Below, piece after piece: positions 1-64,000 of a DNA stretch of 64,000 nt. The position numbers were made by a program, and so were the translations under genes. The first letter of the stretch is position 1. Each line of letters opens with the position of its first letter. This stretch comes from Aequorivita sp. HC6-5. GTDB taxonomy: Bacteria; Bacteroidota; Bacteroidia; Flavobacteriales; Flavobacteriaceae. The notes beneath the pieces are model-generated. The model worked only from the letters and a program-made list of their open reading frames with translations. It did no database searches and was not told the DNA's origin. Where the stretch lies: the NCBI GenBank assembly GCA_905182755.1, contig CAJJCS010000007.1, positions 62,001 through 126,000 of the forward strand, read 5' to 3'.

Positions 1-1433
1 CTAGGGCTAGTTATTCTTTTAAAAAGGCCTGGATAGGGGCTAAAGTAGGTTTTGAAAACAACAGTGTACGCGCCATTGAAAAAGACACCTTAACCCCTTT
101 GAGCATAAAATACACGGCCTATGAAACCTTTGCTGGTGTTGGTGATAGCACCAAGGTGTTTTTGCAAGGTGGATACCGCTTTAGAACCAACGATAGTTTA
201 AAAAATGGTAGCGTGCAGCGGGTGAGTAAAAGCAATACCATTTATCTGCAGTCTAAAGTTCTTAATACTAAAGATAGACAGCTATCTGTGTTTGCTAATT
301 ACCGTGTTTTAGAAACTACCACAGATCAACAAACACAAACATCATTAAACGCCCGAGTGTTATACAATCAAAACCTTTTTAAGGGGTTTTTAAGACTAAA
401 TACCAGCTTATCTTCAAACAATGGAGTAACACCTCAACAAGATTTCACTTACATAGAGGTAGACCAAGGAGAGGGTATTTACACCTGGAATGATTACAAC
501 GCAAACGGCATACAAGAACTTGAAGAATTTGAGATAGCACAGTTTCAAGATCAGGCAAATTTTATTCGAATTTTACTACCAAACCAACGCTTTATAAAAA
601 TACGAGAAAACACCTTTGGGCAAACACTCACATTTAATGGCCAGAAGTGGTCTGGTAAAAAAGGGGTTTTAAAAATAATTTCTCAGTTTTACAATACAAC
701 CTCCTTTATCATTGACAGAAAAATACGCAGAGCCAACGAAGATTTTAACATTAACCCCTTTAAAGACGGTAAACAAAACCAGTTGGGGCTGGTGTTAAAC
801 TTTAGAAATACCTTGTTTTTCAATAGAGGAAAACAGCGCTATACCACAAACTACACCTATCTTAATACAGCCACAGACAACCTCCAATCTTTGGGGTTAC
901 AATCAAGCAAACTTGAGAGTCACCAACTCAACTTTACGCATAAATTTGCGAAAAGCTGGCTGCTAATTGCCAAAGGTATCAGTGGAACAAATGAAAGCAT
1001 TTCTGAAAATTTTCAGGCTAGAAACTATATTCTAGAAACCTTAGATATAAATCCTAAAATATCATACCTGCTAAATAGCCAAACTCGTTTTGATGTTTTT
1101 TACAACAGTGTTGGCAAAGAAAATACCATCAATGGCTTGGAGGTATTAAGCCAACAAAAATTAGGCGCCTCTTTTGCATATGCAAATGCAGAAAAAATCT
1201 CTATTAATGGTGAATTCTCTTTTATTGACAATGCGTTTAAAGGGAATGCTTTCTCACCTGTTGCCTACCAGATGCTAGAAGGGCTGCAGCCAGGAAATAA
1301 TTACACATGGCGCTTGTTGTTTCAAAAACGTATTACCAAATACCTGGATGCCAACCTTAATTATAATGGCAGAAAAAGCCAAACAAGCAATGCGGTTCAT
1401 ACGGGTAGCCTACAATTAAGAGCCTTTTTCTAG
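1..1433 (+). CDS. C-terminal part of a large putative outer-membrane protein
   Basis: The reading frame is open from the left edge of the window, so the N-terminus is missing; about 476 residues are visible. I do not recognise a named family. The sequence is built of alternating polar and aromatic stretches typical of transmembrane beta-strands and ends in a phenylalanine pair (RAFF), as outer-membrane barrels often do. Around nt 489-533 there is an acidic loop, DYNANGIQELEEF, which resembles a calcium-binding DxNxNG loop. No second domain or signal peptide can be judged because the start lies outside. A hairpin terminator follows 16 bases after the stop. An internal TTG at nt 99 could be taken as a start, but the frame is open and protein-like upstream of it, so it is not the true start. 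Function is not assigned. Confidence 0.75.
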   Translation, partial: RASYSFKKAWIGAKVGFENNSVRAIEKDTLTPLSIKYTAYETFAGVGDSTKVFLQGGYRFRTNDSLKNGSVQRVSKSNTIYLQSKVLNTKDRQLSVFANYRVLETTTDQQTQTSLNARVLYNQNLFKGFLRLNTSLSSNNGVTPQQDFTYIEVDQGEGIYTWNDYNANGIQELEEFEIAQFQDQANFIRILLPNQRFIKIRENTFGQTLTFNGQKWSGKKGVLKIISQFYNTTSFIIDRKIRRANEDFNINPFKDGKQNQLGLVLNFRNTLFFNRGKQRYTTNYTYLNTATDNLQSLGLQSSKLESHQLNFTHKFAKSWLLIAKGISGTNESISENFQARNYILETLDINPKISYLLNSQTRFDVFYNSVGKENTINGLEVLSQQKLGASFAYANAEKISINGEFSFIDNAFKGNAFSPVAYQMLEGLQPGNNYTWRLLFQKRITKYLDANLNYNGRKSQTSNAVHTGSLQLRAFF

Positions 1434-1448
1434 AAGAAGTTATTCCAT

Positions 1449-1482
1449 AAAAAAAAGGCCCCATTGCTGGCAGCCTTTTTTT
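1449..1482. terminator. Bidirectional rho-independent terminator
   Basis: An A8-GGC arm at 1449-1459 pairs with a GCC-T7 arm at 1473-1482, with a small internal CCA/TGG stem between them. It separates two convergent genes ending at 1433 and 1503 and has a T run on each strand. Confidence 0.75.
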
Positions 1483-1502
1483 ATGTCTAAAAGTATAATG
1501 TG

Positions 1503-4434
1503 TTATTTTACAATAATACGCTGTACTTTATTTAATGACTCAGATCCAATTTTTATGAAATACACTCCAGAAGAGACATAAGACATATTGATAGTCTTGT
1601 TATACCCTGCGCCATTGTGCTCTAAAGTATAAAAAGCAAGATTTTGTCCTAGTGTATTATATACATGTATGTTTAAATCTTCTGTATAGGTTGTTGTTGA
1701 AAACTCAAGATCAAACATCTTGTTATCTGTAGATGTAATAATAAATTCTGCATCAGAGAATGTTGCGTCATCTAATCCTAGTTCTCCAGATATGTTTGCA
1801 GTATAGTCATTAGTACGACCAAATTCTAGATCATCACATGGGTTTAAAACATCACCATCTTGATCATCATCTTCTCCACGTAGTCTCATTCTGTGCGTTC
1901 CTGGAGTTACCCCAGATATAGTTGAAAAGTCTACCACAAAATCATAATCTTGATTTTCATTAGCAACCAACTCGCTGGCAACTAACTCAGATGTTTCAAA
2001 TTCATTGTTGTCATTAAAGTCAATCCATAAAGCAAAACGAGAATCTGCATAACCAACTTGCAATGTACCTTCAAATGGGTTGTCGTTTAGTACAAAGTTA
2101 AATACAATGTCTGAATCGTCACTGTATCCAGCTGGATCTGTTCCACAGTTTACATCAAGGTCTTGATCTGCTAGACTAAACTCTGTAACACCATCGTTAA
2201 AATCAGCACAATTACTCTCTGGTTGGCATAATGTACTGGTTATTGTTACTACCAAAGGATCATTAGCAGGATTATCATCACCATCAAGTGCTGTAGCAGC
2301 TGTAACAATATAATCTCCTATTTCAGAAAAATCTTCTGTTGCCGTAAATGTATATGTGTCAGACTCTCCAACAGCTAGAGTACCTGTGTAGGTTTCTGTT
2401 ACCTGAGACCCTCCATTTATATTATAAAACACCGGGATAGATGTTTGGGTGAGCATACCAAAGTTTTGTAATGTGATGGTAATTTGTTCTGCTGCTCCTA
2501 ATGGTCCTGACGTTGGAGCTGTAATAGCAACGACTCCAGTATCATAATCAAGCAAGCTTGTTACATCTTTACAAAACTGGTCGTTATCTGGCAGTTCATC
2601 TCCAGTAATTCCAGTAGCTGCACAAATAGTATAGGTTGTACCATCTGCTCCAAGATTTGCTGTAGCTGTAAATGTATAATCAAAGTTTGATCCTGGAGGT
2701 ATTGGGCCCGCAATCACTTCATTTATTGTTGTTCCTGCGTTTATTGTAAAACTTACTGGAATATTTGTTTGTACGTCTACACCAAAGTTGCGAACAGTTA
2801 CCGTAATGTTCTCAGTAGCACCTAGGTCACCATCTTCTGGCTGTACAATATCTATAACACCCATGTCTAAAGTAGCTTCTGGCGCTACTTTAAATACCGC
2901 TACATGATTTGTGAATCTATATTCTGTGATAAACCAAAATTCGTTATCGTTATTTGGATCAACATCTAATTTTGCATAATCCCCAAATCTATTTCCATTA
3001 ATATTTCCTGTACTGGCACCAAAGATAGTTTCTTCTACAGTCATGACACCTGAAGGGTCTGTTGAAAGGCGCCCGGTGTAAGCTGCAGAAACTCTATTTT
3101 GTGTTGGGTTAGGTGTATTGGGTCCAGCCATAGTTGAGTAACCCATGCCAATATTTCCTTGGTTATCCATTGCCATACTTCCCATCCATGCGTGTCTTCC
3201 ATCTGGCGCAGTGTAAGTTCCTTCTTGTTCCATACTCCAAGGACCTCCATCTGTAGTTTGACGAAACTCATACCAACGAATACCAGCTCTTTCAATACTA
3301 TTACTAGCCTCTACATCAACAACAAAGTTGAAAAGAGCAGAATTATAGGTTGGAAATTTTCTGAACTGTGCTTGATTCATAATTGTAGATTGCAGTGCAT
3401 CTATTGAAGAACCATTGGCGGGCTGAGCTAAATTAGCAAAACTACCACCGTCAAACACATTTATAAAAGGTTCAATATTTGTAAATACTTCTGGGTCTGA
3501 AACATCTGAGTTACTAGGAGTGTCAAAATCTACATTTACAGTCCAAATATTAATAGCATCTTGTGATACACCACCAAATCCATCATCTCTCATATACACT
3601 AGTGGAGCGCCTCCTGTTGTAGGGTGCACGTCATTTGTTATGTTAAGTACTTGCGCACTTGTAAAACCTTGTCCTTGTACACCACTTATTGTAAATCCTT
3701 GTATGTTTGCCGATGAGTCTCCATCTAAAACAGCATCTCTATCAATTACCCATACATCTCTAGCTCCATTATCTGTAATGTAATATCCATCTCTCCAAAC
3801 TGATAGTTTGTTGTAATCATTTATTTGAGAAAATAAATATACATCCCAAGTAGATGTTAATGGATTAGAACCACTAGAAACAGCAATTCTTACTCCTGAA
3901 TTAACATATAGATAACTAATAACCCATCTTTGGGCTAGATTATCATATGATGCAGTTAAATCACAACAACCGTTAGAATTAAAAATTTGCAGATGGTGCT
4001 GTTGGGCCTTGTACAATGTTTCCTACCTTGTCATAAATCATAAAGCCATTATTGTAAACAATAAAAGCATGTTCTGGACCTACAGCGATAGCTGGGTCAG
4101 AGGGAGAGCCTACACTATTTCCAACCTCAAAATCAAACAATGCATCTCTTGTAGGAATTTGTCCTGCAAGTGGATGTGCATTTTCAGTGAAGTAATCATT
4201 TTTTGTTTGAGGATCTTTTCCTGGAATCACATTTACCTTAGCAGACCTCCCATCTTGTGGCGGGCTTGTTTGAAAAATAGGTGTTTCTAGGTTTGATCTA
4301 GAGGCCAATGAAGGCACTGTGATTTTTTGAGCAGATTTCCCTACATAAGAAAGACCATCTTGAGTATCATCTTGAGCTTGCGCAGTAATAAAAGCTGCAA
4401 ACAAAAATAAGAGTAGTGTAACTTTAGATTTCAT
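1503..4434 (-). CDS. T9SS-secreted protein with GEVED and type A sorting domain (one frameshift)
   Basis: A secreted surface protein of about 976 residues. It has a signal peptide (LLLFLFAAFITAQAQ), a large N-terminal region with propeller-like repeats (residues about 90-460), two CARDB-like Ig repeats that each start near a D(M/T)GV motif, a GEVED-type domain (WIDFNDNNEFE, then HRMRLRGEDD), and a C-terminal sorting domain of about 75 residues ending in VQRIIVK, which marks type A T9SS cargo. The gene is split into two frames. The first runs 4434 to about 3985 and the second continues to 1503. Removing one base from the A5 run at 3981-3985 joins them as PSANFNSNGCCDL. The repeat and GEVED part is closely similar to the protein at 22817-25314. 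The ligand or substrate is unknown. The single indel is probably a sequence error rather than real decay, because both halves are otherwise intact. Confidence 0.85.
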
Positions 4435-4676
4435 ATTATTGATTTGAATTTAATTTTTGATTTCAATATGCTAAGATATAGATAATCAAGACTTCAAAAA
4501 AAAATTGACACACAATAGTGAGGTTTTAATGAGAATATTAGATTTTTTGCACTTGATAATTAAAATAAATGCTCTTTTTTAGAGATTTATCTCTGGCCGC
4601 TGTGTTACAACAAATTTCATTATATTGTATGATATAGTAGTAGTATCACAGAGACGTCATATAATAAAAATATCCA

Positions 4677-5036
4677 ATGATTGTAAAACACATTTATATT
4701 ACGCTTTTTATTGTGTTGGGAGTTTGCTGCTCATCAAAGAAAAAAAGCGCTGATATAGCCGCAAAAAACCAAATAAGCAGCGTCAAAAAAGCTGAACTAA
4801 TCTCTAAGGGTTTTACCCCTGGAGTCATCCAGGAGAGTACCCAAAAAGAAGATTGTATATTCACAATTCTAGTTAGTGAGCAAAATAAACAGCCCTACTT
4901 CCTTGATCCTATTAATCTAGATGAGGCCTACAAAAAAAATGGCCTAGCCGTGTTTTTTAAATACAGAGCCTTACGTATGATGAACCGCTGCCAGAGAGCA
5001 AATCCTGTTGAAATACAAGAAATGCAAACAAATTAA
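4677..5036 (+). CDS. Small putative lipoprotein
   Basis: A 119-residue protein that I do not recognise. It has a short hydrophobic leader ending in LGVCCSS, a plausible lipobox with Cys17 as the lipidated residue, followed by a lysine-rich linker and a compact mixed domain with two further cysteines (near EDCIF and NRCQR) that could form a disulfide. It stands alone between two minus-strand genes and is followed by a strong terminator. The ATG at 4677 is the only start that gives a signal sequence. Confidence 0.65.
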   Translation: MIVKHIYITLFIVLGVCCSSKKKSADIAAKNQISSVKKAELISKGFTPGVIQESTQKEDCIFTILVSEQNKQPYFLDPINLDEAYKKNGLAVFFKYRALRMMNRCQRANPVEIQEMQTN

Positions 5037-5068
5037 CTGCTTTTTAAACGCTCAAATTTCAGAACAAT

Positions 5069-5103
5069 AAAAAACCCCAATGACAATATCATTGGGGTTT
5101 TTT
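5069..5103. terminator. Bidirectional rho-independent terminator
   Basis: Perfect 15-bp arms at 5069-5083 and 5089-5103 (A6-CCCC-AATGA and its complement) enclose a 5-base loop. It serves the small lipoprotein gene on the plus strand and glyS on the minus strand. Confidence 0.9.
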
Positions 5104-5122
5104 ATATGCTACAAGACGTTAT

Positions 5123-6658
5123 TTATTGCAGCCAATCTTTCATGGACAAGCTCTTGGAAACCAAATCTGAAATATCTGAAATAGCAATACGCTCCTGCTC
5201 CATGGTATCTCTATGACGAATGGTTACTGTTTTGTCTTCAAGGGTTTGGTGGTCTACCGTTACACAAAATGGAGTACCATTAGCATCTTGACGTCTGTAG
5301 CGCTTACCAACGGCATCTTTTTCATCGTAAAACACGTTGTAATCCCACTTTAAATCTTCAATAATTTGTTTTGCAAGCTCTGGCAGTCCATCTCTTTTTA
5401 TGAGTGGGAATACAGCGATTTTTACCGGAGCCAATATGGCCGGTAGTCTCAAGACGGTTCTTGAAGAGCCGTCTTCTAGTGTTTCTTCTTGCAAAGAATT
5501 ACTAAACACAGCCAAGAACATTCTATCAAGACCTATAGATGTTTCTACCACATAAGGGGTGTAATTTTCTTTGAGCTCTGGGTCAAAAAATTGTAGTTTT
5601 TTACCGCTATGCGCCTCATGTGCTTTTAGATCAAAATCTGTACGAGAATGAATTCCTTCTAATTCTTTAAACCCAAACGGGAATTTAAATTCTATGTCTG
5701 TAGCAGCATTGGCATAATGAGCCAGCTTTTCATGGTCATGAAAGCGGTAATTTTCTGGACCAAGACCTAATGAGTGATGCCATTTTAGTCTAGTTTCTTT
5801 CCAGTAATCATACCATTTCATCTCCTGGCCTGGACGCACAAAAAATTGCATTTCCATTTGTTCAAACTCACGCATTCTAAAGATAAATTGTCTTGCCACA
5901 ATTTCATTCCTGAAGGCTTTTCCTGTTTGTGCAATACCAAAAGGAATTCTCATTCTTCCTGTTTTTTGCACATTTAAAAAGTTTACAAAAATACCTTGGG
6001 CTGTTTCTGGACGCAGGTATAAATCTGTAGCCGTTTCTGCAGAGGCGCCTAGCTTGGTGCCAAACATTAAGTTAAACTGCTTAACGTCTGTCCAGTTTTT
6101 AGAGCCGCTCACTGGGCATACAATACCTAATTCTTCAATGAGTGCTTTTACTCCAAGGAGGTCTTCTGCCTCTAAAAGGCGCGCCATGGTAGATAGCATT
6201 TCAGCCTTTTTCTCTCTATAGCCAATCACCCTAGCATTGGTGGTGACAAACTCTGTTTCATTAAAAGAATCTCCAAAACGTTTTTTGGCTTTGGTGATTT
6301 CTTTTTGAGCTTTATTTTCAAGTTTCTCTGCATGATCCTCAATCAAAACATCTGCGCGATATCTTTTTTTAGAGTCTTTGTTATCTATAAGCGGATCACT
6401 AAAGGCATCAACGTGACCAGAGGCTTTCCAGGTTTTTGGGTGCATTAGTATTGCGGCGTCTAAGCCCACAATATTTTGATGCATATACACCATACTTTTC
6501 CACCAGTACTCGCGTATGTTCTTTTTTAATTCTACCCCATTTTGAGCATAATCATACACAGCACTTAGCCCGTCATAGATTTCACTAGAACCAAAGATGT
6601 ACCCATACTCCTTTGCATGAGAAATTACTTTTTTGAATTGATCTTCATTGTTTGCCAT
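5123..6658 (-). CDS. glyS: Glycine--tRNA ligase (dimeric class II type)
   Basis: Charges tRNA-Gly with glycine in the cytoplasm. The 511-residue length and layout match the single-chain, alpha2-type enzyme and not the separate alpha/beta GlyQ-GlyS form. Visible features are the N-terminal GSSEIYDGLSAVYDY region, class II motif 2 around residue 248 (GIAQTGKAFRNEI), the glycine-site segment EFEQMEMQFF, motif 3 with ETSIGLDRMFLAV, and a C-terminal anticodon-binding domain starting near APVKIAVFPL. The start at 6658 gives the expected N-terminus MANNEDQFKK. On the minus strand a promoter-like TATTTTTG lies just upstream (plus 6663-6670). Its upstream neighbour on the same strand is an unrelated coiled-coil membrane protein. 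Confidence 0.97.
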   Translation of the reverse strand: MANNEDQFKKVISHAKEYGYIFGSSEIYDGLSAVYDYAQNGVELKKNIREYWWKSMVYMHQNIVGLDAAILMHPKTWKASGHVDAFSDPLIDNKDSKKRYRADVLIEDHAEKLENKAQKEITKAKKRFGDSFNETEFVTTNARVIGYREKKAEMLSTMARLLEAEDLLGVKALIEELGIVCPVSGSKNWTDVKQFNLMFGTKLGASAETATDLYLRPETAQGIFVNFLNVQKTGRMRIPFGIAQTGKAFRNEIVARQFIFRMREFEQMEMQFFVRPGQEMKWYDYWKETRLKWHHSLGLGPENYRFHDHEKLAHYANAATDIEFKFPFGFKELEGIHSRTDFDLKAHEAHSGKKLQFFDPELKENYTPYVVETSIGLDRMFLAVFSNSLQEETLEDGSSRTVLRLPAILAPVKIAVFPLIKRDGLPELAKQIIEDLKWDYNVFYDEKDAVGKRYRRQDANGTPFCVTVDHQTLEDKTVTIRHRDTMEQERIAISDISDLVSKSLSMKDWLQ

Positions 6659-6730
6659 AGCACAAAAATATAAAAATCCACTGCCATATGATGGGCAGCA
6701 GATTTTATTTTTTAAGTATTTTTTGAAATC

Positions 6731-7615
6731 TTACTTTAACATGAGTGTTGTACTCCCAATTTGCCTCTGAGCATCAAAAATATTGATGGTATACAACCCC
6801 TTCAATACATCTTGTCCTGTAGTGCCTACAATTGCACATACATCAAGGGCTTGGTTTTCATAAAAAACACTTTCGCTTTTGCTGTAGGTTAGTAGATCTT
6901 GGCCAAAGGTGATGTTTGATTTATCTCCAATGATGTTATTATCAGGATTAATAACCTGGACATATAATACCCTATCTCCTGCCTGTGCCAAGGTATTTGG
7001 CGCTATGGTGTAACAAACCCTAATTTTATCTGCTCTACTAGCGCGCTTGGTCTCTTTTATTTTACCTCCCTTACGAACAATAATAGCCGTAGCATCTAGG
7101 TTTGAAATACCAATCAAAGCACCTTTCTCTAAAGAGTTAAACAGTTGAGTATTTGCTGTTGTTACAGAGTCTACGACTTTAATGGTTTTGACTAAAACTG
7201 CTGTTGTGCTGTCTTTCTCTATGGCCAATCGCTGAGTGACAACTAGTAGACTATCTGCGCGTTTAAAGAGTTGTGTGCGCTCATTTTTTAAGCCTCTAAC
7301 CTGGGCCTTATATCTGGTAATTATAGAAAGATTGGCCTTGTAATCCTTGACAGAGTCTAGAAGTACTATGATGCGGTCTCTTGCGGCTATTAAATCTTTG
7401 TCTTTAAGCTCATTGTCTTGCAAGATCTCATTGTAAGAAACAACAAGCGCTTCCAGCTCTTTTTGAACCTCAGCTTTATCTGCCTCTAAAAAAAGCACTG
7501 TTTCTTTATTTTGTTCTATCAGTGTGTAGGTATACCCCGCCAAGGATACTAACAAAACCACTAATAGGCCTATTAAAATCTTTGCACGATTATTGTTACT
7601 GCTTTGAGTTGTCAT
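6731..7615 (-). CDS. Membrane-anchored coiled-coil protein, unknown function
   Basis: A 294-residue protein of unknown role. Residues about 13-33 form one transmembrane segment (ILIGLLVVLLVSLAGYTYTL). Residues about 35-165 are rich in Leu, Glu, Lys and Asp with heptad spacing and form a long coiled coil, probably in the periplasm. The last 120 residues look like a beta domain with two cysteines (VCYTIAPN and DVCAIVGTT) that may form a disulfide. Similar one-helix coiled-coil proteins are common in Flavobacteriaceae as hypothetical proteins. A -7-like TACCTTTG lies upstream on the minus strand (plus 7654-7661) and comF is divergent, so the two genes share a 62-bp control region. Confidence 0.75.
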   Translation of the reverse strand: MTTQSSNNNRAKILIGLLVVLLVSLAGYTYTLIEQNKETVLFLEADKAEVQKELEALVVSYNEILQDNELKDKDLIAARDRIIVLLDSVKDYKANLSIITRYKAQVRGLKNERTQLFKRADSLLVVTQRLAIEKDSTTAVLVKTIKVVDSVTTANTQLFNSLEKGALIGISNLDATAIIVRKGGKIKETKRASRADKIRVCYTIAPNTLAQAGDRVLYVQVINPDNNIIGDKSNITFGQDLLTYSKSESVFYENQALDVCAIVGTTGQDVLKGLYTINIFDAQRQIGSTTLMLK

Positions 7616-7677
7616 GATGTGTGTTTGGTGTTAATTTATTACATTACAGATGCCAAAGGTACTAAAACTAAAAAGTA

Positions 7678-8364
7678 ATGCTTAATATACTAAACTCCCT
7701 TTTAGATCTTTTATTTCCAAAAATCTGCAATGGTTGTCAGGGAGTTCTCACTGCCCATGAACAAATTATTTGCACCACTTGTAGGCACCAGGCAACATTG
7801 GCTGGATTTCATATAACAAAGGCAGATACCCTAAAAAATATATTCTACGGCAGGGTGGCTATCCAAGAAGCAACTGCACTTTTAAAGTTTCAAAAAAAAG
7901 GCATCACACAAACATTATTGCACAACCTTAAGTATAAAAAACAAGAAGATATTAGCGCTTTTCTGGGCCAATGGCTTGGGGCAGAACTCTCAGAGATACC
8001 TGCGTATAAAAACATTGATGTGGTGGTTGGTGTGCCGCTTCACAAAAACAAACAAAAAGCGAGAGGCTATAACCAAGTAACAGGTTTTGGCAAGGCAATT
8101 GCCGAGGCCCTTGACATTGTTTATCTGGAAGATGTGCTGGTCAAGGTTTCAAAAACAGACTCACAAGTTTTTAAAACAAGGAGTAAAAGAATCCAAGACA
8201 ACCAAGAATTTACCCTTATAAACTCAGCAAAGATAAAAAACAAGCACATTTTACTTGTTGATGACATTGTTACCACTGGAGCTACTTTAGAGAGTTGTGC
8301 TGTGCTATTACAACAAGCAGAAAATGTAAAAATTAGTATTGCTACCATGGCAATTTCTCTGTGA
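7678..8364 (+). CDS. comF: ComF-family phosphoribosyltransferase-like protein
   Basis: A 228-residue ComF-type protein. The N-terminus carries two zinc-finger-like CxxC pairs (CNGC and CTTC), and the C-terminal half is a type I phosphoribosyltransferase fold with the PRPP-binding loop ILLVDDIVTTGATLESC near residues 190-206. In naturally competent bacteria ComF acts inside the cell in DNA uptake and recombination; in Bacteroidota its role is not established. Length and both motifs fit the family well. Divergent from the coiled-coil gene at 7615 and followed 61 bp later by a lipoprotein gene on the same strand. Confidence 0.9.
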   Translation: MLNILNSLLDLLFPKICNGCQGVLTAHEQIICTTCRHQATLAGFHITKADTLKNIFYGRVAIQEATALLKFQKKGITQTLLHNLKYKKQEDISAFLGQWLGAELSEIPAYKNIDVVVGVPLHKNKQKARGYNQVTGFGKAIAEALDIVYLEDVLVKVSKTDSQVFKTRSKRIQDNQEFTLINSAKIKNKHILLVDDIVTTGATLESCAVLLQQAENVKISIATMAISL

Positions 8365-8425
8365 TAGAGTTCTCTATTTTTTAGAGAGCGTTACAATAAA
8401 ACTTTTCCTATTTTTGTTGGGTACT

Positions 8426-10051
8426 ATGCAACAGCAACACCACTCAAATACGTATCGTCTTTTATACATCCCCATTGTATTTCTTTTTTTACTTTCTTTT
8501 ACAGATTGCGCAAAAAAAGGAAGACCCAGTGGCGGGCTTCGTGATACTATTGCGCCAGTTATTTTGCGGAGTGCTCCAGAGAATTTTACGACCAATTTCA
8601 AAAACAATGAAATTCGCATCACCTTTGATGAGTTTATAAAACTCAAGGACATTTCCAAGGAGCTTATTATTTCTCCACCACTAAAATACGCTCCTGTAAT
8701 AACACCCTTGAGCGTTTCTAAGGTGTTGAAAATAAAAATTCTAGACACCCTTAAAGACAACACAACCTATAGTTTTAACTTCGGAAATAGTATTTTAGAC
8801 AATAATGAAGGAAATCTATTTCCAAATTACAAGTATGTATTTTCTACAGGGAGTTATATTGATAGCCTAACTTTAAAAGGAACTGCTGTTGATGCTCTGC
8901 TTCCCAAAACAGATTTTCCAACAACTGTTGCTTTATATCAAGTAGACCAGTCTTACAAAGACTCCCTAGTGTTTCTGGAGAAACCCACCTATATTACCAC
9001 GACCATTAATGAAACAAACAATTTTGAATTAAGCAATCTCAAGCAGGGCACTTACCAACTCATCGCCCTAAAGGAACAAACTAGAAACTATACCTTCCAG
9101 CCTAAAACAGATAAAATAGGCTTTTATAAAGACCTTATTACCATCCCTACAGACAGCCTCTTTGAATTAAAACTGTTTAAAGAAGTGCCAGATTTTAAAC
9201 CAACACGCCCAAAGCTAGAGAGCAGCAATAGAATCTCTTTTGGGTATGAAGGAAAAACAGATAATTATCAAATTACCTTACTCACGCCAATGGAGGATGA
9301 TTTTCAATACCAAGTCTTAAAACAGCCCGGTAGAGACACCCTAAACTTTTGGTTTAAACCAAAGGTTACCAAAGACTCACTGGTATTTGTTACAAAAAAC
9401 AAACTCCAGATTGATACTACCACGGTGCGTTTTAGAGAACTATACTCAGACTCTTTACGCCTTACGGCTATTAACGATAGGTTGATATCTCTAGCAGATA
9501 CCCTAAAGCTAAAAGCAAATACACCACTAGTTGCTATTAACTCAGAGAAAATTTCTGTAGTTACTAAAGATACCCTAGCCATAGATTTTGTGGCGCAAAT
9601 AAATACCAAAGAAAATGCTGCCCAGATTGTTTTTGACAAACAAGAAGAACAGCTCTATAGCATCACCCTGCGCAATGGCGCTTTGACAGATTACCTATCA
9701 AACACCAATGACTCTATTGTGTATAGGCAACAAGTAAAACCCATTGCAGATTTTGCGTCTCTAAATCTTACTCTTGATAATGCAGATGAGTTTCCATTAC
9801 TTATAGAACTTATTGATGAAAAATTTAAGGTGGTGAAACAAACCTACCTAGAGGCAAATGCCCCTGTATTTTTTGAGCACATTAGCCCTGGCAAGTACTT
9901 TATTCGCCTTATTGTGGATCAAAACAAAAATAAAATTTGGGATCCAGGAAACTTCCTTGATAAACTAGCCCCAGAAAGGGTGGTGTACTACCCTTCAATA
10001 ATAGAACTGCGCGCCAATTGGAGCTGGAGTGAAACCTTTACCCTAAAGTAA
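8426..10051 (+). CDS. Ig-like (Big_5) domain envelope protein, probable lipoprotein
   Basis: A 541-residue envelope protein. I chose the ATG at 8426 because it gives a clean hydrophobic leader ending in a cysteine (SFTDC, Cys28); the longer frame from 8339 overlaps comF and adds non-signal sequence. After the leader comes KKGRPSGGLRDTIAPVI and a bacterial Ig-like domain of the Big_5 type (ITFDEFIKL at about residue 65). The rest is beta-rich, and near the C-terminus is DQNKNKIWDPGNF, an acidic loop typical of this Bacteroidota family. The function is not known; such proteins are thought to sit on the outer membrane. The last 14 bases overlap the end of the convergent amidase gene. Confidence 0.8.
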   Translation: MQQQHHSNTYRLLYIPIVFLFLLSFTDCAKKGRPSGGLRDTIAPVILRSAPENFTTNFKNNEIRITFDEFIKLKDISKELIISPPLKYAPVITPLSVSKVLKIKILDTLKDNTTYSFNFGNSILDNNEGNLFPNYKYVFSTGSYIDSLTLKGTAVDALLPKTDFPTTVALYQVDQSYKDSLVFLEKPTYITTTINETNNFELSNLKQGTYQLIALKEQTRNYTFQPKTDKIGFYKDLITIPTDSLFELKLFKEVPDFKPTRPKLESSNRISFGYEGKTDNYQITLLTPMEDDFQYQVLKQPGRDTLNFWFKPKVTKDSLVFVTKNKLQIDTTTVRFRELYSDSLRLTAINDRLISLADTLKLKANTPLVAINSEKISVVTKDTLAIDFVAQINTKENAAQIVFDKQEEQLYSITLRNGALTDYLSNTNDSIVYRQQVKPIADFASLNLTLDNADEFPLLIELIDEKFKVVKQTYLEANAPVFFEHISPGKYFIRLIVDQNKNKIWDPGNFLDKLAPERVVYYPSIIELRANWSWSETFTLK

Positions 10052-10820
10052 AATCATCTGCGTCTTTTAGAAACTCTAAGGCGTCTCTAGTGCTTTGTAT
10101 ATGCTGTTTATCTAGGGTGATGGTTTGTATAAAAGCTGTTTCATACTCCTGGGTAGAGAGTTGTTTACCCAAACAATCATATACTGCAGAGTGCCCCGGG
10201 TACATATGCCCATTTCCATCTTGGCCAATTCTGTTTACACCTATACAATAGCTCATGTTTTCAATAGCCCTCGCCTGCAACAAAACATCCCAAGCAGCAA
10301 TACGCTTTTGTGGCCAATTGGCAGTGTACAAAACCACATCATACCCTACATTATTGCGGGCCCAAACAGGAAAACGCAAATCATAACATATCAATGGGCA
10401 AATTTTAAACCCTAAATATTCAATAAAAACACGCGCAGCTCCAGATGTGAAAACCTGATGCTCACCGGCCAAGGTAAAGGTGTGTTTTTTATCATAGGTG
10501 TGTATCTCTCCATGTGGGGTTACAAAAAGTAACCTGTTGTAAAAATCATCCCCATCTTTTATAATGATAGTTCCTACAATGGCACTAGAAAGAAGTTTTG
10601 ATGTTGTAATAAGCCATTGTACAGTAGGTCCATTTTGAGTTTCTGAAAGCTCCTGCGCATTCATAGAAAACCCTGTGGTAAACATCTCTGGCAACACAAT
10701 TAAATCTGTGGTGTTTGCCAGTGGGCTGAGTATTTTAGAAAAATGAGCTCTATTTGCCTGTGGGTTTTCCCAGTGCAGGTTAGACTGTACTATACTTACC
10801 CTTAGTTTGAGAGAACTCAT
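10038..10820 (-). CDS. Nitrilase-superfamily amidohydrolase (omega-amidase-like)
   Basis: A 260-residue carbon-nitrogen hydrolase. The catalytic triad is visible: Glu45 (VLPEMFTTGF), Lys111 (YDKKHTF) and Cys145 (LICYDLRFPVW). These contexts match the YafV/Nit2 omega-amidase branch, which hydrolyses alpha-ketoglutaramate and alpha-ketosuccinamate in metabolite repair; that substrate is inferred from similarity. No signal peptide, so cytoplasmic. It starts four bases after the stop of the ankyrin protein gene, so the two form an operon. Confidence 0.9.
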   Translation of the reverse strand: MSSLKLRVSIVQSNLHWENPQANRAHFSKILSPLANTTDLIVLPEMFTTGFSMNAQELSETQNGPTVQWLITTSKLLSSAIVGTIIIKDGDDFYNRLLFVTPHGEIHTYDKKHTFTLAGEHQVFTSGAARVFIEYLGFKICPLICYDLRFPVWARNNVGYDVVLYTANWPQKRIAAWDVLLQARAIENMSYCIGVNRIGQDGNGHMYPGHSAVYDCLGKQLSTQEYETAFIQTITLDKQHIQSTRDALEFLKDADDFTLG

Positions 10821-10824
10821 GAGC

Positions 10825-11292
10825 TTAGGCCTCTAAAAGAGCTAGAACAGCGGCGCTGGATTGCATTTTAGCATGCTCTAGGGCAGTGTTGCCTTTATCA
10901 TCCAAGGCACTTTTATCTGCGCCATTAGCCAACAGTAGTGCTGCAATTTCTGGCTTATTAAAGGTAGCTGCAAAAATAAGAGCGGTAGCTCCATTAAAAT
11001 TTGAAATGTTTACATCAGCGCCGCTTTTAATGAGCAACTTGGCAATGGCACTGTAGCCTTTAAAACAAACACCCATAAGCGCTGTATTACCTGAGGCGTC
11101 TTGAGTGTTTATATCTTGAGGCTGCTGCAAAATAACCCTTACAATATCCATATGCCCATAATAGGTAGCTAGCAGTAAGGCAGTAGAACCACGCTGGTCT
11201 TTTTCTTGGGCCAATGAAGGATTTTCTTTTACTAAAGAAGTTACCGTAGAAACATCTGCGTTTCTAATAGCGTCAAAAAGGGATGTACTCAT
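10825..11292 (-). CDS. Ankyrin-repeat protein
   Basis: A 155-residue protein made almost wholly of four ankyrin repeats, with signatures such as GSTALLLATYYGHMDIV, GNTALMGVCFKGYSAIA and GATALIFAATFNKPEIA. No signal peptide or membrane segment, so it is likely a cytoplasmic protein-binding scaffold. It lies directly upstream of the omega-amidase-like gene with a four-base gap. The partner is unknown. A terminator lies between its start region and the sdhB end. Confidence 0.9.
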   Translation of the reverse strand: MSTSLFDAIRNADVSTVTSLVKENPSLAQEKDQRGSTALLLATYYGHMDIVRVILQQPQDINTQDASGNTALMGVCFKGYSAIAKLLIKSGADVNISNFNGATALIFAATFNKPEIAALLLANGADKSALDDKGNTALEHAKMQSSAAVLALLEA

Positions 11293-11344
11293 AGTGTTTT
11301 AATTAAAAAAGCGAATAGTAAAGATACCACACCAAGGGCAATAT

Positions 11345-11376
11345 AAAAAAGCCAAGCATTTCTGCTTGGCTTTTTT
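11345..11376. terminator. Rho-independent terminator
   Basis: Perfect 14-bp arms 11345-11358 and 11363-11376 (A6-GCCAAGCA and its complement) with the loop TTTC. It lies downstream of the minus-strand sdhCAB operon and has T runs on both strands. Confidence 0.88.
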
Positions 11377-11400
11377 ATGTATATGCAACATATATTTTGC

Positions 11401-12147
11401 TTATCCTTTTAAACTTGCAGATAGGTATTCGCGGTTCATGCGGGCAATGTTCTCTAGTGATATTCCTTTTGGACACTCTACCTCACAGGCTCCTGTATTG
11501 GTGCAATTACCAAACCCTTCTTTGTCCATCTGTTCTACCATGCTAAGCACACGCTCTGAGGCCTCCACTTGCCCTTGTGGCAACAAGGCGTACTGAGATA
11601 CTTTTGCAGAGGTAAATAGCATCGCACTTGCGTTTTTACAAGCAGCCACACAAGCCCCGCAACCAATACAAGTTGCAGCCGCAAAGGAGTCATCAGCATT
11701 TTCTTTGTTTACAGGAATTGCATTTGCATCAATGGTGTTTCCTGAGGTATTTACTGAAATGTACCCTCCTGCGTGCTGTATTCTATCAAAAGCACTGCGG
11801 TCTATCATTAAATCTTTTACTACTGGAAATGCTTTGGCCCTAAAAGGCTCAACAACTATGGTATCGCCATCGTTAAACTTACGCATATGCAGCTGGCAGG
11901 TTGTTACCAATCTATCTGGACCATGAGGCTCTCCATTAATTTGCAAAGAACAAGACCCACAGATACCTTCTCTACAATCGTGATCAAACACCACAGGAAT
12001 ATCTCCTTGATTGATGAGTTGTTCGTTTAAAACGTCTAACATTTCCAAGAAAGACATATCTGGTTCTATCCCATCAATAGGATAGGTTTGTATTGCCCCT
12101 TTTGCATTTGCATTTTCTTGACGCCAAATTTTAAGTGTAAGTTTCAT
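11401..12147 (-). CDS. sdhB: Succinate dehydrogenase iron-sulfur subunit
   Basis: The 248-residue iron-sulfur subunit of the succinate:quinone oxidoreductase (complex II), passing electrons from SdhA to the membrane. The [2Fe-2S] site is at CREGICGSC with a distal Cys in LVTTCQ. The two ferredoxin-like clusters use [14 protein letters not shown] and [14 protein letters not shown]. The spacing fits the type B enzymes of Bacteroidota that use menaquinone and a single cytochrome b subunit. Last gene of sdhCAB; only seven bases separate it from sdhA. Confidence 0.97.
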
Positions 12148-12154
12148 CTGTATC

Positions 12155-14170
12155 TTATTTATATGAACGTGTTTTCAATTCTATATTCTCAAAGTTCAAT
12201 TCTTCTTTATGAAGTAAGGCCTCTTTTGGGGCTCCTTTATACTCCCAGGCAGAAACATACTTGAAGTTTTTATCATCTCTTAGTGCTTCTCCTTTTTGAG
12301 CACCATCTAGCTCTACGCTCTCTTCTCTGAAGTGACCTCCACAAGATTCTCTTCTATCAAGAGCATCTTTAGCAAAAAGCTCTCCTAATTCTAGGAAATC
12401 TGCAACACGGCCCGCCTTTTCTAGTTCTTGGTTTAAGGTGTCTTTTGTTCCTGGAACTTTTACATTGTTCCAAAAATCTTCTCTCAATGCCGAAATTTCT
12501 TCAATGGCATCTTTAAGGTCTTTTTCATTACGAGACATTCCACATTTATTCCACATAATCTTACCTAGCTTTTTATGGTAATAATCTACAGAACGCTCTC
12601 CAGATCCAGACATCAATTTATTGATGCGGTCTTTAACTTCGTTTTCTGCTTGGTCAAACTCTTTGGTGTCTGTGGGTATCTTTCCTGTTCTAATATCTTT
12701 AGAAAGGTAATCTCCAATGGTGTATGGCAATACAAAATATCCGTCTGCGAGTCCTTGCATGAGTGCAGAGGCGCCAAGCCTGTTGGCACCATGGTCAGAG
12801 AAGTTTGCCTCCCCTGTTGCGTACAATCCCTCAACGGTGGTTTGCAGGTTGTAATCTACCCATAGCCCTCCCATTGTATAATGTACTGCAGGGTAAATCA
12901 TCATAGGGGTTTTGTAGGGGTTCTCATCTACAATCTTCTCATACATCTGGAAAAGATTCCCGTATTTATTTTCAATAACGGCAGCACCCATTTTGTATAT
13001 ATCTGCTTCAGATGGGTTGCTAATTTTTTCTGTTAATGCTTTTTCTCTTCCATAACGCTCAATAGCTGTTGCAAAATCAAGGTATACTGCTTCACCTGTT
13101 TTGTTTACACCAAAACCTGCATCACAACATTCTTTTGCTGCCCGTGATGCAACATCACGAGGAACCAGATTACCAAAGGCCGGGTAACGACGCTCAAGGT
13201 AATAATCTCTGTCTTCTTCGGATAATTGGGTTGGCTTAAGCCTTCCTTCTCTTATGGCCAAAGCATCTTCTTTCTTTTTAGGAACCCATATGCGGCCATC
13301 ATTACGCAGAGACTCGCTCATTAGGGTAAGTTTAGACTGATGGTCTCCAGATACAGGAATACACGTTGGGTGTATCTGCGTATAGCAAGGGTTGGCAAAG
13401 TAAGCGCCTCTTCTGTGTGCTCTCCAAGAGGCAGTAACATTACTACCCATCGCGTTTGTACTTAAAAAGAATACATTACCATAGCCTCCAGAGGCCAAAA
13501 CAACGGCATGGGCAGAGTGGCGTTCTATCTCTCCAGTAACAAGATTACGCGCAATAATACCTCTGGCTTTACCATCAACTTTTACAACGTCAAGCATTTC
13601 ATGACGGTTAAAAGATTGTATTTTACCTCTATTGATTTGACGGTTCATTGCAGAATAAGCGCCTAGTAAAAGTTGCTGTCCTGTTTGTCCTTTGGCATAA
13701 AAAGTTCTAGAAACCAAAACCCCTCCAAAAGATCTATTGTCTAAAAGACCTCCATACTCTCTTGCAAAAGGAACTCCTTGGGCAACGCACTGGTCTATAA
13801 TATTTGTTGAAACTTCTGCCAAACGATGTACGTTTGCCTCACGAGAGCGATAATCTCCCCCTTTTACAGTGTCGTAGAATAACCTGTAGGCAGAATCTCC
13901 ATCTCCTTGGTAGTTTTTTGCTGCATTAATTCCTCCTTGTGCTGCAATTGAATGTGCACGACGCGGAGAATCTTGGTAGCAAAATGTTTTTACGTTGTAG
14001 CCTAGTTCTGCAAGAGTTGCAGCAGCACTACCACCTGCAAGTCCTGTACCAACAATAATAACATCGATGTTACGCTTGTTTGCTGGATTTACAAGGTCAA
14101 TTTCGTTTTTATGCTTGGTCCACTTATCTGCTAGTGGTCCTGAAGGTATTTTAGAATCTAATATAGACAT
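12155..14170 (-). CDS. sdhA: Succinate dehydrogenase flavoprotein subunit
   Basis: The 671-residue catalytic subunit that oxidises succinate to fumarate (or the reverse) with covalent FAD. The Rossmann FAD motif [18 protein letters not shown] lies near residues 41-58, and the FAD-attachment region is [17 protein letters not shown]. Substrate-binding and catalytic segments follow, for example [19 protein letters not shown] and [30 protein letters not shown] near residue 455 closes the FAD site. The long form of about 670 residues is typical of Bacteroidota. Sits between sdhC (10-bp gap) and sdhB. Confidence 0.97.
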
Positions 14171-14180
14171 AGCGATGTTT

Positions 14181-14846
14181 TTAGTGTGGGAGTTGATTTA
14201 AATGCAAGTAAATGGCAATAAAAATAAACCCTACAGGTATTAGTATTGCGTATACTTTGGCAAATCTGGTTAGTGCTACAGAATATTTGTTGTTAAAACC
14301 TACACTCTGGAAAGACGAGGCAAATCCATGCCATAAATGCATGGCCAGTAGCGCGAAAGAAACTACATAGAGCCCAACACGCACTGGGTTTTCAAATTTA
14401 TGAACTGTTTCTGCGTAGTATCTAGTTGGATCTTCTGGGTGAGATTCTACATACTTGTGTATCATTTCTGGAATCCAGAAATCATAAAAGTGTAGTCCTA
14501 AAAATGCCAGGATTACCAAACCAGAAATAATCATATTTCTAGAGGCCCAACTAGCGTTTGTGCTGCCTTTATAAGAGGCGTACTTCACCGCTCTTGAACT
14601 TCTGTTTTTAAGCTCCAAAATAAAGCCCATCACAAAGTGGAAAACAACTCCAAAAATCAGTATTGGCTGCAAGAGTCCTTGAACAAGACCGTTGTTTCCC
14701 ATAAAATGGGACCAACTATTAAAAGTGTCTGGAGAGAGTACTGCTGTTGCGTTAATAACAAAATGCTGTCCTAGAAAAAATACTAAGAACAAACCAGAAA
14801 GTGCCATGGCAACTTTTCTAGCAATTGAAGAGGATATGATTCCCAT
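14181..14846 (-). CDS. sdhC: Succinate dehydrogenase cytochrome b subunit
   Basis: The 221-residue membrane anchor of complex II, which holds two b haems and the quinone site. I set the start at 14846 ([20 protein letters not shown]) because it begins the conserved helix I; an upstream in-frame start at 14930 would overlap the promoter. Five membrane helices can be seen, with histidines in the expected helices ([32 protein letters not shown]). This fits the single-subunit type B family. First gene of the sdhCAB operon. Confidence 0.94.
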
Positions 14847-14875
14847 TATCGTTGAGTTTTCTAAATTTCTACTTA

Positions 14876-14903
14876 CAAAAATACATCTCAAATTGCGTAT
14901 CAA
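14876..14903 (-). promoter_or_regulatory. Bacteroidota-type promoter of sdhCAB
   Basis: Read on the minus strand, TTG (plus 14901-14903) is followed by a 17-base spacer and TATTTTTG (plus 14876-14883), a match to the primary-sigma consensus TTG-N17-23-TAnnTTTG. It lies about 30 bases upstream of the chosen sdhC start and supports that start over the one at 14930. Confidence 0.7.
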
Positions 14904-14961
14904 CAAACAATAGCTTTTGTTTATTGTCAATTTAGAATTGATATGCCTAAACAGCGCTTAT

Positions 14962-17805
14962 TTATTTTACTTCTACTGTTTTATTTATTGTAAAATCTCC
15001 TATAGAGACCTCAACAATATAGCTCCCTTTGGGTAAATAAAATGTGCCATTAGCTCCTTGAAAAGTTGAGATATCTCCTTTTTCAAGTTGTTTTTTCCCC
15101 TTTTGAGAAACACTAGCGTTGTAAGGCACAACATTAAATCCTTTAGTTAAAGTAACCTCCCAAGACTTTAAAACGTTTCCGCTTTCTTGGGCTACAGAAA
15201 TTTTGGCCTCACCCCCTAAAGGCGCAAAAATCTGTAGGGGCACACTTGGCTCAAAATAAGCTCCATAGTTATTAAATCCTGTGCTCCCCCAACGACGACT
15301 CGCCCTTACACTTGCAATATCTGCAAGCATGAGACTGCCCATTGTTTTTTCTGAAATACCCTGCAGTAAAGAAATATCTGCCTTATAAATACTACGCCCA
15401 TGAGTTCCTAGCAAAAGGTGTTTGTCTCTGGCCTGAATTGTCAAGTCATGTACCGCAACATTTGGTAATCCTTCATAAAAAGGGTTCCAAGAAGCGCCGT
15501 TGTCAAAAGAAGTATATGCCCCATTATCTGTACCTAGGTATAAGATAGCTGGGTTTGCTGGGTCTTCTCTAATTACGTTTACCCCGGCGAGCGGTAAATT
15601 GTTTGAAATATTTGTCCAAGATGCTCCATAATTATCACTCATATATACATAAGGCGTGAAATCATCCCAGCGATAACCGTTGAGTGTTAGATACACGCGC
15701 TGCTTTTCATGCATCGAGGCTACAACACGAGAGACCCAAAGATCTTTTGGTAATGTGGTAGAAATATCCTGCCAGTCACTCCCTGAGTTTTGAGACACAA
15801 AGACCTTCCCGTCATCACTACCGGTGTACAACAACCCGAACTGAAATTTAGACTCATCGATACTAGTTAGGGTTCCGTAGGCAACATTTCCTTGCTTACC
15901 GCCGCTGGTTAAATCTTCAGAAATTGCAATCCAGTCTGTTCCTCTGTTCATGGAGCGCATTAATTTGTTGCCTCCTAAATACAAAATATCTTGATTGTGT
16001 GAACTTAGTAAAATAGGTGTTTGCCAATTAAATCGGTAGGGGCTATCCCCTAGCTCATGCTTAGGCTGAATGTAGGTTTGAGTATTATCCGCTCTGTTTA
16101 ACCTAAAATAATTTCCGAATTGAAATCCTGTATATACCACGTTGCTATCTCGAGCATCTGTTTGTATCTGCATGCCATCTCCTCCCATGATAAACTCATA
16201 TGGGTATTTCCCGTTTTGCTTCCAGCGTGGGCTCTTTTGATAGGTATGAGCACCTACCCAAACCCCATTGTCTTGTAGGCCTCCATATACGTTATAAGGC
16301 TCCTGATTATCTACGTGTATGGCATAAAACTGCCCCACAGCGGGTTGGTTGTTTTTAATCCAATTTGCACCGTCATCATAGCTAATATTAACACCTCCGT
16401 CATTACCGTTAATTAAGTGTCCTGGTTTGTTTGGGTTGATCCATAACGCATGGTGATCTGCGTGTACATTTGGGGCAGAAATAGAGCTGAATGTCTTACC
16501 TGCATCTTTAGATTTTAAAATAGGCACACCATAGATGTAGATGCCGTCTTTATTGCTTGGATCTACGTGTATTTTACCAAAATAGTACCCATAACTGTAA
16601 TAAATACCGTCCAAAAAGCCCTCATGAGTTTTACTCCAAGTAAGCCCGCCGTCTATACTTTTATAAACCTCTGCGCCAATTACTGGGGTGTCAAACAACA
16701 TTGCGTTTGCATCTTCCAGATAGGTTGCTAGATCTGCAGGAGCAACACCCCCGCCACGTACCATACTCTTTACGTTATCTGCCCTGTATTTTTCTTGAAA
16801 GCCGTTGTTTTTTAAATATGCATTAAGTTTTTTGTTATCTAGGGCTAAAAAAGCTTCACGGGTCATGGTTTTAAATTGCTCTTTAGACAAGCCATTTGAG
16901 TTACTAGAAGATCCTGCATCTTCTCTTCTGGCCTGATTGTCATGCACAGCATATATTGTATTTTGGTCAAAAACCGCAAGACCAATACGCCCCACACCTT
17001 CTCCTGTTGGAAAACCGCTTTTAGGGCTAGAAACCTTTACCCATGAGCTACCACCGTCTGTACTTTTGTAAATGGCACTACCTGAGCCGCTACCTCTAAA
17101 ATTCCAGGCTTTACGGTCTTTATCCCAAGAGGAGGCAAACATGATATTAAAATTATTGGGAGCTGCGTCCATCTCTATAATACCGCTTTGATTGTTTACA
17201 AAAAGTGTTTGTTCCCAAGAAACACCACCATCTGTAGTTTTGTATACTCCGCGCTGATCATTTTTAGAATACAAATGCCCCACAACACTTACTACCACAT
17301 GTTTTGGGTTTGTTGGGTTTATTATTATTTTACTTATATGGTGGCTATCTGCAAGCCCTAGATGCTCCCAAGTGTCTCCATTGTTAGAGGAGCGCAAAAT
17401 GCCAATACCTGCATAACTTGAACGAGAGGAATTCACCTCTCCTGTTCCAACCCAAATAGTTCTTGTGTTCCAATCTACAGCCAAACTACCTACATTTTGA
17501 GTAGGGCTATTGTCTAAAATAGGTGTAAATGTGGTGCCGTTATTTACGGTGTGCCAGACACCACCACTTGCATAACCAACATAAAACTCTGTTGGATTGC
17601 TAGGATTTACAGCCAAATCTACCACACGGCCACTCATAATGGTAGGTCCTATATTGGTAAAAGGAAGGTTTTTAACAAGAGAGTTTTCTGTGAGTGTTTG
17701 TTTTTCTTGTAAAGAAGCAAGCACACTATCTGAGGCAGATGGAGCTTGTTGAGCAAGACCAAAATAGGTCGTAAAAACAAGCACTAGGAGGATGTGTTTT
17801 TTCAT
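14962..17805 (-). CDS. Secreted BNR/sortilin-type beta-propeller protein
   Basis: A 947-residue exported protein with a signal peptide (MKKHILLVLVFTTYFGLAQQ). It holds at least nine Asp-box (BNR) motifs of the form S-x-D-x-G-x-x-W, for example SSNNGDTW, STDGGSSW, SIDGGLTW, SYDDGANW, SQNSGSDW and SFDNGASW, spread over about residues 130-800. Two stacked propellers like those of VPS10/sortilin-type glycosidase-like proteins are likely. Catalytic activity is not shown; databases often call such proteins glycosyl hydrolases. The last 130 residues are a beta domain ending in VSIGDFTINKTVEVK, which is not a clear T9SS sorting domain. A promoter-like TAATTTTG lies upstream on the minus strand (plus 17851-17858). 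Monocistronic. Confidence 0.85.
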   Translation of the reverse strand: MKKHILLVLVFTTYFGLAQQAPSASDSVLASLQEKQTLTENSLVKNLPFTNIGPTIMSGRVVDLAVNPSNPTEFYVGYASGGVWHTVNNGTTFTPILDNSPTQNVGSLAVDWNTRTIWVGTGEVNSSRSSYAGIGILRSSNNGDTWEHLGLADSHHISKIIINPTNPKHVVVSVVGHLYSKNDQRGVYKTTDGGVSWEQTLFVNNQSGIIEMDAAPNNFNIMFASSWDKDRKAWNFRGSGSGSAIYKSTDGGSSWVKVSSPKSGFPTGEGVGRIGLAVFDQNTIYAVHDNQARREDAGSSSNSNGLSKEQFKTMTREAFLALDNKKLNAYLKNNGFQEKYRADNVKSMVRGGGVAPADLATYLEDANAMLFDTPVIGAEVYKSIDGGLTWSKTHEGFLDGIYYSYGYYFGKIHVDPSNKDGIYIYGVPILKSKDAGKTFSSISAPNVHADHHALWINPNKPGHLINGNDGGVNISYDDGANWIKNNQPAVGQFYAIHVDNQEPYNVYGGLQDNGVWVGAHTYQKSPRWKQNGKYPYEFIMGGDGMQIQTDARDSNVVYTGFQFGNYFRLNRADNTQTYIQPKHELGDSPYRFNWQTPILLSSHNQDILYLGGNKLMRSMNRGTDWIAISEDLTSGGKQGNVAYGTLTSIDESKFQFGLLYTGSDDGKVFVSQNSGSDWQDISTTLPKDLWVSRVVASMHEKQRVYLTLNGYRWDDFTPYVYMSDNYGASWTNISNNLPLAGVNVIREDPANPAILYLGTDNGAYTSFDNGASWNPFYEGLPNVAVHDLTIQARDKHLLLGTHGRSIYKADISLLQGISEKTMGSLMLADIASVRASRRWGSTGFNNYGAYFEPSVPLQIFAPLGGEAKISVAQESGNVLKSWEVTLTKGFNVVPYNASVSQKGKKQLEKGDISTFQGANGTFYLPKGSYIVEVSIGDFTINKTVEVK

Positions 17806-18036
17806 ATGATTGGTTTAAAAAATGTAAAATACAGAAAGCTAAAACTACCTCAAAATTATTTTAGGAAGTTTAACACGGCTAGGGCTGTTTGATTTTTATA
17901 TTAATTACATACTTTTAGTATCTTTAACACCCTAAAGAGGCTTTCTTAACTCAAGAGTTTGAAAATTTTTGTTGGTCATAGCCTAGTTTTTTAGCCAAAT
18001 CGTAAACCCAACTATAAAATAACGCCCTTTGGCGTA

Positions 18037-18065
18037 TTGAATAAAAATTGCAATCCTTACTTTTG
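18037..18065 (+). promoter_or_regulatory. Bacteroidota-type promoter of the Xaa-Pro aminopeptidase gene
   Basis: TTG at 18037-18039, an 18-base spacer, then TACTTTTG at 18058-18065: a full match to TTG-N17-23-TAnnTTTG. The chosen ATG is 30 bases downstream. A small hairpin (ACGCC-cttt-GGCGT, about 18022-18035) lies just ahead of the -33 element. Confidence 0.72.
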
Positions 18066-18095
18066 AAATCGCGTTGTATTAAAACATCACTATTT

Positions 18096-19388
18096 ATGAA
18101 ATATCACCAAATAGATTCCAAGCTTTACATTAAAAACCGCAAAAACTTTATGGCTCAAATGAAGTCCTCGAGTTTGGCCGTATTTAACAGTAATGACATA
18201 TACCCAATTGGCGCAGATAGCACGATGCCTTTTGAGCAGGCAAGAGATATTTTATATTTAAGTGGCGTAGATCAAGAAGAAAGTATTTTAGTGCTATTTC
18301 CAGAGTGTCCTAACCCAGATCACAAAGAAATTTTATTTTTAAAAGAAACCAACGAGCACATTGCAATTTGGGAAGGAGAGAAACTTACTAAAGAAAGAGC
18401 TCTTGAGGTAAGCGGTATCAAAACAGTGTATTGGCTGCAAGATTTTGACAAAATAATGCGAGAGCTTATGGCGCAAAGCCAAACGATTTATTTTAACACC
18501 AATGAGCATTACAGGGCAGCTATTGAAACACAAACAAGAGAAGACCGTTTTATACTAAAAACCAAAGCAAGTTTTCCTGCACACACCTGGGCAAAGAGCA
18601 ATCCTATTTTGCAACGATTACGCGCTGTGAAAGACCCAATTGAGATAGCTTTAATTCAACAAGCCTGTGACATTACACAAAAAGGGTTTAGAAGAGTCTT
18701 AGGGTTTGTAAAACCTGGTGTTTGGGAGTTTGATATTGAGGCAGAGTTTATGCATGAGTTTTTAAGAAATCGTTCTAAGAAATTCGCATACACACCAATT
18801 GTGGCTAGTGGAAATAATGCCAATGTATTACACTACATTGAAAATAACCAACAATGTAAAGCGGGTGATTTGATCTTGCTAGATGTTGGTGCAGAATACG
18901 CAAACTACAGCAGCGATATGTCTCGTACTATTCCTGTTAGTGGCAGATATACAGCTAGACAAAAAGCAGTTTACAACGCTGTAAACAGTGTTAAAGAGCA
19001 GGCCACTAAATTGCTGGTTCCTGGAACGCTTTGGAAAGAATACCACAAAGAAGTAGGACATATTATGACCAGCGAATTATTAGGTCTAGGGCTTATAGAT
19101 AAGGCTGATGTTAAAAATGAAAACCCAGACTGGCCAGCCTATAAAAAATACTTCATGCATGGCACATCTCACCACATGGGATTAGACACCCATGATTATG
19201 GATTACTTTGGGAGCCTATGCAGGCAAATATGGTATTCACGGTAGAGCCTGGTATTTATATCCCAGAAGAAGGTTTTGGTATTAGACTTGAAGATGATGT
19301 TGTAATACAACAAACTGGAGCCCCATTTAATTTAATGAGAAATATCCCAATTTTAGCAGATGAAATTGAGGATCTCATGAACTCTTAG
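18096..19388 (+). CDS. Xaa-Pro aminopeptidase (M24B family)
   Basis: A 430-residue cytoplasmic metallopeptidase that removes N-terminal residues ahead of proline. I use the ATG at 18096 (MKYHQIDSKLY), which lies just after the promoter; a start at 18048 would place the promoter inside the gene. An N-terminal AMP_N domain (residues about 1-150) precedes the pita-bread M24 domain. Metal ligands are visible in LLDVGAEYANYSSDMSRT (two Asp), HGTSHHMGLDTHD (His), VEPGIYIPE (Glu) and RLEDDVV (Glu). The final 14 bases overlap the convergent brnQ gene. Confidence 0.93.
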   Translation: MKYHQIDSKLYIKNRKNFMAQMKSSSLAVFNSNDIYPIGADSTMPFEQARDILYLSGVDQEESILVLFPECPNPDHKEILFLKETNEHIAIWEGEKLTKERALEVSGIKTVYWLQDFDKIMRELMAQSQTIYFNTNEHYRAAIETQTREDRFILKTKASFPAHTWAKSNPILQRLRAVKDPIEIALIQQACDITQKGFRRVLGFVKPGVWEFDIEAEFMHEFLRNRSKKFAYTPIVASGNNANVLHYIENNQQCKAGDLILLDVGAEYANYSSDMSRTIPVSGRYTARQKAVYNAVNSVKEQATKLLVPGTLWKEYHKEVGHIMTSELLGLGLIDKADVKNENPDWPAYKKYFMHGTSHHMGLDTHDYGLLWEPMQANMVFTVEPGIYIPEEGFGIRLEDDVVIQQTGAPFNLMRNIPILADEIEDLMNS

Positions 19389-20670
19389 CCGCCTGCTGGT
19401 TTTGTTTTTTTGTGTGCTTAAATATATTTACACATATAAAAACCAGCAGCCCTGGCAGCACCCAGCCCATCCCTTGTTTTGCAAATGGAATCCATTGTTT
19501 AACACTATTTAAAGATCCTGGGCTCATGAAAAATTCCAAAAAATCTGGAATACTAAACACAAAGGTAGTTATCGTTACTGCTCTAAAAATTAAGGCAGAG
19601 GCAAGCCTTGTGGGTATGCTATTAAGTAAAATTAGCACAATGGTAATTGGGTAAATAAACATTAAGGCTGGCAAGGCTACATTGATAATAAAACGAACAT
19701 CAAATTGCCCTACCAAAACCCCTATAAGACAGCCCATAATTGAGGTAATTGTATAGGCCCATGGAGTGTTTTTGGCAATCCCCTTTACAAAATCTGCAGT
19801 TCCTGTTACTATGCCAACGGCAGTGGTGAAGCATGCCAATGCTACTAATACCCCTAAAAAAGCAGTGCCATAATCACCCAAGGTGTTTGTACTTAATATG
19901 TTGAGTAAATCTATTCGCTCGGTGACTTGCAAATTTCCGCTGTAATAAGCTCCAAGTGCAATAAGGCCTCCATAAACTAAAAACAACCCTATGCCAGCTA
20001 GAAGCCCAGAACGGGCAATCATGCGTTTTTTTTCTTTATAATTGTACTTGTCTTGCAAGGCCAATGAAATTACAATTACGCCTCCAACTACAACACCTCC
20101 AAGTGCATCAAAGGTTTGATAGCCCTCCAAAACCCCTTCAGTAAATGTGTTTTCAAAAATAGTATTCCCCATAGGCGCCAGATCTGCAAAGAAGCCTAAA
20201 GCAATTATTAGTAAAAGTAACAGTACAATTAAAGGGGTTAAAAACGTACCAATAAGACTTAAAATACGGGTCCTATTTAAGGCAAAGACCAATACCAACG
20301 TAAAATAAATAGCACTTACACTTAGAGAAGAAATATCAAAATAAGGTGCAACAGCAATTTGGTAGGCAACAGATGCCGTTCTAGGAGAAGGCAAGCTAAC
20401 ACATATACTATATATGATAATGGCATATATTATTGCAAATTTGGGAGAAACCTTATTGGCAAAATCCAAAAGAGTTCCCTGCAATCGCGCATATCCATAA
20501 ATAGCCAAAATGGGTATCACTACTGCAGAAAGCGCAAAACCAATGGCCACCCACACCCAACTACTCCCGGCATTATAGCCTAAAAAGGGAGGCAATATTA
20601 AATTTCCTGCACCAAAAAACAAGGAAAACAAAGCAAATGCAACAAGGTATGTTTGTTTGGTGTAATTCAT
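19375..20670 (-). CDS. brnQ: Branched-chain amino acid:cation symporter
   Basis: A 431-residue inner-membrane protein of the LIVCS family that imports leucine, isoleucine and valine with Na+ or H+. About twelve hydrophobic helices can be seen. The start of the family is clear: LFSLFFGAGNLILPPFLGY in helix I, then SLPSPRTASVAYQIAVAPYF. Length matches the family. Divergent from the alpha/beta hydrolase gene at 20724, and its end overlaps that of the convergent peptidase gene. Confidence 0.93.
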   Translation of the reverse strand: MNYTKQTYLVAFALFSLFFGAGNLILPPFLGYNAGSSWVWVAIGFALSAVVIPILAIYGYARLQGTLLDFANKVSPKFAIIYAIIIYSICVSLPSPRTASVAYQIAVAPYFDISSLSVSAIYFTLVLVFALNRTRILSLIGTFLTPLIVLLLLLIIALGFFADLAPMGNTIFENTFTEGVLEGYQTFDALGGVVVGGVIVISLALQDKYNYKEKKRMIARSGLLAGIGLFLVYGGLIALGAYYSGNLQVTERIDLLNILSTNTLGDYGTAFLGVLVALACFTTAVGIVTGTADFVKGIAKNTPWAYTITSIMGCLIGVLVGQFDVRFIINVALPALMFIYPITIVLILLNSIPTRLASALIFRAVTITTFVFSIPDFLEFFMSPGSLNSVKQWIPFAKQGMGWVLPGLLVFICVNIFKHTKKQNQQAAKSS

Positions 20671-20723
20671 AGAAAAGAATCTTGTTAATGGCTATTTTTG
20701 TAACCGAGCTTCAATATACCAAA

Positions 20724-21494
20724 ATGATTTTTCACTACCACAATACCCCAATACATTATCACAAACAAGGCACGGGTCCTGTAATTGTGATGCTGCATGG
20801 ATTTCTGGAAAGTAGTACAATGTGGCAAAAAATAGCCGCCGTATTATCTAAAAAAAATACTGTGCTTATGTTAGACCTTCCAGGGTTTGGGCAAAGTGGT
20901 GTGCTTGATAAAACACACACCATGGAAGCCATGGCAACTATAGTTTGTGAGGTATTAGCATTTGAGAATTTTAAAAGCGCGACACTCTTGGGGCATTCTA
21001 TGGGCGGTTATGTAGCTTTGGCCTTTGGAGAATTATTTCCAAAAAAACTGGACAAACTAATTTTACTAAACTCAAGCCCTACTCCAGATAGCGCTTCACG
21101 AAAAGAAAACAGAGATAGGGCTTTAACTATTATTGATAAAAATAAAGCTGCCTTTATCACCATGGCCATCGGCAATCTATTTAACGCTGAAGAAAAATCC
21201 AAACACACCCTGGCTATTAAAGGCCTTAAAAATGAAGCCCTGCATATTTCAGCAAATGGTGTTACAGCTGCCATTAAAGCAATGCGTGATAGAAAAGACA
21301 GACGTACACTACTAAAAAACATACCCTGTGAAAAGCATATTATTGCTGGCACCTTAGACCTTATTATACCCCATCAAGATGTTGTTGCGGTTTCAAAACA
21401 AACCAATACTACCCTCCACTCCATTGAGTGTGGCCACATGAGTTGGCTAACCAATGGCCCACAGGTTATTGCGCTATTGCAGGGTATTGTTTAA
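20724..21494 (+). CDS. Alpha/beta hydrolase
   Basis: A 256-residue hydrolase. The start at 20724 (MIFHYHNTPIHYH) is preferred over 20682, because a TATTTTTG promoter element lies at 20693-20700 inside the longer frame. The oxyanion-loop motif is MLHGFLESS; the nucleophile is Ser92 in GHSMGG, the acid Asp212 in AGTLDLIIP, and the base His238 in CGHMSW, so the triad is complete. The cap region is short. No signal peptide. The substrate cannot be read from the sequence; an esterase or C-C hydrolase such as MenH-like is possible. Confidence 0.88.
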   Translation: MIFHYHNTPIHYHKQGTGPVIVMLHGFLESSTMWQKIAAVLSKKNTVLMLDLPGFGQSGVLDKTHTMEAMATIVCEVLAFENFKSATLLGHSMGGYVALAFGELFPKKLDKLILLNSSPTPDSASRKENRDRALTIIDKNKAAFITMAIGNLFNAEEKSKHTLAIKGLKNEALHISANGVTAAIKAMRDRKDRRTLLKNIPCEKHIIAGTLDLIIPHQDVVAVSKQTNTTLHSIECGHMSWLTNGPQVIALLQGIV

Positions 21495-21510
21495 CTGCTT
21501 TAAAAAAATC

Positions 21511-22560
21511 TTACTCGTTTTCTTGAGTAGCACTCCAACCTCTTGCAATAAGAGGTATTTTGGTATTGTCTCTAGTGATAAGGTGAGTTCCTTCCGTAGG
21601 CTTTAAAATATGACCTATTACTGTCATGTTGGGGTTGGCTTTTATTTTAGGGTAATCTTCTTGAGAGATGGTAAATAACAACTCATAATCTTCTCCTCCA
21701 TTAAGCGCAATTGTTGTGCTATCCATGTTAAACTCCTCAGAGGTGGTAATTACTTGAGGGTCTAGAGGTATTTTATCTTCATAAATTGTGCACCCAACCT
21801 CAGACTGCTTACAGATGTGTAATATTTCAGAAGAAAGCCCATCACTTACATCAATCATTGAGGTGGGTTTTACCCCCAGATCTTTTAATAGTGCAGGAAT
21901 GTCTTTTCTAGCCTCTGGTTTTAATTGTCTTTCTATCAAATATGAATAAGGCTCTAAATCTGGTTGTGAGTTTGGATTTACTTTAAACACCTGCTTCTCT
22001 CTTTCTAGAATCTGAAGGCCCAAATAGGCTGCGCCCAGATCTCCAGTGAGCAAGACCAAATCATTCTCTTTTGCGCCGTCTCTGTACACAACCTGCTTTT
22101 TATCAACTTCTCCAAGAGCCGTAATACTTATCATAAGCCCATGGGTAGATGATGTTGTGTCTCCTCCAATTACATCTACATTGTAATATTTGGCAGCAGT
22201 GGCAATACCTGCATATAGCTCCTCTAGGGCCTCAACCGGAAATCTATTGGAAACGGCAATAGAAACTGTAATTTGAGTAGCCGTTGCGTTCATGGCAAAA
22301 ATATCGCTCACATTAACAACCACGCTTTTATACCCTAAATGCTTTAAAGGCATGTAGCTCAAATCAAAGTGTACTCCTTCAATCAACAAATCTGTGGTTA
22401 CCACCGTTTGTTTTTTGTGGTCAATAACAGCTGCGTCATCCCCAATACTCTTTATTGTTGAGCTTTGCTTAACATCAAAATGTTTGGTGAGATGCTCTAT
22501 TAGGGCAAACTCCCCCATTGAAGAAATGGGTGTTTTTAAAGAATCTTTATTTTCTAACAT
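21511..22560 (-). CDS. thiL: Thiamine-monophosphate kinase
   Basis: Phosphorylates thiamine monophosphate to thiamine pyrophosphate, the last step of cofactor synthesis in the cytoplasm. The 349-residue protein shows the PurM/ThiL-like fold: N-terminal FALIEHLTKHF, the metal/ATP motif SIGDDAAVI near residue 40, TTDLLIEGVHFDLSY, VVNVSDIFAM, GGDTTSS, LTGDLGAAYLGLQ, MIDVSDGLSSE and NGGEDYELLF. All are standard for ThiL. A -7-like TATTTTTG lies upstream on the minus strand (plus 22581-22588). No other thiamine gene is near. Confidence 0.95.
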   Translation of the reverse strand: MLENKDSLKTPISSMGEFALIEHLTKHFDVKQSSTIKSIGDDAAVIDHKKQTVVTTDLLIEGVHFDLSYMPLKHLGYKSVVVNVSDIFAMNATATQITVSIAVSNRFPVEALEELYAGIATAAKYYNVDVIGGDTTSSTHGLMISITALGEVDKKQVVYRDGAKENDLVLLTGDLGAAYLGLQILEREKQVFKVNPNSQPDLEPYSYLIERQLKPEARKDIPALLKDLGVKPTSMIDVSDGLSSEILHICKQSEVGCTIYEDKIPLDPQVITTSEEFNMDSTTIALNGGEDYELLFTISQEDYPKIKANPNMTVIGHILKPTEGTHLITRDNTKIPLIARGWSATQENE

Positions 22561-22704
22561 GAGTGGTTATTTACGTAGGGCAAAAATAGGGCTTCGATTG
22601 CACACGGTATTACTATTTCTAAAATTTATAATCCTTAATTAAAGTAGCCAAATATTTTGTCTGTAAAGCTTTTGTGAAATTTACGTTGTAATATGTTTAC
22701 AAAA

Positions 22705-22746
22705 CGTTAATAACGCTGGCATTGTGATTGATTTGTAATAAATTTG
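22705..22746 (+). promoter_or_regulatory. Promoter region of the choice-of-anchor B/MbnP cluster
   Basis: A TAnnTTTG element, TAAATTTG, lies at 22739-22746, about 70 bases upstream of the first gene. A clear -33 TTG at the usual distance is missing (nearest TTG 14 bases upstream at 22722). An inverted repeat CGTTA-a-TAACG at 22705-22715, just upstream, could bind a regulator that replaces a strong -33 element. Both are sequence matches only. Confidence 0.4.
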
Positions 22747-22816
22747 TCTAATAATAAACTCACTATATTTATTTTACAATTAATTAATAAGTAGGTTTAC
22801 ATTAAAAATTTAAAAA

Positions 22817-25314
22817 ATGAAACAATTACTAATTACTTTGTCTTTTTTATCCATTATTAGTATGTCTGGGCAAACACCTTGCACAAGCGGTACTGCTGGT
22901 GAGTACCCATGTAACGGCTATGACCTTCAGTCTTTTATCAGTCTTGATGAAATGGATGCTCAACAAGGAAATGACTCTTGGGGATGGACAGATCCACAAA
23001 ATGGTAAAGAATATGCCTTAGTTGGATTAGATAATGGAACTGCATTTATTGATGTTTCAGACCCTGTTAATGCTGTTTATCTAGGAAAACTTCCTACGCA
23101 CACTCAAAACAGTACATGGAGAGATATAAAAACATACAACAACCATGCGTTTATTGTTAGCGAAGCCTCTAATCATGGAATGCAAGTTTTTGATTTAACC
23201 AGGTTGCGAGATGTTTCTAACCCTCCAGAAACCTTTGACGAAGATGCTCATTATAGCGGTTTTGGAAGTGCGCACAATATTATCATTAATGAAGACTCAG
23301 GATACGCCTATGGCGTAGGAACCTCAACCTTTAATGGCGGCCCTCATTTTGTAGATATTTCAGACCCTACAAACCCAACACCAGCGGGCGGCTACAGTGA
23401 TGACTCCTACAGTCATGACGCGCAAGTGGTAACCTACTCTGGGCCAGACACAGAACATCTTGGCAAAGAAATCCTGATAGGAAGCAATGAAAATGAAATT
23501 GCAATTGTAGACATCACAAATAAAAACAACCCTATTGGCCTTTCTACAATATCATACTCAAATGTAGAATACACACACCAAGGTTGGTTTACTGAAGATC
23601 AACGCTATTTTATTGTAGGAGATGAAATTGATGAGATAAACGTTGGTTTTAACACAAGAACGATCATTTTTGATTTTGAAGACCTGGACAATCCATCGTT
23701 TCATTTCGAATATGAGGGTCCTACAGAGGCTATAGACCATAATGGTTATGTGAAGGGTGATAAGTATTATTTATCTAACTACAGAGCGGGGATGAGAGTT
23801 CTTGACATCTCACAGATTGGTAATGAAAACATAACAGAAATTGGCTTTTTTGATACATATCCAGATAGTGACAGCGCAAATTTTGACGGAGCATGGAACG
23901 TCTATCCATTCTTTGCAAGTAACAACATAGTGATTAGTGATATAAACAGAGGGTTCTTTTTAGTAAGAGAACCAAGTATTGGCCAAGATACAGGTGTAAG
24001 TAGCAATCACTTCTCCAGTAACAGGAAGTGGCTTGTCTGGCTCAGAGGTGGTAACAATTGAGATCCAAAATTTTGGTGGTACTACACAAACATCAATTCC
24101 AGTATTTTATTCTTTAGATGGAGCAGCGCCTGTTAATGAAACTTACACAGGGTCAATAGCTCAAGGAGCCACAGACACCTATTCATTTACAACGACGGTA
24201 GATTTATCTGAATTTACAGACTATGTATTTGTTGCAGGAACAGAGCTTGTTGGTGATGACGATACCTCAAATGATGATACAACTGCTGAGGTATCAAATC
24301 TTGGCCAAGATACAGGTGTAGTGGCAATCACTTCTCCAGTAACTGGAGTTGGCTTGACTAACGCAGAGGTGGTAACAATTGAGATCCAAAATTTTGGTGG
24401 TACTACACAAACATCAATTCCAGTATTTTATTCTTTAGATGGAGCAGCGCCTGTTAATGAAACTTACACAGGGTCAATAGCTCAAGGAGCCACAGACACC
24501 TATTCATTTACAACAACAGTAGATTTATCTGAACTTACAATCTATGTATTTGTTGCAGGAACAGAACTTGCTGGTGATGACGATACTTCTAATGATGATA
24601 CAACTGCTGAGGTATCAACCTTTTTGTGTCAACCTGAAGCAAACTGTACTCTTGGAGATGGTTTAACATTGGTTTCTAATTGAAGAAATTAACAATCCAT
24701 CAGGATGTGAGACAGATGGTTATGGAGATTTTACAGATCTTATTGCAAACCTAGCACAAGGCGGGACCTATGATATTACCCTATCTACAGGATTTGGGAA
24801 TCAGTTTGTAAAGATTTGGGTTGATTTTAACAATGACTTTACTTTTTCTAACAACGAAGTAATTTTAAATAACTTTGTTATCGCTCCAGGATCTGCAGCT
24901 GGTAATTACACGGAGACTACATCTATAACGATACCAGCAAATGCAACATTAGGATCCCACAGAATGCGTGTAAAGACGAACTGGAGCGCAAATGTTCCTG
25001 CAGATGCTTGTGATGAAACAACATACGGAGAGACTGAAGATTACACTGCAAATATCACAGATGAGCTAGGAGCGGCAGATGAAGCAATAATTGATTTTGA
25101 AATAGCTCCGAACCCTGCAAAAGAAAATATTACAATTACAGCTACTAGTGAGCCAATAAAATCTTTAGAGGTTTTTAACATTCTTGGGCAACGCGTTTTA
25201 AATTTAACATTTGATGCTACACCCTCAAAAAAGGTAAACATCACTTCTTTTAAAAGCGGTATGTACCTCATTAGAATAAATACGCAGATCACTAAGCGAT
25301 TAATTGTTAAGTAA
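22817..25314 (+). CDS. Choice-of-anchor B (LVIVD) T9SS cargo protein with GEVED domain (two frameshifts)
   Basis: A secreted surface protein of about 831 residues. The signal peptide (LLITLSFLSIISMSG) is followed by an LVIVD-repeat beta-propeller of the choice-of-anchor B type (residues about 20-390, for example AFIDVSDPVNAVYLGKLPTH). Then come two 107-residue CARDB-like repeats, a GEVED domain (IWVDFNNDFTFSNNE, HRMRVKTNW) and a type A sorting domain ending in TKRLIVK. Two extra bases disturb the frame: one near 23998 (GTAAGTAGC against GTAGTGGC in the second repeat) and one near 24676. Correcting both gives one continuous reading. It heads a same-strand run with the propeller lipoprotein, MbnP-like and MbnH-like genes, so a joint role at the cell surface is likely. 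The ligand is unknown. Confidence 0.87.
23981..24623 (+). repeat. Tandem 321-bp repeat (two copies) inside the T9SS cargo gene
   Basis: Two copies begin at GGCCAAGATACAGG (23981 and 24303). The unit is 321 bases (107 codons) once one extra base near 23998 is removed. Bases 24043-24193 and 24364-24514 are identical over 151 positions, while the flanks differ. This points to a recent duplication or gene conversion, and is also a place where an assembly could collapse or expand. Confidence 0.92.
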
Positions 25315-25319
25315 TCACA

Positions 25320-26680
25320 ATGAAAAACCTCTTCAGCTTTATTTATAATTGCTATAGCATTGCTCTTCTCTTGCTCAAATGATGACGGGGTAGATGTCCC
25401 CGCACCATATCCAGAAGATTTTTTGGGAGAAATTGATTTTGTTACAACCTTTGGGGGTAGTCAAAATGAGACTATTGTATCTCTTGTACAAGCCAGCGAT
25501 GGGGGCTATGTTTTAATGGGTTCTACAAATAGCACAGATGGAGACATAACAGGGAAAAAGTGGTGATGATGATGATTTTTGGCTTTTAAAAACAACACAG
25601 GAAGGTGAAATTGTCTTCAATAAAGTATACGGAGGCTCTAACACAGATACAGCTACAAGTTTAATCAATACTGCAGATGGCGGTTTTATTGTATGCGGCT
25701 ATAGTTCAAGTAGTGATGGAGATGTTTCAAACAACGAAGGATTTCAAGACTACTGGATAACAAAACTAGATGCTCAAGGAGAAATTTCCTGGGAAAAAAC
25801 ACATGGCTTTGCAGGGTCAGACCAGGCCCTTAAAATCATCCAGACCGCCAGTGGAAACTTTTTTGTTACCGGCTTTTTTGATGTTTCAGCAAGCGGAAAT
25901 CAAGGAAATGATGATGGTAAAATGGGAGCACCCTCTAAGGCGACCTTGCATGGTGTTGGAGAGTTTTGGGGCATCCTTATGGACCAAAACGGAGATACTA
26001 TTTGGAGGCGCTACTTTGGAGGCTCCAGCAATGATAGAAGCTACGATGTTGTAGAGACCGACGATGGTGGTTTTATTATGATTGGAGGATCAGAGAGTAC
26101 AGATTTTGACATTACAGATAATAAAGGATCCTATGATTTTTGGATGGTTCGGGTAGCTAGTAATGGAGATAAATTGTGGACCAAATCTCTAGGAGGAAGT
26201 GAGATAGACCAAGGATATGGTATTACTAAAACTGAAGATGGAAATTACATCGTCGTTGGAGACACCAGAAGTTCAGATGGTGATGTTAGCGCTTTAAGTG
26301 GAAATGCAGATGCTTGGGTGGTAAAATTCTCACCTAGTGGAGATATCATTTGGGAAAAAACATTTGGCGAAGCAGCCTTTGATTCTGCAAAGAGTATTAT
26401 AGGGTTGCAAAACGGAAATTTTGCCATCGTAGGTAATACAAGAAGCTCTATTGACGGTTTTATAAATAGGGGTCAAAACGATGCCTGGGTGTTTATAATT
26501 GATGGAAATGGAAATCTCAAATTTAATTATATCATTGGTGGTTCTTCTTTAGATTTTGCCAACGCTATAATTGAGACTCAAGACAATAAACTACTTATTG
26601 CTGGATCTACAGAAAGCAACGATATAGATATCCCAGAAAATAAAGGAAGTCAAGATGCGTTATTAATTAAAATAAAATAA
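25320..26680 (+). CDS. Propeller-repeat lipoprotein (two frameshifts)
   Basis: About 453 residues. The ATG at 25320 starts MKNLF, and after one extra base near 25331-25336 the leader continues ALFIIAIALLFSC, a good lipoprotein signal with SNDD after the cysteine. A second extra base in the A5 run at 25555-25559 breaks the frame at GDITGK; the next frame continues SGDDDDFWLLKTT to the stop at 26680. The mature part consists of about seven repeats of the form GG(S)xxDxxxxIxxTxDGGFIxxGxxxSxDGDV, each followed by D.W..K, a beta-propeller-like repeat seen in many Bacteroidota lipoproteins. Six bases separate it from the choice-of-anchor B gene and nine from the MbnP-like gene, so it is in the same operon. 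Function not known. Confidence 0.83.
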
Positions 26681-26688
26681 GCTCCCAA

Positions 26689-27378
26689 ATGTTTAAAAAA
26701 GCTGCCTTTTTAGTATTGCTAGTTTTGCCCTTTGTGGCTTGTGATAAAAACGATGATGATCAAGCCCAACAAAACACCCCGGTAAGTGTTGGTTTTCTTC
26801 ACAGCTTTTATGAAGATGAGGTTTCTGTAAGTTCTAATACCATACAATACACAAACGGCTTTGGCACATCACTGAGCATCACAAGGCTTCGTTATTTGAT
26901 ATCTCAGGTGAGCTTCACCAACCAAGATGGTATCAAAACCATAGTAAAAGACTATCACCTTGTTGATCTAAGTCAAGATAATAGTCTTACAATTAATGAT
27001 ATTTTACTACCCCCGGGGGCTTATAATTTGAAAATGCGCTTTGGATTTACAGAAGCTACAAACACCTCGAGTATATACCCAGATTTAAACGCAGCATCTT
27101 GGAATGTGCCAGAGAACCTTGGTGGAGGATATCATTACATGCAACTGGAAGGAAGATGGTTAGACCCAGGTGACACCCCTGACGAGCCTTATCTATATGC
27201 TTACCACACTATTAGCGCTGTCCAAAACCCTGGCCCAGAAAACACAAGAGAGGACACCTCTATAGAAATAGATTTAGGAGAAATAACTGTTACCCAGGGC
27301 GCTACTCAAATTAATGTTAACATGCACATTGACCAGTGGTTTGAAAATCCTAACCTTTGGGATTTAAGTCAGCCTTAA
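26689..27378 (+). CDS. MbnP-like lipoprotein
   Basis: A 229-residue MbnP-family protein. The signal peptide ends in a lipobox (LPFVACDK, Cys18). The family core is visible: FLHSFYEDEV, SITRLRYLISQVSF, YHLVDLSQ, LPPGAYNLKMRFGF, and the hallmark GGGYHYMQLEGRW followed by YLYAYHTISA and INVNMHIDQWFENPN. In methanobactin operons MbnP binds copper and carries a kynurenine made from tryptophan by the dihaem partner MbnH; such a function here is inferred from homology. The MbnH-like gene is next. The stop at 27376 seems early: the same frame continues for 30 more codons with a family-like tail (see next entry). Confidence 0.88.
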   Translation: MFKKAAFLVLLVLPFVACDKNDDDQAQQNTPVSVGFLHSFYEDEVSVSSNTIQYTNGFGTSLSITRLRYLISQVSFTNQDGIKTIVKDYHLVDLSQDNSLTINDILLPPGAYNLKMRFGFTEATNTSSIYPDLNAASWNVPENLGGGYHYMQLEGRWLDPGDTPDEPYLYAYHTISAVQNPGPENTREDTSIEIDLGEITVTQGATQINVNMHIDQWFENPNLWDLSQP

Positions 27379-27471
27379 CGGCATGACTTGATGGGAAACT
27401 ACACCGCCCAAAAAATGATGCAAGAAAACGGTCAAAACGTATTTTCTCTAGCAAGTAATATGAGTGATTAA
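27379..27471 (+). pseudogene. C-terminal tail of the MbnP-like gene beyond an in-frame stop
   Basis: After the TAA at 27376-27378 the same frame reads RHDLMGNYTAQKMMQENGQN followed by VFSLASNMSD and a stop at 27469. Tails of this kind (xxMxxxxxxQxxxxENGxxVFSL) are usual at the end of MbnP-like proteins, so the stop is probably a base change or sequence error at a tyrosine codon. With it the protein would be about 260 residues, and its stop would lie 10 bases before the start of the MbnH-like gene. Confidence 0.65.
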
Positions 27472-27481
27472 TTATTATTTT

Positions 27482-28555
27482 ATGATACAAAAAATCCCTT
27501 TTATATTTTGCCTTTTTTGTATCGCTATCTCATGCGGTGAGGATGACAACCAAAATCAAGGGTACTCCCCTACACCTGTAAACATAGCTGTTCCAGCAAT
27601 TTTCTCGCAATTACTACCTCCCCCAGAAATACCCATTAATAACCCACTAACAGAACAAGGGGTTGCACTTGGAAGAGCATTGTTTTATGAAAAACAATTA
27701 TCTGCAGACAACACCTTGGCCTGTGCTGGATGTCATAAACCCAATCAAGGTTTTAGTGACCAGCGCAGATATAGCATTGGTATAGATGGTATTGCCGGGT
27801 TTAGAAATTCGATGCCTATTGTTAACATTGCCTGGAATACAAAAAACAAGTTTAATTGGGACGGTAGCGCTAATTCTCTAGAAGAGCAGGTTCTAGAGCC
27901 TGTTGTCAATGAAATAGAAATGCACAACACTTGGCCCAATGTGGTTGCAACCCTGCAAACAGACCCTGGGTATCTATCTGGGTTTGAACAGGCCTTTGGA
28001 ACAAGCACAATATCTCAAGAGCTGGTTGCTAAAGCTCTTGCGCAGTTTATACGCACACTGGTTTCTGCAGATGCTCCCTTTGACAAATATTTGTTGGCTC
28101 AGGCAACATTAACACCTCTAGAAGAACAAGGCCTTGCCGTTTTTTTAGATGAAAATCGTGGAGATTGTTTTCATTGTCATGGGAGCCCTAGCAACCCATT
28201 ATGGACAGACAATGATTTTCATAACAATGGTCTAGATGAAGATTTTACAGACCTAGGCCTAGGAGATATCACTGGAGATCCTGCGCAATTTGGATTGTTT
28301 AAATCTCCATCATTGCGCAATCTAGCCTATACTGCCCCTTACATGCATGATGGCCGCTTTCAGACACTAGACCAGGTGATAGACCACTACAGTGAAGGCC
28401 TTGTTTTTAGCCCCACCATAGATCCATTAATGAAAACTGTTGCCCAGGGCGGAGTGCAACTTACACCCCAAGACAAAGCTGCCTTAAAGGCTTTTTTGTT
28501 AACCCTCTCTGACCCTAGTCTGGCAAACAATCCTGCATACCAAAACCCAAACTAA
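27482..28555 (+). CDS. Dihaem cytochrome c peroxidase, MbnH/MauG-like
   Basis: A 357-residue lipoprotein (Cys18 in AISCGEDD) of the CCP/MauG superfamily. Two haem-binding motifs are present: CAGCH at residues 81-85 and CFHCH at 229-233. Other family marks are MPIVNIAWNTKNKFNWDG, VNEIEMHN, LFKSPSLRNLAYTAPYMHDG and the C-terminal LKAFLLTLSD. I start at the ATG at 27482; a GTG at 27464 would overlap the MbnP tail. Direct linkage to an MbnP-like gene suggests it is the MbnH-type enzyme that oxidises tryptophan in its partner, rather than only a peroxide scavenger. Found in the periplasm or on the outer membrane. The sixth ligand of the second haem cannot be assigned by eye. Confidence 0.9.
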   Translation: MIQKIPFIFCLFCIAISCGEDDNQNQGYSPTPVNIAVPAIFSQLLPPPEIPINNPLTEQGVALGRALFYEKQLSADNTLACAGCHKPNQGFSDQRRYSIGIDGIAGFRNSMPIVNIAWNTKNKFNWDGSANSLEEQVLEPVVNEIEMHNTWPNVVATLQTDPGYLSGFEQAFGTSTISQELVAKALAQFIRTLVSADAPFDKYLLAQATLTPLEEQGLAVFLDENRGDCFHCHGSPSNPLWTDNDFHNNGLDEDFTDLGLGDITGDPAQFGLFKSPSLRNLAYTAPYMHDGRFQTLDQVIDHYSEGLVFSPTIDPLMKTVAQGGVQLTPQDKAALKAFLLTLSDPSLANNPAYQNPN

Positions 28556-28633
28556 GCAAGTACATTTGTGTAATTTACTAAGATAATTCTCTAACAAGTA
28601 CTTTCTAAATTATACAAAAATAGGATTCAAGCC

Positions 28634-28657
28634 TAAGGGGTTACTTGAAACCCCTTA
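28634..28657 (+). terminator. Probable terminator after the MbnP/MbnH cluster
   Basis: A nine-base stem (28634-28642 with 28649-28657, TAAGGGGTT and its complement) and a six-base loop. The following T run is weak (TTGTAT), so confidence is moderate. It separates the cluster from the suf promoter. Confidence 0.5.
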
Positions 28658-28710
28658 TTGTATCATAGATTTTTAATATTTTATTAGGTATAAAAAAGAG
28701 GTTTATATCG

Positions 28711-28720
28711 TATATTTGCA
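28711..28720 (+). promoter_or_regulatory. -7 element of the suf operon promoter
   Basis: TATATTTGCA matches the extended TAnnTTTG(CA) consensus. It lies 35 bases ahead of the sufA start; no TTG is seen at the -33 position, which suggests a promoter that depends on regulation. Confidence 0.7.
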
Positions 28721-28724
28721 CCCT

Positions 28725-28745
28725 AATTTAGACGAATTCTAATTT
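28725..28745 (+). promoter_or_regulatory. Candidate operator at the suf transcription start
   Basis: An inverted repeat with arms AATTTAGA (28725-28732) and TCTAATTT (28738-28745) that match at seven of eight positions. The inner 15-mer has the 7-1-7 form TTAGACG-a-ATTCTAA, a shape used by Fur/PerR-type repressors. It begins seven bases after the -7 element and ends directly before the sufA ATG, so a bound protein would block initiation. The regulator is not identified. Confidence 0.5.
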
Positions 28746-29075
28746 ATGATAAAAGTAAGCGATACAGCGCGAATTAAAATTTCGCAATTAATGGCAGAAG
28801 ACGGCTTTAGCATTGACGTAGACTTTGTACGCGTTGGTGTAAAGAGCGGTGGTTGTTCAGGACTTTCTTACGAGTTAGATTTTGATGGTGGTATTGGCGA
28901 AAACGATAAGGTTTTTGAAGAGAATAACGTTAAAATTGCAGTAGACAAAAAAAGTTTTTTATACCTAGTTGGAACAACCCTAGAATACAGCGGCGGTTTA
29001 AACGGTAAAGGATTTGTTTTTAACAATCCTAATGCCAACAGAACCTGCGGCTGCGGAGAATCATTCTCTTTATAA
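28746..29075 (+). CDS. sufA: A-type iron-sulfur carrier protein
   Basis: A 109-residue HesB/IscA-family protein that carries or delivers Fe-S clusters. The three family cysteines are present: Cys in SGGCSGLSYEL and the CGCGES pair near the end. The length and the first position in the suf operon fit SufA; IscA or ErpA are alternative names for the same fold. An inverted repeat ends directly before the start codon. 40 bases separate it from sufB. Confidence 0.92.
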   Translation: MIKVSDTARIKISQLMAEDGFSIDVDFVRVGVKSGGCSGLSYELDFDGGIGENDKVFEENNVKIAVDKKSFLYLVGTTLEYSGGLNGKGFVFNNPNANRTCGCGESFSL

Positions 29076-29115
29076 TTTAAAACTAAGAATTCTTCACAGG
29101 AATTCATAAGTGCAT

Positions 29116-30563
29116 ATGAGCAAGTATACAGAAGACGATTTAAAGAAAGAACTTGAGACAAAGGAATATGAATACGGTTTCTACACAGATTTAGAAAGCG
29201 ATACGTTTCCAATTGGACTCAACGAGGATATTGTACGAGCGATTTCAAAGAAAAAGCAGGAGCCGCAGTGGATGACCCAGTGGAGACTTGACGCTTTTAA
29301 AGTATGGAAGTCTATGCAGGAGCCGCAGTGGGCTAATGTGAATTATACAAAACCAGATTTTCAAGCCATTGCCTACTATTCTGCTCCAAAGGCGGTAGAC
29401 CCAAATAAAACACTAGATGATGTAGATCCAGAACTACTAGCGATGTATAAAAAGCTAGGTATTTCTGTGGATGAGCAGAAAAAAATGAACAATGTTGCTA
29501 TCGATATTGTGGTAGATTCTGTTTCTGTTGCTACTACGTTTAAAAAGACACTCAGTGAAAAGGGTATTATTTTTATGAGTATTTCTGAAGCAATTAAAGA
29601 GCATCCAGAGCTTGTGAAAAAATATCTTGGAACTGTAGTGCCTACCAAAGACAATTTCTATGCCTCTTTGAACAGTGCTGTATTTAGCGATGGTTCTTTT
29701 TGTTATATCCCAAAGGGTGTTAGATGCCCAATGGAACTGTCTACCTATTTTAGAATCAATCAAGCAGGAACAGGACAATTTGAAAGAACGCTCCTTATTG
29801 CAGATCAAGGAAGTTATGTTTCTTATCTAGAGGGCTGTACAGCGCCAAGTAGAGATGAAAATCAATTACATGCAGCTGTAGTAGAACTTATTGCCTAGAT
29901 GACGCAGAGATTAAATACTCTACGGTGCAAAACTGGTATCCTGGAAGCGCAGAAGGAAAAGGAGGGGTATATAACTTTGTAACTAAAAGAGGATTGTGCG
30001 AAAAAAACGCAAAAATATCCTGGACACAAGTAGAAACTGGAAGCGCCGTTACCTGGAAATATCCTAGTTGTATTTTAAAAGGAGACAACAGTATCGGAGA
30101 GTTTTATTCTATTGCAGTAACAAACAATTACCAGCAAGCAGACACGGGAACAAAGATGATCCATTTGGGTAAAAACACACGTAGCACGATTATCAGTAAG
30201 GGTATTTCTGCAGGAAAATCTCAAAACAGCTATCGTGGTTTGGTAAAAATAAATGCAAGCGCAGAGAATGCACGTAATTTCTCTCAGTGTGATTCTTTAC
30301 TGATGGGTAATGAATGTGGAGCACATACATTTCCATACATAGAGGTTAAAAACAAAACAGCTCAAATAGAGCATGAAGCAACCACTAGTAAAATTGGTGA
30401 AGATCAAATATTTTATTGTAATCAAAGAGGGATTGACACAGAAAAGGCCATTGCACTTGTTGTAAATGGTTTTAGCAAAGAAGTGTTAAACAAACTCCCG
30501 ATGGAATTTGCAGTAGAGGCTCAAAAATTATTAGAGATAAGCCTTGAAGGCTCTGTTGGATAA
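29116..30563 (+). CDS. sufB: Fe-S cluster assembly protein SufB (one frameshift)
   Basis: SufB is the scaffold subunit of the SufBCD complex on which new iron-sulfur clusters form. The corrected product is 482 residues, the usual length. The first part runs from [11 protein letters not shown] to VVELIA. The frame then breaks at 29894-29895, where one C seems to be missing (GCCTAGAT instead of GCCCTAGAT). The next frame continues [20 protein letters not shown] to the end. Conserved SufB segments include [42 protein letters not shown] and [18 protein letters not shown], with the cluster-binding Cys and Glu region intact. As no second assembly system is seen here and sufB is usually essential, a sequence error is far likelier than a dead gene. 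I prefer the ATG at 29116 over the GTG at 29110. Confidence 0.93.
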
Positions 30564-30588
30564 AAAAGAAAATTAAAAAAATATTATT

Positions 30589-31017
30589 ATGAAAAAAATA
30601 ATTGTACTTATCACCCTATTTGTAAGCCTTAGCGCTTGTAAAAACGATCAAAAAACAACCTTAGTTACCACAGAAAACTCAAACCTTGCGGTCTATAAAG
30701 GAGAATTTATATTCACAGACGGCGCAGCGGTATTAAAAGGAAGTGACTTTATTTATGGAGTTGTTGTGGATGATAAAATGAAAGAACTAGCCGATAAGGT
30801 AGCACCTGTAAAAAAAGATGTCTTTGATATGGTTCCTGTAATAGTGACTGGTACATTGGCTTCAGGCCCTCAAGACATAGAAACGTGGGATGAGTTTTTA
30901 ACCATTATAGATATTGTACAAGTGAGCGCTAAACCAGCAAAAGCAGATGTTAAAATAAAAGAAGGTGACGCGGCAAATAAAAGTAAAAAAGCCATTAAAA
31001 AAGCAGAAGAAAAATAA
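30589..31017 (+). CDS. Small lipoprotein inside the suf operon
   Basis: A 142-residue lipoprotein of unknown function. The leader ends in a good lipobox (SLSACKND, Cys17). The mature part is a small beta-rich domain of about 95 residues (YKGEFIFTDGAAVLKGSDFI, VVIVTGTL-like strands) with an OB-fold-like feel, then a lysine-rich tail. It lies between sufB (25-bp gap) and sufC (the sufC ATG begins one base after its stop), so it is translated with the Fe-S genes although it is exported. Its C-terminus has many Lys/Ala residues. Confidence 0.75.
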   Translation: MKKIIVLITLFVSLSACKNDQKTTLVTTENSNLAVYKGEFIFTDGAAVLKGSDFIYGVVVDDKMKELADKVAPVKKDVFDMVPVIVTGTLASGPQDIETWDEFLTIIDIVQVSAKPAKADVKIKEGDAANKSKKAIKKAEEK

Positions 31018-31018
31018 T

Positions 31019-31768
31019 ATGTTACAGATAAAAGATGTTTACGCAAGTGTAGAAGAAAAAGACATCCTTAAAGGGATTTCTCTTTCAGTGAATGCAGGAG
31101 AAGTGCACGCTATAATGGGACCAAACGGAGCTGGAAAAAGCACCTTGGCATCTATTATTGCTGGTAAAGAAGAGTTTGAACTCACCAAAGGACACATAAC
31201 TATTGATGGGGAAGACATCACAGAGTTGGACGCAGAGGAAAGAGCACACAAAGGTGTTTTCCTTTCTTTTCAATACCCTATAGAGATCCCTGGAGTTTCT
31301 GTTACAAACTTTATTAAAACCGCTATCAATGAGAATAGAAAGGCCAAAGGTCTTAAAGATATGCCGGCCAGTGAGATGTTAAAGAAGATTAAAGAAAAAG
31401 CAGATTTACTAGAAATAGACCGCAAATTCTTATCTCGTTCTCTTAATGTTGGATTTTCTGGTGGAGAGAAAAAACGTAATGAAATTTTTCAGATGGCCAT
31501 GCTAGAACCTAAGCTAGCTATTCTAGATGAGACAGATTCTGGACTGGATATTGACGCACTTAAAGTTGTTGCAAACGGTGTAAACAAACTTAAAAATAAA
31601 GACAATGCAGTTATTGTCATTACACATTACCAAAGACTACTAGACTACATCGTTCCAGACTTTGTACATGTTATAATGGATGGTAAAATTGTAAAATCTG
31701 GCACAAAGCAACTTGCTTATGAGCTAGAAGAAAAAGGATATGACTGGATAAAAGAGGAATTGGTTTAA
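31019..31768 (+). CDS. sufC: Fe-S cluster assembly ATPase
   Basis: The 249-residue ABC-type ATPase of the SufBCD complex. I start at 31019 (MLQIKDVYASVEEKD), since the upstream extension overlaps the lipoprotein gene. Walker A is GPNGAGKST near residue 35, the Q-loop lies in SFQYPIEIPG, the signature is FSGGEKKRNEI, and Walker B is LAILDETDSGLD. Soluble, with no membrane partner. ATP use drives conformational change in SufB-SufD during cluster assembly. Confidence 0.96.
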   Translation: MLQIKDVYASVEEKDILKGISLSVNAGEVHAIMGPNGAGKSTLASIIAGKEEFELTKGHITIDGEDITELDAEERAHKGVFLSFQYPIEIPGVSVTNFIKTAINENRKAKGLKDMPASEMLKKIKEKADLLEIDRKFLSRSLNVGFSGGEKKRNEIFQMAMLEPKLAILDETDSGLDIDALKVVANGVNKLKNKDNAVIVITHYQRLLDYIVPDFVHVIMDGKIVKSGTKQLAYELEEKGYDWIKEELV

Positions 31769-31802
31769 CTAGCCATAGCACCAAAAATTCTGAACTAAAA
31801 AA

Positions 31803-33116
31803 ATGAGTTTAAAAGAAAAATTACAATCCTCATACCTTGCTTTTGAAGATCATTTGCAAGCAGATTCGCCATTACACGATGTGCGTAATAAAGCCATGAA
31901 GTCTTTCGAGACTAAGGGTTTCCCTAGCAAAAAAGAGGAGGCGTGGAAGTACACATCCCTAAATGCTTTGCTAAACAAAGAGTACAGCATCTTTCCAAAA
32001 AACGATACTGCAATTGAGTTTAAAGACGTAAAAAAATACTTCTTAAATGACATAGACACCTATAAAGTAGTTTTTATAGATGGTGTGTACAGCTCTTTTT
32101 TATCACAGATCACACATGATGTTATAGATGTTTGTTTGATGTCATCTGCGCTTAATAAATCTAAATACAGCTCTATCATTGAGACTTATTTTAACAAAGC
32201 TGCTAACTCAGATAGTCTCACCTGTTTAAACACAGCTTTTGCAAAAGAAGGAGCTTACATACGTATTGCAAAACACAAGGAGGCGCAAAAACCCATTGAG
32301 ATTATAAACTTTGCTACAGGAACAGAAGCGGCTACCATGTTGCAGCCCCGTAATCTAATTATTGTAGAAGAAAACGCACATGTTCAAATCATTGAGCGTC
32401 ACCAAAGTTTAAACAATAACGAAGTACTCACCAATAGTGTTACCGAAATATTCTTAGAGAAAAGGGCTAATGTAGATTACTATAAAATCCAAAACGATAC
32501 GCAAAATGCATCACTCATAGATAGCACCTTTATACAGCAACAACGCGAGAGTATTTGTAGTGTTCATACCTTTTCATTTGGTGGAAAATTAACCCGTAAT
32601 AACCTTAGCTTTAAGCAGCTTGGAGAACACTGTGATTCTATACTAAACGGAGTTACCATGATTGAAGACAAGCAACATGTTGACCACAACACCCTTGTGC
32701 ATCATATTGCCGAAAACTGTGAAAGTCATCAAGATTATAAGGGCGTTTTTGATGATAGATCTACAGGTGTTTTTAACGGTAAAGTATACGTAGAAAAGCA
32801 GGCTCAAAAACTTGATGCTTTTCAGAAAAATAATAATATTTTAATTAGCAATAAAGCAACCATTAACGCAAAGCCGCAGCTAGAGATTTTTGCAGATGAT
32901 GTAAAATGCTCTCATGGATGTACCATTGGCCAGCTAGACCAAGATGCCTTATTTTATTTGCGTTCTCGTGGTATTGCCAACAAAGAAGCTAGAGCATTAC
33001 TTATGTATGCCTTCGCTAATACCGTATTAGAGAGTGTTAAAATTCCTGAATTAAAAGAGCGTATCAATAAATTAATTGCCAACAAAATTGGTGTTAATTT
33101 AGGGTTTGACCTTTAA
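31803..33116 (+). CDS. sufD: Fe-S cluster assembly protein SufD
   Basis: A 437-residue SufD subunit that pairs with SufB. The N-terminal helical part includes GFPSKKEEAWKYTSLNAL, a well-kept SufD segment. The beta-helix core carries FSFGGKLTRNNLSF, HNTLVHHIAENCESHQDYKG and the C-terminal DDVKCSHGCTIGQLDQDALF and YLRSRGIANKEAR. The His in CSHGCT matches the residue involved in cluster formation at the SufB-SufD interface. 34 bases after sufC. Confidence 0.95.
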   Translation: MSLKEKLQSSYLAFEDHLQADSPLHDVRNKAMKSFETKGFPSKKEEAWKYTSLNALLNKEYSIFPKNDTAIEFKDVKKYFLNDIDTYKVVFIDGVYSSFLSQITHDVIDVCLMSSALNKSKYSSIIETYFNKAANSDSLTCLNTAFAKEGAYIRIAKHKEAQKPIEIINFATGTEAATMLQPRNLIIVEENAHVQIIERHQSLNNNEVLTNSVTEIFLEKRANVDYYKIQNDTQNASLIDSTFIQQQRESICSVHTFSFGGKLTRNNLSFKQLGEHCDSILNGVTMIEDKQHVDHNTLVHHIAENCESHQDYKGVFDDRSTGVFNGKVYVEKQAQKLDAFQKNNNILISNKATINAKPQLEIFADDVKCSHGCTIGQLDQDALFYLRSRGIANKEARALLMYAFANTVLESVKIPELKERINKLIANKIGVNLGFDL

Positions 33117-33238
33117 TGGTTTAAAATATAGTTGGCTCTCCAGTAGTATCGTATAGTTAAAATATCCTCTTGAGGTTCTTTACTGAAACTGTACAGAGCT
33201 ATAAACAGATTATTAAGTTAATCTAAAACAAAACATAT

Positions 33239-34453
33239 ATGTTTGATGTAACTGCTATTAGAAAAGACTTCCCCATACTTTCAAGAAAAGTAAATGGCAG
33301 ACAACTTGTGTATCTAGATAATGCAGCAACATCTCAAAAACCACAACAGGTTATTGACTGTATTGTAGATTATTATTCAAGCTATAATGCAAACATACAC
33401 AGAGGGGTTCATGCCCTGTCTCAAGAAGCTACAGATGTATATGAAGCCTCTAGAAAAAAAATACAAACGCATTTTGGTATTGCCAAACCACACGAGGTAA
33501 TTTTCACTTCTGGAACCACCCACGGTATAAATATTGTGGCAAATGGTTTTGCAAGTATCCTCTCCACGGGTGATGAAATTATTGTTTCACAATTAGAGCA
33601 TCATTCAAATATTGTGCCTTGGCAAATGCTTTGCAAGACCACCGGCGCTATCTTAAGAGTGATTCCTATGAATCAAGAAGGGGGGCTAGATATGGACGCC
33701 TACCAAGAGTTGCTCTGCTCAAAAACAAAACTAGTTTTTGTGAATCATATTTCAAACACCTTAGGTACTATAAACCCTATTGAGTTTATGACACAAAAAG
33801 CACACCAGGTTGGCGCCGCCATACTTATAGATGGCGCACAATCTTGCTCACACATAAAGCCAGATTTGGCTGTATTAGATTGTGATTTTTATGTTACTTC
33901 TGCGCACAAAATGTGCGGCCCTACAGGCGTCGGTATGTTATATGGAAAAGAAGCTTGGCTTGAAAAACTACCGCCTTTTCAAGGGGGTGGAGAAATGATA
34001 GATCAAGTAACTTTTGAGCAAACAACCTACGCAGGTCTTCCTCATAAATTTGAAGCAGGAACGCCAAATGTTTGTGGAGGTATCGCTTTTGGAGCTGCCA
34101 TTGACTACCTTAACGCTATAGGCTTTGATGCTATTGCAAAACATGAAGAGGCTCTTTTAGACTATGCCACAAAAAAATTATTAGCCATTGATGGGTTGAA
34201 AATTTACGGTACAACAAAAGAGAAAACATCTGTAATTTCTTTTAACATAGAAGGTATTCACCCCTATGATATTGGAACCATCGTTGATAAACTTGGGGTT
34301 GCAGTTCGTACTGGGCAACACTGTACCCAACCTATTATGGATTTCTTTAATATATCTGGAACCGTAAGAGCATCATTTGCCTTTTACAACACCATAGAAG
34401 AGATTGACATCTTTGTTGCTGCCGTTGAGAGAGCTAAAATGATGCTATCATAA
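33239..34453 (+). CDS. sufS: Cysteine desulfurase SufS
   Basis: A 404-residue PLP enzyme that takes sulfur from cysteine, giving alanine and a persulfide passed to SufE. The PLP lysine is Lys224 (TSAHKMCGPTGVG). The catalytic cysteine is Cys362 in RTGQHCTQP, on the short loop typical of class II desulfurases. Other marks are YLDNAATSQKP and the fold segment VSQLEHHSNIVPWQ. A 122-bp gap separates it from sufD, without a clear terminator, so it is probably still in the operon. Confidence 0.96.
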   Translation: MFDVTAIRKDFPILSRKVNGRQLVYLDNAATSQKPQQVIDCIVDYYSSYNANIHRGVHALSQEATDVYEASRKKIQTHFGIAKPHEVIFTSGTTHGINIVANGFASILSTGDEIIVSQLEHHSNIVPWQMLCKTTGAILRVIPMNQEGGLDMDAYQELLCSKTKLVFVNHISNTLGTINPIEFMTQKAHQVGAAILIDGAQSCSHIKPDLAVLDCDFYVTSAHKMCGPTGVGMLYGKEAWLEKLPPFQGGGEMIDQVTFEQTTYAGLPHKFEAGTPNVCGGIAFGAAIDYLNAIGFDAIAKHEEALLDYATKKLLAIDGLKIYGTTKEKTSVISFNIEGIHPYDIGTIVDKLGVAVRTGQHCTQPIMDFFNISGTVRASFAFYNTIEEIDIFVAAVERAKMMLS

Positions 34454-34464
34454 ATAAATCTATT

Positions 34465-34887
34465 ATGAAAAAAATAGTCTTAACAAGCATAGCTCTTTGC
34501 CTTTTTATATGTGGCTGCAATCAAACAAAAAAAGTAGTTGCAGATACACCACAAGCACTATTGTCTGGAGTTTTTACTGTACTTACTATTAATGGAGAGA
34601 AGATCTCTCCAACAGCTATACTGCGGTTTAACAAGGCAGATAATAAAATATGGGGAAATGCTGGATGCAATGATTTTTCAGGAAAGTACACTCAAGATGG
34701 TAATGCGTTAAATATAGGGCAACTTGCCTCAACAAAGATGTATTGTGATGGAGCAATGAAAAATGAGTTTGCTATACAACGTGTTTTAAAAAATGTGGGG
34801 ACATTTGATATTTCAAACCGAACCCTTACCTTGTATTCAAGGATAGAAAAAAAGCCGCTGCTTACGGCCATTAAAAACAAAAAATAA
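34465..34887 (+). CDS. META-domain lipoprotein in the suf operon
   Basis: A 140-residue lipoprotein (CLFICGCNQT, Cys18) with one META/HslJ domain: GVFTVLTINGEKI, LRFNKADNKIWGNAGCNDFSG and STKMYCDGAMKNEFAI. The pair of cysteines GCND and MYCDG is typical and likely disulfide bonded. META proteins are exported heat- or stress-linked proteins of unclear function. It lies between sufS (11-bp gap) and sufE (2-bp gap), so it is certainly co-transcribed. Confidence 0.87.
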   Translation: MKKIVLTSIALCLFICGCNQTKKVVADTPQALLSGVFTVLTINGEKISPTAILRFNKADNKIWGNAGCNDFSGKYTQDGNALNIGQLASTKMYCDGAMKNEFAIQRVLKNVGTFDISNRTLTLYSRIEKKPLLTAIKNKK

Positions 34888-34889
34888 CT

Positions 34890-35315
34890 ATGACCATTAA
34901 AGCCATACAAGAAGAGCTAATAGAAGAATTTGCGATGTTTGATGACTGGATGCAACGCTATGAGTATATGATAGATTTAGGAAAATCTTTACCTCTTATA
35001 GACAAGCAAAACAAAACTGATGATAGGGTTATCAAAGGTTGTCAATCAAAAGTTTGGTTAGACGCAGAGCTCAAGGGAGACAAAATGGTTTTCTCTGCAG
35101 ATAGTGATGCTATTATCACCAAAGGTATTATTGCTATTTTGATAAGAACCTTTAACAACCAAACCCCTAGTGCAATTTTAAATTCAAACACAGATTTTAT
35201 TGACCAAATTGGCCTAAAAGAGCATTTGTCTGCCACAAGAGCAAATGGGTTGACATCTATGATTAAGAAATTAAAATTGTATGCCACAGCATATCAAGCA
35301 AAATTAAACAGCTAA
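34890..35315 (+). CDS. sufE: Sulfur acceptor protein SufE
   Basis: A 141-residue SufE that accepts persulfide sulfur from SufS and passes it to SufB. The acceptor is Cys51 in RVIKGCQSKVWL. Other family features are FDDWMQRYEYMIDLGKSLP and LSATRANGLTSMIKKLK. Two bases after the META lipoprotein gene. Confidence 0.95.
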   Translation: MTIKAIQEELIEEFAMFDDWMQRYEYMIDLGKSLPLIDKQNKTDDRVIKGCQSKVWLDAELKGDKMVFSADSDAIITKGIIAILIRTFNNQTPSAILNSNTDFIDQIGLKEHLSATRANGLTSMIKKLKLYATAYQAKLNS

Positions 35316-35356
35316 TTGTTTTAAGTTATATTAAAATTTATAAATAGAGTACCATT

Positions 35357-35683
35357 ATGGAAGATGAAACATTAGACACACAGGCACTAGGAGAAAAAAT
35401 TGTAAAGGTTTTAAAGTCAATTTATGACCCAGAAATTCCTGTAGATATTTATGAATTAGGTCTTATTTATGATGTTTTTGTAAATGAAGACAACAACGTA
35501 AAAATATTAATGACACTTACCACGCCAAACTGTCCTGTTGCAGAAACGCTACCCGTGGAGGTGGAAGACAAAGTAAAGTCTCTTAAAATGGTGAATGATG
35601 CAGAGGTAGAAATCACCTTTGACCCACCCTGGACACAAGAGCTTATGAGTGAAGAGGCCAAGCTAGAGTTGGGCATGTTATAA
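35357..35683 (+). CDS. sufT: SufT-like MIP18-family protein (DUF59)
   Basis: A 108-residue MIP18/DUF59 protein that helps mature Fe-S proteins. The motif SIYDPEIPVDIYELGLIYD and the conserved TLTTPNCPVAETLP with a single reactive Cys are clear, as is VEITFDPPW. It follows sufE by 41 bp and precedes DUF2480 by 10 bp, which is the usual suf operon setting in this phylum. The symbol is used in the sense of the SUF-linked, single-domain type. Confidence 0.88.
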   Translation: MEDETLDTQALGEKIVKVLKSIYDPEIPVDIYELGLIYDVFVNEDNNVKILMTLTTPNCPVAETLPVEVEDKVKSLKMVNDAEVEITFDPPWTQELMSEEAKLELGML

Positions 35684-35693
35684 TTTTAGTTGT

Positions 35694-36198
35694 ATGGCAA
35701 AACAAATTGTAAACAGAGTCGCAAATAGCGTTTTAAAAACTATAGATTTAGAGGAGCTATACCCTAAGGGCACTAGAGTTGCTTTTGATATTGCCCCTTG
35801 GCTACAAGAGGGTATTATCCTTCGAGAGAAAGACTTTAGAGAATCTGTCTCTGGGCACTCCGTGGGAGCAATATAAAAACCAGTATGTTTCCATACACTG
35901 CACTGCAGATGCTATTATTCCTGCATGGGCTTTTATGCTTGTTAGCACAAAACTAATACCTCATGCCAAAAAAACAGTCATTGGATCTCAACAAACCCTA
36001 GAAACAATTTTATTTACTGAGGTTTTAAACACCCTAGATGTTAGCCAATACCAAGACTCGCCAATTATTATTAAAGGGTGTGCAAACAAACCCATCCCAG
36101 CTGCAGCTTATGGAATGTTGATTTCAAAACTACAACCCATTGCAAAAAGTATTATGTATGGAGAGGCCTGTTCTTTTGTGCCGCTTTATAAAAATTAG
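35694..36198 (+). CDS. DUF2480 family protein (one frameshift)
   Basis: A protein of about 167 residues from a family nearly limited to Bacteroidota. The start MAKQIVNRVANSVLKTIDLE and the segment VAFDIAPWLQEGIILREKDF are typical. The frame breaks near 35859, where one extra T turns HPWEQYKNQY into HSVGAI and a stop. The next frame continues WEQYKNQYVSIHCTADAIIP to the end at 36198, with IKGCANKPIP near the C-terminus. Function is unknown; its place behind the SufT-like gene suggests a link to Fe-S maturation. Confidence 0.85.
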
Positions 36199-36252
36199 CC
36201 TAATCCTAGAATTTACTGCTATTTTAAAAAAATCCTACTTTAATAAAAAACA

Positions 36253-37162
36253 ATGAAAAAAATACTCCTATCAATAGTATGCTGCCTTGTTACTTTTACT
36301 GGGTTTTCTCAAGAAAAAAAAGAGCTCTAAAGGTCCATGGACTAAGGTTACAAATCTGTCACTGCTTTTTAACCAAGCAGCGTTTAACAACCAATGGCAA
36401 AGTGGAGGTACGTCAAACTACGCAGCAAACTTTGGCCTAACCCATGATGCCAACTACAGTAAAGACAAAATCACTTGGGATAACCGCATTGTTATAGACT
36501 ACGGTATTGCCAATCAAAAGGATCAAGAATTTACAAGAAAAACCAATGATAGATTTGAGCTCAGCTCATTGGTGGGTAAACAAATCAAAGAGACGCCATG
36601 GTATTATTCTTTTTTCTTGAATGCAAGAACTCAACTTACCAATGGCTATGATTTTGGAGAAGACGAAGATGGAAATCCTATTAGATCTGAAACCACAAAA
36701 ATTTTATCTCCAGGTTATTTCCAAGCAGGTCTGGGAATGCTATGGAAAAAAAGTGATAACCTAAAACTGAACATTGCTCCTGCAACAGCCCGCTTAATAC
36801 TCGTTAATAGTCAGTTCACAAATGTTGGGCAAGTCCAAAGCGCCATTGATGCTTTTAACCAAATTGGGTATTTTGGGGTAAAAGCTAATGAGACTTCTCG
36901 TTTTGAATTTGGTGCTGCCATTGGAGGGTATGGCAAATTCACTTTGTTAAAAAATGTAGTGATGGAAAATGTGCTTAATTTATACAGTAACTATCTTGAA
37001 GACCCACAAAATATAGACATAGACTACACCATGAACCTGGTGATGTCTGTAAATAAATGGATTACTGCAAATGTAGCCTTTCAGGCTATTTACGATGATA
37101 ATGCCGTAAAAGGATTTCAAATCAGAGAAGCTTTAGGTGTAGGGCTCACCTATGGGTTTTAA
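36253..37162 (+). CDS. DUF3078 family outer-membrane protein (one frameshift)
   Basis: About 302 residues. The ATG at 36253 gives a good signal peptide, KILLSIVCCLVTFTGFSQ. An A8 run at 36314-36321, one A too long, breaks the frame at SQEKK; the next frame continues SSKGPWTKVTNLSLLFNQAA to the stop. The mature protein is a series of amphipathic beta-strands with family segments FNNQWQSGGTSNYAANFGL and GYFQAGLGMLWKKSDNLKLN, ending GVGLTYGF with a terminal Phe, as in outer-membrane barrels. It closes the suf operon and is followed by a terminator. Role unknown. Confidence 0.85.
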
Positions 37163-37178
37163 AAAAACGCTGTGATTT

Positions 37179-37224
37179 AAAAAACCTAAGTTTAGAACAA
37201 AAATTCTTAAACTTGGGTTTTTTT
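37179..37224. terminator. Terminator between the suf operon and hflX
   Basis: A long near-perfect stem built from AAAAAACCTAAGTTTA and its complement TAAACTTGGGTTTTTT (one G-U pair) around a loop of about 12 bases. It can stop both convergent units. Confidence 0.8.
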
Positions 37225-37229
37225 AGATA

Positions 37230-38439
37230 CTATTCAATATACTCTTGAGGGTATAAAAAACTATTATAAGGAAAACGTGTTACATGAATTTCGCGAACCT
37301 TATCATACACTACTTTTCTAAAGCTTTCAAATTTTGTTTCTCTAGAGGCAGATACAAAAATAGCATCACCATTGGTTTTATTCATCCAAGTTGATTTCCA
37401 CTCCTCTAGGGTAAAGTGTTCTTTTGTTTTCTCGGTTACTAGATCGTCACTATCAATGGTTTTATTAGTGAAAGCATCAATTTTATTAAACACCATAATC
37501 GTTGGCTTGTCTGCGCTTTTAATTTCGTCCAAAATAGTTCCTACACTGGCAATATGATCTTCAAAACTTGGGTGTGAGATATCTACCACATGTAATAGTA
37601 AATCTGCCTCTCTTACCTCATCTAAGGGTGCTTTTAAAAGATTCTACAAGTTGTGTTGGGAGTTTACGTATAAAACCAACCGTATCGGTAAGTAAAAACG
37701 GAAGGTTCCCTATTACTACCTTACGCACTGTGGTATCTAGAGTTGCAAATAATTTATTTTCTGCAAACACATCACTTTTGCTAATTGCATTCATCAAAGT
37801 AGATTTCCCAACATTGGTGTATCCTACAAGTGCAACCCTTACTAATTTGCCTCGATTTCCTCGCTGGACTTCCATCTGGCGATCAATCTTTTTTAGCTTC
37901 TTTTTCAGCAATGAAATACGATCTCTAACAATACGCCTATCTGTTTCAATTTCTGTCTCTCCGGGTCCTCGCATTCCTATACCACCGCGTTGTCTCTCTA
38001 GGTGTGTCCACATACCTGCAAGTCTTGGGAGTAAATACTCGTATTGTGCCAGCTCAACTTGTGTTCTAGCATAACTTGTTTGGGCGCGCTGTGCAAAAAT
38101 ATCTAGTATTAAGTTGGTGCGATCAATGATTTTACACTCCAGAATTTTTTCTATATTTTTTTGTTGCGCCGCAGAGAGTTCATCATCAAAAATAACTGTC
38201 CCAACACCATGCTGCTGAACATAGGTAAGTACCTCTTCTAATTTACCAGTTCCTATAAAAGTTTTAGGATTTGGTTTTTCCATTTTCTGCACAAAACGTT
38301 TGAGTACTTCACCACCAGCGGTGTAGGCTAAAAACTCAAGTTCGTCAAGATATTCTACAGATTTAGCCTCGTCTTGCTTTTGAGTAATTAAACCAATGAG
38401 TATGGTTTTTTCGTATTCAATGTCTTTTTCTTCTATCAT
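37230..38439 (-). CDS. hflX: GTPase HflX (one frameshift)
   Basis: A ribosome-associated GTPase of about 402 residues, thought to rescue or split stalled 70S ribosomes under stress. The N-terminal HflX domain shows VLIGLITQ-like strands and TFIGTGKLEEV, VIFDDELSAAQQKNIEK and DRTNLILDIFAQRA, and then the hallmark RGPGETEIETDRR. The G domain has G1 LVGYTNVGKST, G3 DTVGFIRKLP and G4 VFNKID. The frame breaks near 37623: one extra base turns STLDEVREAD into STLR-stop, and the next frame reads on from VRE through VVDISHP to the end. A promoter-like TTG-N22-TACCTTTG lies upstream on the minus strand (plus 38455-38487). Confidence 0.92.
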
Positions 38440-38454
38440 AGGTCTTTAAAAAAA

Positions 38455-38487
38455 CAAAGGTACGAAAGACAAACAGACTATTTTCAA
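38455..38487 (-). promoter_or_regulatory. Promoter of hflX
   Basis: On the minus strand TTG (plus 38485-38487), a 22-base spacer and TACCTTTG (plus 38455-38462). The start codon is 16 bases further. Confidence 0.5.
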
Positions 38488-38799
38488 TACATTGTAAGCG
38501 AAGGTTATTTATTTTAGAGCTCAAAAAAGACCTAACTTTTAAAGTATAAATCTGAAACAACCTAAAAACAAGTATGTTAGTTCCTGAAGCTAAATTAATT
38601 GCGTTGTTACAAACAGCTAAAACTCATTATAAGGCCTCTTAAACCATAGATAAAGAGCATATTTTTGTTGTAAACACAGGGGTTTATTGCGGTTTTAATC
38701 GGTAAATAAGAGCGCTACATCTAAAAACAGACATAAGCTAACATTACATTAAAATTTTACTTAAATTTAGCTACAAAATAATACCAAAAAAAAATATAA
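38488..38799. other. Non-coding region ahead of the T9SS type B operon
   Basis: About 310 bases, very AT-rich, with no convincing gene. A 22-codon open frame beginning MLVPEAKLIALLQT (38574) has no support from length or context. TAAATTTA at about 38763-38770 is one base off the -7 consensus and lies 30 bases before the next start, so it may be the promoter of the downstream operon. Confidence 0.45.
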
Positions 38800-41700
38800 A
38801 TGAACATTAAATTACTCTCTCAAAAAAATACACGCACGTATCGATTTGTAAAGAACCTAAGCACTACTATAGCGTCTATGGTGGTTTTTTTATGCCTTAG
38901 CGTGTCATATGGTCAAACCACGATTCCTTGTGCTGATGGCTCTTTTAACGACACCTACTGTTATACTCCCAATGATACTACCCAATTAGTATATACTAGT
39001 GACACAGGGTTCCCGTTAAAATTAACATTTATTGAAGGAACTGTAGAGCTGAATTTTGATGAAGTTATCATCTTAGACTCAGATGGAGTTACCAACCTTA
39101 ATGCTGGTAATCCTTACGGAAATACAGGTGATATGTCTGGATTTGTTTTCGAATCTAGTGGAGACACCATTACACTACAAATTACCTCAGATGGTATTGC
39201 TAGTTGTTCAGATGGTTTATTTGTTCCATTAAATTATGATATTAATTGTTTAACCTGTACCGATCCTACCATTGAGTTTACAAATGACGGAATGTGCGAA
39301 ACAGGTCAACAATTCACCATTGGTGTAGACATTACCGACCTAGGTAGTTCTACTGGTATTACAATTACTGATGACCAAGGAAGTGCGGCGCAAACTGCAA
39401 CAACAGCAGGAGTTTTATTTTTCGGTCCTTACCCAGCGGCAACAGGGGTTACTTTTACTGTTGAAACTGGAGATTTAAATTGTGATTTCACAAGCGGTAT
39501 TATTGAGTGTCAAGCCCAGGGAAGTTGTGATGTGTTAGATGCTGGATTTGACATGTTTATTGATTGTGAAACATTTTGCACAGATTTAGTTGCAGATTAT
39601 ATTGCACTGCCTAACCTAGACACTACCTCGTATCAAATTCAAGGACCTCTTTGTGATGTGCCTCCTATTACTGGTGGTACTCCAACAAATCTAACGATAG
39701 ATGATGTTTGGAGTGGTGTGATTGCATTGCCTTTCGAATTTAATTTTTATGGCAACTCTTACACAAATGTTGTAGCAGGGGCAAATGGGCAACTTTCTTT
39801 TAACGCTGCTTTGGCCGGAAATTATAATGGATGGGCATGGATCCTGCAGACCAAGATTCCTACCAATGATGCCAACTACCCTTTGAATACAGTTTTTGGT
39901 GCTTATCATGATATTAATCCTGCTGTTGCACCAGCTTCCCAGATAGAATCAACTATTTTGTAACTGGCGTTGCTCCATTTAGAATTTTTGTGCTAAACTT
40001 TAATGCAGTACCCCAATTTCAATGTAACGAGCTTTTAACTACTCAGCAAATTTTATTGTATGAATCATTAAACGTGATTGATGTAAATATTATCAACAAG
40101 CCAGTGTGTGCTACTTGGAATGATGGTCTTGCTGCCATAGGATTACAAGGAAATAATCTTACAGAGTTTAGTGTCCCTGAAGACAGAAATGTTGGAGTTT
40201 GGGCAGTTACCAATGAAAATTGGCGTTTTGTACCTAATGGAGGGCCTGTTACAAATGCAAGTATTTTTGAATGGAGAGACGCTGCCGGAAACGTGCTGAG
40301 TAATGACCCTGTTTTCACGGTATGTCCAGATCAAACTACCGTATATACTGCAGCTTTAGTGGTAGAATTGCCTGACGGAAGTTTTGATGAACTTACAGAT
40401 AACATAACGGTAACTAAAGAAAATGGATGTTCTCCTTTTGATTGTACAGATGATGCTTTCTTAGAAGACTTTGAAACCGGTGTTGGTAGAACTACCCATC
40501 CTTTTACACCTTTAGAATTTAATGCAACCACACAATTAGAGGCAAACCAATATGCAGTAACTAATATTTCAAGTGGGCTTAATTTTGGATGGCATCAAGG
40601 TATGGAAGACAATACTAGTGGTGACACAAACGGAAGAATGATTTTCTACAACCCTTCTGAAGACACAAATCAAACAGAATTGTATAGAAGAGATATCGCC
40701 GTTGCGGCAAACACCACTCATATTTTTGATTTTGCCATGACAACAGTGTATGATGTCGATAGTGGTATTTGCCCAGGAACAGGTACAGATTCAAGAGTTA
40801 TTTATCAAATCGAAGATGCAGCAGGTACTGTTCTAGCAACAAGTACAACTGGTAGTGTGACAAATGGTGCAAATCCAAACTGGATTAGATATTCTCTAGA
40901 ATTTAATCCTGGAGACAACACAACAATCCAGGTGGTTCTATTAAATGATATTTTTGGAGCCTGCGGAAACGACCTTGCAGTAGATGATATTAGAATTCGT
41001 GCAGAAGGCACCTCGCCAACTGTAGAAGCGCCTATGGATATGTTCTCTTGTGAGGACACCCCAGGTAGTGATACAGCAACCTTTGATCTTACCTCTCAAA
41101 TCGCTGAAATATTAAATGGTCAAAACGCTGCAGATTTTGAGCTTACATTCCATACCTCTCAAGGGGATGCAGACTTGGGAGATAACCCAATTGCAACTCC
41201 TGCTGCATATCAAAACTTGGCAAACCCTGAAACTATTTACACAAGAGTTCAGCGTTTAAATCAAGATGATTGTTTCTCTACAACATCCTTTGATTTGATT
41301 GTTGAACTTCCTATTGTAATTACAACCAATCTTCCAACACAATTAGATGTGTGTGCTAATGAAGATGCAGCTGCCATAGATGCTACGCCAACAAATAGTG
41401 GTATAGACCTCAGCTCTGTGAGTTATGAGTGGAAAAATGCTGGTGGCAACGTAGTATCAACAGATGCTATATTTATTCCTTTAGAATCTGGCACGTATAC
41501 CGTAACAATTTCTATCCCACCATGTAGTGAAACTACCGTGAGTATAGATGTAGTGGTAAAGCCGGTTCCAGATCTAGATTTAGGAGAAGATGTTACCCTT
41601 TGTGATAGCGAAGACTTTGAAATTGTTCCAAATATTTCTGGAGACACAACTGGAGCCAACTTTTTATGGAGCACAGGTGACACAGGCACTTCTATATTTG

Positions 41701-42338
41701 TAGACCAAAGCGGCACCTACTCTCTTGAAATCACTACCGTTGATGGCTGTGTTGTTACAGATGAGATTGTTGTGGTTATTTCAGACCCAGTAGTGGTAAC
41801 ACTTAATGAAGACTTTGATGTTTGTCCAGATTTTGAAACTATTATCACAGCAAACTCTAGTGATGCTGGTGTAACCTATCAGTGGTTCGAAAATGGAACA
41901 CTAATCCCTGACCAAGGTGAAAACACGCTAGTTGTTATATTGTCTCAAAATGGTTCTTCAACACAAGAATATAGTGTGGTAGTTACAAATAGTGATGGAT
42001 GTATGGGAACTGCTGTTGTGAATGTATCTCTGTATACAGATAATGAAAACTGTGTTATTTCTCAAGGTATCTCTCCAAACGGGGATGGCCTTAATGATGT
42101 GCTGGATCTAAGTTTTTTAAACAATAGAGCAGGAATAAACTCTTTCCAGGTATTTAATAGAAATGGTACCGCGGTGTATGAGTTTGTAAATTACTCTAAC
42201 CAGTGGGGAGGTCAAACCACAGATGGAGAAGAATTACCTACAGGAACCTATTACTATGTTTTAGGATTAAACGCAGAAGATCCTGTATTTGGATCTAGCT
42301 ACACAGGATGGGTATACATCAATAGAGAGAAAAACTAA
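38800..42338 (+). CDS. Large T9SS type B cargo protein (one frameshift)
   Basis: A surface protein of about 1,179 residues, with a long signal region (TTIASMVVFLCLSVSYGQ). Several beta-sandwich and Ig/PKD-like domains follow, rich in paired cysteines, with repeats such as VVVKPVPDLDLGEDVTLCDS. The last 95 residues are the gliding-associated C-terminal domain: ISPNGDGLNDVLDL, FQVFNRNGTAVYE and LPTGTYYYVLGL. This is the type B sorting signal. The frame breaks near 39936-39942, where one base seems to be missing; both halves fit together around VTGVAPFRIFVLNF. Its close followers, a PorP/SprF protein and an OmpA-family protein, are usual partners of type B cargo. The ligand is unknown; adhesion is a fair guess. 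Confidence 0.87.
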
Positions 42339-42427
42339 TATTATATAAAGATGAATTTGTATCGAGCTTATAGGCTTTAGAGTATTCGTATTCTTGATAC
42401 AATCAATATAAAATAAACACCACAGAA

Positions 42428-43348
42428 ATGAAAAAAATACTATCAATACCATTACTACTTTTATGTGTTTTACTTTGTTCCAAAGAGGCAAATGCGCAGC
42501 AAGACCCTCAATACACGCAATTCATGTACAACATGAATGTTGTAAATCCTGCCTATGCAGGATCTAAAGAGAACATTTCCTTTACCTCTTTATATAGAAC
42601 ACAATGGGCCGCTTTGGATGGAGCGCCAACCACATTTACTTTTTCTGGACATGGTCCTTTAAATGACAAAGTAGGTTTGGGTTTGTCTGCTGTTAAGGAT
42701 GAGCTTGGACCGGTAAACGAAACAAATGTGTTTGCAGATTTTTCATACACCTTGCAACTAAGTCCAACTACAAAACTAGCCCTAGGTCTTAAAGCCGGAG
42801 CTACTTTTCATGATGTAGGTTTGGTAGATTTAGACCTGCAGGATCAAAATGATCCATTCTTTAATCAAGACATTAGCAGTGTATATCCAAATATTGGAGC
42901 AGGTGCTTTTCTGTATGGCGATAAATTTTACGTTGGTGTATCAGTACCTAACATGCTAAACTCTGTTCACCTAGATGCTAACGGAACACAAATTGGGTCA
43001 GAGGTGAATCACTTCTTTGGTACTGCTGGTTATGTTTTTCAGGTTTCACCAAATACGAAGCTAAAGCCTTCTGTTTTGGTTAAATCTGCCTTTGGAACTC
43101 CGGTTTCTTTTGACGCTAACTTAAACGCCTTATTTTTCGAAAAGTTTGAATTAGGAGTCTCTTACAGAGTAGATGACTCATTTAGTGGTCTTGTTGGATT
43201 TCAAGTTCTGCCAGAGCTTCGTATAGGATATGCCTATGATGCAGTTACTTCAGATATTAATTTTGTAGCACCTTCATCTCACGAAATTATTCTAACGTTT
43301 GATCTGTTTACTAACAAGCGTACTTTACGTTCACCAAGATATTTCTAA
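42428..43348 (+). CDS. PorP/SprF family type IX secretion membrane protein
   Basis: A 306-residue outer-membrane barrel. After the signal peptide (LLLLCVLLCSKEANAQ) comes the family mark QQDPQYTQFMYNMNVVNPAYAGS, then FTSLYRTQWAALDGAP and FSGHGPLNDKVGLGLS, and near the end RIGYAYDAVTSDI. PorP/SprF proteins hold or help secrete type B cargo such as SprB. The gene lies 89 bp after the cargo gene and 19 bp before the OmpA-family gene, so the three most likely work as one unit. I do not give it the symbol sprF because many paralogues exist in each genome. Confidence 0.93.
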   Translation: MKKILSIPLLLLCVLLCSKEANAQQDPQYTQFMYNMNVVNPAYAGSKENISFTSLYRTQWAALDGAPTTFTFSGHGPLNDKVGLGLSAVKDELGPVNETNVFADFSYTLQLSPTTKLALGLKAGATFHDVGLVDLDLQDQNDPFFNQDISSVYPNIGAGAFLYGDKFYVGVSVPNMLNSVHLDANGTQIGSEVNHFFGTAGYVFQVSPNTKLKPSVLVKSAFGTPVSFDANLNALFFEKFELGVSYRVDDSFSGLVGFQVLPELRIGYAYDAVTSDINFVAPSSHEIILTFDLFTNKRTLRSPRYF

Positions 43349-43367
43349 TTAACAACATTTAATTTCA

Positions 43368-45270
43368 TTGAAAATGAAAAAAATATATACCATACTTCTA
43401 CTTATCGCTGTTTCTACAACAATTGTTTCAGCTCAAAATAGTAAAACTAAAAAGGCAGATAACCTATATGATAGATTAGCATATACAGATGCTGCCCAGG
43501 CATATCAAAAAGTTCTCAAAAGAGGAACTACAGATGTCTATGTCTTTGAAAGATTAGCAAATTGCTACTATTTCATCAATGACACAAAAAAAGCTGAGAT
43601 GTACTACAAAAGAGTAGCCAAGTCTAAGGATGCAAATCCAGAAGCTATTTATAACTATGCGCAAACCTTAAAAGCAAACGGTAAATTTAGCGACTACAAC
43701 ACATGGATGAAAAACTTTGCAAAGCTAAGTCCAAACGATACTCGTGTTAAGGAGTTTATGAAAAACCCTAATTATATTCCAAAAATCATGGATGATATGG
43801 CGCGTTACACCGCTACTAACATGGAAGATATAAATAGTGAATATGCAGATTTTGGTGGTATTGTGTATGGTAAAGATTTTTACTTTGCCTCTGGAAGAAA
43901 CACTTCTCGCAAAAACATACCAGTGGAATGAAGAGCCGTATCTTGAAATCTACAAAGCGACAAATGTAGGCGGAACCATGAAAAATGCTGAGCTACTTAA
44001 TGGTGATGTAAATACAAAATACCACGAGTCTAATGCGGTAATTAGCGCAGATGGAAAGCGCATGTATTTTGATCGTAACGACTACTTTGAAGGAGATTAC
44101 GACAAAAGCGCAAATGGAATCAATCAAATCAACTTATACTATGCAGAGAATATTGATGGTAAAGGATGGTCTGCAGTGGTTTCTGCACCTTTTAACAACA
44201 ATGAGTATTCTACAGGACATCCAGCCTTAAGCCAAGATGGTAATACACTTTACTTTGTAAGTGATATGCCAGGTGGTAAAGGAGGTTCTGACATATACAT
44301 GGTAGCAATTAACAATGATGGATCACTAGGAACTCCAAAAAGATTGGGAGATAACATAAATACAGAAGGGAAAGAACTATTTCCATACATTGATAGTAAT
44401 GGTACTTTATACTTCTCTAGTAATGGCCATATGGGCATTGGAGGGCTTGATGTATTTTATGCAGAAGCGCAAGGAGATGGTTTTGGAGTAGTAAACAATT
44501 TAGGAAACGGTGTGAATAGTCCTGCAGATGATTTTGCTTACAAATACGATCCAACAACACAAAGTGGGTACGTGTCTTCAAATAGAGAAGGTGGTATGGG
44601 TAGTGATGATATATATATGGTAGAGGCAGTAGAGATTCCTTGTGAGGTAACTATTGCGGTACTTGTAATAAATGAAAACACAAACGCTGCAGTTGCTGGA
44701 GCGCGTGTAGATTTATACGATACTATGGGCAACAGACTGAGCACTAAAACATCTAATGTAGATGGTATGGTTTCTTTTAAAGCAGCCTGTGACCAAGCCC
44801 ATGAAGTACAAGGAGTTTTGGCAGATTTTGAGAGCAATGCTAGCAAAGTTGCCCCAGCAAATGACCAGAAAGTTTCTGCAACCATAGCGCTTAAGCCTAT
44901 CGAAGAAATTATTGTTGAAGATCAAATTGTTTTAAATCCTATTTTGTTTGATCTTGATAAATCAAACATTAAGCCTCAAGCGGCATTTGAGTTAGACAAA
45001 GTAGTTTCTGTAATGAATAAATATCCAGAAATGGTTATTGCAGTAGGAGCTCACACAGATAGCAGAGCCACTGATGCCTACAACCTTACTTTATCTGAGG
45101 CTCGTGCGCAGTCTACGGTTCAATACATTATATCAAAAGGTATAAGCGGTAAAAGAATCAGCGGTAAAGGATACGGAGAGACGCAACCTAAAGTTTCTTG
45201 TGGTGATAGCTGTAGTGAAGCAGAACATCAATTAAACAGAAGATCTGAGTTTACCATTGTAAAAAAGTAA
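43368..45270 (+). CDS. OmpA-family protein with TPR-like and PD40 repeats (one frameshift)
   Basis: An envelope protein of about 633 residues. The signal peptide is ILLLIAVSTTIVSAQ. Residues about 20-130 are TPR-like helices (DAAQAYQKVLKRGTTDVYVF). A PD40/WD40-like propeller follows (GHPALSQDGNTLYFVSDMPG, GSDIYMVAI), then a carboxypeptidase-regulatory-like beta domain (VAGARVDLYDTMG), and a C-terminal OmpA peptidoglycan-binding domain (ILFDLDKSNIKPQA, VGAHTDSRATDAYN, LSEARAQSTVQYI). The frame breaks in the A5 run at 43911-43915, one A too long; removing it reads SRKTYQWNEEPYLEIYK. It likely anchors the PorP/cargo complex to the cell wall. A perfect terminator follows. Confidence 0.9.
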
Positions 45271-45307
45271 CCTCATCCCTGCTTTACTAAAAAGCACACC
45301 TTACTAT

Positions 45308-45353
45308 AAACCCTTAAGCAAAACAGCAACTGTTTTGCTTAAGGGTTTTTTTT
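45308..45353 (+). terminator. Strong terminator of the T9SS type B operon
   Basis: Perfect 19-bp arms at 45308-45326 and 45330-45348 with a three-base loop, then a run of T to 45353. Confidence 0.93.
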
Positions 45354-45752
45354 AAAAAACACTTTTGCATCTAGATGCATCAGAGTCTGCTTTATCTTAA
45401 GGGCTATACGCTTGGTTTTAAGTGAGCACACAAGTATTTTACTACCTTTTTATTTTAGATTTTTAACCGCTCCTTAAAAGCGTTAATTAAGCGTGATGCT
45501 TAAACTCTACTATTCTCTTAAGAGAATGCTTACACCCACTTTTGCTGAGAGAGGGTGATGCTAAGAATTAGTTTGTAATAAGAGGTGTGTCTGGGTGATA
45601 TATCATCGTTGGGTTTAAAATAGTTAGTTTGTGGAACAACAGAATCGGGTATATACCTCAAAGACAAAAATAAATAGTGACATACATTTATAAAGCAATA
45701 GGTAGCAGCAACAAAAAAAAGTTGGTCATTTGGAAAAACAAAGCTTCAAAAA
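45354..45752. other. Non-coding region between convergent operons, with two perfect palindromes
   Basis: About 400 bases without a credible gene on either strand. It holds a 14-bp palindrome TGCATCTAGATGCA (about 45367-45380) and a 16-bp palindrome ATTCTCTTAAGAGAAT (45512-45527). No promoter drives an obvious product. It could hold a small RNA or simply be spacer. Confidence 0.5.
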
Positions 45753-45783
45753 AAAACACCCCTGACAATGCCAGGGGTGTTTT
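45753..45783 (-). terminator. Terminator of the TonB receptor/DUF5689 operon
   Basis: Arms 45753-45764 and 45772-45783 (AAAACACCCCTG and complement), with a T run on the minus strand from the A run at 45748-45756. It lies 22 bases after the DUF5689 gene's stop. Confidence 0.85.
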
Positions 45784-45804
45784 TAATATTTGTGAAAAAA
45801 GGTT

Positions 45805-47274
45805 TTAGTTTCCTGTAATCACGATATCATCTATGTGGTAACGTGTGGTAGCTGTTGGATCTGAACCTTGATATCTAAAAGCGATATGAGCCATACCGTC
45901 AACACAAGAAACATTAATTGCCCCTGATGGGAAAAAGTCTCCAAAACCACTTTCTGGTCCTGTAGGAATAGAAGCGTCTAAAAGATTCCAAGTAGCAGTA
46001 GTTACATCTCCAGTAAAGTCTGTAGAAACTAACACACTCAAGATAGTGCCATTATCAAAGGCAGCTTGAATATTAAAAGTCAATTCCTCTTCTGTGGTAG
46101 TATCCATATCGATGGCTGGAGTTACTAGCCATGTGTCGATAATATCCTCTCCAGAACTAAATCCAGATACTTGAGCATAGTTATTGTTGTCAAAGTTTCC
46201 AATCTCCCATACTTCGTTTCCGCCACTTGCATTTACATTTGTCCAACCGGCACTAACATAGGCCTCAATAGAATCAAAACCTTCAAAGTTTTCACTGTAA
46301 AATTCTGCTCCGCCTCCACTAGGTCCATCACAATTGAATGTTTCTGGATCACATCTGTTTTCGTTGTCAAAATTAATATCTGATGTGTCGTTAACTACTA
46401 TGTTAAAAACTTCACCGAAATAATCCATGGTTAAAATTCCTTTCATAGAGCCTCTACCTTGCGGTAACAAGAAAGATTTAAAGTCTGCAAATGTGCTGGT
46501 GCTAAAAATAACACTTCCACCTTCTTCACAGCTTTCTAATAAACGTTCTCCGTCAAATTCGTCTTCTGGTTCACCAGCATAGGTTTTGCGATCATCTCCT
46601 AAGACTTCATTACGGTTAAATTGTGCGTCAGCTAACTCTACTAACAAGTTAGTATTAGCGGCTGTAAACTCTGAAAACAACATTGGTTTTGCAACCATTG
46701 TCTCAACAACTGCATCTCTAATTACGTAGTCTAACATTTGAGACTCTCCAATTTTACCTAAATCGTTCAAGTCTAATATTCCTAATGTAAATACACCACC
46801 ATCATAACCAGCGGTTAAACCGTCTAGACGAACGTATACTTTTCTACCTATTTCATAGGTAATAAATAAAGGATTTACGTCTATCAAAACTTTTACTCCT
46901 CTAACAGGATTAGAAGGAGCGTTTTGCAAGATCATTTCTTCAAAAAAGTTTCCTGCTTGATCGTTAGAGATTACATACCCTTCTACATAGGTGATGAAAT
47001 CTGTCTCAAAGGTTAACTTCTCTGTTGCTCTTAACTCTGCAAGAACATCTTCGTAGTTAAAGTCTGATGGGTCAACACCAAGGTCATCTGCTGCAGCTGC
47101 AACTAATTGTTCAAAGGCACTATTAATACCCATTATTGTTAGCACATCACCCTCTAGGTTTGGAGCCACAACGATAGTGTTTGGTGTTTCAAAATCATCA
47201 TCTTGCACACATGATACTATCGCTACTGTTACCATCAACAGCATTACTAGTTTGTATAAATTGAAATTTTTCAT
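45805..47274 (-). CDS. DUF5689 and choice-of-anchor J lipoprotein
   Basis: A 489-residue outer-membrane lipoprotein (VAIVSCVQDDD, Cys22). Residues about 85-300 are a DUF5689 domain (YVEGYVISNDQAGNFFEEMI, VLIDVNPLFITYEIGRKVYV), an OB-like module common in surface lipoproteins of this phylum. The C-terminal 170 residues form a jelly-roll-like choice-of-anchor J domain (YSENFEGFDSIEAYVSAGW, DTWLVTPAIDMD, HIDDIVITGN). It follows the TonB receptor gene by 25 bases, as SusD-type or other binding lipoproteins follow their receptors. It likely captures the substrate at the surface. The secreted nuclease encoded on the other side suggests nucleic acid or a phosphate compound; this is inference. Confidence 0.88.
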   Translation of the reverse strand: MKNFNLYKLVMLLMVTVAIVSCVQDDDFETPNTIVVAPNLEGDVLTIMGINSAFEQLVAAAADDLGVDPSDFNYEDVLAELRATEKLTFETDFITYVEGYVISNDQAGNFFEEMILQNAPSNPVRGVKVLIDVNPLFITYEIGRKVYVRLDGLTAGYDGGVFTLGILDLNDLGKIGESQMLDYVIRDAVVETMVAKPMLFSEFTAANTNLLVELADAQFNRNEVLGDDRKTYAGEPEDEFDGERLLESCEEGGSVIFSTSTFADFKSFLLPQGRGSMKGILTMDYFGEVFNIVVNDTSDINFDNENRCDPETFNCDGPSGGGAEFYSENFEGFDSIEAYVSAGWTNVNASGGNEVWEIGNFDNNNYAQVSGFSSGEDIIDTWLVTPAIDMDTTTEEELTFNIQAAFDNGTILSVLVSTDFTGDVTTATWNLLDASIPTGPESGFGDFFPSGAINVSCVDGMAHIAFRYQGSDPTATTRYHIDDIVITGN

Positions 47275-47299
47275 TTGTATTGTGTTTATCTATTTTTTA

Positions 47300-50107
47300 T
47301 TAAAATCTAACGTAAAGGTTTAAGTAATATGTAGTTCCGTTTCCGAAGAAATAGCGATTCCCGAATACCGGTGTATCTCTATTTGATTCTTCAACCATAC
47401 CACGATAATCTGCAATTCTAGAATCTTCAAAACCACCTGTTCTGTAGCGTTGGTCAAAAACGTTGTTGATTGTTGCAAAAAATCCAACATAATAACCGTC
47501 AACTCTCCAAGACTTACCTCCCACTACATTTACAAGGGTGTAATCATTAAACTGTTCTTGTTGTAACAATTCTCTTGCTGTTGCAGGGTCATAGTCATTA
47601 AAGCCTATGTTGTCTGTGTCTGTAGCAAAGTTGTCGTTTCTACGAAGGCTACTTACATCTATATATGCATTTGAGAAATAGTTTGAAGTAACGCCAAACC
47701 ACCAGAAGTTTGGATCACGATACTCAAAGCCTAACTGGAATGCGTTTTCTGGACCTCCCGCAATGTGCAGGTTTTTCATCTTAGTGGTTCCATCACCCAA
47801 TCTTTTTGGACCATCAAAATCATCACTAGTAAAGTATTGATTTGGATTGTTGGTATAAACATACTGCGCCATTGATGCCGCACCCTTAAGTTTAATTGTT
47901 GGTGTTACCTGAGCTTCAATTCCTATCTCTGCACCTGCTCTTGTAGTCTCAATACCTGTAAGTACTTCCTGTACAAAAGTTCCTCCTCCATCAGCGCTCT
48001 GTATAGATTCTGTAAAGAAGAAGTTGATATCTGTCTGGTCTTGCATAGCGTTGTAAAAACCAGTAACTCTTGCCTTTAATATAGGAGAACGGAAGATGTA
48101 ACTTACATCTAGGTTTTGAATTTTCTCTTCTGTCAAGCCTTCTACAACATTGTTGTTTTGGCGAGAATTACTAAAAGAGTTTCTAATGCTTGGCGCCTTG
48201 GTTAAGTATCCAGCGTTTACATCTATAAGGTGACGTCCTGTAACTTTATAAACAGCGCCCCCTTTAAATCCAAGAGTGCTAAAGCTTAACGCTTCACTTT
48301 CTCCAAATGAGCTGTTTCCTCCTTGGTAGTTTCCGTTTTCATACAAACCATTACGCTGGTAATTGGTAGCTCCCAAGCTAGCAGCTAGGTAAAAATCTAC
48401 CTTACTATACTTAAATTGAGCTTGAGCAAAACCAGACATAACATCTGCATTTACATCAAAATTATATTTGTAACGATCTCCCACACCTACAATACGGTTT
48501 GGGTTACGCACATCACTTTGTGCGATATTAGATTGCAAATCTCCTGCACCATCTCCAGATTCTGAATTTGCAAAAGTATCAATATCTAAAAATCCATTAC
48601 TTCCTAGTAAATCACGAACCTGGGCATAATTTTCGCTTTTCAGACTTCTATAATTTACGGCAGCATTTAAAGTAATGTTACTAGTTAGCTCAGAGAAAAG
48701 AATAGAGCTGAACTGCACCTGTGTGTCTTTACTTACATCATCTTGCAAAACATAAGATGCTCTTAGGGCATTACCCTGTGAGTCTAAATTTGCACCATAT
48801 AATGTATTCCAAGGAATTTGCCCATCATTTACAAACTCTTCTCTTGCCAAATACGCTTGTTGGTACTGGTAAGGAGAAGGACTTGCATCACGCAAGAAAT
48901 AACTAGGCATTCTCTGGTAGTAATTACCAGATGGGTTACGGTTTCCGTTGTTATCTATACGGCTATTTCTAATGGTTCCTGTTTGGTAGCCAATGTTTGT
49001 GTTTAATGTTGTTTTCTCACCTATGTTCCAGTAATGATTCAACATAAAAATTGGCTCTTCTATTTCTCTGATACGACTATTTCTAAGTTCACCATCTTGA
49101 TACCCCCAGTTTGGATTGTAGCGTATTCCTTTTAGTTCTCTTTGTTCTTGAGTGATGGCAGTAGATCTTCCTCTTCTATTTGGCGTATAAAACGCTGTAA
49201 GGTTAAGACTATGGCTATCGTTAATTTTTTTCTCTACAGATGCAAAGAATGAATTAGAATCATACAGCGTACCATCTTGATATCCTCCCTCACCAAATCT
49301 ACGTGCCGCAGAAACTGCATAAGCCCATCCATTTTTATTTAAACCACTGTTGTAGGTTCCCATAACACGACCGCGGTAACTTCTATTTGAAGATGCATAA
49401 GAAACACGTCCACCTTGGCGGTATTGAGAAGCTCTCATGATGATGTTGGTTGTTCCTGCAACACCACCAAAGGTATAATCACTTGCCTTTAGGCCCATAG
49501 AAAATTCACGGTTACGTTGCACATCGTTAAGTCCACCCCAGTTACCCCATTGTGGGCGTCCTGTAATTTGCTTGTTCATTTCAAGACCATTGATAAGTAC
49601 TTTACCATTGGCATTGTCCAGACCTCTTGGTCTAAAGAATGTTGCGCTAAAATCAAAAGCAGCGGCATTTAAAAATGCATCTCTAGAAGCCTGTAATAGC
49701 CCAGAGGTGTTAAACGAGGAACCATCATCTTCATCTAGTTCATTGTCGGAAAGGCTAATAATCCCTATCTGAGACTCTGTAAGAGAAAGATCAATCTCCA
49801 ATAAAATGGTATTTAAATTTAATGTCTCTCCATTTTCAATGATGAGTTGGATTCTTTGTGAGTAGTAGCCAGCTTTTGAAATTATAAGTACCTGCTCCCC
49901 TTGAGGCAGCATTTCACTTTGAATTACAAAAAGACCTTCAGGGTCTGTCAGGGTAGTAAATGTGCTAGCTTTAATGCTAATAGACACATCACCAATGACA
50001 TCACTTGAATTACTATCCACAACGCGTCCTTTTACAACTGCAGTTTGAGCAAAACCAGTGCTTGCAAAAAACAGGAGCGTAAAAAAAGTTAACATGAGTT
50101 TTTTCAT
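47300..50107 (-). CDS. TonB-dependent outer-membrane receptor
   Basis: A 935-residue receptor. Signal peptide LMLTFFTLLFFASTGFAQ, a carboxypeptidase-regulatory-like domain (VVKGRVVDSNSSDVIGDVSI, residues about 22-105), a plug domain (FFRPRGLDNANGKVLINGLE, RPQWGNWGGLNDVQRN) and a 22-strand barrel ending in TTYYLNLYVRF. It is not of the SusC type. Together with the DUF5689 lipoprotein downstream it forms a two-gene operon, divergent from a secreted EEP nuclease. It imports an unknown ligand, energised by TonB-ExbBD from elsewhere. Minus-strand TACATTTG (plus 50173-50180) is a fitting -7 element. Confidence 0.92.
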   Translation of the reverse strand: MKKLMLTFFTLLFFASTGFAQTAVVKGRVVDSNSSDVIGDVSISIKASTFTTLTDPEGLFVIQSEMLPQGEQVLIISKAGYYSQRIQLIIENGETLNLNTILLEIDLSLTESQIGIISLSDNELDEDDGSSFNTSGLLQASRDAFLNAAAFDFSATFFRPRGLDNANGKVLINGLEMNKQITGRPQWGNWGGLNDVQRNREFSMGLKASDYTFGGVAGTTNIIMRASQYRQGGRVSYASSNRSYRGRVMGTYNSGLNKNGWAYAVSAARRFGEGGYQDGTLYDSNSFFASVEKKINDSHSLNLTAFYTPNRRGRSTAITQEQRELKGIRYNPNWGYQDGELRNSRIREIEEPIFMLNHYWNIGEKTTLNTNIGYQTGTIRNSRIDNNGNRNPSGNYYQRMPSYFLRDASPSPYQYQQAYLAREEFVNDGQIPWNTLYGANLDSQGNALRASYVLQDDVSKDTQVQFSSILFSELTSNITLNAAVNYRSLKSENYAQVRDLLGSNGFLDIDTFANSESGDGAGDLQSNIAQSDVRNPNRIVGVGDRYKYNFDVNADVMSGFAQAQFKYSKVDFYLAASLGATNYQRNGLYENGNYQGGNSSFGESEALSFSTLGFKGGAVYKVTGRHLIDVNAGYLTKAPSIRNSFSNSRQNNNVVEGLTEEKIQNLDVSYIFRSPILKARVTGFYNAMQDQTDINFFFTESIQSADGGGTFVQEVLTGIETTRAGAEIGIEAQVTPTIKLKGAASMAQYVYTNNPNQYFTSDDFDGPKRLGDGTTKMKNLHIAGGPENAFQLGFEYRDPNFWWFGVTSNYFSNAYIDVSSLRRNDNFATDTDNIGFNDYDPATARELLQQEQFNDYTLVNVVGGKSWRVDGYYVGFFATINNVFDQRYRTGGFEDSRIADYRGMVEESNRDTPVFGNRYFFGNGTTYYLNLYVRF

Positions 50108-50172
50108 TCCGAATTTTTAAATGTTTGTTGAGAATTTAACCTTCTCTTTAATATATTATTATCACTTTTGAA

Positions 50173-50208
50173 CAAATGTACATTTTTCAATGGAATTAAT
50201 TACTTTTG
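50173..50208. promoter_or_regulatory. Divergent -7 elements between the TonB receptor and nuclease genes
   Basis: Minus strand TACATTTG (plus 50173-50180) faces the receptor gene, and plus strand TACTTTTG (50201-50208) faces the nuclease gene. Neither has a good -33 TTG at the usual distance. The elements lie only 20 bases apart, so one regulator could act on both. Confidence 0.45.
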
Positions 50209-50255
50209 TTGAACTAATTATACGACCCTTTACTCAAAACTAATATATATCATAA

Positions 50256-51305
50256 ATGCATTACACTAAACAATTTTTTATTGCACTTGTCTTTGTCTCA
50301 AGCATCGGTTTCGCTCAACAAAAAAAACAGTATAAGGTAAACACAATAGCCTTCTATAACGTTGAAAACCTTTTTGATACAGAAAACGACCCTATCACCT
50401 ACGATGATGATAGAACTCCAGACGGAAAAGACCACTGGACAGAAGAAATATACCAAGCCAAACTTAAAAACATGGCCAAGGTTATTAGTGAAATTGGAGC
50501 AGATGTAACGGGCACAGCACCAGCCATAGTTGGCCTTTGTGAAACCGAGAATAGAAAAGTATTAGAAGATCTTGTAAACCAAGAATCTCTACTTGGTAAA
50601 GAGTATGGAATTGTACAGTTTGACTCCCCAGATAGAAGAGGAATTGATGTAGCCCTCATCTACCAAAAAAAATTATTTACTCCAACAAACTACAAGGCAC
50701 ACGAGCTATTAATTTATGATAATGTAGACCCTACCAAGCGTATTTTTACTCGAGATCAATTAGTGGTCAGTGGTATGTTAGATGGAGAGAAAATGCACTT
50801 TATTGTCAACCACTGGCCCTCAAGAAGCGGCGGGGAGGCAAGATCTCGTCAAAAAAGAATTAGCGCAGCAAAACTTAACAAGCACATCATGGATTCTATT
50901 TTTGTGCAAGAACCGTACGCTAAAATTATCACCATGGGAGATTTTAATGACGACCCTACTAGCCCTAGTGTAAAAGACATCTTAAAGCCAAAAAAGAAAA
51001 GAGAAAATGTAGGTACAAAACAACTTTTTAACCCGATGGAAGAAATGTTTAAAAATGGTCTAGGGACATTGGCCTGGAGAGATGGTTGGAATTTATTTGA
51101 CCAGATGATTATCTCCGCAGAACTAACAAAGAAAGATTACACCTCCTACCGTTTTTATAAAGCAGGAATCTACAACAAATCATACCTGGCAAACTCAAAA
51201 GGGCAATACAAAGGATATCCTTACAGAAGCTTTGGTAATGGATCTTTCACAGGAGGATATAGTGACCACTTTCCGGTCTTTGTATACCTTGTAAAAGAAC
51301 AGTAA
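50256..51305 (+). CDS. Secreted endonuclease/exonuclease/phosphatase (EEP) family protein
   Basis: A 349-residue exported EEP-fold hydrolase. Signal peptide FFIALVFVSSIGFAQ. Catalytic motifs in order: FYNVENLFDTENDP (metal site Asn/Glu region), VGLCETENRKVLEDL (Glu ligand), HFIVNHWPSRSGGE, TMGDFNDDPTSPS (Asp/Asn) and the final GGYSDHFPVFVYL (SDH motif). The full active site is present. The fold covers DNases, sphingomyelinases and inositol phosphatases; similar exported flavobacterial proteins are mostly called endonucleases. Divergent from the TonB receptor/DUF5689 pair, with which it may work in external DNA or phosphate use. Confidence 0.9.
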   Translation: MHYTKQFFIALVFVSSIGFAQQKKQYKVNTIAFYNVENLFDTENDPITYDDDRTPDGKDHWTEEIYQAKLKNMAKVISEIGADVTGTAPAIVGLCETENRKVLEDLVNQESLLGKEYGIVQFDSPDRRGIDVALIYQKKLFTPTNYKAHELLIYDNVDPTKRIFTRDQLVVSGMLDGEKMHFIVNHWPSRSGGEARSRQKRISAAKLNKHIMDSIFVQEPYAKIITMGDFNDDPTSPSVKDILKPKKKRENVGTKQLFNPMEEMFKNGLGTLAWRDGWNLFDQMIISAELTKKDYTSYRFYKAGIYNKSYLANSKGQYKGYPYRSFGNGSFTGGYSDHFPVFVYLVKEQ

Positions 51306-51334
51306 TATATCGGTTATCTCTTTTAATAGCGCAT

Positions 51335-51368
51335 AAAAAAAGGCCACTACATGTAGTGGCCTTTTTTT
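51335..51368. terminator. Bidirectional terminator
   Basis: A fully palindromic stem, A7-GGCCACTACA and complement, between two convergent genes. Confidence 0.9.
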
Positions 51369-51383
51369 ATGTAATCTAAAGCT

Positions 51384-51825
51384 TTACAGCCAACTTGCCC
51401 AAGGAATTCTACTTAGCAATAGCACTAGTGCAATGGTGTAAAATATTGCCAGCATTTTAAATTTTGGATGTAATGGTTAATTTCTTCTTGTGTTTAGAAT
51501 ACCCTATGGTTATAAACACTGCCGTAAGCAGCATTACCGTTGGGTGCTCTATAGCATACAGCCGCAAGGTGCTATCTTTCATGACCGCTGCCATGCCATT
51601 GTTTGAAATAGACTGAAGCCCCAGGGGAGATACAAAGAACAACACAAGACCAATTAAAAACTGCATATGCGTTACTATTAAAGCAAATAAAGAGAGTCTA
51701 AAATCTTTATAGCTGTATTCTTTGTTTGTAAAAAAACTGTAAAGGGCATTAAGGGTTGCAAAAATAACAACGAGCACTACCAAGTAGGCCCAATAAGAAT
51801 GCAAGTATTTGATAGCTTGTTTCAT
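51384..51825 (-). CDS. Small four-helix membrane protein, last helix out of frame
   Basis: As read, the frame stops at 51457 after 122 residues with helices at YWAYLVVLVVIFATLNALYS, LSLFALIVTHMQFLIGLVLF and TVMLLTAVFITIGYS. Dropping one extra base near 51471 changes the end TITSKI to TIHPKFKMLAIFYTIALVLL and continues LLSRIPWASWL to a stop at 51384. That adds a fourth helix and a typical family end, giving 146 residues. Related flavobacterial proteins are called cytochrome B or hypothetical. The histidines HMQF and IEHPTV could bind haem, but this is not shown. Confidence 0.78.
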
Positions 51826-51867
51826 AAATAGAAGTTTAAATTTATAAGGGTAAATGTACTAAAAACA

Positions 51868-51897
51868 AAAGAGCCATCACAAAAGTGATGGCTCTTT
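51868..51897 (-). terminator. Terminator of the second TonB receptor gene
   Basis: Perfect 13-bp arms 51868-51880 and 51885-51897 (AAAGAGCCATCAC and complement) with an AAAA loop, 24 bases beyond the stop. Confidence 0.8.
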
Positions 51898-51920
51898 AAA
51901 ATACTATATGATATTAAGAA

Positions 51921-54578
51921 TTAGAAATTGTAACGTACACTTGCGTTGTATGTTCTTCCATTTCCTAAACCTACACCATAATTATCTTGTCTTGTGATGT
52001 AATCTTCATTAAGAGCATTGTAAAGGTTTGTTCTTAATGTAAGTTTGTTACCTCCAAACATGAACTTGTAAGTTAATCCAAGGTCAAATAAACCGTATCC
52101 ATCTATTCTGTCAGACTGAGCTCTTTCTCCTTCTTGAGCGGCCTCAACAACATCATCTGCATTAATAGCAGCATATAAATCTGTGTAGATGTTGTAATCT
52201 GCATCAAAACTAAGTCCATTACAAATGTTCCAAACAACTCCACCACCAAATGATGTTTGAGGAGCTCTACCCACTTTTACGCCAGATAAGGTTAATGTGT
52301 TATCATCTAACTCAATAAAATCAAGTGTTTCATTGTTTTGACGTGTAAAAGGAGTTTCTCCATCATACTTCCAGTTTCCGATAGATCCATACCCTCTCCA
52401 TCTTAGAACATCTGAATCCATACGGTATTCAAAATCAAATTCTAATCCTTGGTGTATTTGTGTTACGTCTGTAAAACGGTCTGTAAAGAATACATCTGCT
52501 CCGTTCTCATCTGTAGTTTGACCTCCAGTTGAAACAAAACGGTTACCCCAGTCTGTTCTGTAGATATCTACATTGATACGAAGGTTTCCTTTATTGTAAC
52601 GGTATCCAGCTTCATAACTTAATACTTCTTCGTTTTCAATTTCTGGAGACACGATAGCATTTGAGTTTCTAATGTCTGCAAAAATATTGTCTAGATATGG
52701 TTGACGTGAGTAAAATCCTCCGTTTACAAAGAATGTACTCGCATCGTTAGGAGAATATCCTAATCCTCCCTTAAGGTTGTATCCTAGTTTGCTGATTTTC
52801 TCAGACTCGCCAAGACCATCAAGAGCAATACCATCACCACCATCACGCTCTGCACCAGTAAAACGTCCAGTTCTTTGGAAAGACTGTGTTGAAACAGCTC
52901 CTTGGAAAAACGCAGAGAAATGATCTGTAGCATATTCAGCTTGTCCAAAAGCACCAATATAGTTTATATTTTCGCTATAATCATACTGTGTTCTGTTCTC
53001 TTCATCTGCATAGTTAAATAGGGCAGACCATGGATTTGCATCATACTCTTCAGTAAAAGTATAATCATCTGGTCTGTTATCATTTCTAAAGTTGTCAGTA
53101 AAACCGTTAAGACCTAACAAATCGTTTACTTGTCTAAAGTGATCTCCTGTGTACATTCTTGCATCTACTCCTACACTTAAATCCCAATTTTCATTGGCAT
53201 CGTAGTTTAAGTTACCTAAGAATCCATACCAGTTGTGGTTGTTTACAGAAGATCTTCTGATGTAAGAATCTCCGTAGTTACCATTTCCGTTTGCATCTGC
53301 ATTGGCAATGTTATTTGCACGAATAGACTCAAAGTCAATCTCTGATCTAGCATTATCAGTACCATCACTAAAACGAACTCTGTTTGATCCACTTCCTAGA
53401 CCTCCTGTACCACCACCGCGGCCCCAAGAAGCATATAATACTGCAGAAAGATCTACTTTATCGTTAATTTCATAATCCCAGTTTAAGTTAGCAACTGGCT
53501 TATGGTAATAGTTACGTCTTTCTGTGTAACGTTGCCCATCCAAAAATCCAGAATTTGGATTGTACTTATTTCCGTATTGCTCATAAACACTTCTGTTTTG
53601 AGAAAAGTTTTGATCATGAAATTGTGGTGCTCCTGTAAGTAAAAAGTTAAATACACTTTTTTCACTTGCTTTGTAACCAACAGAGATCATGTATGTTTGA
53701 CCTCCACCTTGTGTACCTTCAGCATATTTTCTGTATCCTTGCCAGTGGTCTAATAATACTGAGAATCCCCAGCCTTTTTCACTCATTCCAGAATTGTAGT
53801 TCATAGTTGCTTTTGCATAACTATCGTTACCACCTAGAAAACGCACAAAACCACCTTCTTTTCTATCTGTAGTTTTAGATACAATGTTTACCGTACCACC
53901 AACAGAAGAAATAGCAAGCTTTGATGCTCCTAAACCTCTTTGTACTTGTACTGCATTTGCAACATCACTCATTCCAGACCAGTTAGACCAGTACATTTTA
54001 CCGTCTTCTTGTCCGTTAATTGGTTGCCCATTTAACAAGAATGCAGTGTTCGTGTCGTCAAAACCACGTAAGAATATTTGACTGTCTCCAAAACCAGAAC
54101 CCTGATTTGCTACATACACAGATGGTGTATTTTTCATAGCCTCTGTAAACTCTACGTTACCAGCTGCTTTAGTAGAAATCTCTTCAGCTCTAATTGTAGA
54201 TACTGCAACAGGAGTTCTTCTTCCTTCTGCAACTTGGATAACTCCAGAACCAATAAGTATTACCTCATCCAAAGATGCTGCAGCTTGGTTTACTGAAATA
54301 GACCCTAGTGCAAGAGTTTCTCCAGATAATGTGTAAGAAACCGTCTTTGTTTGGTATCCAACATAGCTAAGCTCAAGTGTTCCTTGATTTTTGGCTACTG
54401 TAATACTAAAGTTACCATCAAAATCTGTAACAACTCCATTGTTTGTTCCAGCTTCAATAACGTTAGCTCCAGGAAGTGGCCCGCCAAGGTCCATATCCAT
54501 AAGACTACCTGTAATGGTGCCTTGTCCAAAGGCAGTAAAACCGCCTAGCAATACTAATAAAAGTAAAAGTTTTTTCAT
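51921..54578 (-). CDS. TonB-dependent outer-membrane receptor
   Basis: An 885-residue receptor with signal peptide LLLLLVLLGGFTAFGQ, a carboxypeptidase-regulatory-like domain (residues about 20-95), a plug (VAVSTIRAEEISTKAAGNVE, FLRGFDDTNTAFLLNGQPIN, SVGGTVNIVSKT) and a barrel that ends NGRTYNASVRYNF. Unlike many receptors it has no lipoprotein partner gene next to it. The plug shares the rare motif WxNWxGxxDV with the receptor at 47300-50107 (YWSNWSGMSDV against QWGNWGGLNDV), so the two belong to one sub-lineage. Minus-strand TACTTTTGCA (plus 54606-54615) is a good -7 element. Ligand unknown. Confidence 0.92.
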   Translation of the reverse strand: MKKLLLLLVLLGGFTAFGQGTITGSLMDMDLGGPLPGANVIEAGTNNGVVTDFDGNFSITVAKNQGTLELSYVGYQTKTVSYTLSGETLALGSISVNQAAASLDEVILIGSGVIQVAEGRRTPVAVSTIRAEEISTKAAGNVEFTEAMKNTPSVYVANQGSGFGDSQIFLRGFDDTNTAFLLNGQPINGQEDGKMYWSNWSGMSDVANAVQVQRGLGASKLAISSVGGTVNIVSKTTDRKEGGFVRFLGGNDSYAKATMNYNSGMSEKGWGFSVLLDHWQGYRKYAEGTQGGGQTYMISVGYKASEKSVFNFLLTGAPQFHDQNFSQNRSVYEQYGNKYNPNSGFLDGQRYTERRNYYHKPVANLNWDYEINDKVDLSAVLYASWGRGGGTGGLGSGSNRVRFSDGTDNARSEIDFESIRANNIANADANGNGNYGDSYIRRSSVNNHNWYGFLGNLNYDANENWDLSVGVDARMYTGDHFRQVNDLLGLNGFTDNFRNDNRPDDYTFTEEYDANPWSALFNYADEENRTQYDYSENINYIGAFGQAEYATDHFSAFFQGAVSTQSFQRTGRFTGAERDGGDGIALDGLGESEKISKLGYNLKGGLGYSPNDASTFFVNGGFYSRQPYLDNIFADIRNSNAIVSPEIENEEVLSYEAGYRYNKGNLRINVDIYRTDWGNRFVSTGGQTTDENGADVFFTDRFTDVTQIHQGLEFDFEYRMDSDVLRWRGYGSIGNWKYDGETPFTRQNNETLDFIELDDNTLTLSGVKVGRAPQTSFGGGVVWNICNGLSFDADYNIYTDLYAAINADDVVEAAQEGERAQSDRIDGYGLFDLGLTYKFMFGGNKLTLRTNLYNALNEDYITRQDNYGVGLGNGRTYNASVRYNF

Positions 54579-54605
54579 GTGTTTGTTTTTAATGAATATA
54601 ATATT

Positions 54606-54615
54606 TGCAAAAGTA
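54606..54615 (-). promoter_or_regulatory. -7 element of the second TonB receptor gene
   Basis: Minus-strand TACTTTTGCA matches TAnnTTTG with the frequent trailing CA. It is 28 bases ahead of the start codon. No -33 TTG at the usual distance. Confidence 0.5.
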
Positions 54616-54746
54616 CACCAAATTGTATTATTCTCCTATTTCTTGTGTTAAGAAAAAAATGAACTTCCAAATAAAATTACAATTAATAATGGTAGGTAAC
54701 AAAAAAGAAAAGGAATAATTAATAACAAGGTTATCAACACTTTACA

Positions 54747-55997
54747 CTAATAAACTATCCCGTCTAATTGGTCTTTAATAGCTTCGATGTAGGAGAAATA
54801 ATCTTTATGAAACTCACTAGAGAGTGGTTTTGAAGCTGGCAAGTCTTGCTTAAAAGGGTCTACTTGTCTGCCATTTTTCCAAAAACGATAACAAACATGA
54901 GGTCCTCCAGAATTGCCCGTCATGCCTACCCAACCTATCACATCACCCTGTCTTACAAAATCTCCAACACGTACATTGTATTTCTTCATGTGCAGGTATT
55001 GTGTTTCATAGGTGCTGTTATGTCTAATTTTTACATAAATACCGTTCCCGCCTTTGCGTTCTGCTTTTGTAACCGTACCGTCTGCGGTTGCCAAAATTGG
55101 AGCGCCAATATTGGCTGAAAAATCGGTTCCTTTGTGTGGGCGAAGTTTATAACCATAATATTTTATTCTTCTTTTGAGGTTATACTTGGATGAGATTCTG
55201 CTAAACTTTACGGGCGCTTTTAAAAATGCACGTCTAAGGTTTTGAGCTTTCTCATCATAAAAATCAAGAGAAGGTAACTTTTCGTTTTCATAACCAAATG
55301 CATATAGAGGGACTCCTTTGTGTTCAAAATAAGAGGCTTTAATTCTATGAATTCCTGCAGATATCGTGTCATCAATAAACTTCTCGGTATACACTACTTT
55401 AAAACGATCCCCTTTTTGAATTTTAAAGAAGTTAACTGTCCAGGCGTAAATATTAGCCAACCTATCTGTCATGGCGGGGCTTAAATTATTTTCTTCCATG
55501 GTGAGATACAAGGAGTTTTCTATCACTCCAGAGGCCTGTTTATCTACATATGTTATGGGCTTGCTTTTAGTATAAACCCTTAAAGAATCGCTGAGGTCTA
55601 CAACGGCATATTGTATTTTGTTTTTTTCATAAACAAAATACTGAATGGTATTTAGGGTGTCTTTAGATTTTAATACTAGGTAGGGTTTACCAACAACCAA
55701 ACGGCGCACATCAAAGGTGTCTCTAAATTTTGTAGCAATGTTAAATATTGTTGTATGACTAACTCCATGATTGTTTAAAATGGCCCCAAATGTGTCACCA
55801 TTTTTTATGGTATCTCTAAGGGTATTAAACTGGTTTAAATCAAACCCATATGCCTTTGACTCCTTTAATATTTCGGAGTCTTTTTCTTGGGTTTTCTGTG
55901 AGGTAGTATCACCGCAGGCAATAAAAACAAATAGCAGCCCAAGATAGAAAGCAAAGCTCTTCAATGATTGTATTTTTAGATGGTATCGTTTATACAT
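54747..55997 (-). CDS. M23 peptidase-like lipoprotein with a Cys in the HxH motif
   Basis: A 416-residue envelope protein. The leader ends in FIACGD (Cys28). Residues about 58-110 resemble a LysM/OapA-like module (TIKNGDTFGAILNNHGVS). The C-terminal lysostaphin-type domain spans about 280-385: His288 and Asp292 (HKGTDFS), His336 (YLHM), and GPHVCYRFW, where His367 is kept but the third zinc ligand, normally His, is Cys369. Related Bacteroidota M23 proteins may share HVC, and a cysteine can bind zinc, so activity is possible but not certain. Such enzymes cut peptidoglycan cross-links or act in cell division. Its start overlaps the TDO stop by eight bases. Confidence 0.88.
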   Translation of the reverse strand: MYKRYHLKIQSLKSFAFYLGLLFVFIACGDTTSQKTQEKDSEILKESKAYGFDLNQFNTLRDTIKNGDTFGAILNNHGVSHTTIFNIATKFRDTFDVRRLVVGKPYLVLKSKDTLNTIQYFVYEKNKIQYAVVDLSDSLRVYTKSKPITYVDKQASGVIENSLYLTMEENNLSPAMTDRLANIYAWTVNFFKIQKGDRFKVVYTEKFIDDTISAGIHRIKASYFEHKGVPLYAFGYENEKLPSLDFYDEKAQNLRRAFLKAPVKFSRISSKYNLKRRIKYYGYKLRPHKGTDFSANIGAPILATADGTVTKAERKGGNGIYVKIRHNSTYETQYLHMKKYNVRVGDFVRQGDVIGWVGMTGNSGGPHVCYRFWKNGRQVDPFKQDLPASKPLSSEFHKDYFSYIEAIKDQLDGIVY

Positions 55998-56928
55998 TTT
56001 TTCCCCAATCTGCTAATTCTTGATCGCTCCAAACTTCAGGGAAAAAGACTCTTTTCTGATATTTCGGCAGCATATATTTTGTCCAGTCACTACCGCCAGT
56101 AGCCTCTACCGCTTCTTGGTTGTCGCTGCCGCCTATATAATATCTTGCAGTATTGTAGTGGGCCATCACCCAAGTAATATTTACCGTGTAATCAAAATGA
56201 CGCATTGCCTTTAAAAGATCCGGATCCTGTTTCACCTGCTTGGGGAGTCCCTTAAATTTCGCATATAAATTTATGGTATTATACTCTTGGGTAAAGTCTA
56301 TAAATTCTGAGTGATAGCGCTTCTCAAATGAAGAAAGCAAGTACGACTTCTCTCCTGTCTTAAAGTCTTTCCCGGCAGCTTGCCAATAGAGATGCTCTAG
56401 GGCGTGTTCATAAGAAGTGTTTCTATCAATGGTGTCTCTAAATCTAGCATCAATTAGGTTTATTAAATCTGTAGATGCAAATTCAATTTTTCTGTACTGA
56501 GCGCTCTGAAAACCGCTGGCAGGAGTTAGGGTTGTCCTAAATTTCATGTACTGTGCTCTATCCATCCCTTCACGCATAATATTAAAGGAAGAGGTAAGCA
56601 TATCAAAGTAACGGCTCACGCGCATTAGTTTTTCACAAAAGAAGGCGGCCGTTAGGCTTGTATTTTTAGAGACTTGTTCTATTTCCCAGAGAATCATCTT
56701 AAAGAGAAGTTCATTTACTTGATGGTACATAATAAACACCATTTCATCTGGCAGGTTGGTGCGCTGTGTTTGCAGCTCCAGTAGTGCGTCTGTTTGTATG
56801 TAATCCCAATAGGTTATTGGAGTGGAGTGCAACAAGCCCTCTAAGTGCGTGTCTAGATTTTGGCCTATAGCCCCAAACTTAGCTTCAAGTTGTTGTAATA
56901 ATTCTTTGGTTTTTGGTGTAAGCTCCAT
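55990..56928 (-). CDS. Tryptophan 2,3-dioxygenase family protein
   Basis: A 312-residue haem dioxygenase that opens the indole ring of tryptophan to N-formylkynurenine, the first step of the kynurenine route. Family segments: THLEGLLHSTPITYWDYIQT, MVFIMYHQVNELLFKMILWE, PASGFQSAQYRKIE and MAHYNTARYYIGG, the last followed by EATGGSDWTKYMLP. The protein is all helical, cytoplasmic and longer than the short bacterial type. It lies nine bases after the DUF3108 gene and overlaps the M23 gene, so all are transcribed together. Kynureninase and related genes are not in the window. Confidence 0.93.
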   Translation of the reverse strand: MELTPKTKELLQQLEAKFGAIGQNLDTHLEGLLHSTPITYWDYIQTDALLELQTQRTNLPDEMVFIMYHQVNELLFKMILWEIEQVSKNTSLTAAFFCEKLMRVSRYFDMLTSSFNIMREGMDRAQYMKFRTTLTPASGFQSAQYRKIEFASTDLINLIDARFRDTIDRNTSYEHALEHLYWQAAGKDFKTGEKSYLLSSFEKRYHSEFIDFTQEYNTINLYAKFKGLPKQVKQDPDLLKAMRHFDYTVNITWVMAHYNTARYYIGGSDNQEAVEATGGSDWTKYMLPKYQKRVFFPEVWSDQELADWGKNV

Positions 56929-56937
56929 AGATTGGTA

Positions 56938-57708
56938 TTATTCTGGAATAATTTTAAACTGGTGTTTAAGCCCCTTATACTCTGTTAGTGTTGCCTTTAA
57001 AGAACCTATAACTAAATCTGCTTTTATAACAATGGGCATTTTGTTAGCATCATCTGTCACCCAAACAGTTAAACTTTCCTCTTCTTCAAAAACACGGCCA
57101 GATTCAACATAGGGTCTAAATATCATGGTAGGCACTTTTCCAAAGGTAGTTTTTAAGGTTTCTCTACCCAAAAATTTAAGCCTGAATTTATAATTGCCCC
57201 GGTCAAAAAACATATTCATGTCAACCTGGTCTCCTTGTTTGATATTTTTAGTATCTAATTGATTGCGCAAGTAATAAAAGGAAGAAACCATGTCTTGCAC
57301 ATTGGCCACAAGGGCTACTTTATCAACTGTATTGTATTTGTTGTTGGTGACAATTGCTTTTTGAGTGTCATAATTAAAATCAATAACAAGATCTTTAGTA
57401 TAGCCCCCTTCATCAATCTTTCTAATAAAACGGTATGGAATATCTAATTCTCTATCTATGTAAGACTCATAATAATCATCTACATTAAAGAGTAATTTTG
57501 TAATCCCTGTGGTGTGTCCCTCTCCTTGTATATGAAAAACCTCTTTGTTATTTAAAACAGCATCTTCTACTTTTAAGGTAGCGTACCCCGCAGTAATAGG
57601 GCCGTAATGTATCCTAAATTTAAACCACTCTCCATCACCGTAGGCTTTTTTTTGAGCACTAAGTAGTGTTGTAAAACATATTAAAATTAGGAATGTTATC
57701 TTTTTCAT
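56938..57708 (-). CDS. DUF3108 family exported protein
   Basis: A 256-residue protein with a signal peptide (FLILICFTTLLSAQ) and a DUF3108 domain: EWFKFRIHYGPITAGYATLK, HTTGITKLLFNVDDYYESYI, LDIPYRFIRKIDEGGYTKD, DMVSSFYYLRNQLDTKNIKQ and VWVTDDANKMPIVIKADLVI. The fold is a lipocalin-like or half-barrel beta sheet. The function is not known; it is exported to the periplasm. It lies between hmgA (67-bp gap) and the TDO gene (9-bp gap). Confidence 0.9.
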   Translation of the reverse strand: MKKITFLILICFTTLLSAQKKAYGDGEWFKFRIHYGPITAGYATLKVEDAVLNNKEVFHIQGEGHTTGITKLLFNVDDYYESYIDRELDIPYRFIRKIDEGGYTKDLVIDFNYDTQKAIVTNNKYNTVDKVALVANVQDMVSSFYYLRNQLDTKNIKQGDQVDMNMFFDRGNYKFRLKFLGRETLKTTFGKVPTMIFRPYVESGRVFEEEESLTVWVTDDANKMPIVIKADLVIGSLKATLTEYKGLKHQFKIIPE

Positions 57709-57775
57709 TAGGTATGATTAAAAGCCATACATTGTTAGATACAAAAGTTGTTCCATTTTTCTTGCTTCTGAAATA

Positions 57776-58930
57776 TTAAAGCCAGCTTTTAAAATAATCT
57801 TCATCAGCAATTTCCATGGCCTCTTGGGTAACCATCAGCGGCTTAAAGGTGTCTACCATCACGGCCAGTTCATCACTTCCTTTTTTACCAATACTTCGCT
57901 CTGCTGCTCCTGGGTGCGGCCCATGAGGAATACCTGCTGGATGAAGGGAGATGTGTCCAGGGTCGATGTCATTTCTGCTCATAAAGTCTCCGTCTACATA
58001 ATACAATACCTCATCGCTGTCTATATTACTATGGTTGTAGGGCGCTGGAATACTTAGTGGATGGTAATCATACAAACGAGGGCAAAAAGAGCAAACCACA
58101 AAAGCATCAGTCTCGAAGGTTTGATGCACTGGTGGTGGTTGATGAATACGTCCAGTTATTGGCTCAAAATCATGAATAGAAAAAGCGTATGGGTAATTAT
58201 ACCCGTCATAGCCAACAACATCAAAAGGATGGGAGGCGTATACCATTTCTATTATTTCGTCATTCTTTTTTACTTTGATTAAAAAATCACCTTTTTCATC
58301 ATTGGTTTCCAGCTCGTAAGGGACTCTAATGTCTCGCTCACAAAAAGGAGAATGCTCTAGATGCTGTCCAAACCAATTACGGTATCTCTTAGGGGTGTAT
58401 ATTGGTCTTCTAGACTCTACAATAAATAGCCTGTTGTCTTGGGTGTCAAAATCTATTTGATAGATAATCCCTCTAGGTATTAACAAATAATCTCCATATT
58501 TAAAATCTAGATTTCCTAAATGTGTACGAAGCTTCCCTGAGCCTTTATGTACAAACAAGAGCTCATCTGAGTCTGTATTTTTATAGAAATAATCTGTAAC
58601 AGAGTTTTTTGGAGCTGCCAAAATAATAGTACAATCACTATTGGTAAGCACGGCCTTGCGACTCTCTAGGTAATCGTTTTTGGGAGCTATCTGAAATCCT
58701 CTAAAACGGTATGATTGTATGTTATTTTGTTTGGCGATTTTTGGAGCAACACTGTATTGATTTTTTATTGCCTTGACCATAGTGGGTCTATGGACGTGGT
58801 AGCTATTGGTGTACATGCCGTCAAAACCAATGGTGCCAAATAATTGTTCACTGTACAGAGAACCATCTGGTTTACGAAATTGAGTGTGTCTTTTGGGCGG
58901 AATTTTACCTAAGGAATGATAACGTGGCAT
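57776..58930 (-). CDS. hmgA: Homogentisate 1,2-dioxygenase
   Basis: A 384-residue Fe(II) cupin dioxygenase that opens homogentisate to maleylacetoacetate in tyrosine and phenylalanine breakdown. I start at 58930 (MPRYHSLGKIPPKRH); the longer frame from 58978 adds non-conserved residues. The iron site is visible in PYNHSNIDSDEVLYY (His and Glu) and GIPHGPHPG (second His). Other family parts are LFGTIGFDGMYTNSYHVH and NWFGQHLEHSPFCERDIRVP. The next enzymes of the route are not near; in flavobacteria the gene often lies beside hppD, which is not seen here. Confidence 0.95.
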   Translation of the reverse strand: MPRYHSLGKIPPKRHTQFRKPDGSLYSEQLFGTIGFDGMYTNSYHVHRPTMVKAIKNQYSVAPKIAKQNNIQSYRFRGFQIAPKNDYLESRKAVLTNSDCTIILAAPKNSVTDYFYKNTDSDELLFVHKGSGKLRTHLGNLDFKYGDYLLIPRGIIYQIDFDTQDNRLFIVESRRPIYTPKRYRNWFGQHLEHSPFCERDIRVPYELETNDEKGDFLIKVKKNDEIIEMVYASHPFDVVGYDGYNYPYAFSIHDFEPITGRIHQPPPVHQTFETDAFVVCSFCPRLYDYHPLSIPAPYNHSNIDSDEVLYYVDGDFMSRNDIDPGHISLHPAGIPHGPHPGAAERSIGKKGSDELAVMVDTFKPLMVTQEAMEIADEDYFKSWL

Positions 58931-58995
58931 AGATCGATTTTTGGTGTTACACAAATATCGTAAAAATTGAGCAAGCAACCTTTGTAGAAGCCTTA

Positions 58996-61246
58996 TTAAA
59001 ATTTAAACCCAACACGCACATACAATTCTCCCACTTCACGCTCTGGAGCATACGCGTATTTAAGCTCCAAAGGACCCAAAAAAGTGTTCAAACCGTAGCC
59101 AACTCCAACACCTGTATAAGGTATGGCTTTTAACCAATCATCTTTTTGAAAAAGTGCGTCATCTACATTTGCAATATTTGCAAAAAGGCTTAGGTGGTGG
59201 TTTTTTATTAGTTCATAATCTAGCGTGAGGCTTGATTTTAAAATACGTGTCTCCGCGTAAACTTAGTGCTTCATACCCATAAAAAGGCAGTATGTTATTA
59301 ACCTGCTTAAACCCATAGCCCCCAAGGAAAAAATCTAAAGAACTAGTACTAGAGCTCCCTATTTTAAAACCCGTTTCTGCAGTAAAAACCCCTGTTAATT
59401 TTCCAAAAAAAGTTTTGGCATACCCCGCCTTTGCCTTAAGTATTGTAAAGGGTTCAAAGTTGTTATTACTCCCTTGAGAAAACAAATACAGATGAGTGTC
59501 TGCCTGAAATACAACTCCTTTTTTTGGGAAAAATATATTATCATAGGTGTCGTACTTAACATAACCAAAGGCGCTAACGTAATTGGTATTTTCAAAGATG
59601 GTTCTAGGCACATTATTTACATCGGTGCCAATGGTTTCAGAGAGATATCTTAAATATTTATGCTCCACACCAATCCCTAATAAAAAAATGCGATTAAAAA
59701 GAGTTTCCCCATAGAGTTGATTTGTGAAATCACTGTACTGTAAATCTATTTTATTTACTGGAAACTCAGAGGTAGCATTAAGATCGTTTGCTACAAAATC
59801 TATGGAGACGTTTTTGTCAAAAAAATCATACGATGATTTAAAACCAAGACTCCAGAAAAAACCCTTGTCTATATAATAGTTGAAATTATACCTTAGGTTA
59901 TCTCCCACAACAACATCAAGTGAGGCAATATCATTGCTGGTTAAAATTCGTTTTCTGGTAATATTTAAAAGCACCCCTGTTTGATACAATGGGTCATAAT
60001 GCGCGCCTAATCTAAGTTCCATTTTAGACTTGCTTTCTAATACTTTAAAAGATACCGTGTATTGATTGGCTTGGTCTTTAACAAACCTAAAATCTATATC
60101 ATCAAAGTTGCCTGTTGCAGAGAGGTTATTTACTCCCTCACTAAAAGAAGAATAACTAACGGTAGCTGGAGTCTTTAGCTTTAACTTTCCTAAAATATAG
60201 GCATCTGTGTAATAATTGTTTCCCTCTATAACCACTTGTTTTATATACAAATCCTCATTGTTATGGGGTACTGGTTTTAATGCAGCGCTGCTAGTTTGCT
60301 GAAGGGCAATGCTATCTAACTTTTCGGTTAGTAGATTGGCAGCATCAAATCCCGCCTGAACAATCATTTTAGCATCATCAAAAGACACTACCGAAAACTC
60401 CTCTATATCGGGTTTTATGTATATATCTGTGTCTTTTATCTTGGTCTGCATTTGTTTTACGGAGGTGTAGTTATTAACTTGTAAAACAAGGTCTAGGGCA
60501 GAGGTGAGGTCTTTCTTTTTCTTGATCCCATCCTGCACGTCAACCCCAATGATAATATCAACTCCTTTGGCCCTAAGTTCATCTATGGGGTAGTTATTTA
60601 CAATCCCGCCGTCAATTAAAATCATGTCATTAATTACCACAGGATTAAACAAGGTAGGGAGCGCTCCACTGGCAGAAACAGCTCTTGGCAAATACCCATT
60701 TTCTAGCAAAACCATTTCTCCATTTTCTGCATTAGTAGCAACACAAAAAAATGGAATGGGCAACTTGCTAAAATCTGTTAGGTGATTTACATGACTAGTT
60801 AGTTTTGAAAACAGGTTGTAAATGTTTTGCCCATTAGAGAGCCCTGTAGGAAAAGAAATTTCAAAACCATCAAAGGGAAGTGTTAACGCGTATTTTATAC
60901 TTTCATCTTTTTCATTAAAGGTTTTGGCTCTTCTAGGCACATCGTCTTGAATTAAAGTCGAGAAATCTACCGCTTTAAACATTACATCTAATTGTGCTGC
61001 CGTATACCCTGCCGCATAAAGCGCTCCTACAATTGCTCCTGTTGAGGTTCCGGCTATATAATCTATTCTAACTCCGGCTTGCTCTATGGCTTTTAAAACG
61101 CCAATGTGCGCTAGCCCTTTTGCCCCACCTCCGCTAAGCACTAGCCCAACAGAGACATCCTTATTGCTTTGTGTTAAGGAATCGCTACTTTGAGAAAAAC
61201 CCAAAGTAGTAAAAAAAATAAAAAAAGTATATAATAAGTGCCTCAT
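58996..61246 (-). CDS. Patatin-like phospholipase with POTRA and barrel, type Vd-like (one frameshift)
   Basis: About 749 residues. Signal peptide (LLYTFFIFFTTLGFSQ), then a patatin domain (residues about 33-280) with the oxyanion loop SGGGAKGLAHIGV, nucleophile Ser68 in GTSTG and Asp212 in IDGGIVNN, so the Ser-Asp dyad is complete. A POTRA domain lies at about 333-404 (YIKQVVIEGNNYYTDAYILG) and an Omp85-type barrel from about 408 to the end. The layout matches PlpD-type (type Vd) proteins. One extra base at 59229-59230 ends the frame at KIKPHARL; the next frame continues TLDYELIKNHHLSLFANIAN to the proper end EVGELYVRVGFKF at 58996. Nine bases separate its start from the uvrC stop. Confidence 0.9.
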
Positions 61247-61255
61247 GGGTGTATG

Positions 61256-63067
61256 CTATTTTTTTTCTTTTGTTTGCGCGTTGTTAAAATGCACTCTAAT
61301 TTTTTTGGCCCTACTAGCGCCTATTACCTTTGTTAAATCTTCAAAAGAAGCCTCGCCAATACGTTTGGTGCTTTTAAAAACCCGCAAGAGGTCAACAACT
61401 GTTTTCTCACCAATACCCTCAATGGTTTCTAGAGCAGTGTTTAGCGCTTCTTTACTTCTTTTTTGCCTATGAAATGTAATTCCAAAACGGTGTGCTTCGT
61501 TTCTTAATTGTTGAATAATCTTTAATGTTTCAGACTTTTTATCCAAATACAAGGGTATAGGGTCATCGGGGTAGAACAACTCTTCTAATCTTTTTGCAAT
61601 TCCAATAATAGCTATTTTACCTCGCAAACCAAGATCGTCAAGGGCTTTTAAGGAGGAAGATAATTGCCCTTTCCCTCCATCGATAATAATAAGTTGTGGC
61701 AAGGGCTGATCCTCTTTTAGTAAACGCTTGTATCTCCTAAAAACAACCTCCTCCATAGAAGCAAAATCATCCGGGCCAACTACGGTTTTAATAGCAAACT
61801 TGCGGTAGTCTTTTTTACTTGGCTTACCATCTTTAAATACCACACAAGCAGCAACAGGATTGGTTCCTTGAATATTACTATTATCAAAACACTCTATATG
61901 GCGAGGCTCTTGAGAGAGGCGTAAATCTTTTTTCATTTGCGCCATAATCCTGTTTGCATGTCTAGATGGATCTACAATCTTAGCCTGTTTGAAGCGCTCC
62001 ATTCTGAAATATTTAGCATTACGCGTTGATAGGTCCAAAATTTTCTTTTTATCGCCTAGTTTTGGAATATGTAACTTCACCCCTGCTTCAACGTTAATTG
62101 TAAAGGGCACATACACCTCCTTGGATTGAGAGTTAAATCTTTGGCGCAGCTCCACAACACTAAGCTCTAATAACTGGGCGTCTGTCTCATCTAATTTTTT
62201 CTTTATCTCTAGGGTGTGACTTCTAATGATTGACCCAAAAGAAAGCTGCAGAAAATTAACATACCCATAGCTCTCATCACTAATGACACTAAAGACATCT
62301 ACATTATTAATATTTGGGTTTACTACCGTAGATTTACTTTGATAGTTCTGTAGGGTTTCTATCTTCTCTTTTATGCGCTGGGCATCTTCAAATTGTAAAT
62401 TGGCAGCATAGCGGTTCATTTGCTGCTTAAACCCTCCCAAAGACTCTTTAAAATTTCCTTTTAAAAGGTTTCTAATAGCATCAATGGCTTCATTATAGGC
62501 TATTTCAGAATGTAAATTTTCACAAGGACCTAGGCAGTTTCCTAGGTGGTACTCTAAGCAAACTTTATATTTCCCATTGGTTATTTTTTCATGAGCCAAA
62601 TCATAGGTACAGCTGCGCAAAGGGTATAGCCCCTTTATTAAATCTAAAAGGGTATGTACTGTTTTAAAATTGGTGTAGGGCCCAAAGTACTCACTGCCAT
62701 CTTTTATGAGTCTGCGAGTAGAAAATACTCTTGGGAAACGCTCTTTTTTGATGCAAATCCAAGGGTAGGTTTTATCATCCTTTAGTAAGACATTATACTT
62801 GGGTTGGTATTTTTTAATAAGGTTGTTTTCCAGCAACAGTGCATCTGTCTCTGTGGCAACCACAATGTGTTTAATGTCAACAATTTGTTTAACAAGTATG
62901 CGCGTGCGAGCAATTTCATGGGTTTTATTGAAATAAGAACCCACTCTTTTTTTTAAGTTTTTTGCTTTCCCGATGTATAAAAGTTGCCCGTCTTTATCAT
63001 AATACTGATACACACCAGGGGTTTGGGGTAGGGTAGAAACTTGTAGCGCTACAGGTGCTTGTGCCAT
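61256..63067 (-). CDS. uvrC: Excinuclease ABC subunit C
   Basis: The 603-residue nuclease of nucleotide excision repair, which cuts DNA on both sides of damage bound by UvrB. The GIY-YIG domain (TPGVYQYYDKDGQLLYIGKA, residues about 15-95) makes the 3' cut. A cysteine-rich stretch and UVR motif (NLQFEDAQRIKEKIETLQNY) follow. The RNase H-like domain (HIECFDNSNIQGTNPVAACV, LIIDGGKGQLSS) makes the 5' cut, and a C-terminal helix-hairpin-helix (ETIEGIGEKTVVDLLRVF) binds DNA. Upstream gene of the patatin-like gene on the same strand and divergent from rimK. Confidence 0.97.
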   Translation of the reverse strand: MAQAPVALQVSTLPQTPGVYQYYDKDGQLLYIGKAKNLKKRVGSYFNKTHEIARTRILVKQIVDIKHIVVATETDALLLENNLIKKYQPKYNVLLKDDKTYPWICIKKERFPRVFSTRRLIKDGSEYFGPYTNFKTVHTLLDLIKGLYPLRSCTYDLAHEKITNGKYKVCLEYHLGNCLGPCENLHSEIAYNEAIDAIRNLLKGNFKESLGGFKQQMNRYAANLQFEDAQRIKEKIETLQNYQSKSTVVNPNINNVDVFSVISDESYGYVNFLQLSFGSIIRSHTLEIKKKLDETDAQLLELSVVELRQRFNSQSKEVYVPFTINVEAGVKLHIPKLGDKKKILDLSTRNAKYFRMERFKQAKIVDPSRHANRIMAQMKKDLRLSQEPRHIECFDNSNIQGTNPVAACVVFKDGKPSKKDYRKFAIKTVVGPDDFASMEEVVFRRYKRLLKEDQPLPQLIIIDGGKGQLSSSLKALDDLGLRGKIAIIGIAKRLEELFYPDDPIPLYLDKKSETLKIIQQLRNEAHRFGITFHRQKRSKEALNTALETIEGIGEKTVVDLLRVFKSTKRIGEASFEDLTKVIGASRAKKIRVHFNNAQTKEKK

Positions 63068-63208
63068 AGGGTAAAGATAAAAGCATTTTATGATAATGAC
63101 AGGTATTCTCTTATGAAATTAACCCATCTATTATTTAACCCTAGAGGGTGGCTTTATGGAAAATAAAAGCTGATTTTTTAGTACATTGCAACAACCAAGA
63201 TACCATAG

Positions 63209-64000
63209 ATGAACATTGCCATTCTTTCTCGAGCAGAACAACTGTACTCCACACAAAGCCTTTTAAAAGCTGGAGAGGTTCAAAATCATGATATAGAAAT
63301 CATTGATCCTGCCTACTGTAATTTAATGATCGTAAACAACAAAGCTGTTTTACAGTACCACGATCAAATCATTGATGATCTGGATGCTATTATTCCTAGA
63401 ATTGGCGCATCAAACACATACAGAGGCGCATCTATTGTGAGACATTTTGAATCTATGGGGGTTTTTAGTATTGCATCTTCACAAGGCATTATTAACTCTA
63501 GAGATAAGTGGACCTGTTTTCAAATACTAGCACAAAAAGGCATTGCAATGCCTAAAACAACGCTAGGCGCTCACCCCTATCTAGAAGATTTTGTTAAAGA
63601 TTTTGGAGACAAACCTATTATTATTAAAATGCTTGAAGGCACCCACGGCCAGGGAGTTATTTTGTGCGAAAACTTTAAAAATGCACTAGCTACGGCCCAG
63701 ACCCTCCAAGTCGCAGGGGTTAAATTTGTAATGCAAGAATTCATTGAAGAGTCTAAAGGTACAGACATTAGAGCCTTTGTTGTAGCCGGAGAAGTGGTAG
63801 CATCTATTAAAAGGCAATCTAAAGATGGAGATTTCAGGTCTAACCTGCATCAGGGAGGCAGTGCAAGTATCATACAATTATCACAGGCAGAAAAGCAATT
63901 GGCAGTTGCCTCGGCAAAAGCATTAGATTTACATGTCTGTGGTGTAGATATATTGTCTTCAAAAAGAGGCCCTTTGGTCTTGGAGGTAAACTCTACACCG
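63209..64000 (+). CDS. rimK: RimK-type ATP-grasp ligase, cut by the window end
   Basis: The frame opens with MNIAILSRAEQLYSTQSLLK at 63209 and stays open to the last base, giving 264 residues. The RimK N-terminal domain is seen (AIIPRIGASNTYRGASIVRH), followed by the ATP-grasp domain with RDKWTCFQILAQKGIAMPKT, KMLEGTHGQGVILCE, DIRAFVVAGEVVASIKRQ, DFRSNLHQGG and the start of the metal site LVLEVNSTP at the edge. RimK adds glutamates to the C-terminus of ribosomal protein S6; related ligases act on other substrates, and the missing C-terminal part limits the choice. Divergent from uvrC. Confidence 0.9.
   Translation, partial: MNIAILSRAEQLYSTQSLLKAGEVQNHDIEIIDPAYCNLMIVNNKAVLQYHDQIIDDLDAIIPRIGASNTYRGASIVRHFESMGVFSIASSQGIINSRDKWTCFQILAQKGIAMPKTTLGAHPYLEDFVKDFGDKPIIIKMLEGTHGQGVILCENFKNALATAQTLQVAGVKFVMQEFIEESKGTDIRAFVVAGEVVASIKRQSKDGDFRSNLHQGGSASIIQLSQAEKQLAVASAKALDLHVCGVDILSSKRGPLVLEVNSTP

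Follow-up and report, generated by a model that had tools for sequence, protein, structure and literature searches.

Among the described systems close to the locus analysed here is the MbnP/MbnH pair of Methylosinus trichosporium OB3b. A copper site formed by Met, Kyn and His in OB3b MbnP has reportedly been described in a 2021 PNAS paper; we take the M-x-W-x-W motif of such proteins to contain the Met ligand and the kynurenine-forming Trp, and the position aligned with His173 of the protein discussed below to be the His of the canonical metal site. A further point of comparison is methanethiol oxidase (SBP56), which has a propeller fold. PMC5739008 has its gene, mtoX, clustering with SCO1 and mauG, so that there too a propeller protein is encoded beside a MauG-type gene. 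CorA/CorB and MopE/SACCP of methanotrophs likewise combine a surface copper protein with a neighbouring di-haem enzyme, and PMC3912023 and PMC3423442 give the copper site as kynurenine plus two His. PMC3621798 had already reported MbnP/MbnH pairs that lie outside methanobactin operons. Among the papers listed by keyword searches of the literature, the reach of which did not extend to the neighbourhood survey of the 2021 PNAS paper, none was seen to describe the four-gene cassette reported here.

The window, a stretch of 64,000 nucleotides from Aequorivita sp. HC6-5, carries this marine flavobacterial cassette on its plus strand. An earlier note on this DNA had proposed that an MbnP lipoprotein and an MbnH-like enzyme are paired, and that they share strand and tight spacing with a T9SS surface protein and a propeller lipoprotein. 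Both proposals are borne out: the MbnP-family ORF (26689..27378) scores 84.2 bits against PF20243, for which the Pfam gathering cut-off is 27, a MauG/MbnH-type di-haem ORF directly follows it, and the other two genes lie just upstream. The first of these, choice-of-anchor B, opens with a predicted propeller domain (22817..24061; residues about 21-385) that matches TIGR04312 with 591.4 bits, against a curated cut-off of 100, and is unbroken to 23971. Beyond a frame break between 23971 and 24061, the gene apparently continues in another frame as a tandem repeat region (24033..24683) and apparently terminates in a partial GEVED match and a T9SS type A sorting domain (24964..25314; PF18962, 47.3 bits; TIGR04183, 52.5 bits); in the relative L146 it is a single 938-aa ORF. 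The propeller lipoprotein, PROP (25339..26680), was located by using its intact L146 homologue (452 aa) as tblastn query and occupies two frames, 25339-25560 and 25553-26677. The cassette is bounded on the left by thiL, encoding thiamine-phosphate kinase (21511..22560, minus strand; TIGR01379, 313.6 bits), and on the right by a sufA-type Fe-S protein gene (28746..29075, plus strand; TIGR00049, 110.7 bits). These are its usual boundaries, with thiL present in 59 and a suf gene in 64 of the 66 cassette loci, as fetched, of the family survey described below.

The MbnP ORF of the window ends about 30 codons early, at a TAA (27376-27378), past which the conserved C-terminal tail continues in frame (27379..27468, plus strand); residues 1-260 of the L146 protein align by tblastn to 26689-27468 in one frame, and in three close relatives the MbnP ORF runs uninterrupted over 258-260 aa. 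Frame breaks also affect the choice-of-anchor B tail, the propeller gene and sufB of the window; all of them are intact in L146 and L147. Since sufB is normally an essential gene, its disruption indicates an assembly error and not decay of the cassette. The frame breaks of the window thus look like assembly errors, and with sufB broken as well and close relatives intact, a pseudogene reading of the cassette was set aside.

Fixation of the MbnP/MbnH pair in a four-gene cassette across the Flavobacteriaceae is supported by its distribution, the gene arrangement recurring far more often than chance would allow. In a survey of 199 genomes of the family, with two MbnP fragments of genome G124 left out, the order choice-of-anchor B, propeller lipoprotein, MbnP, MbnH was found at 66 of 109 MbnP loci, and choice-of-anchor B at none of the remaining 43. 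Of 80 named relatives, the best 80 of 370 pattern-matched stretches from one scan of species genomes, 76 also have the four ORFs in this order. Co-occurrence of the four genes in relatives, set beforehand as a test, is therefore what was found. Among the named relatives, the median intergenic gaps in the cassette are 10 and 2 bp, and the gap between PROP and MbnP is at most 30 bp in 72 of 78 (among the best 80 of 370). A crude pattern places a Cys in the lipobox region of 66/66 MbnP, 66/66 MbnH and 64/66 PROP proteins; the acidic stretch after the Cys that is expected of surface lipoproteins is seen in only 52, 37 and 32 of the 66, respectively.

The MbnP of the window belongs to a subgroup, A1, whose survey loci all fall within the cassette (60/60). 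At 6 cassette loci outside A1, a canonical M-x-W-x-W MbnP and an MbnH of the canonical branch stand below the same propellers, and because of this substitution the pair is seen to behave as a unit; at one of the 6, L114, the genes are located away from thiL and suf. The propellers in turn do not need the pair, since they occur alone at 19 of 20 MbnP-less loci, which were chosen, from 39 MbnP-less survey genomes with choice-of-anchor B, for having that gene near sufB. Some of the other 19 genomes have choice-of-anchor B elsewhere, judging from the places listed. At L138 the site is present without any of the four genes. The conserved housekeeping flanks, thiL and suf, imply that the synteny is partly due to vertical descent. 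Types B, C and D of the same family consist of the same two protein families, adjacent as in the cassette, but in different company: type B pairs lie beside Cys-motif proteins, type C pairs beside a TonB receptor and a weakly YtkA-like protein, and type D pairs beside a YHYH protein, with an ECF sigma factor and a weak Metal_resist match in addition at L135. Outside the family, A1-like pairs occur without the propellers, and the distant A1-like pair L270 is followed by a TonB-dependent receptor, a common uptake setting.

The predicted fold of the complete L146 MbnP matches the solved MbnP 7l6g (Foldseek E 8.3e-07) with a Z of 16.7 over 210 residues, the next entry reaching 8.3. This fold, the adjacent MauG-type di-haem enzyme and the shared His173 liken the locus to the OB3b pair; the propellers of the four-gene cassette, the additional His149, W217 and W224, and the lack of both MbnB and M-x-W-x-W set it apart. 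The motif is found at 0 of 60 A1 cassette loci, as opposed to 42 of the 43 loci of other neighbourhood types (B, C, D and one unassigned locus). The sequence GGGYHYMQLEGRW (GGGYHYM), which had been put forward as the hallmark of MbnP, turns out instead to mark this divergent subgroup without M-x-W-x-W. At the position of the motif the window reads S-W-N-V-P, having lost the Met and one Trp, and the Met is missing in 60/60 A1 rows. The alignments place W138-N139-V140 (27100..27108) where part of the canonical motif would be, and the kynurenine position corresponds to W138 or V140 depending on the register. In a direct profile alignment (hhalign, Prob 99.85) W138 falls on the first Trp of WxW; in a second register, obtained via L270-type intermediates reading M-E-W-P...GGGYHYM, it is V140 that takes the Trp position and W138 that of the Met, M-x-W-P being the form of the motif in distant relatives. 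The W138 equivalent is Trp in 54 and Phe in 6 of the 60 A1 survey rows; among 76 named relatives, a set that overlaps the survey rows, 8 have Phe or Leu there. The NCBIfam model TIGR04052 ('MbnP_like_WxW', cut-off 140 bits) did not match L146 at E 0.1 or the truncated MbnP of the window at 1e-3; the four other proteins compared with it, from types A2, B, C and D, matched with scores under the cut-off.

Other positions of the subgroup are nearly invariant. His149 of GGGYH (27133..27135) is His in 76/76 named relatives and not His in type B, C, D and A2 rows; His173 (27205..27207), aligned with the canonical-site His, is kept in 26/26 rows of alignment A1, in 100% of each type and in 76/76 named relatives; and Met151 has equivalents in 74/76. 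W217 and W224 (27337..27360), conserved in 75/76 and 76/76 named relatives and not the majority residue in types B-D, form a Trp pair of the A1 subgroup. The OB3b kynurenine-copper site, which the earlier note had carried over to this protein, is thus not supported as stated, with the Met and one Trp absent, W138 sometimes replaced by Phe or Leu, and Val at the position in the second register. With its two invariant His, A1 MbnP resembles CorA and MopE as these are described; their Kyn-x-His spacing was not found in it.

The partner enzyme is kept. Its lipoprotein-like ORF (27482..28555) scores 180.4 bits against CCP_MauG (PF03150), and the two CxxCH sites expected of an MbnH/MauG-like protein are indeed present, at 27722..27736 and, as CFHCH, at 28166..28180. 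Against TIGR04039 ('MbnH family di-heme enzyme') it reaches 237.9 bits, under the curated cut-off of 362.85, which is attained in 0 of the 199 family genomes, even those with a canonical MbnP. The best solved relative is 6e1c, a 'Di-heme enzyme' (E 7.9e-55) that we take to be the MbnH of OB3b. Both haem sites are kept in 60/60 A1 rows, as are W132 and Y309 (28388..28390; residue numbered from the GTG at 27464), presumably the inter-haem Trp and the axial ligand by analogy with MauG, and MbnH is intact in the 6 A1 rows whose MbnP has Phe at W138. The Y309 position is Tyr in 28/28 type B rows, and Phe or Leu in 9/9 type C rows. In a tree that included 25 of the 60 A1 rows, and from which the split MbnH of L135 was dropped by length, the A1 enzymes form one clade (100/100). 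That the pair is not accompanied by a methanobactin gene also holds: MbnB was not matched in the window's own genome (77.5% complete), and none of the 199 family genomes gave a match above its cut-off, two having weak matches below it.

For choice-of-anchor B, 99 of 101 sequences were kept for conservation analysis, ORFs shorter than 380 aa being dropped, and they share five near-invariant His and several invariant Trp. The L146 homologue is modelled as a propeller (pLDDT 92). The phosphotriesterase 5hrm from Sphingobium is the top Foldseek match (E 1.1e-11), but WD40 proteins reach equal Z scores and a sequence search against PDB chains gave no meaningful match; hence, no catalytic claim is made from the fold. 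Pfam yields a weak LVIVD match and no SBP56 match at E 1e-3 (window) or 0.1 (L146), nor does SBP56 appear among the structural matches listed by Z. This, together with the presence of MbnP, distinguishes the cassette from the methanethiol oxidase cluster. In a quick tree the PROP proteins of MbnP-less loci group on a single branch (95), and shared ancestry therefore explains the PROP positions that differ with and without the pair; their interpretation as an interaction surface was dropped.

We favour, with a probability of roughly 0.4, the reading that the cassette is a surface metal-handling module whose MbnP carries a remodelled form of the canonical Met/Kyn/His site. Three lipoprotein-like products and a T9SS- or lipid-anchored propeller would be located at the outer surface, where the dedicated MbnH would oxidise a Trp of its partner MbnP, either the subgroup-specific W224 or W217, or W138 in those proteins that have it. 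Once modified, MbnP could bind copper, or a different soft metal ion, by means of His149 and His173, with Met151 close by, and hand it on to the propeller proteins or receive it from them. W217 and W224 are proposed as candidate oxidation targets from their conservation pattern. Of the suggestion in the earlier note that the locus represents surface copper handling of a different kind, the difference in kind fits the data better than a system as in methanotrophs, whereas copper itself, like Trp oxidation in A1 MbnP, is something that we infer. A more specific version, possible although doubtful, is that MbnH has been retargeted and would oxidise or cross-link W217/W224 outside the kynurenine motif, creating a new protein-derived metal site shown to the surface propellers, while the canonical site may have been dismantled stepwise through M-x-W-x-W, M-x-W-P, W-N-V-P and F-N-V-P.

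The disappearance of the Met and of at least one motif Trp, and the lack of any metal-themed gene in the cassette, unlike types C and D, would also be compatible with MbnP having given up metal binding to become a structural surface lipoprotein, with MbnH acting as an H2O2 peroxidase or electron acceptor. This is rather unlikely: the His149 and His173 equivalents persist in all 76 named relatives, canonical pairs occupy the same place below the propellers at 6 loci, and a Tyr at the MauG-type axial position, here in 60/60 rows, favours a modifying enzyme, although type C enzymes lack this Tyr and yet stand beside a WxW MbnP. The opposite view, that MbnH converts W138 to kynurenine after all and that Cu(I) is bound as in OB3b MbnP, draws on the hhalign register, on the Trp in 54 of 60 rows and on the retained His173. 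We consider it unlikely, given the Met missing from every A1 row, Phe at W138 in 6 of 60 rows despite an intact MbnH and Phe or Leu in 8 of 76 relatives, the register shift to V140 through the L270-type intermediates, and the failure of L146 to match the TIGR04052 model that single proteins of types A2, B, C and D match below cut-off.

Two further explanations concern the propellers. MbnH might mature the propeller itself, in the way suggested for methanethiol oxidase, a copper enzyme with a propeller fold; the mtoX-SCO1-mauG precedent (PMC5739008) and the near-invariant His and Trp residues of choice-of-anchor B are in line with this idea. It is placed low, as quite improbable, because these residues are equally conserved with and without the pair (98-100% in 57 A1 proteins, 95-100% in 20 proteins without MbnP/MbnH), and the cassette normally has no further gene. 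Alternatively, propellers and pair could be neighbours and not partners, held together only by the shared ancestry of a chromosomal region whose flanking thiL and suf genes are likewise conserved; the single branch of MbnP-less PROPs and the A1-like pairs without propellers outside the family agree with this. The very short gaps, the confinement of A1 MbnP to propeller loci within the family (60/60), the canonical pairs below the same propellers, at L114 away from thiL and suf, and the L138 site without any of the four genes make it quite improbable as well.

Database names taken from the methanobactin genes suggest a kynurenine copper site, and across 60 family rows the A1 subgroup is without the motif for it. 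The chemistry of the A1 cassette can therefore not be copied from the known methanotroph case. The subgroup is widespread, one scan of species genomes having given 370 pattern-matched stretches that encode relatives, and in having the enzyme without the motif it provides a natural test of the target of MbnH. Because the locus occurs in nature with an A1 pair, with a canonical pair or with no pair, what the pair does can be approached experimentally in cultured members of the family, for example Tamlana and Algibacter.

The MbnP-family lipoprotein gene of the window (26689-27378, plus strand) matches PF20243 with 84.2 bits against a cut-off of 27, and is followed some 100 bases downstream, on the same strand, by a di-haem enzyme gene (MbnH; 27482-28555) that matches PF03150 and has 6e1c as top PDB match, and whose TIGR04039 'MbnH family' score of 237.9 bits lies below the cut-off of 362.85. 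The gene for a propeller lipoprotein (PROP) ends 8 bases upstream of MbnP and is preceded, also on the plus strand, by a choice-of-anchor B gene (TIGR04312, 591 bits) ending in a T9SS sorting domain; thiL and suf genes flank this cassette. The PF20243, PF03150 and TIGR04312 matches bear out the earlier note's reading of adjacent MbnP and MbnH genes close to a T9SS protein and a propeller lipoprotein. As assembled, choice-of-anchor B, PROP, MbnP and sufB are all frame-broken (22817-30563), and the TAA at 27376 in MbnP is followed in frame by 30 codons of conserved tail. In L145, L146 and L147, close relatives with MbnP 98, 90 and 82% identical to that of the window, the four cassette genes are unbroken and lie a few bases apart, and sufB too is unbroken in close relatives. 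Because sufB is also affected, the breaks are probably assembly errors, likely indels. Near-identical tandem repeats lie between the propeller and T9SS tail of choice-of-anchor B (window 24033-24640; L146 1812-4628), the total length of which is 473, 938 and 725 aa in L145, L146 and L147, respectively.

The distribution of the cassette was surveyed in 199 genomes drawn across Flavobacteriaceae, which yielded MbnP in 99, choice-of-anchor B in 110 (106 above the model cut-off), both together in 71, and an MbnH-profile match in 143, none above that model's cut-off. By their neighbours, 108 fetched MbnP loci and the window were divided into types A (66), B (28), C (9) and D (5), with one unassigned. 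The order in type A is choice-of-anchor B, PROP, MbnP, MbnH, with choice-of-anchor B in one to at least four copies and, in L109, two small ORFs between MbnP and MbnH; choice-of-anchor B was present in 66/66 type A loci versus 0/43 others, and the loci as fetched included thiL in 59/66 and a suf gene in 64/66. Co-occurrence of the four genes in relatives, a check proposed by the earlier note, was found in 66 of the 109 MbnP loci and, as four ORFs in order, in 76 of 80 named relatives, including Tenacibaculum, Tamlana, Algibacter, Formosa, Flavivirga and Polaribacter. Two of the four incomplete loci (L148, L216) start at a contig end that falls within the cassette; the others are Polaribacter loci without a PROP match, one of which (L220) is also without an MbnH match. 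In a phylum-wide survey of 247 genomes, 67 carry MbnP and 93 choice-of-anchor B; among 20 loci from it, picked mostly for low MbnP scores, propellers adjoined MbnP only in L269, a Flavobacteriaceae genome. In five loci (L161, L181, L178, L158, L193) MbnH has no ATG in the early frame and apparently starts at TTG or another codon near the MbnP end.

Choice-of-anchor B without MbnP occurred in 39 survey genomes, from which 20 loci were fetched, chosen for choice-of-anchor B near sufB. The arrangement in 19 of the 20 is thiL (opposite strand), choice-of-anchor B, PROP, sufA, sufB, with one or two extra ORFs in a few of them; the remaining one has choice-of-anchor B alone. Since these 19 loci keep both propellers, the propellers do not, by gene order, require the MbnP/MbnH pair. 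A single event may lie behind the MbnP-less loci, as they group on one branch of a quick tree of PROP. At L138 (G144:C9) thiL directly adjoins sufA, leaving an empty site, with an unrelated type B pair some kilobases off. Conversely, propellers accompany the MbnP of the window's kind in 60/60 survey cases. MauG-type maturation has been suggested for methanethiol oxidase (PMC5739008), and MbnH could by analogy mature the propeller; choice-of-anchor B, however, keeps its conserved His and Trp both without the pair (95-100%) and with an A1 pair (98-100%), which argues against this role. Choice-of-anchor B (window 22817-23971) has five near-invariant His (120, 153, 200, 254, 308) across 99 sequences, together with several invariant Trp; these residues are distributed over the length of the predicted propeller, as a propeller-axis metal site would need.

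Canonical MbnP carries M-x-W-x-W, which was present in 28/28 type B, 8/9 type C and 5/5 type D sequences, in the unassigned one (1/1), and in six type A sequences (L109, L110, L112-L115), designated A2. It was found in 0/60 of the remaining type A sequences (A1), the window among them, and the GGGYH-type stretch that had been taken for the MbnP hallmark turns out to mark these A1 sequences. By first and third residue they read W-x-V-P (43), W-x-W-P (11) or F-x-V-P (6), with GGGYH after each. One protein from each of types A2, B, C and D was scanned with TIGR04052 'MbnP_like_WxW', and every one matched at a score under the cut-off (E 1.7e-07 to 2e-14); the complete A1 MbnP of L146 gave no match at E 0.1. 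The solved OB3b member, 7l6g, was weakly retrieved (E 0.02) by a profile built from types B, D and A2; it reads GMAWNWQAG...HVGS at the motif. The A1 protein is nonetheless predicted to have the MbnP fold (AlphaFold pLDDT 90.7; Z 16.7 to 7l6g, next entry 8.3).

Where the kynurenine position falls depends on alignment register. Direct profile alignment places W138 of the window on the first Trp of the canonical motif; the motif Trp is then absent in 6/60 survey sequences and 8/76 named relatives (overlapping sets). Distant A1-like proteins (L270, L293, L294, L267) have M-E-W-P or M-L-W-P ahead of the same GGG...YHYM, and the three with M-E-W-P align gap-free, placing W138 on Met and V140 on Trp, which leaves Val at the kynurenine position in 49/60 A1 sequences. 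With Trp missing in some sequences under the one register and Val in most under the other, the canonical site reads as incomplete in A1 either way. Invariant in 76 named relatives are His150, His174, W225 and M235 of L146 (His149, His173 and W224 of the window, M235 sitting in the tail past its stop), and W218 and M152 are kept in 75/76 and 74/76. These A1-like proteins also extend the form beyond Flavobacteriaceae, L270, L293 and L294 belonging to another Bacteroidota family; no propeller genes were found beside those of L270 and L267, and a TonB receptor lies next downstream of the L270 pair.

The MbnP of OB3b reportedly binds copper, and TIGR04052 bears the model name 'MbnP family copper-binding protein'. 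Some other pairs of the family adjoin metal-themed genes: in type C these encode a TonB receptor and a protein weakly matching YtkA, in type D a YHYH protein. The window's genome holds a second, type D pair with canonical M-x-W-x-W (L135, G000:C2:242394-256942, at 3503-7875), in the order ECF sigma factor, small ORF in the anti-sigma position, weak Metal_resist match, pair (MbnH split into two ORFs) and T9SS-anchored YHYH protein. Type B loci have a small Cys-motif protein upstream (cluster c11, L088:7404-7778) and a downstream protein (c13, L139:9794-10783) that, with CSHNHDMMLMKPFCDLCGC near the N-terminus in the member read, looks metal-binding; neither representative matched a Pfam family. 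CorA and MopE, methanotroph copper proteins with di-haem neighbours (PMC3912023, PMC3423442), offer an analogy to the cassette pair. A 2013 paper (PMC3621798) stated that data linking MbnP to copper were absent so far. Because the support is analogy and none of the A1 cassette neighbours is indicative of copper, we put a copper role for the A1 cassette at less than even odds.

The enzyme is kept despite the changed A1 motif, to judge from its conserved residues: both CxxCH, Trp 132 and Tyr 309 (counted from the GTG at 27464) are retained in 60/60 A1 sequences, and it is intact in all six with Phe at the MbnP motif Trp. In type C, beside a WxW MbnP, residue 309 of the enzyme is Phe or Leu in 9/9 sequences, and Tyr 309 would therefore be dispensable for pairing. 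When 73 MbnH were placed on a maximum-likelihood tree, the 25 A1 enzymes among them made up one side of a branch (100/100), whereas A2 enzymes, though cassette members, cluster with the canonical branch, with L143 (100/99); a second, quick tree gave the same placements. Five of the six A2 cassettes adjoin thiL and suf genes, L114 lying elsewhere. The cassette, motif loss and pair swapping were not found in the searched literature, where coverage of subscription papers was limited, and are apparently undescribed there. Because A1 enzymes split off and A2 enzymes join the canonical branch, the tree argues that two kinds of pair occupy the slot below PROP, each enzyme matched to its own kind of MbnP.
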